The notes under the pieces were generated by a model. It worked only from the letters and a program-made list of their open reading frames with translations. It did no database searches and was not told where the DNA came from. Shown one piece after another: positions 1 through 45,461 of a DNA stretch of 45,461 bases. The translations under genes and the position numbers were made by a program. Origin of the DNA: an uncultured Bacteroidales bacterium (GTDB taxonomy: Bacteria; Bacteroidota; Bacteroidia; Bacteroidales; UBA4417); the NCBI GenBank assembly GCA_903879715.1, contig CAIRMR010000002.1:1-45461 (forward strand), written 5' to 3'. Each line of letters starts with the position of its first letter. Within the stretch, counting starts at the first letter, position 1.

Positions 1-1
1 A

Positions 2-106
2 CAAATTGAAACGCAGAAAAACATACTGGACATGCAAAAAAGAGTGGCTTATTATGAGAAGAAAGCTCAAAAGAGTAAAAACATACTGCTTGCAATGGCC
101 TCTTAA
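2..106 (+). CDS. C-terminal tail of an unidentified protein (5' truncated)
   Basis: An open frame runs from the window edge to a TAA at 104-106 and encodes about 34 residues. The tail is rich in Lys, Gln and Glu (it contains MQKRVAYYEKKAQKSK), which suggests a charged helix or coiled coil. It ends in a short hydrophobic stretch, ILLAMAS. The start lies outside the window, so the family cannot be recognised. It is convergent with purC. Confidence 0.4.
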   Translation, partial: QIETQKNILDMQKRVAYYEKKAQKSKNILLAMAS

Positions 107-175
107 TCAGTCTTTTATTTTTAGTTAGATGAAAGTGAACAAGGGGGACGCAAGTCTCAAATTCCAAAATCAATT

Positions 176-221
176 CATTCTCAAATTTTCAAATTTTCAA
201 ATCCTCAAATTCCCACATTCT
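176..221 (-). repeat. Short-period A/T-rich repeat after the purC stop
   Basis: On the plus strand, units of the type TCAAATTTTCAAA and TCCTCAAAT are repeated with small changes. Read along purC they form a purine-rich run directly after the stop codon. Similar runs with other unit sequences follow many genes in this window. It is not a clear rho-independent terminator. Confidence 0.5.
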
Positions 222-1175
222 CTACCTGTAATAAGCCTCCAGAAATTTATTGATATTACTTTCAACCCGGGCCGGAACATTGGTTACATCAGCACGTTCG
301 AATTTATCACCGGTAATATTCTCGTACAATTCGATATAGCGTTCCGAAACCAGGTTCACAAAATCATCGTCCATTACAGGAACCTGTTGGCCTTCTTTGC
401 CCTGGAAACCATTAGCCATAAGCCATTCGCGAACAAATTCTTTCGAAAGCTGCTTTTGAGCTTCACCTCTTGCCTGGCGATCTTCGTATCCTTCTTTGTA
501 GAAATATCTGGATGAGTCGGGCGTGTGAATTTCGTCGATAAGAAATATTTCACCGTTTGCTTTCCCGAATTCATATTTGGTATCAACCAATATTAATCCC
601 ATGCCATTTGCAATCTGGGTGCCACGTTCAAAAATTGCCATGGTGAACTTTTCAAGCATCTCATAATCTTCCTGGCTCACCAAACCTTCTTTAAGGATGT
701 CTTCTTTCGAGATATCTTCGTCATGGCCAACAGAAGCTTTGGTAGTAGGAGTGATGAGAGGATTGGGAAACATATCATTCTCTTTCATTGCGTCGGGCAT
801 AGGAACTCCACAGATGCTGCGTTTCCCTGCTTTGTACTCGCGCCATGCATGTCCGCTGAGGTAGCCGCGGATCACCATTTCCACTTTAAAAGGTTCGCAA
901 AGGCGGCCGACAGTAACCATGGGGTCGGGTGTGGCTATTTTCCAGTTGGGAACTATATCCGAAGTATCGTCCAGAAACTTTGAAGCGATCTGGTTTAAAA
1001 CCTGTCCTTTGTACGGAATAGCTCGTGGCAACACCACATCAAATGCCGAAATCCGGTCGCTGGTAACCATAATCAGTAATTCGTCGTCGATATTATATAC
1101 GTCGCGGACTTTACCAATGTAAAGGCTTTTCATTCCCGGAAATGTGAAATCGGTGCGTGTGATGGCGTTTTGCAT
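222..1175 (-). CDS. purC: Phosphoribosylaminoimidazole-succinocarboxamide synthase (SAICAR synthetase)
   Basis: This 317-residue cytoplasmic enzyme of purine synthesis joins CAIR and aspartate, using ATP, to give SAICAR. The N-terminal part shows the ATP-grasp-like start [10 protein letters not shown] and the family signature [12 protein letters not shown] at about residues 40-52. [14 protein letters not shown] (about 102-115) and [12 protein letters not shown] (about 193-204) are the other family motifs. The length matches the longer PurC form common in Bacteroidota. The ATG at 1175 is followed directly by conserved sequence, so the start is secure. A CAAAATTA on the plus strand at 1233-1240 reads TAATTTTG on the coding strand and fits a Bacteroidota -7 box. 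It is a single gene with no purine operon around it. Confidence 0.96.
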
Positions 1176-1232
1176 AGGAGTTGGTGTTTTTAAACAGGTT
1201 TAATATAGGATTCGGAATAATTTTCAGAAATG

Positions 1233-1240
1233 CAAAATTA
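1233..1240 (-). promoter_or_regulatory. Putative -7 promoter box of purC
   Basis: TAATTTTG on the minus strand matches the Bacteroidota consensus TAnnTTTG and lies 57 bases before the purC ATG. No convincing -33 TTTG was found at the usual distance, so this call rests on the -7 box and position only. Confidence 0.35.
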
Positions 1241-1356
1241 CAAATGATTTGTATGATAGAAATTATCAAACTGCTAAATCCCTGTTAATGTTTTCAACAA
1301 TGGTGTTAATATTTCTTTTGAATAAAATCCAATCAGTGCTTTAAATAGATGTCTAA

Positions 1357-1444
1357 CCACGGAGACACAGAGAACACGGATTTGCACTGAGGAATTTTAC
1401 GGTAAATATATCCGTGTTTCTTTGTGTTCTCAGTGCCTCCGTGG
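1357..1444. repeat. Long imperfect palindrome between purC and the phoH-like gene
   Basis: The outer arms CCACGGAG and CTCCGTGG enclose a long imperfect hairpin. The left arm is 1357-1380 (with ACACAGAGAACACGGA) and the right arm 1411-1444 (with TCCGTGTTTC and TTGTGTTCTCAGTGC). The right arm has about ten extra bases that bulge out. The 30 bases between the arms are A/T-rich. This type of sequence is typical of dispersed intergenic palindromes in Bacteroidota. The rest of the 312-base gap holds only the purC promoter box. Confidence 0.6.
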
Positions 1445-1487
1445 TTTATTTTACTATTAGCTCAGGAACGACTGGTATAAGGAATAA

Positions 1488-2438
1488 CTATTCCTTCTTC
1501 TCGTAAGCATTTATAATCCTTGTAACCAGTTTGTGCCGCACTACATCACGTATATCAAGAGTGATAAAATCAATGCCTTTAATGTTTTTCAGGAGTTTCA
1601 TCGCCTGTACCAGGCCCGAGTTTTGATTTCGTGGAAGGTCGATCTGTGTTACATCGCCTGTTATCACAAATTTGGAGGATTTCCCCATGCGGGTAACAAA
1701 CATTTTTAGCTGTCCTTCGGTACAGTTTTGTGCTTCGTCGAGAATGGCAAAGGCGTTTTCGAGTGTTCGGCCGCGCATAAATGCCAGAGGCGCAATTTCT
1801 ATGGTTCCGTCTTCGAGGTATCCGACCAGCTTTTGCGTCGGGATCATATCCCGGAGCGCATCGTACAAAGGCTGAAGATACGGATCAAGTTTGTCTTTCA
1901 GATCGCCGGGAAGGAATCCCAGGTTTTCACCGGCTTCCACAGCCGGACGCGTGAGCACGATTCTGCGTACTTCTTTATTTTTTAACGCTCGTACAGCGAG
2001 AGCCACAGCCGTATAGGTTTTCCCGGTTCCGGCCGGTCCAATAGCGAAAATCATATCGTTTTCGGCAATGCTTTCAACCATGCGGCCCTGGTTAACGGTG
2101 CGGGCGCGTATCATCATCCCGTTTTTGCCATGCACCAGTACATCAGCATTGGCTTCACGGAACGTGGATATTACTTCATTGGCATTGCCATTTCCTGCCA
2201 GTTTTTGAATATCATCTTCATCAAGCTTACCGTAGTTATCAAAAAACATAAGCATGGAAGAGAATAACAGGGAAAAAGTTTCTATTTCAGCTTCATCGCC
2301 GTTAACGCGAAGAATATCGTCGCGGGCAATTATTTTCAGTTTAGGAAAAAGTTCACGCAACAGGTTGATGTTACGGTCGTTGATGCCAAAAATTTCAAGC
2401 GGGCTGTATGATTCAAGTGAAAAAGTGCTTTCGGTCAT
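1488..2438 (-). CDS. phoH: PhoH family ATPase
   Basis: This 316-residue protein is an ATPase of the PhoH/PhoL class, a cytoplasmic P-loop protein with helicase-like ATPase fold often linked to RNA metabolism. The N-terminal 110 residues form the KH-like domain usual in PhoH (IIARDDILRVNGDEAEI). The ATPase core shows Walker A GPAGTGKT at about residues 133-140, RRIVLTRPAVEAGENLGFLPG, and the Walker B-like LDEAQNCT at about 234-241, followed by FVITGDVTQIDLP. Its length is normal. It is not in an operon. The minus strand reads TAATTTTG at 2479-2486, a fitting -7 box about 40 bases before the start. The symbol is given by family only; the cellular role is not shown by the sequence. Confidence 0.92.
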   Translation of the reverse strand: MTESTFSLESYSPLEIFGINDRNINLLRELFPKLKIIARDDILRVNGDEAEIETFSLLFSSMLMFFDNYGKLDEDDIQKLAGNGNANEVISTFREANADVLVHGKNGMMIRARTVNQGRMVESIAENDMIFAIGPAGTGKTYTAVALAVRALKNKEVRRIVLTRPAVEAGENLGFLPGDLKDKLDPYLQPLYDALRDMIPTQKLVGYLEDGTIEIAPLAFMRGRTLENAFAILDEAQNCTEGQLKMFVTRMGKSSKFVITGDVTQIDLPRNQNSGLVQAMKLLKNIKGIDFITLDIRDVVRHKLVTRIINAYEKKE

Positions 2439-2478
2439 GTATAAAAATCAGTTGTAAGGGAATGTTTGTACTACCACA

Positions 2479-2486
2479 CAAAATTA
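2479..2486 (-). promoter_or_regulatory. Putative -7 promoter box of the phoH-like gene
   Basis: TAATTTTG on the minus strand matches TAnnTTTG and sits 41 bases before the ATG at 2438. No clear -33 element was recognised. Confidence 0.35.
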
Positions 2487-2559
2487 ATGTTAATTCCATA
2501 TTATCCGCGGATATTTTTTACTTTTGATGCTGCTTAGTGATTGGGAGTATTATGAAGTG

Positions 2560-2733
2560 TTGAGGTAATAGAAAAATAGAAAAATAGAAAATAGTAAGTC
2601 ACAATTGCTGAGATCCGAAATCTATAATTTCAAGACATAACCAATCACCTGTTTCATCCCACCATCAACTATTTTCTGTTAACAATTAACATAACCATTT
2701 TCCATTAACCATTTTCCATTAACTTAATAATTC
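2560..2733. repeat. Purine-rich run and inverted pyrimidine-rich run before the SAM hydrolase gene
   Basis: At about 2565-2595 the unit AATAGAAAA is repeated. From about 2665 to 2733 units of CCATTTTCCATTAA and ACTATTTTCTGTTAAC lead up to the ATG. The two runs are partly complementary (AGAAAATAGT against ACTATTTTCT), so a weak long-range hairpin is possible. Their function is unknown. Confidence 0.45.
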
Positions 2734-2734
2734 C

Positions 2735-3511
2735 ATGCCAATTATAACACTGCTCAGCGACTGGGGACTTACCGATCATTATGTGGCTTCGGTTAAAGGC
2801 TCGATACTCAGCCGTATTTCCGGAGCAGTAATAGTTGATATTTCGCATAATATCAGGCTTTTTGATATAAAACACGCTTCGTTCGTGATGCGCAATGCCT
2901 GGCATAGTTTTCCCGAGGGTACTATTCATATAATTGGCGTTGATTCCATTGAGTCCGACAAACATCCGCATGTGATTGTAAAATCCGAGGGTCATTATTT
3001 TATTTGTGCCGACACGGGTTTGATTTCCTTGATCCTGGATAAAGCGCCTGAAAAAATCATTTCGATTTCCATTAACCAGGATTCGGGGTATTTTACGTTC
3101 CCCGCCCGCGACAGGTTTGCCAAGGTTGCCGCTTTACTGGCACAGGGAACTGATATGGACACATTGGGCGAACCATTGCAATCGCTCAACCCGAAAACGC
3201 TGCTACAACCTGATTTCGATGGAAAAACCATTTACGGCAAGGTTATGCATATCGATAACTATGAAAATATTTTTGTAAATATTACGGATGTGTTTGTGCG
3301 CGATTGTCTTGGAAAAAATCCATACAGGATCATCTGTAAAAAAGATACCATCCCGCTGGTTAAGGCGTATGGCGATGTACGGGAAGGATTTACGTGCGCA
3401 CTGTTTGCTTCCAACGGCTTTCTCCAGATTGCCGTCAATCGCGGCAGAGCCGCTTCGTTGCTAGGTGTTGCAATGGATAACGATGTATTTTTGGTTTTGG
3501 GAGAAGAGTAA
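2735..3511 (+). CDS. SAM hydroxide adenosyltransferase (SAM hydrolase, DUF62 family)
   Basis: This 258-residue cytoplasmic protein belongs to the S-adenosyl-L-methionine hydroxide adenosyltransferase/halogenase family. Members use water to split SAM into adenosine and methionine. Family motifs are the N-terminal TLLSDWGLTDHYVASVKG (residues 4-21, with the conserved Asp), VDISHNI at about 35-41, and a C-terminal beta domain with NYENIFVNIT and FLQIAVNRGRAASLLG. The usual length is about 260 residues, so it is complete. The ATG at 2735 begins directly with the conserved strand. It is divergent from phoH and has no clear partner gene. A fluorinase or chlorinase role is unlikely from context, though the family is shared. 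Confidence 0.88.
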   Translation: MPIITLLSDWGLTDHYVASVKGSILSRISGAVIVDISHNIRLFDIKHASFVMRNAWHSFPEGTIHIIGVDSIESDKHPHVIVKSEGHYFICADTGLISLILDKAPEKIISISINQDSGYFTFPARDRFAKVAALLAQGTDMDTLGEPLQSLNPKTLLQPDFDGKTIYGKVMHIDNYENIFVNITDVFVRDCLGKNPYRIICKKDTIPLVKAYGDVREGFTCALFASNGFLQIAVNRGRAASLLGVAMDNDVFLVLGEE

Positions 3512-3733
3512 AAACAGCTTGAGTCACCAATTTCAACAGCTAAAGTCCTGGTGCCGTTAGTTATTTTGTTTCTGTCTGTTAATAAGAAGGTTAAATTGAT
3601 ATTCGATTGAATTTGCAGACTTTTTGAATTATTACTTTTCATTAAAAGGGATATTAATATAATGAATTCCTTCCTGCATTTTCTTCAACAAAGCAAGGTG
3701 TGAAATATGTGAATTCTGCAAACCGATTTTCCT

Positions 3734-4678
3734 ATGTATCATTTCATTGATCATCCTGAATTACGTAAGGACAAGCGCCTGGTTTGGGCTGCTACCCGCT
3801 CGGTATTGGAAAATGTTGGTTTTTTACGCAATAAAAACGGGAAAAAGAGCAGAAGCCGCTGGGATTTATTTTTACGCCTGCTCGGAATTTTTGCTGTTTT
3901 ATTAAAGATTACCGGTTATTACAGGAAAGGAAATGGGAACGCTAAAACCATTTCGGTAACCTATCTTACCCTGAAATACCCGAATCTTCCGACTGCTTTT
4001 CACGGATTCCGGATTTTGCACTTATCCGACCTGCATATCGACAGCATCCCAGGTTTTGCCACATTGATAAGGGACAGGATAAAAGACCTTAAATTCGATA
4101 CTTGTTTCCTGACAGGCGACTACCGAAGAGATATCTCAGGAACTTTCAGGCATATTCTGAAGCCATTTAAAATTCTATCTAAATATATACAGGCTCCTTT
4201 TGGCACATTTGCTGTTTTGGGAAATCACGATACTTTCCTGATGGCGCAATACGAAAAAGAATCAGGCCTCGAACTGCTGGTTAACGAATCCGTTGAGATT
4301 GAAAAAGATGGACAGAAGATATTAGTTACAGGTACTGACGATCCTTATAATTTCTATACCGAACAGGCAGCATTATGTCTTGAGACTAAAGGCTATGATT
4401 TTAAGATTGCATTAGTTCATACAACAGAACTAGCAAAAATAGCTGCCGCAAATAAATACAGCCTTTATTTATGCGGGCATACACATGGCGGCCAGATTTG
4501 CCTGAAAGAAGGAACTCCCATAATCAGCCACCAGTTCGAAGGCAAACAGTTTAACCATGGACAGTGGAATATTGGTAAAATGATCGGCTATACATCCAGG
4601 GGCGTTGGCGTAAGCGGAATGCCGGTACGATTTAATTGTGCAGCGGAGGTTATTCTGATTACGCTGGAGGTGGGGTGA
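3734..4678 (+). CDS. Metallophosphoesterase (YkuE-like)
   Basis: This 314-residue calcineurin-like phosphoesterase carries the full metal-binding set: HLSDLHID (about 98-105), LTGDYRRD (about 128-135), LGNHD (about 162-166), a later histidine in LVHTTEL, and CGHTHGGQI (about 247-255). The N-terminal 70 residues are basic with a hydrophobic stretch LFLRLLGIFAVLLKI, which could anchor it in the inner membrane, as in YkuE-type enzymes. The substrate cannot be told from the sequence. The glycine-rich end of the domain (GYTSRGVGVSGMPVRFNC) is also typical. It stands alone and is convergent with the PIN/antitoxin pair. Confidence 0.88.
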   Translation: MYHFIDHPELRKDKRLVWAATRSVLENVGFLRNKNGKKSRSRWDLFLRLLGIFAVLLKITGYYRKGNGNAKTISVTYLTLKYPNLPTAFHGFRILHLSDLHIDSIPGFATLIRDRIKDLKFDTCFLTGDYRRDISGTFRHILKPFKILSKYIQAPFGTFAVLGNHDTFLMAQYEKESGLELLVNESVEIEKDGQKILVTGTDDPYNFYTEQAALCLETKGYDFKIALVHTTELAKIAAANKYSLYLCGHTHGGQICLKEGTPIISHQFEGKQFNHGQWNIGKMIGYTSRGVGVSGMPVRFNCAAEVILITLEVG

Positions 4679-4760
4679 GATAGAGTTATATCTATAACAG
4701 AATAATGATGTAAGTATTGATTGTCAAAGCAAGCAAAAGTCATCAGCCCAATTCCCCACT

Positions 4761-5165
4761 TTATATGGTCCAGTTAGCAATTTCAAGTCCTTTTATCCGG
4801 TTGAAATGATCTGTGTTGTTTGTTATAAGCAGAAGTTCGCTTGTTATTGCAATACCGGCAATTAAAGTGTCGGTGTGCCCTATTTCGCGTCCTTTCTTTC
4901 GTAATTCTGCCTGGATGGTAGCTGCGGTTTTAGCCATTGGCAATGTAAGTGGAATGACTTTGTTTAAACCGACAAACTCCTCAAATTTTACCAACTGCTT
5001 TTTGGCATCTTTGTATAAAAGACCATTCAGTATTTCGTAATAGGTTATAATACTCAAGCTTACGAAACCATATTCAATAACATGTTCAGTTACTTTTTCG
5101 ATTACCCTGGGGTTGCCTCTCAAAAACTCTGACAGGATATCGGTGTCAAGCAATGATGCTTTCAT
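4761..5165 (-). CDS. PIN-domain toxin (VapC-like)
   Basis: This 134-residue protein is a PIN-domain ribonuclease of the VapC type. The acidic metal-binding residues are visible: LLDTDILSEFLRG near the N-terminus, YYEILNG at about residues 42-48, GHTDTLIAGIAI at about 96-107, and NNTDHFNRI at about 116-124. Its ATG overlaps the stop of the upstream 79-residue gene by four bases (ATGA), the translational coupling expected of an antitoxin-toxin operon. The length is normal for the family. Confidence 0.9.
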   Translation of the reverse strand: MKASLLDTDILSEFLRGNPRVIEKVTEHVIEYGFVSLSIITYYEILNGLLYKDAKKQLVKFEEFVGLNKVIPLTLPMAKTAATIQAELRKKGREIGHTDTLIAGIAITSELLLITNNTDHFNRIKGLEIANWTI

Positions 5166-5401
5166 ATATCAAATTTACGGTCAAATAAGTTTGATCTTGT
5201 ACTTTTTGTCCGATCAAGGTATTCCGTATAGTCCTTTTCACTCATATCACTGAATGCTCCTCCAAACGAAATAATCCTTTTTTGTAATTTTTCGGAATGT
5301 TTAGCTGATGTTGTCATGGAATGTATAAATTGATATAGCTCATCCAGCCGGTTAACCGGAACTTCTTTCATTTCTTTAAGTATAGCTTGCAGTGTTGACA
5401 T
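5162..5401 (-). CDS. Putative antitoxin partner of the PIN toxin
   Basis: This 79-residue acidic-to-neutral protein is the first gene of the pair and overlaps the toxin start by four bases. The N-terminal half (LKEMKEVPVNRLDELYQFIHSM) is helical and resembles the small antitoxin-like proteins that start with a leucine-rich helix. The C-terminal half is charged (DMSEKDYTEYLDRTKSTRSN) and could wrap the toxin. No classical AbrB, RHH or Phd motif was recognised. The antitoxin role comes mainly from size, order and overlap. Confidence 0.75.
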   Translation of the reverse strand: MSTLQAILKEMKEVPVNRLDELYQFIHSMTTSAKHSEKLQKRIISFGGAFSDMSEKDYTEYLDRTKSTRSNLFDRKFDI

Positions 5402-5420
5402 GATCCTACTATATTTTTAA

Positions 5421-5428
5421 CAAAGATA
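5421..5428 (-). promoter_or_regulatory. Putative -7 promoter box of the antitoxin-toxin operon
   Basis: TATCTTTG on the minus strand fits TAnnTTTG and lies 20 bases before the antitoxin ATG. A -33 element was not clear. Confidence 0.4.
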
Positions 5429-5490
5429 ATACAAAACAGAATTGGTTTTTTATGTGAATTGACTCTTGTAATACTCATGCTCAAATTCAT

Positions 5491-5498
5491 TAAATTTG
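5491..5498 (+). promoter_or_regulatory. Putative promoter of gldF-gldG
   Basis: TAAATTTG at 5491-5498 is an exact TAnnTTTG match, with a TTG at 5466-5468 as a possible -33 element. Transcription would start near 5503-5505. A GAAAGG at 5511-5516 lies 9 bases before the ATG at 5526 and is one of the few purine-rich ribosome sites in the window. Confidence 0.5.
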
Positions 5499-5525
5499 CG
5501 CCTCCTAACCGAAAGGTCTATAAGC

Positions 5526-6257
5526 ATGTACACATTATTACATAAAGAGATCAGCACATTTTTAAGTTCATTGATTGGATATACAGTAATTATCGTATTT
5601 CTTCTGGTTAACGGGCTGTTTCTCTGGGTTTTTCCCCAGCAGTTCAATATCCTGGATTACGGATTTGCCACGCTCGACAATTATTTCCTCCTGGCTCCCT
5701 GGGTTTTTATGTTCCTGATACCCGCCATCACCATGCGTTCCTTTGCCGAAGAGCAAAAAGCCGGCACCATGGAAATGCTGCTTACCAAGCCTGTTACCGA
5801 TATTGAAATCATCCTGGCTAAATACTTTGCCGGAGTTGTGCTGGTATTATTTGCGGTATTGCTTACACTCGTTTATTATGTTACAGTTTATAAACTTGGA
5901 ATGCCTCCCGGCAACCTCGATGTAGGCGGAACCTGGGGTTCGTACATTGGTTTGTTATTCCTTGGAGCCGGTTTTGTTGCTATCGGCATTTTTGCTTCAG
6001 TTATATCAGGAAACCAGATTGTTTCATTCCTTATCGCTGTTTTCCTTTGCGGATTTATGTACACCGGTTTTGATTTTATCTATAATCTCTCAGTTTTTGG
6101 TTCATTCGGATTGTTTGTAAGTCAATTAGGGATTAACGAACATTATGCGGGCATGAGCCGTGGGGTGATCGACACCCGCGATGTATTGTATTTTCTGAGC
6201 CTGATAGCATTTTTCCTGATGCTTACCCGCTTCACCATGGAACGTAGAAAATGGTAA
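5526..6257 (+). CDS. gldF: Gliding-motility-associated ABC transporter permease GldF
   Basis: This inner-membrane permease of about 243 residues has six hydrophobic segments. The first is STFLSSLIGYTVIIVFLLVNGLF (split by Ile-Gly) and the last LSLIAFFLMLTRF. The N-terminal loop before TM2 includes FATLDNYFLLAPW, and MRSFAEEQKAGTMEMLLTKPV is the conserved ABC-2 cytoplasmic loop. The start at 5526 is preferred over an in-frame ATG at 5496, because the latter overlaps the promoter box and a GAAAGG site precedes 5526. In Flavobacterium johnsoniae GldF works with the ATPase GldA and with GldG; no gldA is adjacent here. It overlaps gldG by seven bases, so the two are coupled. Confidence 0.88.
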   Translation: MYTLLHKEISTFLSSLIGYTVIIVFLLVNGLFLWVFPQQFNILDYGFATLDNYFLLAPWVFMFLIPAITMRSFAEEQKAGTMEMLLTKPVTDIEIILAKYFAGVVLVLFAVLLTLVYYVTVYKLGMPPGNLDVGGTWGSYIGLLFLGAGFVAIGIFASVISGNQIVSFLIAVFLCGFMYTGFDFIYNLSVFGSFGLFVSQLGINEHYAGMSRGVIDTRDVLYFLSLIAFFLMLTRFTMERRKW

Positions 6258-8008
6258 CCCTGACAGACAGAGATATGACAGCGAACAGAAAAAATATCAG
6301 GCGAAGCAGTTTTACGCAACTTGCAATTGGGTTAGTCATCATAGTGGTACTAAATCTTATAGGTTCTTTTGCCTTTTACCGACTTGATCTGACTGCCGAT
6401 AAACGCTACACGCTTTCGCCAACTACCCGCAAAATGCTTAAAGAGCTTGATGGGGTGGTGACTTTCAAAGTGTACCTCGAAGGCGATTTTCCGGCCGGTT
6501 TCCAGCGGCTGCGCAACGAAACACGCGAAATGCTCAACCAGTTCCGCGCTTATTCCAAAAATATTCAATTCGAGTTTATCGATCCATCGGCAGGAAAAGA
6601 CAAAAACCAGCTTGACGCGATGTATATGCAGCTTGCTAAAAGTGGATTGAATGCTACCGATCTTCAGGTGAAGGACAAAGCCGGAACCTCCCGTAAAATT
6701 ATTTTTCCGGGAGCTGTGGTTTCATATCATGGCAAGGAAATGCCATTGGACTTATTACTCACTCAAGTTGGGAAGCCACCTGCAGAAGTTTTGAATAATT
6801 CGGTTCAATCACTCGAATTCGGACTTATTAATGTGATCAGAAAACTGAGTGTAACTGAAAAACCCAAAATTGCTTTTATCGAAGGCCATGGTGAACTCGA
6901 ACCTGTTTACACTGCCAGTATCGAAGCAGCTTTAAGCGAATATTACGAAATTGAACATGTGAGGATTGATGGTCAGCCTTCGGCGCTAGCTATGCAAACG
7001 CAAAACGCTTCATTGGCAAATAAATACAAAGCAATTATTATTGCAAAACCCGATTCCGCATTCGCTAAAAATGAACTTGATAAATTTATGATCGATCAGT
7101 TTATAATGCGCGGAGGTAAGGTGCTCTGGCTTGTTGACCCGGTATATGCCGAAATGGATAGCCTGCGGACTAAAGATAAAACATATGCGCTGGCCCGGGA
7201 CCTGAACCTCGATGATATGTTATTTAGCTATGGAGTACGGCTCAACAGCAACCTGGTAGTGGATATGAGTTCATTGCCGATTCCCGTGGTTATTGATCCG
7301 AAAGGAAACCAGAAACTGATTCCCTGGTTATTTTTCCCTTTACTTATACCAACATCCAACCATCCTATTGTCAGGAATCTGAGCGCGATAAAAACCGAAT
7401 TTGTCAGCAGTATGGATACAGTTGAAGCACCGGGAGTGACCAAAACCATACTGCTTAGTACTTCCCGTTATTCGAGGGTGCTGAATTCGCCGGTTACTTT
7501 AAGCCTGAGTTACCTGTACCAGGAGCCGGATCCACAGCAGTTTAACCAACCCTATCAGCCTGTGGCTGTTTTGCTCGAAGGGGAATTTACATCAGTTTTT
7601 ATGAATCGTATCCCGGCTGAGTTCGCCAAATCGCCTGAAATCGCTTTTCTTGGAAAAAGCACTAAAACTGCTATGATTGTAGTTGCTGACGGAGATATTA
7701 TCAAAAATCAGCTTCAGCCTGGCGAACTTCGTCCAACACCGCTGCCACTTGGTTACGACAGGTACACAGGTCAACAATTCGGCAACAAGGATTTTATTCT
7801 CAATGCCATGAACTATCTTTGCGACGACTCTGCTTTGCTTTCGGTGCGCTCACGTGAGGTAAAACTTCGTGCGCTAGATGCTTCCCTTGTCGAGTCTCAA
7901 CGTCTTAAATGGCAGTTGGTTAACCTGGTTGTGCCGGTATTGTTGGTGCTTGCATTTGCATTTGCGCATGGGTATTGGAGGAGGAAAAGGTATACGGGGA
8001 TTTATTAG
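6251..8008 (+). CDS. gldG: Gliding-motility-associated ABC transporter component GldG
   Basis: This 585-residue protein has one N-terminal membrane anchor (about residues 22-45, LAIGLVIIVVLNLIGSFAFY) and a C-terminal one (LVNLVVPVLLVLAFAFAHGYW), with a large extracytoplasmic domain between. The YRLDLTADKRYTLSP segment and the VTFKVYLEGDFPAGFQRLR segment are typical of GldG, and the ABC-associated auxiliary domain includes IAFIEGHGEL and KVLWLVDPV. Start alternatives are ATG 6251 or ATG 6275; the hydrophobic anchor is the same in both. The role is as partner of GldF. GldF/GldG also occur in non-gliding Bacteroidota, so motility should not be assumed. Confidence 0.88.
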   Translation: MVTLTDRDMTANRKNIRRSSFTQLAIGLVIIVVLNLIGSFAFYRLDLTADKRYTLSPTTRKMLKELDGVVTFKVYLEGDFPAGFQRLRNETREMLNQFRAYSKNIQFEFIDPSAGKDKNQLDAMYMQLAKSGLNATDLQVKDKAGTSRKIIFPGAVVSYHGKEMPLDLLLTQVGKPPAEVLNNSVQSLEFGLINVIRKLSVTEKPKIAFIEGHGELEPVYTASIEAALSEYYEIEHVRIDGQPSALAMQTQNASLANKYKAIIIAKPDSAFAKNELDKFMIDQFIMRGGKVLWLVDPVYAEMDSLRTKDKTYALARDLNLDDMLFSYGVRLNSNLVVDMSSLPIPVVIDPKGNQKLIPWLFFPLLIPTSNHPIVRNLSAIKTEFVSSMDTVEAPGVTKTILLSTSRYSRVLNSPVTLSLSYLYQEPDPQQFNQPYQPVAVLLEGEFTSVFMNRIPAEFAKSPEIAFLGKSTKTAMIVVADGDIIKNQLQPGELRPTPLPLGYDRYTGQQFGNKDFILNAMNYLCDDSALLSVRSREVKLRALDASLVESQRLKWQLVNLVVPVLLVLAFAFAHGYWRRKRYTGIY

Positions 8009-8040
8009 GGGAGGAGTTGATAGGAAATAGAAAATGGAAT
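8009..8040 (+). repeat. Purine-rich run after gldG
   Basis: GGGGAGGAG and GATAGGAAATAGAAAATGG follow the gldG stop. It is the same kind of purine-rich gene-end sequence seen after other genes here. No terminator hairpin was found inside it. Confidence 0.35.
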
Positions 8041-8067
8041 ATAGTTTATAAGACATAGTCGTTAAGG

Positions 8068-8225
8068 AATAAATCATTAGCCCCGGCCTTCAGGTCGGGG
8101 ATATAAGGAATGAATCATTAGCCCCGGCCTTCAGGTCGGGGATATAAGGAATAAATCATTAGCCCCGGCCTTCAGGTCGGGGATATAAGGAATGAATCAT
8201 TTGCCCCGACCTTCAGGTCGGGGAT
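8068..8225. repeat. Four tandem 41-bp repeats, each with a GC-rich hairpin
   Basis: Four hairpin cores lie at 8081-8100, 8122-8141, 8163-8182 and 8204-8223, exactly 41 bases apart. Each is CCCCGGCC-TTCA-GGTCGGGG, an 8-bp stem with a TTCA loop. The linkers read ATATAAGGAATAAATCATTAG or the same with TGAATC. In the fourth copy the arm is CCCCGACC, which turns the G-T pair of the other copies into A-T and keeps the stem. The repeats fill most of the 272-base gap between gldG and the epimerase. They are not a CRISPR array because the spacers are identical. Confidence 0.9.
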
Positions 8226-8280
8226 CAAAAAAGAGATAAATAGTTAAAAAATAGTGAATATAGATTCGGGGAATTAAATC

Positions 8281-9267
8281 ATGGACAACATATTGGAAAA
8301 CAGCAAGGTACTGGTCACCGGCGGCGCCGGGTTTATAGGATCATCATTAATTGAGTCACTCCTTTCGCAGGATAATGAAGTTGTTTGTCTCGATAATCTT
8401 GCAACAGGTAAATTGGAGAATATAGCCGAATTCATGAGCAATAATAATTTTAGCTTTATTGAAGGCGATATCCGTAACCTGGCAGATTGCCAAAAAGCAG
8501 CAAATGGTGTTCAGTATGTTTTGCACCAGGCAGCGCTGGGCTCCGTTCCCCGCTCGGTAAAAGATCCTGTCACCTCCAACGATGTGAATGTTTCCGGTTT
8601 TTTGAATATGATCGTTGCTGCGCGTGATGCAGGTGTAAAGCGTTTTGTATATGCTTCAAGTTCATCAGTGTATGGCGATCATCCTGCCTTGCCAAAATTT
8701 GAGGAAAATACAGGCAACCCTCTATCTCCTTATGCCGTTACCAAAAAAGTGAACGAACTCTACGCCAAAGTTTTCGGCGAATTATATGGAATGGAAACCC
8801 TGGGATTGCGTTATTTCAACGTTTTTGGCCGCCGCCAGGACCCTGACGGCCAGTATGCAGCTGTAATTCCGCGTTTTGTAAAAGCATTGATAAATCACGA
8901 AGCGCCGGTAATTTTTGGTGATGGCAGCCAGACGCGCGACTTTACCTATATCGAAAATGTTGTACAGGCTAACCTTCGCGCCGCTGTTGTTTTTAATCCC
9001 GAAGCGTACAACACCGCTTATAACGTAGCTTTTGGCGATCGGGTAACGTTGAATGAGTTATACGGATTTCTGCGCGAAGGGCTGGCAAAATTTGATCCGG
9101 AAATTGCAAAGATTGATCCGGTTTATACCGAACCCCGGCAGGGCGATATTCCCCATTCGCTGGCATCCATTGCCAAAACATCCCGCTTGCTGGGTTACGA
9201 TCCTCAATTTAACCTGCGCCAGGGATTGGAGCATTCGATTAAATGGTATTGGGAACATCTGAAGTAA
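8281..9267 (+). CDS. UDP-sugar C4-epimerase (WbpP/TviC-like SDR)
   Basis: This 328-residue cytoplasmic extended short-chain dehydrogenase has the NAD-binding [12 protein letters not shown] (residues 12-23), the acidic end of strand 2 in CLDNLATGK, and the catalytic Ser-Tyr-Lys set: [10 protein letters not shown] (about 125-134) and SPYAVTKK (about 149-156, with Tyr and Lys). [24 protein letters not shown] is close to the UDP-GlcNAc 4-epimerase group (WbpP, Gne, TviC) used for surface polysaccharides. No glycosyltransferases are adjacent, so the exact sugar is not settled. The 41-bp hairpin repeats end 57 bases before its ATG. Confidence 0.9.
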
Positions 9268-9456
9268 GTTTTACGCTTTTCTTGTCTGTATAAAGATATG
9301 AAGACTTTGTTACTCAGTCATTGCTCAATTCAAATAAAGCGATGGCTTTTTCAAAATCTAAATCTTCTATCCGAGCATTATATTATTGCGTATCTTTATT
9401 CTTGAACCCGCAAATATCCCTTCTTTGCGCGTTATCCATATTCTGATTTTTTTCAA

Positions 9457-11700
9457 TCAGATTCCCTTTTTATATTGTCCCTTCGTCGTGGGATAAATAT
9501 TTTGTTCCAGTTCATTTTTCGAATCAGCAACTTCATTCAGCAGGTTTTCAAAAAGCTTAATTACGCCCGCTTTATTCATACCCATTTTTGTTCCTGTTTT
9601 TATATCCCGCAGATCAATCATAAATCCTGAATAGAAACTCGGTAAATCGGTAACAATATCCGTATTCAGGAAATTAGTTTCGTTATAAATTGTGTTGTAG
9701 CTTCCTTTAGATTTTTCAATAACGAAAGTTGTGTTTTTCAGATTTGTAATGGAAGCATTTCGCTCACAATCTGAAATACAGGTTTCATCCATAGTATCTT
9801 TCCAGCATCCGGTAACCTGGTGAAACAGGCATTGCCTGCTGGTCATCAGAACAATAGGGTGGAAGATGCTGTAATGCAATTCAAAATTATCCGGCTTTTT
9901 AATGCCATACATCTGCATCTTGCTGATTTCATTCGAAATAAAGGCGCCCGAACAATTGAAATTCTCTTTCAAGCAAAGCAAACTAAAGGAATTGATCGTA
10001 TTCAGATACGGCCCTGCAATCCAGGGAATTCCTTTTTTAAAAGCTTCAAAAGCTATGCCTGTATTGTTTGTAACGATGCGTTTGGGTTGCAATTGATTAA
10101 GAAATTCAACTGAGGCTCTATAATCTTCGCCGATACTAATGGACGGAAACCAGGGAATTAATTTTTTATTTGCTTTGAAAAGATCAACGAACTTCTCCAT
10201 GCTGTTCTTAAAACTATCAGGAAGCTGATAATAAATAGTTGCTGAGGTTGCATCAGTCAGGTAAAGGTCTTCTGCAGAAGATATCAAAACCGAAAGTGTA
10301 GGTTTTATATTTACGCTTTCAGGCTTTTTCAGAAAAGGAACAGCAATGGGTTCAATATATTCTCTGGAATCGTTTAGAATAAACAGCAGCTTTTTCTTAA
10401 TGGCCGTGAGTTCTTTAAACGGAAGGTAAACATTAGGATGAAGATCTTTTAAATCCAGTTGCTCAATGTAATACTCAGTTTCATTTAAGATTTTAAACCT
10501 TTTAAGAAGCACTTCCTGGTTTAATGCTTCAGTGCCCGTATCCGAAAGATTAACTTCCGAAAACACCTCAAAGGAAGTATCCGGAGTTGTTACCGAAACT
10601 TTTAAAGGAATGCCACTGACTCCCGAAAGGAATATCTTTAAAGGCGCCTTTGCGATGTTTAATTGCGCGATTTGCTTTTCAACTGAAGTTATTATTTCAG
10701 TCCGCTCATCATAAACGTCGCCTTTGGCTTTTTCTAAACTTGTTTCGGATAAAACACCATTAACTTCAGATTGATAGATAGCTGAATTATCGCGGGGATT
10801 ATCGATAAACATATCTTTAGTAAGGTTTCCCTTCAGGTAGGCATTTGTAAAATCACGGTTAAACACTTTACGCAGCTCACCTGGGTCATTAATCAGTTTA
10901 GTATCACGATAAAAACTGTGGAGTTGTTTCCGCCATGCGTCTACAACGGTATATACATAATGAAACTTCTTTATCCGGACTTCAATCTTTACAGAATCAA
11001 CTCCCGCGTCCGATAGCTCCTTTAAATCAGTAAACGCCGAATTATCTTTAAGGTTAAGCGGGAAGTTTTTGCCTTCCGTAGTAGTAATGTATTGGTCCCT
11101 GCATGGCTGACTGCATCTGCCGCGATTTCCGGAGTTTCCTCCATGAACCGAACTCATATAGCATTGCCCTGAAAACGAAATACAGTTGGATCCATGAACA
11201 AATACTTCGGTCAGCATATTGTTTTGATGGGCAACAAGGGTTAAAGCCTTTATCTCGTTAATATTCAACTCTCTCGACAAGTTAACGCGCTCGGCGGTTA
11301 GTTTGCCTAAAAACTTTACCTGGCCTTCGTTATGCGTGGTAAGCTGAGTTGAAGCATGAATTTTAAGACTGGTATAATAATTTGCCAACAGGTAGAACAT
11401 TCCTAAATCCTGAACTATAATGCCATCAATACTTGTATTGCTTAATTTGTTAAGAACACTTATCAAAGCCGGTATTTCATTTTCAGTGATCAGTATATTG
11501 AGAGTCAGAAAAACCTGACAGTTATGTTTGTGCGCAAGCCGTAAAATTCCGTTTAAATCGTCGGAACTTATATTTGTCGCGCGGTTCCGGGCATTAAATT
11601 TATCCAGCCCGCAGTACACGGCATCAGCCCCGGCTGCAATCGCGGCCTTAATGGAGGCTATATCTCCGCCTGGTGCCAGTAATTCAATTTCGCGTTTCAT
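9457..11700 (-). CDS. U32 peptidase family protein (RlhA-like, possible 23S rRNA hydroxylation)
   Basis: This 747-residue protein starts with ELLAPGGDIASIKAAIAAGADAVYCG, the TIM-barrel start of family U32. The family signature is visible at about residues 166-184: EVFVHGSNCISFSGQCYMSS. A cysteine set follows (RGRCSQPCRDQ), and a C-terminal group CWKDTMDETCISDCERN. In E. coli RlhA, a member of this family, such cysteines are tied to hydroxylation of a 23S rRNA cytidine; others are annotated as collagenase-like proteases. The protein is longer than RlhA (653 residues) because of the middle collagenase-like region. It is monocistronic. I favour RNA modification over proteolysis, but this is inference from the family. 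Confidence 0.85.
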   Translation of the reverse strand: MKREIELLAPGGDIASIKAAIAAGADAVYCGLDKFNARNRATNISSDDLNGILRLAHKHNCQVFLTLNILITENEIPALISVLNKLSNTSIDGIIVQDLGMFYLLANYYTSLKIHASTQLTTHNEGQVKFLGKLTAERVNLSRELNINEIKALTLVAHQNNMLTEVFVHGSNCISFSGQCYMSSVHGGNSGNRGRCSQPCRDQYITTTEGKNFPLNLKDNSAFTDLKELSDAGVDSVKIEVRIKKFHYVYTVVDAWRKQLHSFYRDTKLINDPGELRKVFNRDFTNAYLKGNLTKDMFIDNPRDNSAIYQSEVNGVLSETSLEKAKGDVYDERTEIITSVEKQIAQLNIAKAPLKIFLSGVSGIPLKVSVTTPDTSFEVFSEVNLSDTGTEALNQEVLLKRFKILNETEYYIEQLDLKDLHPNVYLPFKELTAIKKKLLFILNDSREYIEPIAVPFLKKPESVNIKPTLSVLISSAEDLYLTDATSATIYYQLPDSFKNSMEKFVDLFKANKKLIPWFPSISIGEDYRASVEFLNQLQPKRIVTNNTGIAFEAFKKGIPWIAGPYLNTINSFSLLCLKENFNCSGAFISNEISKMQMYGIKKPDNFELHYSIFHPIVLMTSRQCLFHQVTGCWKDTMDETCISDCERNASITNLKNTTFVIEKSKGSYNTIYNETNFLNTDIVTDLPSFYSGFMIDLRDIKTGTKMGMNKAGVIKLFENLLNEVADSKNELEQNIYPTTKGQYKKGI

Positions 11701-11961
11701 TCCCGAAAAGTAAAACTTATTTGAGAGATATTCGTCAGAAACCTTGAAATATCTTATTCTTGATAGTGAATTGATATTTCTTACGGGAAATTCATCTCTA
11801 AGCTTAACAATAGGAAATATCAGCTTGTGAATTGTTTAAAAACATTCCAGAATTCAAGAAATGCAGACGCTGATTCTAATCCTATCTACCTTTTTAACAA
11901 GTCGTTAACATTTTTTAACAAAACTCTTTCTATATCTTTACATTTCGGATGGGTGTAAAGC

Positions 11962-12026
11962 TCTATTTGTAATGAATATAAATTATTGTTCTGCGTCAGG
12001 AGAAGCACATTTGTTCATTAAATTTG
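11962..12026 (+). promoter_or_regulatory. Duplicated promoter-like block upstream of the first outer-membrane gene
   Basis: CTATTTGTA, then ATATAAATTATTG, then TTGTTCATTAAATTTGT occur here in order, and again at about 14033-14096 in front of the first lipoprotein of the island. Each copy has an exact TAnnTTTG box: TAAATTTG at 12019-12026 here. The spacing between blocks is nearly the same in both. The rest of the 11701-12227 gap (527 bases) is A/T-rich and shows nothing else I can name. Confidence 0.45.
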
Positions 12027-12262
12027 TCTTAACAATAAATAAATTAGAATTTATTTTTAGGTGAACCAGCTTAGAGAAATGTATTATCCTTATTGAATTG
12101 GCATAAAAATACCATATTGTTTTAATGCAATAAATTATTGTAAACCTTAACCTAATTATATGGAAAATTTGAGAAAACAATTCGGTGCAAAATCGCGGGA
12201 ACCTACAATGACATTGTTAAATACTGCTTGACAATCATTTGTAAAAATTCAGAATATTATTT

Positions 12263-12320
12263 GTGGAGACCAGCAACCACTAAAAAAAACGGGGCGGTAC
12301 CGAAAAGCCTTATGAGTAGG
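12263..12320 (+). ncRNA. Conserved structured leader A (candidate cis-regulatory RNA)
   Basis: The 58 bases are almost identical to 13098-13154. The order is: stem GTGG, 10-base loop AGACCAGCAA, closing CCAC; an A-rich linker (12281-12290); GGGGC (12291-12295); small hairpin GGTACC; GAAAA (12302-12306); GCCTT (12307-12311), which pairs with GGGGC; then ATGAGTAGG. The element ends 21 bases before the ATG at 12342. A near-consensus TATTATTTG sits just upstream (12256-12264), so transcription may start at the beginning of the element. I do not recognise it as a known riboswitch class. Confidence 0.55.
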
Positions 12321-12341
12321 AGAATGTTAAATCAAATAAAC

Positions 12342-12944
12342 ATGAAAAAATTATTAGTATTATTAGTTGTACTATTAACAGCTAGTGCAATTTTCGCTCA
12401 AACTAAAAAAGGAGACTTCGTCTTGTCAGGAGGCACAGGTTTAACATCTATCTTTACGAGTTCAACACCAGTTTATGATGGTCAATCTGGAGACAAAACA
12501 AAAGGAAGCTCAATTTCATTTCTGCCTTCATTTGGCTATTTTGTAATAGATAACCTGGCAATTGGATTAACAGGCAATATTGCACATAATGCTTATAAAT
12601 ATGAAGATGGTGATAAAGATGTAATGAATTCAATCCTAATTTTGCCAACGGCGATCTATTTTTTTCCAATTGATGGTAAGATTAGGCCATTAGCACAAAT
12701 TGGAGTTGGTATTGCCTCACAAACCTATAAATATATTCCAAAAAGCGGCAGTAATGAAGAGTCATCGTCTAGTGGCATATGCTTCAATATTGGAGTAGGG
12801 ATTTCTTATTTCATTAAAGAAAATATTTCGTTTAATTTAGGTTTATCGTATACCAGGGCTACCTTAACAGATAGTGATGATAATAAGTATAAAGAAAAAC
12901 AAGGAAACCTGGGTTGTAATCTAGGTATTTCTGTTTTCTTATAA
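12342..12944 (+). CDS. Small outer-membrane beta-barrel protein
   Basis: This protein of about 200 residues has a signal peptide (MKKLLVLLVVLLTASAIFAQ, cleavage after AQ) and alternating strands typical of eight-stranded Bacteroidota barrels (ISFLPSFGYFVIDNLAIGLTG, split into strands; ENISFNLGLSYTRATL). It ends in the hydrophobic strand LGISVFL. The start 12342 is preferred because it begins the signal peptide; an in-frame ATG at 12228 would translate through the leader. An AAAT-rich stretch, not a Shine-Dalgarno site, precedes it. The function is unknown, and ligand or structural roles are both possible. Confidence 0.82.
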   Translation: MKKLLVLLVVLLTASAIFAQTKKGDFVLSGGTGLTSIFTSSTPVYDGQSGDKTKGSSISFLPSFGYFVIDNLAIGLTGNIAHNAYKYEDGDKDVMNSILILPTAIYFFPIDGKIRPLAQIGVGIASQTYKYIPKSGSNEESSSSGICFNIGVGISYFIKENISFNLGLSYTRATLTDSDDNKYKEKQGNLGCNLGISVFL

Positions 12945-13097
12945 AAATTCCTGACGTGATTTAGCTAATAAGATGCCTGTTTTTATTCGATCCTCTATTA
13001 ATTGAATGTAGTTTTCCTTCAAGAAATCTACACCCATAATAAAATGTCGTAATAATAAGGATTTTAGGGATAGATCAGGTTAAACAATTTTTTTAAC

Positions 13098-13154
13098 GTG
13101 GAGACCAGCAACCACTATAAAAACGGGGCGGCGCTGAAAAGCCTTATGAGTAAG
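13098..13154 (+). ncRNA. Conserved structured leader B (second copy)
   Basis: This copy matches leader A in GTGG, AGACCAGCAA, CCAC, GGGGC, GAAAA and GCCTTATGAGTA. It differs in the linker (one base shorter) and in the inner hairpin, GGCGCT instead of GGTACC. That change keeps the small stem by a G-T pair. The element again ends exactly 21 bases before the ATG (13176). The downstream protein is not clearly related in sequence to the one behind leader A, so this is not simply a duplicated gene. Confidence 0.55.
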
Positions 13155-13175
13155 AAAAATTAAAAACAATAAAAA

Positions 13176-13874
13176 ATGAAAAAGAATATACTTCTGATTG
13201 CTGTTATTGTTTTAGTAGGTTTAACAACAAGTTTGTTTGCCCAAAAGGACAGAACACTTAGTAATGGGTTTAGCGTCAATCTTATAATAGGGTTTCCTTC
13301 AAGTAACTATGCGTTAACAAGTGATGGGAAAATGGATGGTTATTCGATGCTGGATAATGATATTATAGGGGATGATTATAAATTAAGTAGTCTTTTGGGG
13401 ATTCAGATTGGTAACCGCTGGTATTTTAAGCCAAAAGAAAAATATGGATTCGGACTTATGGTAAATTGGCTTGATTTCACAATGGGAGTTAAGTCCGGTA
13501 CTATTTATGATTCTGATTGGGCAAGAGCAGTGATTGATTTCTCGTTTTTAGAGGTCGGTCCTGTAGGAACCTTTGTATTAGCTGACAACCTGGCACTGGA
13601 TACTTATTATAATCTGCGGCCAACGGTGCTTTCGAGTGCTTCTGTTTTTACCTCTTCCGGTAGCGAAGATGAAACGTATGCCTATGTTGGTGTAGGTGTT
13701 TCACATGCAATCGGAGCCGCTGTCAGGTATAAAATATTCAATTTAGGAATGGAGTATACAATGGGAGCTATTAACAGTAAAGGAACATACTCAGGTTCAT
13801 TAAGCGATGAAACATTGGCGGATCAAAAAAACATAGTTAACTGTTTCAGACTAAAACTGGGATTGAAATTCTAA
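13176..13874 (+). CDS. Outer-membrane beta-barrel protein
   Basis: This 232-residue protein has a signal peptide (MKKNILLIAVIVLVGLTTSLFA, cleavage near AQ) and barrel-like strands such as IGNRWYFKPKEKYGFGLMVNWL and FLEVGPVGTFVLADNLALD, in segments with alternating hydrophobic residues. It ends in FRLKLGLKF, with the C-terminal Phe common in outer-membrane barrels. It follows leader B and is followed by a terminator at 13926, so it is likely a single-gene unit. The ligand or role is unknown. Confidence 0.83.
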   Translation: MKKNILLIAVIVLVGLTTSLFAQKDRTLSNGFSVNLIIGFPSSNYALTSDGKMDGYSMLDNDIIGDDYKLSSLLGIQIGNRWYFKPKEKYGFGLMVNWLDFTMGVKSGTIYDSDWARAVIDFSFLEVGPVGTFVLADNLALDTYYNLRPTVLSSASVFTSSGSEDETYAYVGVGVSHAIGAAVRYKIFNLGMEYTMGAINSKGTYSGSLSDETLADQKNIVNCFRLKLGLKF

Positions 13875-13925
13875 CCTGCCCTGATTAAAATAGAAAAGTC
13901 AGGCACATTTTACCTGTCAGTAAAT

Positions 13926-13962
13926 AAAAGAGAGAATCAGAAATGGTTCTCTCTTTTATTTT
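13926..13962 (+). terminator. Rho-independent terminator after the second barrel gene
   Basis: AAAAGAGAGAA (13926-13936) pairs with TTCTCTCTTTT (13947-13957) around the loop TCAGAAATGG, followed by ATTTT. The A-run on the left makes it work in both directions. It is a near-exact inverted copy of the terminator at 16966-17001. Confidence 0.8.
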
Positions 13963-14032
13963 AATCAGAGTGGATTGCTTTATTTGTTTTACATTTTTTT
14001 TCAGGTCTGGCTTTTTCTCCTGGCACAAACAT

Positions 14033-14096
14033 CTATTTGTATCCGATATAAATTATTGACGAGCGGATCAAAAGCTTGATTGTTCATTATATTTGT
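14033..14096 (+). promoter_or_regulatory. Second copy of the duplicated promoter-like block
   Basis: It repeats CTATTTGTA, ATATAAATTATTG and TTGTTCATTA-ATTTGTA from 11962-12026. The -7 type box here is TATATTTG at 14088-14095. About 270 bases separate it from the lipoprotein start at 14369, so it may drive a long leader. The remainder of the 13875-14368 gap is A/T-rich apart from the inverted repeat at 14282-14335. Confidence 0.4.
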
Positions 14097-14281
14097 ACAA
14101 ATATAGTATCAAAATAAATTGTCGGCTTTTCTTATTTCTCTCCAGATTATCCCTTGTCGTACTTAGTATCAAAGGAATATGATTCCTGACTATTTCGAGT
14201 AATAGCAGTTATTCCTTCCCGGAGAAATCAAATTAAATTTCATGTGTTATTATTTATTTTTTTACGGGTCACATGGAACTC

Positions 14282-14335
14282 CATGACAAAATACTATCAT
14301 CCGCCGGTGAGTCAAAATTGGCTGATTTTGTCATG
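14282..14335. repeat. Perfect 11-bp inverted repeat ahead of the first lipoprotein
   Basis: CATGACAAAAT (14282-14292) is repeated inverted as ATTTTGTCATG (14325-14335), with 32 bases between that contain GTCAAAATTGGCTG, itself partly complementary. It lies 33 bases before the lipoprotein ATG and could be an operator or an RNA hairpin. Confidence 0.4.
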
Positions 14336-14368
14336 TTCGTTTCATCCTTTAATTTTATACTAAAGCCT

Positions 14369-14761
14369 ATGAAACAAAAACTTATTTTTCCCTTAGCGAT
14401 TTTCATTCTGATGATTTGCTGGGGATGTGAGAAAAATTCTGACGATTCGTCTGCTGATTTAGCTGCAAATTCAACCGGCGTTTATACGGGCATCTGGGCG
14501 ATACCTGGTACAGGCCAGGTAGCAGGAACCTGCCAGGTAGTTAAAGTTTCCGGAGCTTCTGTAAATTTAGTTATGACAGCTGGCGGACAATCAATTCCGA
14601 CTTTGCCAGGGGTGAAACTTAGTGACAGCGGAAGCGGTAAAATAAACATCTCATATTCTGATTCTGGTGGCACACTTAATGGTACAATTGAGAATAAATC
14701 ATTATCATTTACCATAAAAGCAGGAACTATAACAGAGACGTTTTCGGGTACAAAGCCGTGA
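14369..14761 (+). CDS. Lipoprotein, paralogue of the one at 15671-16063
   Basis: This lipoprotein of 130 residues has the signal MKQKLIFPLAIFILMICWGC, with the lipid-bearing Cys, followed by EKNSDDSS. The acidic residues soon after Cys resemble the Bacteroidota lipoprotein export signal, so it may reach the cell surface. The body is a small beta-rich domain: TGVYTGIWAI, GQVAGTCQVVKVS, SVNLVMTAGGQ, and the end GTITETFSGTKP. It shares these with the second copy, including two conserved cysteine-adjacent motifs. The start 14369 is chosen because it opens the signal peptide. Function unknown. Confidence 0.8.
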   Translation: MKQKLIFPLAIFILMICWGCEKNSDDSSADLAANSTGVYTGIWAIPGTGQVAGTCQVVKVSGASVNLVMTAGGQSIPTLPGVKLSDSGSGKINISYSDSGGTLNGTIENKSLSFTIKAGTITETFSGTKP

Positions 14762-14787
14762 GTTTAAAGATTGGCAGATTTTGTTAG

Positions 14788-14813
14788 GAGGGGGTGACTT
14801 CAAGTCACTCCGT
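14788..14813. repeat. Hairpin between lipoprotein and FISUMP genes
   Basis: GGGGTGAC (about 14791-14798), a TTCAA loop and GTCACTCC form an 8-bp stem. The TTCA-type loop recalls the 41-bp repeat hairpins. No T-run follows it, so it is more likely a dispersed palindrome than a terminator. Confidence 0.45.
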
Positions 14814-14867
14814 GAATACTAAAAATGAACTTAAAGACTTTAACATTTAATTTAAAATTCATGCATT

Positions 14868-15599
14868 ATGAAACCTGGAATTTTGCTTTATCCATTTATA
14901 CTATCAGGAGTCATTTTACTGTTTTTTACTGCTTGTAAAAAAGATGATGGTAACAACAATTTAACTGTTACCGATATCGATGGCAATACCTATCAGACCG
15001 TAACTATCGGTACACAAGTGTGGATGACGGAAAACCTAAAGGTTACCAGATTTAACGACGGTACACCTATAGAAACGATAACCATGAAAAAATCAACCGG
15101 ATCATGGCCAACTCCCCGATACTGCTGGTATAATAATGATTCCGTAGGCTATAACAAATATGGGGCCTTATATAATTTCAGGGTTGTGTACCAAACCTAC
15201 CTGGTGCCACTGTATATTGCGCCAAAGGGTTGGCATATCCCTACGGACGAAGAATGGAATACACTGATTTTGTTTTTAGGCGGTGAAAGTATCGCAGGCG
15301 GAAAGCTGAAATCAGTTGGTACTGTTGAAGGCAATACAGGGTTATGGCGAAGTCCGAATGCTGGCGCGACTAATGAAAGTGGTTATTCCGCTCTGCCTGG
15401 TGGAATGTGTGATGATCTTAATTCCTTTTTATCATATTATGCCGGATACTATGGAGAATGGTGGTCATCGAGAAATATTCAGTATCCGTCATCTTACATT
15501 ATTGGTTCAATGGCTACAAATGTAGCCCATAGAAGTTCAGACATTTCTTATAATAGTGATTTTAAAAGTATCCGCTGCATTAAAGATAGAACGGAATAA
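14868..15599 (+). CDS. FISUMP-domain lipoprotein
   Basis: This 243-residue lipoprotein has the signal MKPGILLYPFILSGVILLFFTAC followed by KKDDGNN, a lipobox with acidic export-type residues. The rest is the Fibrobacter succinogenes major paralogous domain: VTDIDGNTYQTVTIGTQVWMTENLKVT at the start, YGALYNF, GWHIPTDEEWNTL (about residues 122-134), and the C-terminal WWSSR and SIRCIKD. These domains are common on the surface of Bacteroidota and Fibrobacter but have no settled biochemical role. It lies between two paralogous lipoproteins, and the three may be co-expressed. Confidence 0.88.
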   Translation: MKPGILLYPFILSGVILLFFTACKKDDGNNNLTVTDIDGNTYQTVTIGTQVWMTENLKVTRFNDGTPIETITMKKSTGSWPTPRYCWYNNDSVGYNKYGALYNFRVVYQTYLVPLYIAPKGWHIPTDEEWNTLILFLGGESIAGGKLKSVGTVEGNTGLWRSPNAGATNESGYSALPGGMCDDLNSFLSYYAGYYGEWWSSRNIQYPSSYIIGSMATNVAHRSSDISYNSDFKSIRCIKDRTE

Positions 15600-15670
15600 T
15601 CAAGATTAATTTGAGACTAAATAATATTGAAAACTCATTAAAAAATTCATTTTATCTAAATCTTGTTTTT

Positions 15671-16063
15671 ATGAAGCAAAAACAGATTCTTGCCATTGCA
15701 ATTATTACCTTGATGATTTGCTCTGGTTGTGAAAAAGACCCGGACACTCCTTCCGTTGATCTTTCGGCTAATGCTGTTGGGTTGTATAGCGGCACCTGGG
15801 TTGTAGTTGGTCTCGGGCAGGTATCAGGCACCTGCCTGGTAAACAAGGTATCAAGTACTTCGGTAAACTTAATAATTACAGCAGGGGGGCAAACAATGCC
15901 AACATCACCTGAAGTAAGCCTGAGTGATGGCGGAGGTGGTATGATAACTCTCACCGCCAGTGATTCAGAGTGCACAACAAATGGTTACGTGATAAACAAA
16001 ACCTTATCATTAACCTTAAAATGCGGAGTAATCACAGAGACTTTTACAGGTACGAAACCCTGA
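15671..16063 (+). CDS. Lipoprotein, paralogue of the one at 14369-14761
   Basis: This 130-residue lipoprotein has the signal MKQKQILAIAIITLMICSGC followed by EKDPDTPSVDLSANAVGLY. It aligns over its full length with the first copy: GTW, GQVSGTC, SVNLIITAGGQTMPT, LSDGGGG, and the end GVITETFTGTKP. The two share about half their residues, so the duplication is not very recent. Two extra cysteines appear (ASDSECTT, LKCGVI) that the first copy lacks, and they may form a disulfide. The start 15671 opens the signal peptide. Confidence 0.8.
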   Translation: MKQKQILAIAIITLMICSGCEKDPDTPSVDLSANAVGLYSGTWVVVGLGQVSGTCLVNKVSSTSVNLIITAGGQTMPTSPEVSLSDGGGGMITLTASDSECTTNGYVINKTLSLTLKCGVITETFTGTKP

Positions 16064-16171
16064 AATGTGGATTTTTAATCTCAGTATCACCAAAATAATG
16101 GACGCGTATCCAAACAATAGTTTACAGGTAGGATTTTAGTCTTTTACGAATTTTTTGATCATGAATAAATC

Positions 16172-16201
16172 AGCGGCAGCCGAAAAGCTTTTCAGAGTAG
16201 G
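16172..16201 (+). ncRNA. Partial leader C sharing the 3' half of leaders A and B
   Basis: AGC, small hairpin GGCAGCC, GAAAA (16182-16186), GCT-TTT, and then AGAGTAGG correspond to the second half of leaders A and B. AGC pairs with GCT here, where A and B have GGC with GCC, which preserves the pair. It ends 22 bases before the ATG at 16224, against 21 in A and B. The GTGG/CCAC hairpin is absent. Confidence 0.45.
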
Positions 16202-16223
16202 TAAAATCTAAATTCAATACATT

Positions 16224-16808
16224 ATGAAAAATCTATTAAAACCTTTCATTGCAATTCTTCTACTAGGCCTTTTTGTTGACGGATGCAAAACAGACGAAGA
16301 CGAAACCGTTAAAAATTATTTTAAATATGACGGTACCGAATTTATTTTATCGAAGGGGTTTCTTGAAAATTATGGAAAATATTCTGCTGATGAAGGGTAT
16401 AATATTGATTTAAGCCTGCTCTCGTCAGCTTTTACCATCTATGAGAAGGATGGTGAAGTCGATATGGTTTCAGGTGTAGGGGATGCCCTTTATTTCGAGA
16501 TTTTTACTTCTCTTCCAGATAAATTGGATGTTAGGGATTATTTATATGACGGAACCGAATCCTTTGCTGCCGGGACTTTTGACTTGGGGGTGATTGGTAT
16601 GGGTTTTAATATGGAGACTGAAACCGGATCAGTTTTTGATATTTCCGGGGGAAAAGTGAGTGTGACAAATAATGGCAGTGAGTACGAGATAACGATAAAC
16701 TGTACTGCTTCAAACGGCAAAACCATCACTGGATATTATAAAGGACCCCTGAAATATTACAATTACGACACGAAAAAGAAATCTGTACAGAGATTTCCAA
16801 TCAGATAA
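16224..16808 (+). CDS. Lipoprotein of unknown function
   Basis: This 194-residue lipoprotein has the signal MKNLLKPFIAILLLGLFVDGC followed by the acidic KTDEDETV, a good export-type lipobox. The body is beta-rich and acidic (YFKYDGTEFILSKGFLENYG; FNMETETGSVFDISGGKVSV; YEITINCTASNGKTITGYYKGPL). It has features of a small surface domain, but I do not recognise the family. It stands behind leader C and before the bidirectional terminator. Confidence 0.8.
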   Translation: MKNLLKPFIAILLLGLFVDGCKTDEDETVKNYFKYDGTEFILSKGFLENYGKYSADEGYNIDLSLLSSAFTIYEKDGEVDMVSGVGDALYFEIFTSLPDKLDVRDYLYDGTESFAAGTFDLGVIGMGFNMETETGSVFDISGGKVSVTNNGSEYEITINCTASNGKTITGYYKGPLKYYNYDTKKKSVQRFPIR

Positions 16809-16965
16809 AAAATTATCATCAATTTTTTCAAACACAGTTCTGTTAACGGTATTTGAATTCAAAACCTGGTGCGCAATTCCAGGTTATTTTTCATTTGCTA
16901 TGATTTCGCCTGTTCACAAAGCCTAGATAATCCAGGCTGACATACATTTGCCTGTTACAGAAAAC

Positions 16966-17001
16966 AAAAAAAAGAGAGGACCATTTCTGATCCTCTCTTT
17001 T
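16966..17001. terminator. Bidirectional terminator between convergent genes
   Basis: AAAAGAGAGGA pairs with TCCTCTCTTTT around CCATTTCTGA, with an A-run before and T-run after. It can end both the lipoprotein (plus) and the barrel gene (minus). Compared with the terminator at 13926 it is inverted, and the two differences in the stem form a compensating pair (A-T to G-C). Confidence 0.82.
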
Positions 17002-17024
17002 GTATTAACCAAACAAAAAAGATT

Positions 17025-17657
17025 TTACAATACAATTCCAACCGTAAGGCTCAACGCTTTTGATCGGTATTCGGTAGGCTGCTGTTGAATTTCCGACATT
17101 CCAATATCATACCTTAGGTCGAAACAGATATCTTTTTTAAAAACAGGTGTCTGGAAACCTATGCCAAGCGTTGCGCCCCAGTCGGTGTTCTTGCTGTCGT
17201 TAACCGGCACCAGGGATACTCCTTCGTTGTTGTCGGAAACCCGCGTCTGAGTATTCAAAACAAAAGCAGCGTAAGGTCCGCCATTAATATAAAATACTGA
17301 ACCCGATTTGTTCAGCAGTTGGTCATTCCTGTATTGAAATAGAACCGGAACCTGCAGGTAATGAAGCATAAAGTCGGTTTTAATAGCTGTGTTTAATTCA
17401 GTAGTTTCGTTGCTGCGGCCTTTGCGTACGTAATTCAGTTCAGGCTGTATGGAAAATGACTTGATGACCGGGATGGTAGCAAAAACTCCCCCGGTGTACG
17501 AAAAAGTCACTTTGTTGTCCTGGTAAAGATTACCCTGATCCGAAAAGGTTGTGGCGGCGAGTCCGCTGCGTAATCCGAAGTTGATCTGGGCAAATGCCGA
17601 TGTTGAAACCAGCGTAACGGATGCTATTAAAAGCATAATTGAATTCTTTGTTTTCAT
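17025..17657 (-). CDS. PorT/OmpW-like outer-membrane beta-barrel protein
   Basis: This 210-residue protein has a signal peptide (MKTKNSIMLLIASVTLVSTSAFAQ) and the typical first strand INFGLRSGLAATTF. Middle strands FSIQPELNYVRKG and FMLHYLQVPVLFQYR are standard in the Bacteroidota 'outer membrane beta-barrel' family, and FYINGGPYAAF and DWGATLGIGFQTP follow. The ending is ALSLTVGIVL. Its role is unknown; it has no operon partner. Confidence 0.85.
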   Translation of the reverse strand: MKTKNSIMLLIASVTLVSTSAFAQINFGLRSGLAATTFSDQGNLYQDNKVTFSYTGGVFATIPVIKSFSIQPELNYVRKGRSNETTELNTAIKTDFMLHYLQVPVLFQYRNDQLLNKSGSVFYINGGPYAAFVLNTQTRVSDNNEGVSLVPVNDSKNTDWGATLGIGFQTPVFKKDICFDLRYDIGMSEIQQQPTEYRSKALSLTVGIVL

Positions 17658-17808
17658 GATTTTTTGTTTTTAGATTGTTGTTTTTTTAATTGTTATTTAT
17701 TCGTGTTTGAAATTTCTTTGCTTAATCGGCTTTTTGATACTGCCCCGCTTTATTTGGTAAATGGCTTCTGTTATTTTTTTTTCTATTCTTTTATATCTGG
17801 TCTTGGGG

Positions 17809-17830
17809 GAGACGCGAGGCATCGCGTCTC
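17809..17830. repeat. 22-bp hairpin repeat (inverted copy of 32733-32754)
   Basis: GAGACGCGA and TCGCGTCTC flank a four-base loop. The same 22 bases occur in the opposite orientation at 32733-32754. In both places the sequence sits beside a gene end. Confidence 0.6.
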
Positions 17831-17841
17831 TACGTTTTTAA

Positions 17842-17894
17842 ATCCCTAATCCCTAATCCCTAAATCCTAATCCCTAAATCCTAATCCCCAAATC
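17842..17894 (-). repeat. Short-period repeat after the exporter operon
   Basis: On the plus strand about seven units of CCCTAAT or CCTAAATC run to the stop of the last exporter gene. Read along that gene they are G/A-rich (GGATTAGGGATTAGG). The units resemble telomeric repeats only by chance. Confidence 0.5.
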
Positions 17895-19169
17895 CTAACC
17901 ATTAACCTCTATTTTTTGACGGATTTCCCTGTACGAATGTGATGCCAATTCACTCCTCAGATGCACCGAATAATTAACCTGGTATCCATACGTTATGCAG
18001 GCAGTAAGGAAGTATACACCTGTTTGTATCCAGAGTGACATAATTTCTTTCCTGGTTTCAAAAATGGTTGCTCCCAGCGAATTCATTTTGATATACCCGA
18101 AAATGGCGTTCGACGAAGGAAATATCTCACGCACTACGAGCCAAACCGGGCTGAAATTCGAAAGCGGCCAGATGATTCCCGATAAAAATAGCAGGGGAAT
18201 AGAAGTGAAAAGGTAGAGCATCATGGCGCTTTCACGGTTTTTGAAAATCACCGAAAGGCTTAATCCCATAAAGATGCTGGATAATATAAATGGCGTTATC
18301 AACGCAATTAGTTCAGTAAAATCTGCCGATTGACCATACCCGAACCATTCCGGAATCATACCCAGCATATAAATACATAGCAAAGCATAAATTGTGAAGT
18401 AGGTAGCAGCTTTCCCAATTACCAAACGGAATGTTCCCATTTTTTTGCGATCCATTGGAACCAGAGTGCCAAAAATATGACGTTCGCGTGCGGTCCCGGC
18501 CAGGATGCCTATAGCGATGATCAAGGTCTGTTGTATGATCAGGATCAATGCGGCGGGAATACCATAGCTTGCGAAACCTCCTCCCGCGTTAGCCATGGCG
18601 TTATCCACCATTTTGAAAGGCTCGGCGGTTATCTGGGCCTGGTGCTCAGTAAATCCTTCGTTCATCAGGTTATTGATCTGAATTTTGTTGCCTGTTTCGA
18701 GGGACACGAAGCTTGCACCTGTCATAAGAGCTTTATAGTAAAAGAAGAACTCCATATCGGCATAGGCTGAAACTGTTGTCTGACGCTTCATTTCTATATC
18801 CTGGCTGAAGGTTTCCGGAATCTGAACTATTCCTCTTACTTCACGGTTTTTGAACATCATAATAGCTTCTTCCATCGAAATACTGCTGCTAACCGTCACT
18901 TTCAGGTCTGGAGTTGCATCCAGATCCCTGGTAAATTGCCTGCTGTCAGATGAGTGAGACAAGTCTACAACCGCAATAGGCAGGTCGCGGACAACTTCGG
19001 GATAATAAATAAATGAGTAGAGTAAAGGGTATATTAGAGGAACCACAAAAATCAGTATCATTACTCCCACATCCGAAAATATAAGCTGGAACTCACGCAT
19101 CCATATTCTGAATGTGTTCTTAAATCCTTCGCTCATCCGACGGAAGATATTTATATTATTGTTTTTCAT
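17895..19169 (-). CDS. ABC-2 type permease of an exporter (second permease)
   Basis: This 424-residue membrane protein is of the ABC-2 (YbhR/YbhS) type. An N-terminal anchor (MREFQLIFSDVGVMILIFVVPLIYP) is followed by a large periplasmic loop with DLPIAVVDLSHSSDSRQFTRDLDATPDL and a C-terminal half of about five membrane helices (ILIIQQTLIIAIGILAGTARE). It is the last gene of the operon, 76 bases after the first permease. The two permeases probably form a heterodimer. No ATP-binding subunit is encoded nearby, so its energising partner must be elsewhere or absent. Confidence 0.88.
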   Translation of the reverse strand: MKNNNINIFRRMSEGFKNTFRIWMREFQLIFSDVGVMILIFVVPLIYPLLYSFIYYPEVVRDLPIAVVDLSHSSDSRQFTRDLDATPDLKVTVSSSISMEEAIMMFKNREVRGIVQIPETFSQDIEMKRQTTVSAYADMEFFFYYKALMTGASFVSLETGNKIQINNLMNEGFTEHQAQITAEPFKMVDNAMANAGGGFASYGIPAALILIIQQTLIIAIGILAGTARERHIFGTLVPMDRKKMGTFRLVIGKAATYFTIYALLCIYMLGMIPEWFGYGQSADFTELIALITPFILSSIFMGLSLSVIFKNRESAMMLYLFTSIPLLFLSGIIWPLSNFSPVWLVVREIFPSSNAIFGYIKMNSLGATIFETRKEIMSLWIQTGVYFLTACITYGYQVNYSVHLRSELASHSYREIRQKIEVNG

Positions 19170-19204
19170 TTACTTACGTTGTTATGCTTTTAAGAAGTTT
19201 GAAT

Positions 19205-19245
19205 CTGACTATTTTCTATTAACTATTTTTCTATTAACTTAAGCT
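19205..19245 (-). repeat. Short repeat between the two permease genes
   Basis: TTTTCTATTAACTATTTTTCTATTAAC on the plus strand is a two-unit repeat directly after the first permease stop (read on the minus strand as GTTAATAGAAAA, purine-rich). No hairpin was seen. Confidence 0.4.
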
Positions 19246-20433
19246 CTACGTCTTATGGACATTTTCGATAAATGTTTGATAGATCAATGCTGATTTCAAA
19301 CGATTGATTATTGTTAAAGGCAGCAAAAAGAACAACATCAGGTAGAGATATGACAGGATGGAATACCTGAGTTCAAACCCGGCAAGTATCTGGCTCTGAA
19401 ATATGTGCATATAATGCCTTACAGGGAAACCGCTTGCCCAATATTGAAATACCGGAGGCATGGCTTCAATCGGGAATGAAAACCCGCAAAGGGTAAGTGC
19501 AAGAATTCCGTAAAAAGCGGCCAGGTTAAGCGAGTGTCGCATCATCGGCAGCAATCCTATAAAGAAGACTCCTATAGCCTGGTAAGCCATCACAAACAGC
19601 AGTGAGCCCAGCATCAGCCAGCCAAGGCTGGTATGCATCGGTATCTGCATCACTTTATACAACATGAAATTCTGAAACATCATTACAATGAAGAAAATCA
19701 CTGTATAAGGTAAAAGTTTACCAGTAATTGCGGTGAAGATCGATTTGTTTGAGAGCCGCAGCCATTCATGTGAGGTTCTTTCCTTTATTTCAATACCAAT
19801 GCTGTAAACAGTCATTAACAGGATAAAAAGTTGCAGCATAATCGGCAGCACAATGGTTGAAATATATACCGAGTAATTTGCCGTGGGATTAAATAACTGG
19901 TGCGTGCTGAGCTGAATAGGCTGCACTTGCGACATAATGTAATCTTCAGGCTGGCCCATGGCTTCGCGTTTCTGAATGTTGATTCCACCGGATAAAGTAT
20001 GAAGGATCAGCGTTAAATCGTTCTGCATCAATCCGCCGGCAATCAGAAACCCGTTTTGATAATAATAGCTGATAACAGGTTGCCTCGAAGCGAGGATATC
20101 GGACTGGAAGTTTTTAGGAATGACAACAAACCCGTAAATATTACCTGTCCTTAATTCCGACATGGCTTCAGTTTCCGATTGAAGGTTTTCTGTAACTTTG
20201 CTTAATGGGGTAACATCAATATTCCTGGCTACTTTGCGGGAGCTGGCAGTCTGGTCCAGGTCGACAATTGCAATCGGCATTTTGGTGGGCACACCTTCTT
20301 TAAATAGAGATCCGAAGAACAAAATTGACAGGATAGGAAGTACAAGTACCACAAGGATGTAAAGCCCCCGCGACGACATACGGTTCACTTCCCGCATGGC
20401 TACTTTCCCGATATTTGTTAGTATTGATTTCAT
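19246..20433 (-). CDS. ABC-2 type permease of an exporter (first permease)
   Basis: This 395-residue permease has an anchor (MSSRGLYILVVLVLPILSILFFG), then a periplasmic domain starting PIAIVDLDQTASSRKVARNIDVTP, and five C-terminal helices including VVLPIMLQLFILLMTVYSIGIEI and GSLLFVMAYQAIGVFF. It is related in layout to the other permease and is likely its partner. It follows the HlyD-like gene by 230 bases. Confidence 0.88.
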   Translation of the reverse strand: MKSILTNIGKVAMREVNRMSSRGLYILVVLVLPILSILFFGSLFKEGVPTKMPIAIVDLDQTASSRKVARNIDVTPLSKVTENLQSETEAMSELRTGNIYGFVVIPKNFQSDILASRQPVISYYYQNGFLIAGGLMQNDLTLILHTLSGGINIQKREAMGQPEDYIMSQVQPIQLSTHQLFNPTANYSVYISTIVLPIMLQLFILLMTVYSIGIEIKERTSHEWLRLSNKSIFTAITGKLLPYTVIFFIVMMFQNFMLYKVMQIPMHTSLGWLMLGSLLFVMAYQAIGVFFIGLLPMMRHSLNLAAFYGILALTLCGFSFPIEAMPPVFQYWASGFPVRHYMHIFQSQILAGFELRYSILSYLYLMLFFLLPLTIINRLKSALIYQTFIENVHKT

Positions 20434-20564
20434 TGGTTTTTTATAAATGTAATTGATGTTTTGATGGAAGAGATTTGATGGCCGGAAGTTGGAAGATCGA
20501 AGTCGGAAGCTTCTGAATCCATCATTTTTTACTCTGACATTTTTATTTTTCTAACCGCTGATAC

Positions 20565-20663
20565 ATAACTCCCTTTGCTTTTCTCTCTTCTCCTTTCTCT
20601 TTTCTCCTTTCTCTCTTCTCCTTACTCCTTACATCTTACATCTTACATCTTACACCTTACACC
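20565..20663 (-). repeat. Long short-period repeat between hlyD-like and permease genes
   Basis: The plus strand reads CTTTTCTCTCTTCTCCTTTC, CTCCTTAC and many units of ACATCTTAC/ACACCTTAC up to the stop of the HlyD-like gene. On the coding strand it is a long purine-rich run (GTAAGATGTAAGATGTAAG). It makes up most of the 230-base gap. Confidence 0.6.
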
Positions 20664-21671
20664 TTACTCCTTCATCTTCCCGTAATCCACCATCAAACTC
20701 ATTCCTGGCCTCAGCCCTTCGATCTTTGCAACCGGAACAGCGCGTACTTCAAAGCTTTTAACATCAAATCCACCGTTGGTTTTTGTCGCTTTAAATGTGG
20801 CATAACTAGCCATGGCTTTGATATAGTTTACTTTAAGTTTCACTGATTTATTTCCCAATGCGGGAACTACAGCATCCAGTTCTTTCCCGACTTTGATATT
20901 TGCAAGCAGGTCTTCACGAATATTGAAAACAACCCACATATCATACAAATCAACCACATTCATAATTGGGGCACCGGAGCCAACCAGTTCACCCTGTTTC
21001 GGGAAAATATCCGAAATTTCGCCGCTGATAGGTGAAATCAGCATAGTTTCCGATAAATAGGATTCCACTTCCGAAACTGCTCCTTTTGCACGGTTAACCA
21101 TGGCCAGGGCTGCAAGTTTGTCTTCTTTTTCGGCGCCGTTGGTAGCCATATCATACTGCGATTTGGCTGCTTTCGAAGTTGCTAGGGCAGCCTGGTAATT
21201 AGCTTCGGCCTCATCCCGTTTTTGTGCGGGAATCACACTTTCGTTATACATATTCTGAACACGCTTGAAAGTTAGTTCCGCCAGTTTCACGCCAACTTCA
21301 GCTTTTTGCCACAGTTCGTATGCACCTGCAATCTGTTCAACACGTGCGCCTTTATTAGCTTTCTGATTCTGGGCGTTGGCAGCGTCTTCAGCGGAGGTAG
21401 CCTGCATCAGTTTGGCGTTCAGTTCAGGACTGTTTATCAATACCAATGTATCTCCTTTGTTTACAGTCATTCCTTCAGATACCATGAATTTGTCGATACG
21501 TCCGGGAACTTTACCCGACACACGTACTTCGGTTGCTTCAGCCTGGCCCTGCAACATGATGTGTTCCGGTTTCAGTACAATCCAGCCAATAAAACTTACT
21601 GTCGCTATTACTAAAAGCAAGGTCGAAAATGCGATCAGCATGCCTGAATGTCTTTTGTTTATTGTTTTCAT
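20664..21671 (-). CDS. HlyD/MFP-type periplasmic adaptor of the exporter
   Basis: This 335-residue membrane-fusion protein has an N-terminal anchor (LIAFSTLLLVIATVSFIGWIVL), the lipoyl half-motif GRIDKFMVSEGMTVNKGDTLVLIN at about residues 56-79, a coiled-coil hairpin with AEANYQAALATSKAAKSQYD, the second lipoyl half TMLISPISGEISDIFPKQGELV, and a beta-barrel end. It links the inner-membrane permeases to the TolC partner. It belongs to the operon downstream of tolC. Confidence 0.9.
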   Translation of the reverse strand: MKTINKRHSGMLIAFSTLLLVIATVSFIGWIVLKPEHIMLQGQAEATEVRVSGKVPGRIDKFMVSEGMTVNKGDTLVLINSPELNAKLMQATSAEDAANAQNQKANKGARVEQIAGAYELWQKAEVGVKLAELTFKRVQNMYNESVIPAQKRDEAEANYQAALATSKAAKSQYDMATNGAEKEDKLAALAMVNRAKGAVSEVESYLSETMLISPISGEISDIFPKQGELVGSGAPIMNVVDLYDMWVVFNIREDLLANIKVGKELDAVVPALGNKSVKLKVNYIKAMASYATFKATKTNGGFDVKSFEVRAVPVAKIEGLRPGMSLMVDYGKMKE

Positions 21672-21769
21672 CGTGTTATGAATTATTGATTTGTTGAATG
21701 TTGATTTTTAAGTTTGATACAATTTATTATTTCAAGTTGCCGCTGGCTGGTTACTGATTCCTGATTCGG

Positions 21770-21824
21770 AGTTCATACATCATACATCCCACATCCTACA
21801 TCCGCCATCCCACATCCGACATTT
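21770..21824 (-). repeat. Short-period repeat after the tolC-like gene
   Basis: Units of CATCCCACAT, CATCCTACAT and CATCCGACAT repeat to the stop at 21825. On the coding strand this is a G/A-rich gene-end run (ATGTCGGATGTGGG). Confidence 0.55.
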
Positions 21825-23327
21825 TTATTGGATATTCGAAAGAACCAGGTTACCTGTAGCTTTATAGCATTCCAATGCAGCCTGGCGTTGTGCGAAAACA
21901 GCCTGCAGGTACTCCAGTTCGGCATTCTGCATTTCGGTTTCGGCAGCCAATCGCTCGGTGATATTTATATAACCTTCGTTGTATGATTTTTGAGCAAGGT
22001 CGAGCGCCATACGGGCTGCAGTGCGTTGTTTTGCTTTATACGCAACCTGGGAAACTGATGACTGGTAATTTGTCGAAACCTTGGTATGATTAAGTTGAAG
22101 TAACTCTCGGGCTTCTTCCCGGGCATTTTCTGCTTTTTTAACTTCCAGTGATGCCTGTCGAACTTTTGCTGTTCCGCCAGAACGATTAAAAATCTCCCAT
22201 TTAAAACCAGCTCCTACCATAAATGTAGGACCTAAACCAATATTATTAATTTTCATATCCATCGGAATGGGGCTGCTCATATTGGCATCAGCCTTGAAAA
22301 TGTTATCGTAACGTACCGAAGCTAATGCCTGGACCTTAGGCAGGTAATTCGATTTCTCTGATTTCAGCATGTATTTCTGGGCCTCGACTCCGGCAGTAAG
22401 AGCTTTTAATTCAGCACGGTTACTTATATCGGAACTTGTATCGGCATATAATAAAGTCTTTAAATCAGGATTAATTACTTCGAAGCTGCTGGCGGGTTTT
22501 CCGGTAAGTTGTGATAGCTTTTGATGAAGTAGCGTTTTTTTGCTGTCGTATTCCGAAATTTTTGCCTGAAGGCTTGCATCAGCAACCGCAATCTTTAAGG
22601 TATCAAACGAAGTGGCAAAACCATTTTTTAAAGCTGTGGTGGCATATTTTTTCTCAGCAACCAGCCTGATTGCCGATTCATCGAGTACATGTTTCGACTG
22701 GTTAAGTGATGCAAGCTGATCATAATACATTATCACGTCGCTTATTACATCTGATTTGCTTTTATCGGATAAGGCTTCCTGTGCTTTTATTTTTTCGGTC
22801 AGGGCTTTTGATATGTTTGGAACCTGGCCGCCACTATATAAAAGCATTTTAGCAGTGGCATCAACACCAATATAATTTCCATAGAAATTTCCATCCAGGT
22901 TGTTGGATATCGATGGAAGCGTCATCCCTTGCTGAACCATTAGTTGCTGCAGCTTTGTGATTTCGTTTGCCAATCCGGCCAGGTTTGGAAACATGGCAGG
23001 GAAAGTCGGAGTTGTCATAAATTCCTGGAGTTTCTCAAGGCTTTCGAAACCATCAATTTCACCAATCTTTGAATTCACAGAGGAATAGGCAAATACATAT
23101 TTCCCGCCCAGTTCCACTTTCGGGATATAAGCAGAACGGACTGCTTTTTTCTGTACTTCGGTAATCTGTTTGTCGATGTCTTTTTCAGCCACCTTGCGGT
23201 CCTTGTTTACTGAAAGGCTGATAAGCTCTCTCAGTTCGGGCGAAACCAGAAGTGTTTGGGCGTTAACCTTACATAGTATTATACTGAATGCGAAGGTCAT
23301 AATCAGGAATAGAAATCTAGTTTTCAT
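21825..23327 (-). CDS. TolC-like outer-membrane efflux protein
   Basis: This 500-residue protein has a signal peptide (MKTRFLFLIMTFAFSIILCKVNA) and two long helical-hairpin halves typical of the outer-membrane factor family. Motifs include AVRSAYIPKVELGGKY near residue 50, SNYLPKVQALASVRYDNIF in the second half, and SYNEGYINITERLAAETEMQNAELEYLQA before the end. It is the first gene of the efflux operon. An inverted repeat at 23444-23472, matching one before the TetR gene, probably controls it. Confidence 0.92.
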   Translation of the reverse strand: MKTRFLFLIMTFAFSIILCKVNAQTLLVSPELRELISLSVNKDRKVAEKDIDKQITEVQKKAVRSAYIPKVELGGKYVFAYSSVNSKIGEIDGFESLEKLQEFMTTPTFPAMFPNLAGLANEITKLQQLMVQQGMTLPSISNNLDGNFYGNYIGVDATAKMLLYSGGQVPNISKALTEKIKAQEALSDKSKSDVISDVIMYYDQLASLNQSKHVLDESAIRLVAEKKYATTALKNGFATSFDTLKIAVADASLQAKISEYDSKKTLLHQKLSQLTGKPASSFEVINPDLKTLLYADTSSDISNRAELKALTAGVEAQKYMLKSEKSNYLPKVQALASVRYDNIFKADANMSSPIPMDMKINNIGLGPTFMVGAGFKWEIFNRSGGTAKVRQASLEVKKAENAREEARELLQLNHTKVSTNYQSSVSQVAYKAKQRTAARMALDLAQKSYNEGYINITERLAAETEMQNAELEYLQAVFAQRQAALECYKATGNLVLSNIQ

Positions 23328-23443
23328 TTTATTCGTATTGTGTTTGTTTTCAATTTTAAGATCGGAAGCCGGTTTTAGAAAGTTCTGATTCCAGGCAGAT
23401 AATCTTGTTTTTTTAATTCAGTTATATATTTGATAAATAGTAC

Positions 23444-23472
23444 ATTCGACTAAAAAGGTAAAATGGTCGAAA
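23444..23472. promoter_or_regulatory. Putative TetR operator before the efflux operon
   Basis: ATTCGACTA (23444-23452), 11 bases, and TGGTCGAAA (23464-23472) form an inverted repeat. The same arms with the same 11-base spacing occur at 24147-24175 upstream of the regulator gene. It lies between the tetR stop and the tolC start. Confidence 0.65.
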
Positions 23473-23487
23473 AATGAACAAAAAAAA

Positions 23488-24069
23488 TCAGTGCTTCATT
23501 ACACCATGAAAAAGAATATGGATAAGATGATCAAGCCTGCTTTCAAGGTCTTTTTCTTCTACTCCCCAAAACAACGGAATCTCCATACCCTTGAGAGCTG
23601 TAACGATTGCGATAGCTGCGAGTGAAGTGTCATCGATTTCAAACATTCCGTTTTCGACACCTTCCACCAAAATGCTTTCCATCATCTGGATCTCTTCCTG
23701 GTCGTATTTTTTCCGGATTTTTTCGATAAAATCGAGGTGACCCAGGAAATCATCTTTGATAGCGCTGTAAAAATTGGCGAGTTTTTCCATCGAGCGCATA
23801 CGCACCAAAACGTGAGTTTTTAATTTTTGGGCAGGAGTGTCATTTGGATTTGTTGCTTTAATGAGTTCCTGTTTAAATATCTCAGCTTCCTTTTCTACAA
23901 CCGCCTGGAAAATCTCTTCCTTACTTGCAAAATAGTAATAGATAGAGCTTTTACCTTTGCGACTGGCTATAGCAATCTCGTCCATCGTGGTTTTTCTGAA
24001 ACCAAACCTGGAGAAAATATGGCGGGCCACACTTACAATTGCTTCTTTTACTTCGTCTTTATCAAGCAT
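23488..24069 (-). CDS. TetR family transcriptional regulator of the efflux operon
   Basis: This 193-residue protein has an N-terminal TetR helix-turn-helix: VARHIFSRFGFRKTTMDEIA and RKGKSSIYYYFASKEEIFQAVVEKE at about residues 14-60. The C-terminal ligand domain is unassigned. It is encoded directly upstream of the tolC-hlyD-permease operon in the same direction. Two matching 29-bp dyads, one before each promoter, suggest that it represses both itself and the exporter until a substrate binds. Confidence 0.92.
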   Translation of the reverse strand: MLDKDEVKEAIVSVARHIFSRFGFRKTTMDEIAIASRKGKSSIYYYFASKEEIFQAVVEKEAEIFKQELIKATNPNDTPAQKLKTHVLVRMRSMEKLANFYSAIKDDFLGHLDFIEKIRKKYDQEEIQMMESILVEGVENGMFEIDDTSLAAIAIVTALKGMEIPLFWGVEEKDLESRLDHLIHILFHGVMKH

Positions 24070-24110
24070 TTTGTCAAACGTTTTAACCTTAGTGTTTTTG
24101 TTTGAGGCTG

Positions 24111-24118
24111 CAAAATTA
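24111..24118 (-). promoter_or_regulatory. Putative -7 promoter box of the tetR gene
   Basis: TAATTTTG on the minus strand matches TAnnTTTG and lies 41 bases before the ATG at 24069. The operator dyad lies 28 to 57 bases further upstream. Confidence 0.4.
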
Positions 24119-24146
24119 ATACGGCGATTTACAAAATCCTAATTTA

Positions 24147-24175
24147 TTTCGACTAATTTCGTCGAATAGTCGAAA
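24147..24175. promoter_or_regulatory. Putative TetR operator before the regulator gene
   Basis: TTTCGACTA (24147-24155), 11 bases, and TAGTCGAAA (24167-24175) form a perfect 9-bp inverted repeat. The same layout occurs before tolC. Together they point to autoregulation. Confidence 0.68.
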
Positions 24176-24247
24176 ATAATTTTTAAATCACAGTAAATCA
24201 GTCGTTTTGAAAATAAAAAAAATGAACTTAATAAGACTAATTCAGGT

Positions 24248-24748
24248 TTATACTAAATTCTTCACCAACCCAATAACCATGACAAAGAGTAAGTAACCAG
24301 CAACCAGAAAGATAAAAATATGTCTTAAGAATTTTTTATTACTGGTATATTTGTGTCTGTTTTTGGTCAATACGAGTAAACTCAAGGGGAGGTTCAGCAG
24401 TACCGCAGAAACCAAACCCGGAGTGTAATGAAATGTGTAAAGACCTATTAATATGTGAGGTATGAATACATTAAAAAGCAAAACGGCTGCAATTCCGGTT
24501 GAAATAAAATTATATTGTGAAATGTTCTTAGTTCCCACCGAAAATATAAATAGTACCAGTATGGCAACCGATAAAATAGAAACTGCCCAAATAAATTGCT
24601 GGCAATTTGCCGGTTGTATGAACGGAAAGGGATTTTCGACCGGATAATAGCAAATAGTTATGGCCTCCTCAACATTATGAAACAGAAACGCAGCAATGAG
24701 TGCTGTTAATGCTTTGCGGGAAGTAAGTCCGGATAACAAACTGAGCAT
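24248..24748 (-). CDS. HXXEE-domain membrane protein
   Basis: This 166-residue protein has about five membrane helices. It carries the name-giving motif in FHNVEEAITIC (residues 23-33) and a second conserved histidine region FIPHILIGLYTFHYTPGLVSA at about residues 97-118. The histidine and glutamates in membranes suggest a metal-dependent or redox enzyme, but the family has no known reaction. It stands between the regulator block and the secreted hydrolase, each with separate control. Confidence 0.8.
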   Translation of the reverse strand: MLSLLSGLTSRKALTALIAAFLFHNVEEAITICYYPVENPFPFIQPANCQQFIWAVSILSVAILVLFIFSVGTKNISQYNFISTGIAAVLLFNVFIPHILIGLYTFHYTPGLVSAVLLNLPLSLLVLTKNRHKYTSNKKFLRHIFIFLVAGYLLFVMVIGLVKNLV

Positions 24749-24831
24749 TGTTCTAATAAATGATTATTTGTTCAAAAGTAAGAGTTTCATTTAAGAAAAA
24801 ACAGCTTGAACATCCATTTTTCAGAGAACCA

Positions 24832-24861
24832 GAAAAAAAGGTTGCCTTGTAAGGCAACCTC
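24832..24861 (-). terminator. Rho-independent terminator of the secreted metallohydrolase gene
   Basis: On the minus strand GGTTGCC, a six-base loop and GGCAACC are followed by a run of T (plus-strand A-run at 24833-24839). It lies about 30 bases after the stop at 24891. Confidence 0.85.
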
Positions 24862-24890
24862 TGTAATGTTATAATAGGTTCTGATTATCA

Positions 24891-27083
24891 TTAGTTTATT
24901 ATAAGTTTGGAAGTACAATTCCCGGTATTCGTTTTAGTTTTAACAAAATACATACCGGCAGGATAATCGCTGCAATTGATTTTGGTTTCTTTTACAACTG
25001 AACCAGGGTAATATTTTTTGAATAAGACCCCGGTCGTATTATACACTGTGATCGATTCCATTGAGCCTTCACTTTCGAGCCTGACAATAAAATTATCGTT
25101 AGCCGGGTTCGGGTAAAGTGCTATTTTCGTTTCAGAAAGTTCAGGCCTTTGCTCGGCAACAATTCCTGGAATAGCAGCTGGCAGGCTTTTGGTAGTTGTA
25201 TATTCAATATATAAAAGTGGCGCTTTTGTCTGCAATCCTTCGTGCGATTCAGCTACGCGCTTTCCTGTTCCGGTAATGATTATTACTAAATTTCCTGAGG
25301 GATTCCATGCCGGACGGTTTACGATCTCTTGAATTATTGATTTAATATCAGGTGATTGTTGCGCCGTGCCAGCAGTTCCGACTGTTTTCCATTCTAATGG
25401 TATCCATGAAACATAATTACTTGTTTTTGCCCTGCCTGAGACATTGAAGGACGTTGAGGCAAACGATAAGGCATTGTCCGTATTTTCGCCCTGGATCTTC
25501 AGGCTGCAGGATGACGTGGAACGTTCATCCACTGCAAATTGAATATATGCTTTACTTATTGAGGCCCCAACCGGTAAATTCAGATTTCTGAAAAGCAAAC
25601 CGACAGTTTGGTTACCAGTTGTTTTTGTGTCATAAACTAACTCGAGGTCATCACTATTTAGCAAAACACTTCCATTTGTATACTCCTCAACATCATCATT
25701 TCCATTGCTGATCCTTGATGAAACCGTTACCAGTGAAGGCGTGCTGACTGTAATATTTACAACTCCCGAAGTAGTTGAAGCACCCAGGTTATCATAAGCC
25801 TTAGCCGTCAGGGCATAATTACCAGTGGGGACATTTGCCCAGGAATAATTGTATGGTGAAGTATTATCTTCACCGAGTTTGGTTGCACCCTGGTAAAATT
25901 CAACTTTTGAAATTGTGCCATCAGCATCAGTCGCATTTACCGAAATTGTTATCGTTGATCCTGAAGTGAAAGCAGAACCGTTAACCGGATTACTGATTAC
26001 GACAATTGGAGGCTGATTGGCCAGGCCTGAAATAAAGATAGGAGAGGAGATTGCTTCACTTCCATCGGATTGTGTAACTTTTACATAGTAATTTTCGCCA
26101 GTGCTGCATGTTAATTGCTGCGAAACGGAAGGACTAGCCAAGTTGGGTAACCATGTGGTTAACACAGCACCATTTTTAATAAGTTCTATTTTTGTGAAAA
26201 TTTCATTGTCGCCGTCCGAAGCCATAATATTTACAGTGAAAGTACCTGCGGTTATAGTTGAACCCATCTCGGAACCATTAATTTTGAACGACAAGCCAAG
26301 ATTTTTATCAAGAGTTGAGTAAAATCGCCTGGCTACCATTGCATTCAAAATATCTGTCCGTGTTTTTGTGTTTGCCAGAACAGCCATTCGCATCGGGGTT
26401 GCAGTTCCCCAGGTAGCAGTATGATTATCATCACTTCCCGAAGCGCCAATCTTCCAGCCACGGATGAGAGCTTCATCAAAATACCCTTTATATCCATCGT
26501 TCGAATAATATCCATCATTGTAATAATACTTGCTGAATCCATCATGATCGTTCCAAAGTTCAATTCCAACAAATTTGCTGGATGGAGTATCTGTAAAATG
26601 GTCAAATTCAGTGAATGCTGTTGATTCCCAGCCTGGGTGATTGAAAAATGCAATTCCATTCCTTGCATTTATCCATGATAATAAACTATTGAAAGAAGTG
26701 GTTGATAGGTAGGAGCAATAATCATCCGTATTAATTACTGCAACATGTCCGTAACTCCAGAAACTGGACCATTCAAATCCATAAAATGCCGCGAAGGTGC
26801 CATCCTTGTTAGCACTGTTAGCAGCATTTTTAATGGAAGTCCATTCGCTGCTGGTCAACATCTCTCCATGGTCAGCCAGGCCAAAAAAATCAAGTTGAGC
26901 ATTGTTTAGGGCATAGGTATAGGCTTGTTCGGGAGTGCCTTGACCATCAGAATAACTGCAATGATTGTGCAGACTGCCATAATAAACATTGTAACCTCCG
27001 ATAGAAGGCTGGCTAAAAGTGTTTAATGAACTGAAAAAGCAGGCGATAAACACTAAAAGCAGGAGTAAATGAATTTTTCTCAT
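24891..27083 (-). CDS. Secreted PHP-domain metallohydrolase (CehA/McbA-like) with type IX tail
   Basis: This protein of about 730 residues has a signal peptide (MRKIHLLLLLVFIACFFSSLNTFSQ). A PHP-like metal-binding domain follows: YYGSLHNHCSYSDGQGTPEQA, FGLADHGEML, FFNHPGWES and ASGSDDNHTATWGT, the histidine and aspartate set of CehA/McbA enzymes. Next come a bacterial Ig-like domain (VVISNPVNGSAFTSGSTITI to LTAKAYDNLGAS), a beta-sandwich resembling DNRLRE repeats (AYIQFAVDERST) and a type IX sorting tail (LYPNPANDNFIVRLES to GMYFVKTKTNTG). The start 27083 is preferred over 27197 because it opens the signal peptide. Substrate unknown. Confidence 0.88.
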   Translation of the reverse strand: MRKIHLLLLLVFIACFFSSLNTFSQPSIGGYNVYYGSLHNHCSYSDGQGTPEQAYTYALNNAQLDFFGLADHGEMLTSSEWTSIKNAANSANKDGTFAAFYGFEWSSFWSYGHVAVINTDDYCSYLSTTSFNSLLSWINARNGIAFFNHPGWESTAFTEFDHFTDTPSSKFVGIELWNDHDGFSKYYYNDGYYSNDGYKGYFDEALIRGWKIGASGSDDNHTATWGTATPMRMAVLANTKTRTDILNAMVARRFYSTLDKNLGLSFKINGSEMGSTITAGTFTVNIMASDGDNEIFTKIELIKNGAVLTTWLPNLASPSVSQQLTCSTGENYYVKVTQSDGSEAISSPIFISGLANQPPIVVISNPVNGSAFTSGSTITISVNATDADGTISKVEFYQGATKLGEDNTSPYNYSWANVPTGNYALTAKAYDNLGASTTSGVVNITVSTPSLVTVSSRISNGNDDVEEYTNGSVLLNSDDLELVYDTKTTGNQTVGLLFRNLNLPVGASISKAYIQFAVDERSTSSCSLKIQGENTDNALSFASTSFNVSGRAKTSNYVSWIPLEWKTVGTAGTAQQSPDIKSIIQEIVNRPAWNPSGNLVIIITGTGKRVAESHEGLQTKAPLLYIEYTTTKSLPAAIPGIVAEQRPELSETKIALYPNPANDNFIVRLESEGSMESITVYNTTGVLFKKYYPGSVVKETKINCSDYPAGMYFVKTKTNTGNCTSKLIIN

Positions 27084-27423
27084 AGCATCAGTTATTAAAT
27101 TGTTTTTCAGATTATTAGGATTGATATTTAACTTCTTCAGGTGTGTACTAATGAAGTATCTGATGTCCCGGTCTTTGTAGTGTAAAACAGATGGCAAGTT
27201 AACTCATACCTATGAACCAGAATAGTTTAGAATAATCAGCTTAAAGATAATACTTGAAAAATTGGAGGGCTTTGAGTTCAATCTGCGTCTTAAAATGCAC
27301 TTTAGAAAATCAGCATTTATATAATGAAGACGAGCAATTGCGTTAATATTCAATTAAACAAATTGAGTACTTAAAAATACGATAAATATTCATGAAATCA
27401 AAATATATTATGCTGCCGGATAA

Positions 27424-27456
27424 AAAAAGAGCCTCGTGAAACGAAGCCCTTTTTTG
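27424..27456 (-). terminator. Rho-independent terminator downstream of gdhA
   Basis: GGGCTTCGTTTCACGAGGCTC on the minus strand gives a hairpin (GGGCTTCGT with ACGAGGCTC) with one mismatch, flanked by A- and T-runs on both sides, so it can act in both directions. It lies 109 bases after the gdhA stop. The rest of the 27084-27564 gap is A/T-rich with no gene seen. Confidence 0.7.
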
Positions 27457-27564
27457 ATTTTGATCTAAGTGTTTGTTGGTCAGTTGTAAGAGATTTTGTA
27501 TTTGTTGATTATTAGCAGGTTATAGCGTATTGTTTGAATCCAATTAACCAACAAATGCTAGGTA

Positions 27565-28914
27565 TTATACCAGTCCCTGTGCCAGCATGGCCTCGGCCAC
27601 TTTTACAAATCCACCGATATTGGCACCTCTTACATAGTTTATGGTTCCGTCAGCTTCCTTGCCGTATTTCTCACATGTCTTGTGAATGTTGATCATGATG
27701 GTATGAAGTTCCTGATCAACGCGTTCGCGGGTCCAGTTGAGGCGCATGCTGTTCTGCGACATTTCCAGTCCTGAGGTTGCTACTCCACCGGCATTGGCGG
27801 CTTTACCCGGTCCGTAAAGGATTTTGGCGGCAACAAATAATTCGGCAGCTTCGTTTGTTGAAGGCATATTGGCCCCTTCGGATACAACAAAACATCCGTT
27901 TGCAAGCAGTGTTTTGGCATCAGCTTCCAGCAGTTCGTTTTGTGTGGCACAAGGCAAAGCAACATCACATTTTACACTCCAGGGAGTTTTGCCTTCAACA
28001 AAAGTGCAGTTGTATTTTTTTGCATAATCGCTGATGCGTCCGCGTTTTATATTTTTAAGTTCCATTACATAAGCAAGCTTGGCTGCGTCAATTCCATTCG
28101 GATCGTATACATAACCGTTCGAATCACTTAACGTAACAACTTTACCCCCGAGCTGGGTCACTTTCTGACAAGCATATTGAGCTACGTTTCCGGAACCTGA
28201 AATTACAACAGTTTTTCCTGCAAAGTTTTGTCCACGGGTTTTCATCATTTCTTCGGCAAAATAGGTGCATCCGTAGCCTGTAGCTTCAGGACGTATCAAA
28301 CTTCCGCCCCATTCGAGACCTTTGCCGGTTAATACGCCTGTAAATTCGTTACGAATACGTTTGTATTGGCCGAACAGGAAGCCGATTTCACGGCCGCCAA
28401 CTCCTATATCACCAGCCGGAACGTCGGTATCGGGCCCGATATGGCGTTGTAATTCAGTCATAAACGACTGCGTAAATTTCATTACTTCATTGTCGCTCTT
28501 GCCTTTGGGATCGAAATCGGAACCGCCTTTCCCGCCACCCATAGGCAGGGTTGTGAGGCTGTTCTTTAATACCTGTTCAAAAGCAAGAAATTTGAGGATT
28601 CCAAGGTTAACAGTTGGGTGAAGTCTTAATCCACCTTTGTAAGGACCGATGGCACTGTTCATTTCAATACGGAATGCCCGGTTAATCTGGAATTCGCCTT
28701 TGTCGTCGAGCCATGGAACACGGAAAATGATCACGCGTTCCGGTTCAACCATACGCTCAAGAATACCCTTGTATTTCGGGTTTTCTTCAATAAAAGGCAT
28801 GAGCGATTGTACAACTTCCTTCACAGCCTGATGAAATTCCACTTCACCGGGATTCTTGGCAATTACTTTTGCCATAAACTGTTCAACCTTTTGGTCAATA
28901 ATGTTGTTTGACAT
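27565..28914 (-). CDS. gdhA: NADP-specific glutamate dehydrogenase
   Basis: This enzyme of about 449 residues interconverts 2-oxoglutarate plus ammonia and glutamate. The hexameric NADP-type family is shown by FRVPWLDDKGEFQINRAFRI, GPYKGGLRLHPTVNLGILKFL, the glutamate-binding and catalytic LPMGGGKGGSDFDPKGKSD (Lys and Asp), VPAGDIGVGGREIGFLFGQYK, and the cofactor domain KTVVISGSGNVAQYACQK. The ATG at 28914 is preferred over 28944, since the extra ten residues (MYLTTKFLII) are not part of the family. It is a single transcription unit, divergent from the large kinase-like gene with a 351-base gap containing A/T-rich sequence. Confidence 0.96.
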   Translation of the reverse strand: MSNNIIDQKVEQFMAKVIAKNPGEVEFHQAVKEVVQSLMPFIEENPKYKGILERMVEPERVIIFRVPWLDDKGEFQINRAFRIEMNSAIGPYKGGLRLHPTVNLGILKFLAFEQVLKNSLTTLPMGGGKGGSDFDPKGKSDNEVMKFTQSFMTELQRHIGPDTDVPAGDIGVGGREIGFLFGQYKRIRNEFTGVLTGKGLEWGGSLIRPEATGYGCTYFAEEMMKTRGQNFAGKTVVISGSGNVAQYACQKVTQLGGKVVTLSDSNGYVYDPNGIDAAKLAYVMELKNIKRGRISDYAKKYNCTFVEGKTPWSVKCDVALPCATQNELLEADAKTLLANGCFVVSEGANMPSTNEAAELFVAAKILYGPGKAANAGGVATSGLEMSQNSMRLNWTRERVDQELHTIMINIHKTCEKYGKEADGTINYVRGANIGGFVKVAEAMLAQGLV

Positions 28915-29265
28915 AATGATTAGAAATTTAGTTGTTAAATACAATATTTTAATGGGGCAATATTAATACTATTGATATGAATAGCAAGTTTTTTGTACCA
29001 TTTTTACTTGCAGATAAGTGGTTGATTTGCAATAATATGCAATATACCTAAATAAAATAAGTATTTTACCTAGAAAATTAAGTGAATCACTTAAAATTCG
29101 ATTTATAGTAATCATTTGTAAATACTTAAGGTACAACTTGTTTTAGATTTTTACAATTGTGCCTGTTACCTGAAACTGGTGTAAATTAAATCTAATCCCG
29201 CAAACGTTTTCGCGTCATTTTTTTAATCATATTTGTTTCTGCTTTTTTTTTAAAAAATACATATA

Positions 29266-32200
29266 ATGACTGATGAAAATGAAATACTGAACGATCCGGG
29301 AGAAATCAGTAAATTGATTTTTGAACGTACCGAAAGGCTCAAAGAACTGGCAGCGATTAACCAGACGAATGATATCCTGCGCGAAGGAAAACCTATTGAC
29401 GAAACCTTACAGCAACTCGCAAAATTATTGCCTGCCGCCTGGCAATATCCTGAATTTACTGTCTGTCGCATTGCGTTTAAAGGGAAAGAATATACGTCTC
29501 CGGGATTTCATGAGTCGAACTGGCTTCAACGGGAATCGTTCGAGTCAATTGATGGCGGTTTGGGTTATATTGATATTTTTTACCTGAAGGAATTTATCAG
29601 GCTTGATGAAGGACCATTCCTGAAAGAAGAACGCCACCTGATCAATAACCTGGCAAGTGCTGTAGTCGGCTACCTGAATAGCATTGCGGCCAAGGAACTG
29701 CTGAAAAAATCACGTACTGCTGATAAAGGAAGATCATCGGAAAAACTGCAATGTGAAATCCCGGTTAACGGGAAGCAGTTGCTCCAGCGTTTCCTTAATA
29801 AAAACAATTCGGACCGGGATGTTTACCATGATTTGTGTCCATTTAAAGTTAAGGAGATTTTATTGGTTGCCAATCTGTATGATGCATATACAATTGAAAA
29901 GGAAGGCCGTTTCTCGGAGTATGTGCTGGGTGAATATCACCAGTTAAGCTTAACTTCAGTTCCCCGTATTACCGGAGTTTCATCTGCCGAAGAAGCCCTT
30001 ATACAACTTACTGCAAAACATTATGACCTGGTGATCTTTATGGTTGGAGTTGATAAAACGCTACCTGTAAGTATTTCGGGCCAGATCAGGAAAGAATTCC
30101 CGTATATTCCCATTTTTGCTTTGCTGAATAATAATTCCGATGTGGCTTATTTCAGCGCGGTGAGTGAGCGGTTTAAAGCCATTGACCGGGTATTTGTGTG
30201 GAACGGTGAAAGCAAGGTGTTTTTCGCCATGATTAAATTGCTGGAGGATAAAATAAATGTTGAAAATGATACGAGGGTTGGTTTAGTAAGGGTATTGCTG
30301 CTGGTAGAAGATAGTCCGCAGTATTATTCACGGTATCTGCCACTTTTGTATGGTATTGTCATGGAACAAACCCGGCGGATTATTGACGATGTGAGTACCG
30401 ACGAACTTTATAAAGTTTTGCGTTTGCGTGCCCGGCCTAAGATTTTGCTGGCGGCCAATTACGAAGAAGCCCTCGAAATCATTAATGATTACGACGATTT
30501 TATGCTTTGCCTGATTACGGATGTTAAATTTAACCGGAATGGTAAAGAATACAAGAATGCTGGTTTTGAGCTTGTTCGTCATGTACGCGAATCCAATGTT
30601 GATCTGCCGGTGATAATCCAGTCGTCAGATCCTGAAAATGCTAAGCAGGCTTATGATCTGAGAGCCACTTTTATCGATAAAAACTCAGAAAGCTTATCGC
30701 AGGACTTTAAGAGTTTTATTACTCATTACCTTGGTTTCGGAAATTTCATCTACCGGGATAAAGACGGGGAACAAATTGCCATTGCTAAATCGCTTCGCGA
30801 ATTTGAGAACAACCTGCGAACCATTCCCGATGAGTCACTTATTTATCATGCCCGCATGAACCATTTTTCACTCTGGCTGATGGCTCGGGGTGAAATACAG
30901 GTTGCAAAAATCCTGAATCCGGGGAAAGTCAGCGATTTTAAGAGCCCTTCCGAAATGAGGGCTCACCTGATTGATGTAATCCGGCAATTCAGGAACGAGC
31001 AGGACAAAGGCAAGGTAATTCCGTTTGAGGAATCAGCGCTTCTCGATGAGCACAATGTGGTTACTCTTGTGCCTGGATCTCTGGGTGGGAAGGGAAGAGG
31101 TCTTGCTTTTATCAATACGCTGATTTACAATTATGATTTTAACAAGCATGTCCCGGATATTAATATCCGCTCGCCGCGCACTTCCGTAATTGGCACCGAC
31201 GAATTTGAATATTTTATTGAACGCAACAGAATAAAGGAAAAGATCACCGATTTTGAGAATTACGCTGAAATCAGGAAGATATTTACTTTGAGTGTTCTTA
31301 CGGATACGTTAATCCGCAGGCTCAGAGTCCTGCTTAAACTAATAAATAAACCTATAGCCGTACGATCTTCGGGGATGTTCGAAGATTCTCTTTCACAACC
31401 GTTCGCCGGCATTTTTGAGACTTACCTGTTGCCAAATAATCACCCGGATATCAATGTCAGGCTATCTCAGGTAATGGATGCGATTAAACTGGTATACGCG
31501 TCGGTATACTCGCCCGAAGCCCGTGGATATATCGAAGCCATAAATTATAAGCTCGATGAAGAGAAAATGGCAATTGTACTCCAGGAGGTAGTTGGTCATC
31601 AATATGATGATGTTTTTTATCCGCATATCAGCGGAGTTGCCCAGTCCTATAATTATTACCCGTTTGCCCATATGAAACCCGAAGAAGGATTTGCGGTTGC
31701 TGCATTGGGACTCGGAAAATATGTTGTGGATGGAGGAAGCGCCTACCGTTTTTCGCCAATTTATCCCGCCGTGGAAATTCTGACGGCAAAGGATTTATAT
31801 AAAAACTCACAGGTGAAATTCCTGGCTGTTGACCTGGCAAAAAGTGATGTTAACCTCCTTGAAGGCGAAATGGCCGGCTTACGGGAAATGGATATTGATG
31901 TTGCCGAAAGCCATGGGACGATGCGCCACCTGGCATCGGTGTATGATCAGGAAAATCAACGGTTAGTTCCCGGAATTACTACTCCTGGTCCAAGGGTTAT
32001 CAATTTCAGTAATGTATTGAAATATGATTACTGTCCTATGGCTAAAACTATTGAAACTGTTCTCGATATTGTAAAAGAAGCTATGGGTACACCGGTTGAG
32101 ATTGAATTTGCCATCGACCTTACCAGGGATGCTGATTATAAGACCACTTTTTACCTGTTGCAGATTAAGCCATTGATAGGAGCAGAGCTTGATTACCAGG

Positions 32201-32733
32201 TAAATATGGATGAGATCAAACGTGAAGAAATAGTCGTTTTTTCTGAAAAAGGAATGGGGAACGGCTTGGTTTCGGATATCGCCGATGTTATTTACGTTGA
32301 TAAAGATGAATTTGATAAAAGTAAAACCCAGGAAATGGTTCAAGAGATTGAAGAACTCAATCTCTTGATGCGGAAGGAAAACCGTAAATATATTTTAATA
32401 GGCCCTGGTCGTTGGGGCACGCGCGACCGCTGGATTGGCATACCTGTTAACTGGCCGCAGATCAGCAATGCTAAAACCATAGTCGAAACCAGCCTCGAAG
32501 GATATCCGCTGGATGCTTCTTCAGGATCACACTTTTTCCATAATGTAACATCAATGAATGTCGGGTATTTCTCGGTACAACCAGAAACCGGAAACAGCTT
32601 TATTGATTATGAATTACTAAAAAAGCAGAAACTCATCAACAAAACGAACTTTTTCAGGCATGTGCGGTTTGATAAGGCATTGAAGATACGGATGGATGGG
32701 CGCAAGAGAATTGCCGTGGTTACATGGGGATAG
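29266..32733 (+). CDS. GAF/receiver/PPDK-N (ATP-grasp) fusion protein, PEP synthase-like
   Basis: This 1155-residue cytoplasmic protein has four parts. Residues about 20-145 form a GAF-like sensor (EFTVCRIAFKGKEYTSPGF). About 195-330 is a degenerate receiver-like fold (KEILLVANLYDAYT; HYDLVIFMVG). About 343-480 is a receiver domain with LLVEDS, the phospho-acceptor region LITDVKF and a later FIDKNS lysine. About 600-970 is a pyruvate phosphate dikinase/PEP synthase ATP-grasp domain (VPGSLGGKGRGLAF; RSSGMFEDSLSQPFAGIFETYLL; LQIKPL). The histidine-bearing swivelling domain and the PEP-binding barrel of true PEP synthase are absent. The end holds a conserved YILIGPGRWGTRDRWIGIPV block. Reaction unknown. 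Its stop codon touches the hairpin repeat at 32733. Confidence 0.82.
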   Translation: MTDENEILNDPGEISKLIFERTERLKELAAINQTNDILREGKPIDETLQQLAKLLPAAWQYPEFTVCRIAFKGKEYTSPGFHESNWLQRESFESIDGGLGYIDIFYLKEFIRLDEGPFLKEERHLINNLASAVVGYLNSIAAKELLKKSRTADKGRSSEKLQCEIPVNGKQLLQRFLNKNNSDRDVYHDLCPFKVKEILLVANLYDAYTIEKEGRFSEYVLGEYHQLSLTSVPRITGVSSAEEALIQLTAKHYDLVIFMVGVDKTLPVSISGQIRKEFPYIPIFALLNNNSDVAYFSAVSERFKAIDRVFVWNGESKVFFAMIKLLEDKINVENDTRVGLVRVLLLVEDSPQYYSRYLPLLYGIVMEQTRRIIDDVSTDELYKVLRLRARPKILLAANYEEALEIINDYDDFMLCLITDVKFNRNGKEYKNAGFELVRHVRESNVDLPVIIQSSDPENAKQAYDLRATFIDKNSESLSQDFKSFITHYLGFGNFIYRDKDGEQIAIAKSLREFENNLRTIPDESLIYHARMNHFSLWLMARGEIQVAKILNPGKVSDFKSPSEMRAHLIDVIRQFRNEQDKGKVIPFEESALLDEHNVVTLVPGSLGGKGRGLAFINTLIYNYDFNKHVPDINIRSPRTSVIGTDEFEYFIERNRIKEKITDFENYAEIRKIFTLSVLTDTLIRRLRVLLKLINKPIAVRSSGMFEDSLSQPFAGIFETYLLPNNHPDINVRLSQVMDAIKLVYASVYSPEARGYIEAINYKLDEEKMAIVLQEVVGHQYDDVFYPHISGVAQSYNYYPFAHMKPEEGFAVAALGLGKYVVDGGSAYRFSPIYPAVEILTAKDLYKNSQVKFLAVDLAKSDVNLLEGEMAGLREMDIDVAESHGTMRHLASVYDQENQRLVPGITTPGPRVINFSNVLKYDYCPMAKTIETVLDIVKEAMGTPVEIEFAIDLTRDADYKTTFYLLQIKPLIGAELDYQVNMDEIKREEIVVFSEKGMGNGLVSDIADVIYVDKDEFDKSKTQEMVQEIEELNLLMRKENRKYILIGPGRWGTRDRWIGIPVNWPQISNAKTIVETSLEGYPLDASSGSHFFHNVTSMNVGYFSVQPETGNSFIDYELLKKQKLINKTNFFRHVRFDKALKIRMDGRKRIAVVTWG

Positions 32734-32754
32734 AGACGCGATGCCTCGCGTCTC
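32733..32754. repeat. 22-bp hairpin repeat overlapping the stop of the fusion gene
   Basis: GAGACGCGA, loop TGCC and TCGCGTCTC begin on the last base of the TAG stop (32731-32733). It is the exact inverse of 17809-17830. It may be a transcription-end or dispersed palindromic element. Confidence 0.6.
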
Positions 32755-32755
32755 T

Positions 32756-32972
32756 GAAAAGGGAGACTGGGAAGGATAGTGAAAAGTGAAAAGTGAATAA
32801 CGAATATGGAGTCATTAACTATGTAAAGTTAATAATGGAAAGAGTAAAAGGAAGATAGATAACCATTGGACTTTGAGTGAGAACCCTTTGAACATTGACC
32901 GCCGCAAGCATTTGATCTTTTGAACGGCGAAGCCTTTGAACCCTTGAGTGCCGCAGGCATTTAAACTTTGAC
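32756..32972. repeat. Degenerate tandem repeats before the queuosine transporter gene
   Basis: At 32760-32850 short purine-rich units (GTGAAAAGTGAAAAGTGAA) occur. From about 32870 to 32972 about four degenerate units of 22-25 bases read, on the minus strand, CAAAGTTTAAATGCCTGCGG, CAAGGGTTCAAAGGC, CAAAAGATCAAATGC and CAATGTTCAAAGGG. They look like decayed copies of a dispersed repeat. The short open frame that crosses them is not a gene. Confidence 0.5.
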
Positions 32973-33008
32973 TTCCCTGTTCCAAAACTCTAATTATATG
33001 CAAAAACA

Positions 33009-33797
33009 ATGGAAAACTCAAAACCCTTGAATAAGAAAACATTTCTGTACCTGCTGCTGGCAAGTTTTTTTATAACTAATGCGCTGATAGCTGAATTTGG
33101 CGGTGTGAAAATATTTTCTGTTGAAAAGTTGTTGGGTGTGGCCCCTTTTCAGCTCAATATTTTTGGAATCATAACTGATCTTAACCTGAGTGTGGGAGTT
33201 CTGATCTGGCCAATAGTTTTTGTTTTTTCGGATATAATAAATGAATATTTCGGGAAAGCAGGAGTGAGGCGAATCAGCTTTATTACAGCAGGTATGATAG
33301 CTTATTCTTTTATAATAATTCTGATGTGGACGGGCATGCCTCCAGCGGATTTCTGGTTGAAACTTAATGGTATTGATTCACTTGGCAGACCATTTGATAT
33401 TAATTTCGCTTACAATACTATTTTCAAAGCAGGGCTTGGGATAATTGTGGGTTCACTTACTGCCTTCCTGGTGAGCCAGTTGATAGATGCTTATGTATTC
33501 CATTATTTTAAAAAACTTACCGGACATAAGTTTCTGTGGTTACGATCAACCGGATCAACTGTAATATCGCAAATCATAGACAGTTTTGTCATTCTGTTTA
33601 TCGCGTTCTATTTCCTTGGCAATTGGAGCCTGGAGCAGGTTTTCAGGGTGGGACTTATCCAATATTTGTATAAAGTATTTATTGCCGTAGCATTAACTCC
33701 AATCATTTACCTGGCACATCTTGTGATTGATCGCTACCTGGGTAAAGAAACATCAGAAATCATTATTGAAGAAGCTGATCAGGAATGGGAGAAGTAA
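33009..33797 (+). CDS. Queuosine precursor transporter (VUT/YhhQ family)
   Basis: This 262-residue inner-membrane protein has about six membrane segments. Family motifs are FLYLLLASFFITNALIAE near residue 12, SVGVLIWPIVFVFSDIINEYFGKAGVRR at about residues 60-88 and the conserved LRSTGSTVISQIIDSFVILFIAFY near 180-203. The family imports the tRNA-base precursor (preQ0 or a related base) for queuosine synthesis. No que genes are adjacent. A symbol is not assigned because several subfamilies share these motifs. Confidence 0.88.
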   Translation: MENSKPLNKKTFLYLLLASFFITNALIAEFGGVKIFSVEKLLGVAPFQLNIFGIITDLNLSVGVLIWPIVFVFSDIINEYFGKAGVRRISFITAGMIAYSFIIILMWTGMPPADFWLKLNGIDSLGRPFDINFAYNTIFKAGLGIIVGSLTAFLVSQLIDAYVFHYFKKLTGHKFLWLRSTGSTVISQIIDSFVILFIAFYFLGNWSLEQVFRVGLIQYLYKVFIAVALTPIIYLAHLVIDRYLGKETSEIIIEEADQEWEK

Positions 33798-33865
33798 AGG
33801 GTTAAATGGGAAATGGAATATGGGAAATGGAATATGGTAAATGGTACCACATCCGACATCCAACA
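33798..33865. repeat. Short-period repeats between convergent genes
   Basis: Units of GGGAAATGGAATAT follow the transporter stop, and CCACATCCGACATCCAACAT precedes the end of the rhodanese-like gene. Each is purine-rich when read with its own gene. No strong hairpin was seen. Confidence 0.5.
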
Positions 33866-34279
33866 TCATTTTCCCCTAGCCCTCAACTGGCAAGCGCACT
33901 GACCTGAAAGTTTCTCGGAATAATCGACTAAAACCGGCAGGCCGGAGTGTTCCCAATCAACAAGTCCACCTGAGAGGTTGGCGCAATTTCCGGCAAAACC
34001 ATTTTCAATCAGCATTTTGACAGCTTCCGGGCTGTGAATTCCGCTGGCATCAGCAATAATAAGAGGTTTATCAATTGGGAGATTCGCAATGAGTTCCAAC
34101 ATATTCTTCTTTGGGCAAAAGATCAGATCGGGAACATCAAATATTTTAAAACGGTTCAGGTATTCTTCTCTTACATCTACAAGTATTGCACCTTCCTGGC
34201 AGAGTTTATGAGCCTGCAGGGGTGAAAGATTATAAATTCCGTTTGAGTAATTTGCTTTGCCTTCAAAGTAATTAGTCAT
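33866..34279 (-). CDS. Rhodanese-like domain protein lacking the catalytic cysteine
   Basis: This 137-residue protein has the rhodanese fold: LVDVREEYLNRFKIFDVPDLIFCP near residues 32-55, then LIIADASGIHSPEAV at about residues 75-89 where an active enzyme has Cys-x-x-Gly. Asp replaces the Cys here, and the loop has Ser-Gly. It should not transfer sulfur by the usual way. A C-terminal CACQLRARGK motif with two cysteines is also seen and may bind metal or thiol. The ATG at 34279 begins MTNYFEGKANY. Confidence 0.8.
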   Translation of the reverse strand: MTNYFEGKANYSNGIYNLSPLQAHKLCQEGAILVDVREEYLNRFKIFDVPDLIFCPKKNMLELIANLPIDKPLIIADASGIHSPEAVKMLIENGFAGNCANLSGGLVDWEHSGLPVLVDYSEKLSGQCACQLRARGK

Positions 34280-34519
34280 TTTCTATAATTTTTAATCGGG
34301 TTAAATGCAACACAAAAGTACTTGTAAATTAATACGTGCTGCCAACAAAATACTCTGTTGTTGGTAGTATGGGGTTTCTTTGTATTTTTGGAGAAGAAAA
34401 TCCTGTTTTTTTTATGTAACTGGATTATCATATGCCATACTTTCATTGGGGAAGACAAAATATACTAATCTTCTGTATTCTTTCAAATGTAAATAAATTT
34501 AGTGTTTGCAAAATCAGCT

Positions 34520-36799
34520 ATGACGTTTTCTTCACTTCCTGATCGGATTAAAATTGTGCACATTTTAGTACCTGGTTTTGTATTGGTTGCCATTAGCGTG
34601 CTGATTAACCAGTTTTCAATTGAAAGTGAATCCCTCAGGATTTTTAACGCATCATTTGAATTGTTGCTATCTGCTTCAGTTTCAATTGTTATGCTGTTTC
34701 TTTACCGGCTATCAAAACAAAATCATTTTGCTTTTAGCCGTACGTTGTTATGGTTGCTGTTAACTTCTGTTACCTGGTCAGCCGGTGATGCGTTATATCT
34801 TTATCTGACTTGTTTGAATGTTGATCCTTTTATATCGTTGGCTGACTTTTTTTATATTGCGGCAACTATTTTATTCATTGTATCCGTTATTACAATAGCT
34901 GGTTCACAGCCTGCTTCGCGAAGAAGGAATATGGTATTTATCGAAATCAGTATACTTGTTCTTTCGGCAGCCATTATTTTTACAATCCTTCTTCTTTCAC
35001 GTGGAAATCCAGATCTAAACTTTGATGTTCTTACGCTGTTTATGGTTTTCATTTATCCTTTGCTTGATATTATTTCCATCTGGATAATTATGATATTGTT
35101 TTTTACCTGTCCGATGAAAAGCAGCCAAAAGGTACTAGGCCTCTTTTTTGTAGCTGCAATCAGTATTTTCCTCAGCGATTTATTTTACCTGGTATACTCT
35201 ATATATACGCCATTGGGAAGAGACTATCTTGTCGATATAGGTTACTATCTTTTTTATATTCTTATGTTAGTAGGAGGATTAAAAGGATATGAACAGATCA
35301 GGGAAAATGAATCATGTGGGAAGGATGAACGGGTTGCTGTTTTTAAACAAAACAACTGGATCGTTTTTCTTCCCGGAGTATTTCTGATTACATTGATCGG
35401 GTTATTGTTAGTTTTTATTCTTAACCAGTCATTTGTATTGTTTAACGGCATTATCTTCCTGATTGTATTCGTAATTGTTCTTTTTATTATTCACCAATAC
35501 CTTGTAGTAATTGATAATTTTAAGCTCACCAAAGAGATGAGGCAGATTAATACTCAACTTGAAACCAAAGTGGAGCAGCGAACCGCCGAATTAAGTAAAG
35601 CAAATAATGAACTTCAGGATGAGATGAAGGAAAGAGAGAAAGCTGAAGAGCACCTGGCCAGGAGTAATCAGGATCTGGCCCTTTTGAACAGAGATAAGGA
35701 TAAGCTTTTCTCGATGCTGGCACACGATCTCCGAAGTCCTCTAGGATCGATGATGAATCTTTCGGCCCTTTTGGTTGAGAATATTAAAGATTTCGATGAA
35801 AGTGAATTAATGGAAGTTGTAGACACACTCAATAAATCAGCAACACAAACATTTCAATTGCTCAATGATTTGTTGGCCTGGTCTACTATTCAGATGGGAA
35901 GAGGTGAAAGGGAAAAAGAAGAATTTGCACTGTCAGAAATTGTAAATGAAAATATTGTTATCCTTACTTCGGACGTTCTCCGGAAACGTATAGAGATCAT
36001 GACTGATATAGATCCGGCAATACTTGTATTTGCCGATAAATTCGCTATACAAACGGTGTTGCGCAACCTGCTTAGCAACGCAATGAAATTTACACCTTCC
36101 CACGGAAGTATAAATGTGACTGCTTCTGAAAAAAATAATAAGGTGGAAATTTCGGTTAGTGATAATGGACAGGGAATTACGAAAGAAAAACAGAGAAAAA
36201 TATTCAGGGTTGATACTGTTAGTTCCTCGCCAGGAACTGATGGCGAAAAAGGTACCGGGTTCGGTTTATTGCTCTGTAAAGACCTGGTTCAACGTAATGG
36301 AGGTAAAATTTGGTTTGAGAGTGAGAAGGGGAAAGGCAGTACTTTTTATTTTACATTACCCGTTCATGATGACGGTGGAATTTTAAATAAAGCTTCGGAC
36401 GAAAACACAAATACCAGGCTTGAAACAAGAGTTGAATATAAACTGGACGATACCAGGCGACTGGGATTCACTACTCTTATTGGAAATTTTAATTCTACTA
36501 TTCTTGCTGTTGAGTTAAACAAGTTATGGAATAGCACTCACTTTAATCCAAACTACTCAGTACTTATCGACATACGGAAAGCGACATTCAGCGGGGAGAG
36601 CAAGGAGTTTCCTGATCTTTTCGGCATTTTCAGTGACATGCCTGGCATACGGACAAACCGGAAATTAGCATTGCTTACAGAAACTCCCCAGCAAGTAGCA
36701 TATTCAACAATGTTCGGACAATTCATAAAGTTGAATTATACCATAAGTGTAGAGGTTTTCAGTACTTACGACGGTGCAATCACCTGGCTCGGGGCTTAA
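34520..36799 (+). CDS. Membrane sensor histidine kinase with C-terminal SpoIIAA-like domain
   Basis: This protein of about 759 residues has some nine membrane helices in the first 330 residues, a coiled coil (about 345-390, TKVEQRTAELSKANNELQ), and a kinase core: H-box LFSMLAHDLRSPLGSMM with the phospho-acceptor His, N-box NLLSNAMKFT, G1 SDNGQGI and G2 GTGFGLLLCKDLV. After the kinase core, about 125 residues (TLIGNFNSTILAVELNKLW to VEVFSTYDGAITWLGA) resemble the SpoIIAA-like domain seen alone in Bacteroidota proteins. The ATG 34520 is preferred to a GTG at 34502. No response regulator is adjacent, so the partner is unknown. Confidence 0.87.
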   Translation: MTFSSLPDRIKIVHILVPGFVLVAISVLINQFSIESESLRIFNASFELLLSASVSIVMLFLYRLSKQNHFAFSRTLLWLLLTSVTWSAGDALYLYLTCLNVDPFISLADFFYIAATILFIVSVITIAGSQPASRRRNMVFIEISILVLSAAIIFTILLLSRGNPDLNFDVLTLFMVFIYPLLDIISIWIIMILFFTCPMKSSQKVLGLFFVAAISIFLSDLFYLVYSIYTPLGRDYLVDIGYYLFYILMLVGGLKGYEQIRENESCGKDERVAVFKQNNWIVFLPGVFLITLIGLLLVFILNQSFVLFNGIIFLIVFVIVLFIIHQYLVVIDNFKLTKEMRQINTQLETKVEQRTAELSKANNELQDEMKEREKAEEHLARSNQDLALLNRDKDKLFSMLAHDLRSPLGSMMNLSALLVENIKDFDESELMEVVDTLNKSATQTFQLLNDLLAWSTIQMGRGEREKEEFALSEIVNENIVILTSDVLRKRIEIMTDIDPAILVFADKFAIQTVLRNLLSNAMKFTPSHGSINVTASEKNNKVEISVSDNGQGITKEKQRKIFRVDTVSSSPGTDGEKGTGFGLLLCKDLVQRNGGKIWFESEKGKGSTFYFTLPVHDDGGILNKASDENTNTRLETRVEYKLDDTRRLGFTTLIGNFNSTILAVELNKLWNSTHFNPNYSVLIDIRKATFSGESKEFPDLFGIFSDMPGIRTNRKLALLTETPQQVAYSTMFGQFIKLNYTISVEVFSTYDGAITWLGA

Positions 36800-36891
36800 A
36801 CTTGGTCAACGAGAATTAATATGTATACCGTACTAAAATAGCTAAAGCATCCCGCTCTTTTAAAATTACCGAAGATTTTAACATTAAATTA

Positions 36892-36911
36892 ATGCCGTAT
36901 TTTTACGTTAT
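36892..36911. promoter_or_regulatory. First ArsR-type dyad in the ars promoter
   Basis: ATGCCG, eight bases and CGTTAT form an imperfect dyad related to that at 36920-36939 (14 of 18 core positions shared, 28 bases apart). It overlaps the region expected for the -33 element. Confidence 0.5.
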
Positions 36912-36919
36912 TTAAAAAG

Positions 36920-36939
36920 ATGTCGTATATTTGCGTCAT
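36920..36939. promoter_or_regulatory. Second ArsR-type dyad overlapping the ars -7 box
   Basis: ATGTCG, TATATTTG and CGTCAT form the better dyad. It encloses the -7 box TATATTTG (36926-36933), so a bound repressor would block the promoter. The arsR ATG follows at 36957. Confidence 0.6.
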
Positions 36940-36956
36940 AAAGGTAAAATCGATCA

Positions 36957-37283
36957 ATGGCAAAAACTGAATTATTCAACGAATCGTTGCAGCAGTCTGC
37001 AGCTTATTTTAAAGTATTATCGCATCCGGCAAGGCTCGCCATTATCAATTACCTTATTGAGTCAGGCACTTGCATAACCGGTGATATTACCGAAGAACTG
37101 CCGCTTAGCCGTACCACTGTGAGTCAGCATCTGCAGGAACTGAAGGATTGTAACCTCATACAAGGTACAGTAAACGGGGCAAAAGTAAATTATTGCATCA
37201 ATTCCATTGGTTTGGAGGATATGATCAGTGAACTTCGCAATATGGCTGCAAAACTAGAAAAATCTAAATCCTGTAAATGTTAA
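36957..37283 (+). CDS. arsR: ArsR family metalloid-responsive repressor
   Basis: This 108-residue winged-helix protein binds the ars promoter and releases it on binding arsenite or antimonite. HTH motif: YFKVLSHPARLAIINYLIESGTC then ITGDITEELPLSRTTVSQHLQELKDCNLI at about residues 17-70. The usual ELCVC motif in helix 3 is not present. Cysteines are instead at GTCITG, KDCN and the C-terminal SCKC, so the metal site seems to differ from the classic R773 type. It is the first gene of the operon, three bases before arsC. Confidence 0.88.
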   Translation: MAKTELFNESLQQSAAYFKVLSHPARLAIINYLIESGTCITGDITEELPLSRTTVSQHLQELKDCNLIQGTVNGAKVNYCINSIGLEDMISELRNMAAKLEKSKSCKC

Positions 37284-37286
37284 TTT

Positions 37287-37718
37287 ATGAAGGTACTCCT
37301 TTTATGCACAGGTAACTCCTGCCGAAGCCAGATGGCTCATGGATTCCTTCAATCGTTTGACAAAAATCTTTTTGTCTGTTCGGCTGGAACAGAAGCTTCG
37401 GGTAAACTGAACGAAAAAGCTGTTCAGGTGATGAAAGAAGCCGGAATTGATATAAGTCATCATACCTCTGATCCTATTGATAATTATTTGAATGATGAGT
37501 GGGATTTTGTAATTACCGTTTGTGGTGGCGCCAACGAAGCCTGCCCCGCTTTTATAGGTAAAGTGAAGCACCGTCTTCATATTGGCTTTGATGATCCTTC
37601 ACATGCCGATGGTACGCCGGAATTTATAATGAGCGAATTTTACCGCGTTCGCGATGAAATTAATAACGGTTTCCGAAAATTCTATGATGAACAAATAATT
37701 AGGGAAATAGGGAAATAG
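37287..37718 (+). CDS. arsC: Arsenate reductase of the low-molecular-weight phosphatase type
   Basis: This 143-residue enzyme reduces arsenate to arsenite with thioredoxin. The P-loop LLCTGNSCRSQMAHG (Cys-x5-Arg) is at residues 5-19. A second cysteine pair is in VCGGANEACPAF at about residues 79-90. The Asp in GFDDPSHADG is the family acid. It is the second gene of the ars operon. Confidence 0.9.
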   Translation: MKVLLLCTGNSCRSQMAHGFLQSFDKNLFVCSAGTEASGKLNEKAVQVMKEAGIDISHHTSDPIDNYLNDEWDFVITVCGGANEACPAFIGKVKHRLHIGFDDPSHADGTPEFIMSEFYRVRDEINNGFRKFYDEQIIREIGK

Positions 37719-37735
37719 GGAAATAGTGATATTGG
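37700..37735 (+). repeat. GGGAAATA repeats at the arsC stop
   Basis: Three to four copies of GGGAAATA overlap or follow the arsC stop at 37718. It is a purine-rich gene-end repeat. Confidence 0.5.
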
Positions 37736-37755
37736 GAAGATGGCTCGCTTTGGTT

Positions 37756-37797
37756 CTCCCCTTTTTTTAAGGGGAGATGTCCGAAGGACAGAGGGGT
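37756..37797. repeat. Double hairpin between arsC and the C_GCAxxG_C_C gene
   Basis: CTCCCCTT with AAGGGGAG form the first hairpin and TGTCC-GAA-GGACA the second (37778-37790), followed by GAGGGG. It resembles dispersed Bacteroidota palindromes. The 161-base gap holds little else. Confidence 0.5.
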
Positions 37798-37879
37798 ACA
37801 AGACAGATGGATAATAATAAGATAGGTACTACTAAAAACTTTACACAAAATAATTTACAAAACATCAAATCAAATAACT

Positions 37880-38329
37880 ATGGACCGCTCCGAAAAGGCA
37901 TTATCCTATTTCGATAATAAATTTAACTGTTCTCAATCGGTGTTAACCGCGTTTGCCGGGGAGTTGGGATTAACTGAAGATGAATCGCTTCGGGTTGCTT
38001 CCGCTTTTGGTGGAGGTATCGGAAGGCAACAACTTACATGTGGAGCAGTTTCAGGAGCAGTAATGGCTCTGGGACTCAAGTTTGGTAAAGGTAAAAATGA
38101 TGAAGATGAAAAAAAACAACTGACCTATGAGAAAACAGTTGAACTGTTCGATGCATTTACAACGCTGAATGGATCAACCAATTGTCGTAAATTACTGAAT
38201 GATCTGGATATGAGAAATGAAAATGAACTCAGCTTAATTAAGGAACAAAATCTTTTTCACACCAACTGCAGGAAATATGTAGTTGATGCAGTAAAAATTA
38301 CAGAGCAGATAATTTATAATTCTAAATAA
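37880..38329 (+). CDS. C_GCAxxG_C_C family protein
   Basis: This 149-residue protein is of the family named for its cysteine pattern. Here the cysteines are NCSQSVL, TCGAVSGAVMALG, STNCRKLL and HTNCRKYVVDA. Such proteins are often redox-active and recur in metal and methyl-transfer operons. It lies between arsC and arsM, so a role in electron or thiol supply to arsenic metabolism is likely, but unproven. It is translated eight bases before arsM. Confidence 0.86.
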   Translation: MDRSEKALSYFDNKFNCSQSVLTAFAGELGLTEDESLRVASAFGGGIGRQQLTCGAVSGAVMALGLKFGKGKNDEDEKKQLTYEKTVELFDAFTTLNGSTNCRKLLNDLDMRNENELSLIKEQNLFHTNCRKYVVDAVKITEQIIYNSK

Positions 38330-38337
38330 TTGATACT

Positions 38338-39168
38338 ATGGAAGATATTAAAAAGATTGTTCAGGAAAAATACGGCGAAATCGCTAAACAAACCAAAGAG
38401 CAAAATGGAACTTCCTGTTGCGGGACAACATCCTGTGGCTCAGAAGTTGACTATTCAGTATTCAGCGAAAGCTATGACAACCTTGATGGATATGCACCTG
38501 ACGCTGATCTGGGACTCGGCTGTGGTCTGCCAACCGAATATGCCGGAATTCAGCCAGGAAACAGTGTTCTCGATTTAGGGTCGGGAGCGGGAAACGATTG
38601 TTTTGTTGCCCGCGCATTGGTTGGTGATACCGGATATGTGGCAGGTATTGATTTCACGGACGCCATGATTGAAAAAGCACGCGAAAATGCCCGTACACTT
38701 GGATTTACCAACGTGGATTTTATCCAGGGTGATATCGAAGACATTCCTGTCAGGTTCGGAGTTGTAGATGTAGTGATCAGCAATTGTGTGTTAAACCTTG
38801 TGCCCGACAAAGCCAAAGCTTTCAGCGAGATTTACCGGGTTTTGAAACAGGGTGGTCATTTCTGCATTTCGGATGTGGTGCTTCAAGGGGAATTACCCGT
38901 AGGAGTAAAAGAAGACGCAACTATGTATGCCGGCTGTGTTTCGGGCGCACTTCCACGCGAAGAATACATCAGCATTATTGAAGAAGCTGGATTCACTAAT
39001 GTTGAAGTTAAAAAAGAAAAGAAGATTGAACTTCCTGATGAGTTGCTCTTGTTATACATGTCAGCTGAAGAATTGGATAAATTTAAAAATGGCGAAACTG
39101 GTATTTTCAGCATAACCGTAACAGGTAAAAAACCTGAAGGTTGCGGGTGCGGTTGCTCGTGTTCGTAA
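38338..39168 (+). CDS. arsM: Arsenite methyltransferase
   Basis: This 276-residue SAM-dependent enzyme methylates arsenite. The methyltransferase core has VLDLGSGAGNDCFVA and GIDFTDAMIEKAREN. Conserved ArsM cysteines are placed at LGLGCGLPTEY, SNCVLNLVPDK and MYAGCVSGALPREEY. An N-terminal SCCGTTSCGSE and a C-terminal GCGCGCSCS add further thiols. Its location in the operon with acr3 and arsC supports the role. Confidence 0.93.
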   Translation: MEDIKKIVQEKYGEIAKQTKEQNGTSCCGTTSCGSEVDYSVFSESYDNLDGYAPDADLGLGCGLPTEYAGIQPGNSVLDLGSGAGNDCFVARALVGDTGYVAGIDFTDAMIEKARENARTLGFTNVDFIQGDIEDIPVRFGVVDVVISNCVLNLVPDKAKAFSEIYRVLKQGGHFCISDVVLQGELPVGVKEDATMYAGCVSGALPREEYISIIEEAGFTNVEVKKEKKIELPDELLLLYMSAEELDKFKNGETGIFSITVTGKKPEGCGCGCSCS

Positions 39169-39171
39169 TTA

Positions 39172-39463
39172 GATAATTTGAAAATTTGGGAATTTGAAAA
39201 TTTGAAAATGAGCAGATTGGTTATTTTAGGAATGTAATTCAGTCGAATGAAAAAATATTAACTGTATGCTGATCAATCGTTTGTTTGGCCTGGTGAAGCT
39301 TTAATAATATTGGACTAACCCAAAGAATGAACTCGTTTTCAAATTACTCCATTTTCAGATAATTCTATTTTCGAATTTTCAAATTACCTCATTTTCAAAT
39401 CCTCAAATCGTTTCATTTTCAAATCCTCAAATCCTCAAATCCTCACATCATTCAAATCCTCAA
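39172..39463. repeat. Inverted short-period repeats between arsM and acr3
   Basis: After the arsM stop, GAATTTGAAAATTTGAAAAT units (39180-39210) run; before acr3, units of TTTTCAAAT and CCTCAAAT repeat (39351-39463). The two runs are complementary and could form a long A/T-rich hairpin around the 140-base middle part. Nothing else is visible in the 296-base gap. Confidence 0.55.
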
Positions 39464-39464
39464 T

Positions 39465-40580
39465 ATGCCATCACAACCCCGGTTAAAATTTCTCGACAGG
39501 TATCTCACCTTGTGGATTTTCCTTGCCATGTTTATTGGTGTTATGTCCGGATATTTGTTTCCTTCCATAGCTCATTTCTGGGAATCTTTAAAATCGTCGC
39601 CGGAGAGCACAACCAATATTCCAATTGCCATCGGCCTGATACTTATGATGTATCCTCCTTTGGCTAAAGTAAAATACGAAGAGCTGGGTGATGTTTTTCG
39701 TAATTGGAAAGTGCTCACGCTTTCGCTGGTACAAAACTGGGTTATAGGCCCGGTGCTTATGTTTGCGCTGGCTATTACATTGTTTAAATTGTTTCCGGGC
39801 GAAAATAACGCCAATCTTCCCTACATGTATGGAATTATTATGATTGGCCTTGCACGTTGCATCGCCATGGTAATTGTGTGGAATGATCTTGCCAAAGGCG
39901 ATACTCAATATGCTGCCGGCCTGGTGGCGTTTAACAGTATTTTCCAGGTGCTTTTCTTTTCGGTGTACGCTTACTTTTTTATAGCTGTATTGCCTGGCTG
40001 GTTTGGTATACCGACTAATGACGCTGTTGAAAACATCACTATAGCCCAGATTGCAAAAAGCGTATTTATTTATCTTGGTATACCTTTTATAGCAGGCTTT
40101 TTTACGCGGTTTATATTAATCCGGGTAAAAAGCAAAGAATGGTATCATAACAAATTTATTCCCAGGATCAGTCCGGTTACACTTATTGCACTGCTATTCA
40201 CGATTGTAATCATGTTCTCATTAAAAGGAGAATACATCGTGAAAATCCCACTTGATGTAGTGCTTATCGCAATTCCGCTTCTGATTTATTTCGTGGTAAT
40301 GTTTATGCTTTCATTCTTTATGAGCAGAAGGATTGGTGCAAATTATAGTCAATCGGTCACTCTTTCATTTACAGCCGCCAGTAATAATTTTGAACTGGCG
40401 ATTGCTGTATCTATCGCCATATTTGGAATGAACTCAGGCGAAGCATTTGCGGCTGTAATCGGCCCGCTGGTTGAAGTACCTGTTATGATAGCATTGGTAA
40501 ATGTGGCGCTGAGATTCAAGGAAAAATATTTTGTGAAAGTATCTGAACACTTTTCCTCTTCTGAAGAAATTATGCGTTAG
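39465..40580 (+). CDS. acr3: Acr3-type arsenite efflux transporter
   Basis: This 371-residue transporter has about ten membrane helices. The family signature [20 protein letters not shown] holds the conserved cysteine (about residue 131). The second half has [20 protein letters not shown] and [12 protein letters not shown], typical for Acr3. It exports arsenite. It is the last gene of the ars group. Confidence 0.94.
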
Positions 40581-40652
40581 ACTGATCGAAATGTATAGTG
40601 TGACAGAGAGATCACTATGCCTTTCTATCTTAAAATGTTTTTGTTCTAAAGC

Positions 40653-41888
40653 TTACCGCTTTATCACTTTAAATGCCTGCATTTCGTTGCCGATCCTAAC
40701 GATATAAACACCTGAAGATAATTCGGAAATATTTATGGCCTGATTTTTAGTAGTCAGTTCCCCTGTCAGTACTACATTTCCTGAATGATTGATTATTCTG
40801 TATGTAGCAGGTAAATCAAATCTGTCGGTTTTAAAGTTTATGAAATCAGTAGCAGGATTTGGAAACAAGATTGTATTATAAATCGCCTGACTTCCTGTAA
40901 AATTATTTAAATTGCTGAGGTAGCTTCCCAAATAATCTGTTAAATCAAGAATATGAAGCTTTTGTGGTATATCAATTAATTGAGCTTCTGAAAAATGTTC
41001 GTTCGAAATATAGTATTTCAATGCATTGGATGTTGCAATTCCTTCAACCTGGTAAAATGGAAGTGCAATTTCTATTCTTCGCTTATTTCCGCTGAAGAAT
41101 TCAGTTCTGTGATAGTCGTAGAGCAGGTAAATAAACGGTTGTAGAGAAATACTATACCCACATAAAGCAATAAGGTTTTTCGTTTCAATATAAGTTGCCC
41201 CTGTAATCAGCCCTTGAACATCATAAGTTGATTTAAGTTTAGCTACATAGGTGCCCGGAGTTTTGGGCATCGAATACACGCTGGTTTTAGTACTGATCCA
41301 TTGTTTGGTAAACAAAAAGATGCTGTCGGCTGAAACAATAAATGCTTCGCAATCGAAATCCGTATTATTTGAACCGGCTGGTGAAAAATTAGTCTGGTCA
41401 GAATATGAATAACTTATTGTTTCAATCACGGGTGAATTGGCGAGTAAGGAATTCTTATCAATCCGTAAGATTTTTAAATCCGTCCGGTTTCCATTCTGAT
41501 TGTTACCGAAATCGCCTACATAAACGAAATCAGCATCCTGCGAGATATCTTCCCAGTCTGTATTTGTTTTCCCATTTATAGCATATGACTGAATCAGGTT
41601 TCCATTGCTGGAATCCAAGGCATACAGATTTATATCATCGCTGTCATTATGGGTCCAGATATAATCGCTCCATTTTATTAGTCCGGATGTTTCAATAAGG
41701 TTATCAGCCAGGTTAAAACTTAGAAAGGGTGAAATCGAAGCCGGATTGTATGCGCAGCTTTCATCATTTTGGGTTGCTGAGGGGTTGTAATTGTTAGCAA
41801 GTGGATCAGTACAACCGGTTACCTGGGCTGTTGTTGTAGTAAGAAGTGATAAAAAGAAAAAAGAAAATAGAAAAAGGTGGATTTTCAT
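40653..41888 (-). CDS. Secreted protein with type IX secretion C-terminal tail
   Basis: This protein of about 411 residues has a signal peptide (MKIHLFLFSFFFLSLLTTTTAQ), then a GCTDPLANNYNPSATQNDESC repeat-like motif (split at Asn-Asn), typical of cell-surface Bacteroidota proteins. The middle part has beta-propeller-like strands (SGLIKWSDYIWTHNDSDD; FVYVGDFGNNQNG). The end has LFPNPATDFINFKTD and SGVYIVRIGNEMQAFKVIK, the type IX sorting domain. The start 41888 is preferred over 41918 because it opens the signal. Substrate or role unknown. Confidence 0.87.
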   Translation of the reverse strand: MKIHLFLFSFFFLSLLTTTTAQVTGCTDPLANNYNPSATQNDESCAYNPASISPFLSFNLADNLIETSGLIKWSDYIWTHNDSDDINLYALDSSNGNLIQSYAINGKTNTDWEDISQDADFVYVGDFGNNQNGNRTDLKILRIDKNSLLANSPVIETISYSYSDQTNFSPAGSNNTDFDCEAFIVSADSIFLFTKQWISTKTSVYSMPKTPGTYVAKLKSTYDVQGLITGATYIETKNLIALCGYSISLQPFIYLLYDYHRTEFFSGNKRRIEIALPFYQVEGIATSNALKYYISNEHFSEAQLIDIPQKLHILDLTDYLGSYLSNLNNFTGSQAIYNTILFPNPATDFINFKTDRFDLPATYRIINHSGNVVLTGELTTKNQAINISELSSGVYIVRIGNEMQAFKVIKR

Positions 41889-42079
41889 TTTTCGGAGTTT
41901 TGAGATACTTTCAAACAAGTATACCGTTTAAATCCAGCTCTGTTATTGTTCAGATTATCAGTTAACGAACTGGTTTTTATTCAGTCGGCATGTAAAAGGC
42001 TTAGATTCTTTCCTTTTAAATCAGTGCTAAATTTACAAACAATTTTCATCGTTGGTTTACAATCGTATTTTCAATTTTA

Positions 42080-42691
42080 TCAGGGATAAACAATCGTTCT
42101 GAATGTCAGGTTCACTCTTGGTTTAGTAATTTGTTTCGTTGGTGGTAACCGATGCAGCCAGTAGGTTTGACATGTACCTTTCATAACCAGCAAACTACCA
42201 TGTTCTAAAATAAGTGAAACCGTTTCTTTTGTTTGCTTATGCCTGAATGAAAATTTCCGTTCAGCACCAAAAGTCAATGAACCTATTGCCCCGTTTTGCT
42301 TCAGATCTTTTTCCCCGTCACTGTGCCAGGCCATACCTTCATCACCGCTATGGTATAAATTGAGTAAGCAGGAATTGAAAGTTTCACCAGTCCTGTACTC
42401 TGTAACTAACTTTAATTCCAGCAATTCTTTGGTCCAGGGCAATGCTCTTTTCGTGGTGTTCGAATACGTGTATTCAAAATCGATATCACCATACCAGGCA
42501 ACTTTACGTTTTGTGATGATATGTTTCCCGAAAATCACAGCCTCGTCATTTTTCCATTCTATGTGGTTTATCAAGCATTCCAAATAAAAGTCGGCTTCAT
42601 CTTTGGAAAATACTTTGCCATAATAATTTACAGTGCCATCTTTAGACAACAGATTATAATTTTCGTCAGATTCAGGGTTGAACAGATCCAT
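42080..42691 (-). CDS. AlkB-like 2-oxoglutarate/Fe(II) dioxygenase
   Basis: This protein of about 203 residues is of the AlkB family, which demethylates damaged DNA or RNA bases. The iron ligands are in MAWHSDGEKD (His, Asp) and YWLHRLPPT (His), and the 2-oxoglutarate-binding Arg is in PRVNLTFRT. Other family marks are IITKRKVAWYGDIDFEYTYS, NSCLLNLYHSGDEG and GAIGSLTFGAERKFSFRHK. ATG 42691 (MDLFNPES) fits the family start; an ATG at 42718 would add nine residues. Confidence 0.9.
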   Translation of the reverse strand: MDLFNPESDENYNLLSKDGTVNYYGKVFSKDEADFYLECLINHIEWKNDEAVIFGKHIITKRKVAWYGDIDFEYTYSNTTKRALPWTKELLELKLVTEYRTGETFNSCLLNLYHSGDEGMAWHSDGEKDLKQNGAIGSLTFGAERKFSFRHKQTKETVSLILEHGSLLVMKGTCQTYWLHRLPPTKQITKPRVNLTFRTIVYP

Positions 42692-42796
42692 TTTACAATT
42701 TACAATTTGCTGGTTCATTGATTATCCGGTTGGATGAAAATCCTTATTCGATAGCTGGTTATGAAACTGTGCGTATTTCATTACATCCTTTTATAA

Positions 42797-43252
42797 TTAT
42801 CCATTTTGAATGGTTAATCCTTCGTGTGATATTTCAATAGTCTCGACAGCAACTTCATTAGCATCTGATTTTAGATCTGTTCCGGTAATTTTTGTAGGCC
42901 AGGCATTAGTTAATATCCATGTCATAGCTGGATTGCCTTGTTCGTCCAATAATTGGACGGTAACAGTTTCTTTCCTGATTGTGTTCATTTTAATGGAACT
43001 ATACCAGTCAAAGAAATTGTTGTCTTTTGCGAATATGCCTTTTTTTAGTGTTACGTTACCGACTTTTGCAATCCCAGGCATTTTGATCGTCGAAAACAGT
43101 TTGTTGTCACCATGACGGTATTCAATTTCCTGTGATTCAGATTCTAATCCGGAAACTTCCTGGAACAATACTGGGCTTCCTTGTGATCCAAGTGTTACGC
43201 TGAAGTAAAACTTAGGTAAAGGCCAGACAGAGTCCTGAATTTCTGTTGTCAT
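42797..43252 (-). CDS. Contractile injection system/phage tail tube protein
   Basis: This protein of about 151 residues belongs to the T4 gp19-like/Pvc1 inner tube family: PLPKFYFSVTLGSQGSPVLFQEVSGLESESQEIEYRHGD (given in parts), KMPGIAKVGNVTLKKGIF and FFDWYSSIK are the conserved blocks. ATG 43252 (MTTEIQDSVWP) is preferred over 43297, since the extra 15 residues are not conserved. No sheath, baseplate or spike gene is visible beside it. It could be a leftover of an eCIS or phage locus or a protein with a different role. Confidence 0.85.
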   Translation of the reverse strand: MTTEIQDSVWPLPKFYFSVTLGSQGSPVLFQEVSGLESESQEIEYRHGDNKLFSTIKMPGIAKVGNVTLKKGIFAKDNNFFDWYSSIKMNTIRKETVTVQLLDEQGNPAMTWILTNAWPTKITGTDLKSDANEVAVETIEISHEGLTIQNG

Positions 43253-43378
43253 ACTTTTTTGATTTACTTTTATCCTGATTCTAACACGGCTAACCATCTA
43301 TAAATTAGACTTATAGATTATGAATATCGAGTTCATTTTATAAAACAACCTATGTAGTTTAAGAAGAAAAGAGTTTCC

Positions 43379-44489
43379 TTAATTCGAAATCCTGTTCAGA
43401 TCATCGTCGATAGCCGATTTTCTCTTTTTCGTGGCTTTAGCTTTCTGATTGCCGAAATTGTAGGTGGCATTAATTCCAAACCGTTGATTATCAAATGAAA
43501 TAACACCATCCACATCCTTGCCTCCATAATTGCTTTTATAATGATAGTCGCTCCGGGTTCTGAAAATGTCGCTGCCTGTTGCCTGAATCAGTAATTTTTT
43601 ATTCAGGAAATCTTTTTTGATTCCAAAATTTATCGCATACCCTCCTTCAACATTTACAGTACCTCCCCATATCCATGGGCTGGTATAAAAATAGGTTAGC
43701 TCCATGGTGATTTTTCCGGGTAAGTTCAGGCTGTTTTGTAACCTGAAGTTATAAATATTGGCTTGCAGATCGATGACTGTGTTCCCGATTGTGCCCTCAA
43801 ACGATGAATAATTGTAAACCAGGAAAGTTGTAAAATTCCACCATTTCGTAACTTTGAGCGGATAGCTCACCGACAAGCCATTGTTGATAGCTCGTTGTAA
43901 ATTACGGGGAGAAAGTATATTTCCCGCTCCTTCGGTAATTTCAAAAACATTGGCGAAAAAATCATTGGTGACGCTATAGGTATTTGATATTACCAGCTTA
44001 CGATTGAAAGAGTAAGTGAGCTGATAATTGGTTATGTAATTGGGATTCAGAAATGGATTGCCCTTCCATGCCGACAATTCGCTCGTCCTTGATTCAAATG
44101 GATTCAGATCCTGGTAATTGGGTCGTGTAATCCGGCGCCCAATACTTGCGCTTAACACACTTTTTTTCTGATCGTCGTACGCAATGCTGACATTGGGAAA
44201 GAAATCCGTATAATTTCTCGGAACTTCGCTGTCTTTTGTAACAATTTTACTTTCAAGTGTTCCCAGCGAAGAAGTGCTTTCCATCCGCAATCCGGCATTC
44301 ACAGTGATTTTATCATTAATCTTTGCATTTACTATGAAGTAAAGCGCAGCAACTTTTTCGAGGTAATCAAAATTATTGCTCCTGGTAATATCCAAAACCG
44401 GTGTTTCGTTTTCGATGTCGTAAAAAGCCAGTTGATTGCCTGTTGAAATATAGGAATACTTGGCTCCCGAGGATAAAGTGAATTTTTTA
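43379..44489 (-). pseudogene. TonB-dependent outer-membrane receptor, 3' part cut by an IS element
   Basis: This frame of about 370 residues is the C-terminal beta-barrel half of a TonB-dependent receptor: NAGLRMESTSS, NYTDFFPNVSIAYDDQKKS, ASIGRRITRPNYQDLNPF (the conserved NP region), NPNYITNYQLTYSFNRKL and FGINATYNFGNQKAK. It lacks a plug, TonB box and signal peptide, which must lie beyond the window. The frame begins in the left inverted repeat of the IS1595-type element at 44490-44515, so the insertion broke the gene. A TTG inside the IS end could serve as a start, but a working barrel is doubtful. Confidence 0.88.
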
Positions 44490-44515
44490 ATTGAGGTGAT
44501 CAATTAAGTACTTAT
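44490..44515. repeat. Left terminal inverted repeat of the IS
   Basis: ATTGAGGTG-A-TCA-A-TTA-AG-TACTTAT; the right end has T, T and GC at the four variable bases. Confidence 0.9.
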
Positions 44516-44550
44516 CTTGTAAATCAATAAATGATTAAAAACTAATCGAA

Positions 44551-45447
44551 ATGAAATTTACAGGAGAAAATATTTTAGCGTTCACAGAACAATTTCCAGA
44601 CGACAAATTATGTCTGGCTTATCTTTCAGAGTTGAAGTGGGTAGAAGGTTTTATATGTACTAACTGTGGACACACAAAATTTACTGTACGAAAAGCAAAT
44701 TTAGCAAGAGATTGTAATCGGTGTCATCATATTGAAAGTCCAACAGCCGGTACTATTTTCCATAAATTACGCTTTGGTTTGCGAAAAGCATTTGGGATCA
44801 TCTTTGAAATGAGTGCCACAACGAAAGGATTTTCATCTTCCCAAGTGGCCAAGCGTTATGGAATAAGCCGAACAACTGCCTGGGCATTCATGCACAGGGT
44901 AAGAACGGCTATGCAAAGCAGCAAAAGGTTCCCCATAGTTGGAGACGTTCAGGTTGATGAATTTGTATTTGGGGGAAAAGAAAGTTTAAAACAGGGCAGA
45001 AGTAAAGACGTCAAAAAGAAAAAGATTATCGGCGCTGTTGAACTTAGTGAAAAAGGCAAGGTAAAGCGAGTCTATTTCAATAAGATAGCTGATTATTCAT
45101 CAAAATCTCTGAGTTGCATTTTTGATAATCATATCTCTAAAGATGCTCATGTTTTGACAGATAAATGGACAGGATATGCTCCTCTGGCAAAAAGATTCAA
45201 TATAGAACAGAAATATTCTGATAAAGGGAGTAGCATGAAGCAAATCCATACAGTTATTCATCAACTAAAATCATGGCTTAGAAGCACATACTCATGGGTT
45301 CATCAAGATCATATGGATAAATATCTGAATGAATTCAGTTTTCGGATTAATCGCTCAATCTTTAAGCAAACAATTTTTCACTCCTTAGTTTCAAGAATGA
45401 TGATATGTAAACCACTTACTTATCAGATGATTAAAATAAGTAGCTAA
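44551..45447 (+). CDS. IS1595-family transposase (ISXO2-like)
   Basis: This 298-residue transposase has an N-terminal zinc finger (GFICTNCGHTKFTVRK, CNRCHH), a helix-turn-helix (SSQVAKRYGISRTTAWAFMHRVR) and the DDE-type catalytic part: VGDVQVDEFVFGGKE with the first Asp and LTDKWTGYAPL with the second. YLNEFSFRINR near the end holds a conserved Asn/Glu. The length is usual for ISXO2-type proteins. The reading frame is intact, so it may be active. Confidence 0.93.
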   Translation: MKFTGENILAFTEQFPDDKLCLAYLSELKWVEGFICTNCGHTKFTVRKANLARDCNRCHHIESPTAGTIFHKLRFGLRKAFGIIFEMSATTKGFSSSQVAKRYGISRTTAWAFMHRVRTAMQSSKRFPIVGDVQVDEFVFGGKESLKQGRSKDVKKKKIIGAVELSEKGKVKRVYFNKIADYSSKSLSCIFDNHISKDAHVLTDKWTGYAPLAKRFNIEQKYSDKGSSMKQIHTVIHQLKSWLRSTYSWVHQDHMDKYLNEFSFRINRSIFKQTIFHSLVSRMMICKPLTYQMIKISS

Positions 45448-45461
45448 ATGAACACCTCAAT
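45436..45461. repeat. Right terminal inverted repeat of the IS
   Basis: It ends the window with ...CACCTCAAT, the complement of the left end. It overlaps the last codons of the transposase. Confidence 0.9.

Follow-up and report, generated by a model that had tools for sequence, protein, structure and literature searches.

Compact pseudoknots close to a start codon are known from the SAM-II and preQ1-II riboswitches, which act on translation through an H-type pseudoknot whose 3' strand holds the Shine-Dalgarno sequence. DUF805 RNA, which reportedly stems from a 2017 study of 224 candidate structured RNAs, is held in Rfam as family RF03081 (type Cis-reg, clan CL00115), and DUF805b (RF02914), of the same clan, is its short sister class. 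No account of the function of DUF805 RNA was found in the literature searched, and the accessible part of PMC10085705 makes no mention of DUF-named RNAs.

Here, two leaders in a stretch of 45,461 nucleotides from an uncultured Bacteroidales bacterium (the whole of which is called the window below) are assigned to DUF805 RNA, and a third is likened to DUF805b. DUF805 RNA resembles SAM-II and preQ1-II in being a compact pseudoknot near the start codon and, as judged from A and B, in having no terminator. It differs from them in that its 3' strand mostly ends 18-25 nt upstream of the start codon, in a phylum that is without Shine-Dalgarno sequences according to the accessible part of PMC6847099. 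The family itself is already known; what is added here are the pseudoknots (new by comparison with the cmscan structure line only), a rule for the distance to the start codon, the view of DUF805b as a bare 3' module and the copies in Pseudomonas.

Assignment of the leaders to DUF805 RNA

Leaders A (12263-12320) and B (13098-13154), both on the forward strand, lie where the first-pass annotation had placed them, and the parts that it had described (a GTGG/CCAC stem with a 10-base loop, GGGGC..GCC and a GAGTA(G/A)G tail) are seen in both. The distance from leader to ATG is also exactly 21 nt in each case, counted from the homologous ends G12320 and G13154 to the start codons at 12342 and 13176, and no intrinsic terminator is present within these 21 nt for A or B. 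The annotation had been unable to match the leaders to a class. The covariance-model search that it proposed corrects this point: cmscan assigns A and B to RF03081 and the third copy to RF02914, and the outer stem of RF03081 covaries. Leader A scores 80.4 bits (E 2.1e-13, Rfam match 12258-12326) and leader B 78.0 bits (E 7.7e-13, Rfam match 13093-13160), both above the cut-off of 51.1. Each has the P1 and P2 stems with the conserved loop and tail, and each is placed upstream of a same-strand gene, as expected of a Cis-reg family. Judged by the E values and the covarying outer stem, the likeness of the leaders to RF03081 is greater than chance. Both match the family end to end; the cmscan structure line contains P1 and P2 only, and the pseudoknots PK1 and PK2 were found in the present comparison.

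Stems, pseudoknots and the short sister class

The comparison of family members gives two stems and two pseudoknots as the fold of DUF805 RNA. In leader A, P1 pairs GUGG 12263-12266 with CCAC 12277-12280 around a 10-nt loop and has four covarying pairs, and P2 pairs GGC 12293-12295 with GCC 12307-12309, with 99.2% of cells paired and few changes. PK1 is formed between the P1 loop and the CGG immediately 5' of P2 (C12270, C12271 and G12273 with C12290, G12291 and G12292 in A), and PK2 between the P2 loop (CYGAA) and the tail (AGUARG). In leader A, PK2 joins C12300 and C12301 to G12319 and G12320, with GAA 12302-12304 and AGTA 12315-12318 as flanks; covariation is seen in both pseudoknots. The main PK2 pair is swapped between the two leaders, from CC/GG in A to CU/AG in B (13134-13135 with 13153-13154). 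The annotation had read some of these bases as an inner hairpin that changes from GGTACC to GGCGCT and still pairs. That hairpin is not conserved, its second pair failing in 61 of 82 members, and the C/U bases assigned to it pair with the tail instead.

The first data set was an alignment of 82 members drawn from 93 distinct elements of at least 66 bits, the other 11, several of unusual length, having been omitted without a written rule. Across P1, P2, PK1 and PK2, standard pairs fill 93.8% of its cells (89.5% in shuffles), and there are 48 double changes compared with 8.8 for shuffles. Since the pseudoknots were first spotted by eye in these same data, further tests were made. From the approximately 234 Rfam matches listed (own genome counted once), 138, mostly stronger ones, were taken, and the 136 that fall on fetched loci were combined with 143 pattern-found elements to give 279, or 274 without duplicates and 251 non-redundant (the sets overlap slightly). 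In an unsupervised, structure-blind scan that scores every pair of columns in the 251 elements (G statistic with average-product correction), ranks 1-8 are taken by four P1, two PK1 and two PK2 pairs. Two of the three PK1 pairs covary in two alignments and hold ranks 2 and 6 in the scan, while the third (G12273-C12290 in A) is nearly invariant. Because this pair and P2 hardly vary, they are absent from the top ranks, with the exception of one P2 pair at rank 13. Another test set consists of 114 matches in loci located by a pattern that preset P2 and, in the third PK1 pair, the C, but put no constraint on those PK1 and PK2 bases that vary. In this set, which overlaps slightly with the 82-member one, PK1 is 95.1% paired with 14 double changes and PK2 97.3% paired with 27. 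The main PK2 pair is non-standard in 16 of the 250 elements with letters there, nine of these being C with A. Some members carry an extra hairpin, either within the P2 loop or at the junction of CGG and GGC, as would be expected of an RNA.

Minimum-free-energy folding of the single leaders is no better than that of shuffled sequences (z +0.60 for A, +0.46 for B). This is unsurprising given the short stems and pseudoknots that are beyond the folding program, and the evidence for the fold is thus comparative. A helix joining the tail to the bases that follow P1 was also considered by eye and then dropped, as several members break it.

Next to the main PK2 pair, a G, A and A that face A, U and A, with a G between, are kept in 234-246 of the 251 elements. 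Conserved G-A-A and A-U-A bases of this kind are, from structural work, a signature of the bulged-G module, which this part of PK2 (GAA/AGUA) probably forms. As in the loop E and sarcin-ricin motifs, AGUA faces GAA beside Watson-Crick pairs; DUF805 RNA differs from the named module in that the bulged-G-like part, known here from conservation alone, spans a pseudoknot. Five loci before DoxX-like genes (L034, L065, L011, L073 and L074; Pfam was run for L011) have, by eye, a variant tail such as GAGYCAG, in which the C could pair with the loop G and replace the bulged-G module.

Leader C at 16170-16203 on the forward strand is DUF805b-like and contains the 3' module only. When a model built from the 82 RF03081 members is run on the window, a weak site of 13.7 bits appears at 16150-16207 in addition to A and B; Rfam resolves it as an end-to-end match to RF02914 at 16170-16203 with 31.3 bits (E 1.5e-6 for the genome). 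As this score lies under the RF02914 cut-off of 35.6 bits, leader C is termed DUF805b-like only; it is probably also what the first-pass annotation meant by a leader C. It has P2 (AGC 16172-16174 with GCU 16187-16189), the tail pairing of PK2 (GCC 16179-16181 with GGU 16200-16202) and a position just 5' of a gene, its tail being 22 nt from the ATG at 16224. The P2 and PK2 module is common to the two classes, and DUF805b differs from DUF805 in being without P1 and PK1. Of 32 DUF805b loci, 28 were parsed, one of them (L285) falsely, and all three PK2 pairs are formed in the 27 true elements, in seven pair combinations that include GCC/GGC, UCC/GGA, ACC/GGU and CCU/AGG. The parse preset the middle 3' G of PK2 and permitted A or G at the first position, so that the third pair is a free test, and it changes on both sides. 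For full DUF805 RNA a third PK2 pair was rejected, being formed by only 30 of 82 members. An ORF start was assigned to 22 of the 28 parsed DUF805b elements, and 16 of these 22 lie at 18-25 nt, under a choice of start that prefers 14-32 nt. On these comparisons DUF805b reads as the bare 3' module (P2 and PK2), which is able to stand alone.

Start-codon distance, target genes and distribution

An ORF start was found within about 160 nt of the element in 262 of the 274 cases and none for the other 12, taking the first ATG past the tail that opens at least 60 codons, with other starts as a fallback. The distance from tail to start is 18-25 nt in 186 of the 262 (median 21); 76 fall outside this range, 21 of them beyond 35 nt. 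An alternative choice of start, which prefers 14-32 nt, gives 196 of 256 at 18-25 nt. Together with the covariation and the unrelated genes downstream, this supports the proposal of the first-pass annotation, namely a cis-acting structured RNA whose distance to the start codon is under selection. The spacers of unrelated genes have a mean identity of 0.436, close to the 0.412 of shuffles, so their length is conserved more than their sequence. Adenines abound in the spacer and are found at -3 (0.72), -12 (0.74) and -13 (0.71). In the accessible part of PMC6847099, ribosome profiling of F. johnsoniae finds little structure between -20 and +20, and adenines at -3, -6, -12 and -13 are described as tuning initiation. 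On that basis, a distance of 18-25 nt puts the end of most elements at the upstream boundary of the initiation region.

Two further candidates for the role of these sequences were set aside. An upstream ORF or leader peptide in the tail (ATGAGTAGG) was rejected because the T of its ATG varies (ATG in 121, ACG in 98 and AAG in 37 of 274). No promoter was seen at a fixed upstream position; TTGACA is commoner upstream (30 vs 8 of 269 sequences), and its positions are scattered.

The first-pass annotation had described the genes behind A and B as outer-membrane genes, which holds for A: its 200-aa product (12342-12944, +) is an outer-membrane beta-barrel (PF13505, OMP_b-brl, 45.3 bits, cut-off 28.7). 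The 232-aa product behind B (13176-13874, +) has a signal-peptide-like start and no Pfam match. Beside the signal peptides, the similarity of the two genes is only weak, with E 0.001 for a stretch of 44 residues. A relative of gene B at another locus (G003:C73) is preceded by a leader that is 93% identical. The gene behind C (16224-16808, +) encodes 194 aa with a start that reads as lipoprotein-like and is likewise without a Pfam match.

Across the loci, 256 downstream proteins form 157 clusters, and Pfam finds 124 families among 139 cluster representatives, the commonest in six members. The 25 families listed include outer-membrane barrels, type IX secretion tails, PixA inclusion-body proteins, an aquaporin-type protein, rhodopsin and DUF805. 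By a crude test, 103 of the 139 representatives are secreted or membrane-like, compared with 11 of 27 other genes of the window. In the genome of the window itself, which has 14 RF03081 matches (12 above the cut-off), targets include TM2, WG-repeat and DoxX-like proteins as well as barrels. This diversity suggests a general signal rather than a single pathway, and the families of the 139 representatives are too diverse to give a metabolite hint.

At E <=0.001, RF03081 is matched in 31 of 60 genomes of a set of relatives and in 69 of 395 genomes of a phylum sample (own genome included in both); in these two sets each positive genome holds between 1 and 17 matches. It is also matched in one of 14 control genomes (Bacteroides ihuae) and in 5 of 199 genomes of a Pseudomonas sample, two of which were previously known to be positive. 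RF02914 is matched at E <=0.001 in 35 of 41 genomes, own included, a count in which some sites are in fact full-length DUF805 RNAs, and above the cut-off in 26 of 41. None of the 14 controls has an RF02914 match at E <=0.001; at a loose E of 1 all 14 do, none above the cut-off. A pattern scan of named genomes finds at least 120 stretches, and the 80 titles listed are nearly all from Bacteroidota, with three from Pseudomonas and two from Ignavibacteria. Six contigs of a viral collection are matched. Leader A had no counterpart in phage and plasmid records at the sensitivity of that search.

There are ten loci of the Pseudomonas type, two of which (L252 and L253) were unparsed. In four Pseudomonas loci (L125, L148, L152 and L251) the element is 88-98% identical, while identity is 18-48% in the 100 bases upstream and 50-89% over the first 240 bases of the coding sequence. 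Loci L233, L234, L235 and L237 of the viral collection (L234 and L235 being near-duplicates) have the same small gene and a like pattern of conservation. The start codon lies 22-25 nt from the element with GGAG inside the spacer; for L148 and L152, where the script chose an ATG at 9 nt, the value of 24 nt is a reading of the sequence. That the element was kept while its flanks diverged points to selection acting on the element itself in Pseudomonas. In all eight of these loci the element precedes a small protein that we take to be cystatin-like from its QVVNG-like motif.

Possible mechanism and alternatives

Our main reading, to which we assign a probability of roughly 0.6, is that A and B are cis-regulatory RNAs of the DUF805 class, that C is like the sister class, and that these RNAs act on translation initiation of the next cistron. 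The fold would form in the mRNA and sit against the initiating 30S subunit, and a signal that stabilises or undoes the fold would change the translation of that one cistron. Control of single cistrons at translation is favoured by 32 same-strand neighbour pairs in which each gene has a copy of its own, the copies being separated by 371-2684 nt (within 3 kb), and by close upstream ORFs: the nearest one of at least 100 codons is on the same strand in 176 of 274 elements, and in 33 of these it ends no more than 68 nt from P1. The likeliest trigger, which we give about an even chance, would be a small molecule or an ion that several phyla share.

A more specific and more tentative proposal, which we consider possible at best, is that a double-pseudoknot RNA widespread in Bacteroidota regulates translation from just outside the initiation footprint, with a stand-off of approximately 21 nt and without a Shine-Dalgarno sequence. 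Such a "ribosome-edge switch" would be portable to Shine-Dalgarno users, and DUF805b would be a minimal module to which a second, sensing knot is added in DUF805. If true, it would be an expression platform unlike known ones. The pseudoknot model, the minimal module, the distance rule and the natural copies in Pseudomonas make the mechanism directly testable, and the system could reveal RNA control of translation in Bacteroidota, where there is no Shine-Dalgarno sequence to hide.

The alternative that survives best, although we consider it unlikely, is a protein-binding leader, in which a regulator bound to the double pseudoknot would block or help initiation. The nearly invariant loop and tail bases would suit a protein, as would the large number of targets, the majority of which the crude test classes as envelope-like, and bulged-G type modules often serve as protein sites. 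However, retention in Pseudomonas, where each of six positive genomes has a single RF03081 match, needs a protein that is common to the phyla or was co-transferred, and thus argues against a regulator restricted to Bacteroidota. In view of the Pseudomonas pattern, we consider a lineage-specific protein a less likely trigger than a small molecule, an ion or the ribosome itself.

Somewhat poorer still are the prospects of a constitutive enhancer, in which nothing is sensed and the fold itself would serve a phylum without Shine-Dalgarno sequences by recruiting the 30S subunit or placing it in position. Docking of this kind would fit the place of the element, 18-25 nt from the start codon and bordering the initiation region, as well as the unrelated genes that follow and the like spacing in Pseudomonas. 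A general aid to initiation is nevertheless hard to reconcile with a presence in 69 of 395 phylum genomes at 1 to 17 matches each, and the Pseudomonas copies carry GGAG too. It is very improbable that a trans-acting small RNA pairs with the conserved loop or tail; the many strictly conserved bases and many targets per genome would fit, but many of the conserved bases covary internally, which an external partner leaves unexplained. A feature of the DNA (a promoter part, a regulator site or a dispersed repeat duplicating with its flanks) can be discounted almost entirely. The likeness of A and B does extend as far as the start codon (82% in 65 nt), but their identity of 81% is inside the range of elements in their own genome (maximum 84%), compensatory changes run across the pseudoknots, hairpins are inserted, the spacing is kept between spacers that are little alike and the promoter position is not fixed.

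Some other features of the window were observed. Two neighbouring genes at about 14371-14761 and 15672-16063 have, by eye, alike lipoprotein-type starts, and the search of the window with the 82-member model found no DUF805 leader at either. On the reverse strand, a DUF805-like match at 17711-17776 scores very low (17.9 and 19.8 bits) and seems too distant from the next start codon; it is possibly a decayed copy. Finally, the stretches 11957-12027 and 14027-14096 are alike in two blocks (81% and 94%), and each ends in a TAnnTTTG-like box; they are perhaps related promoters.
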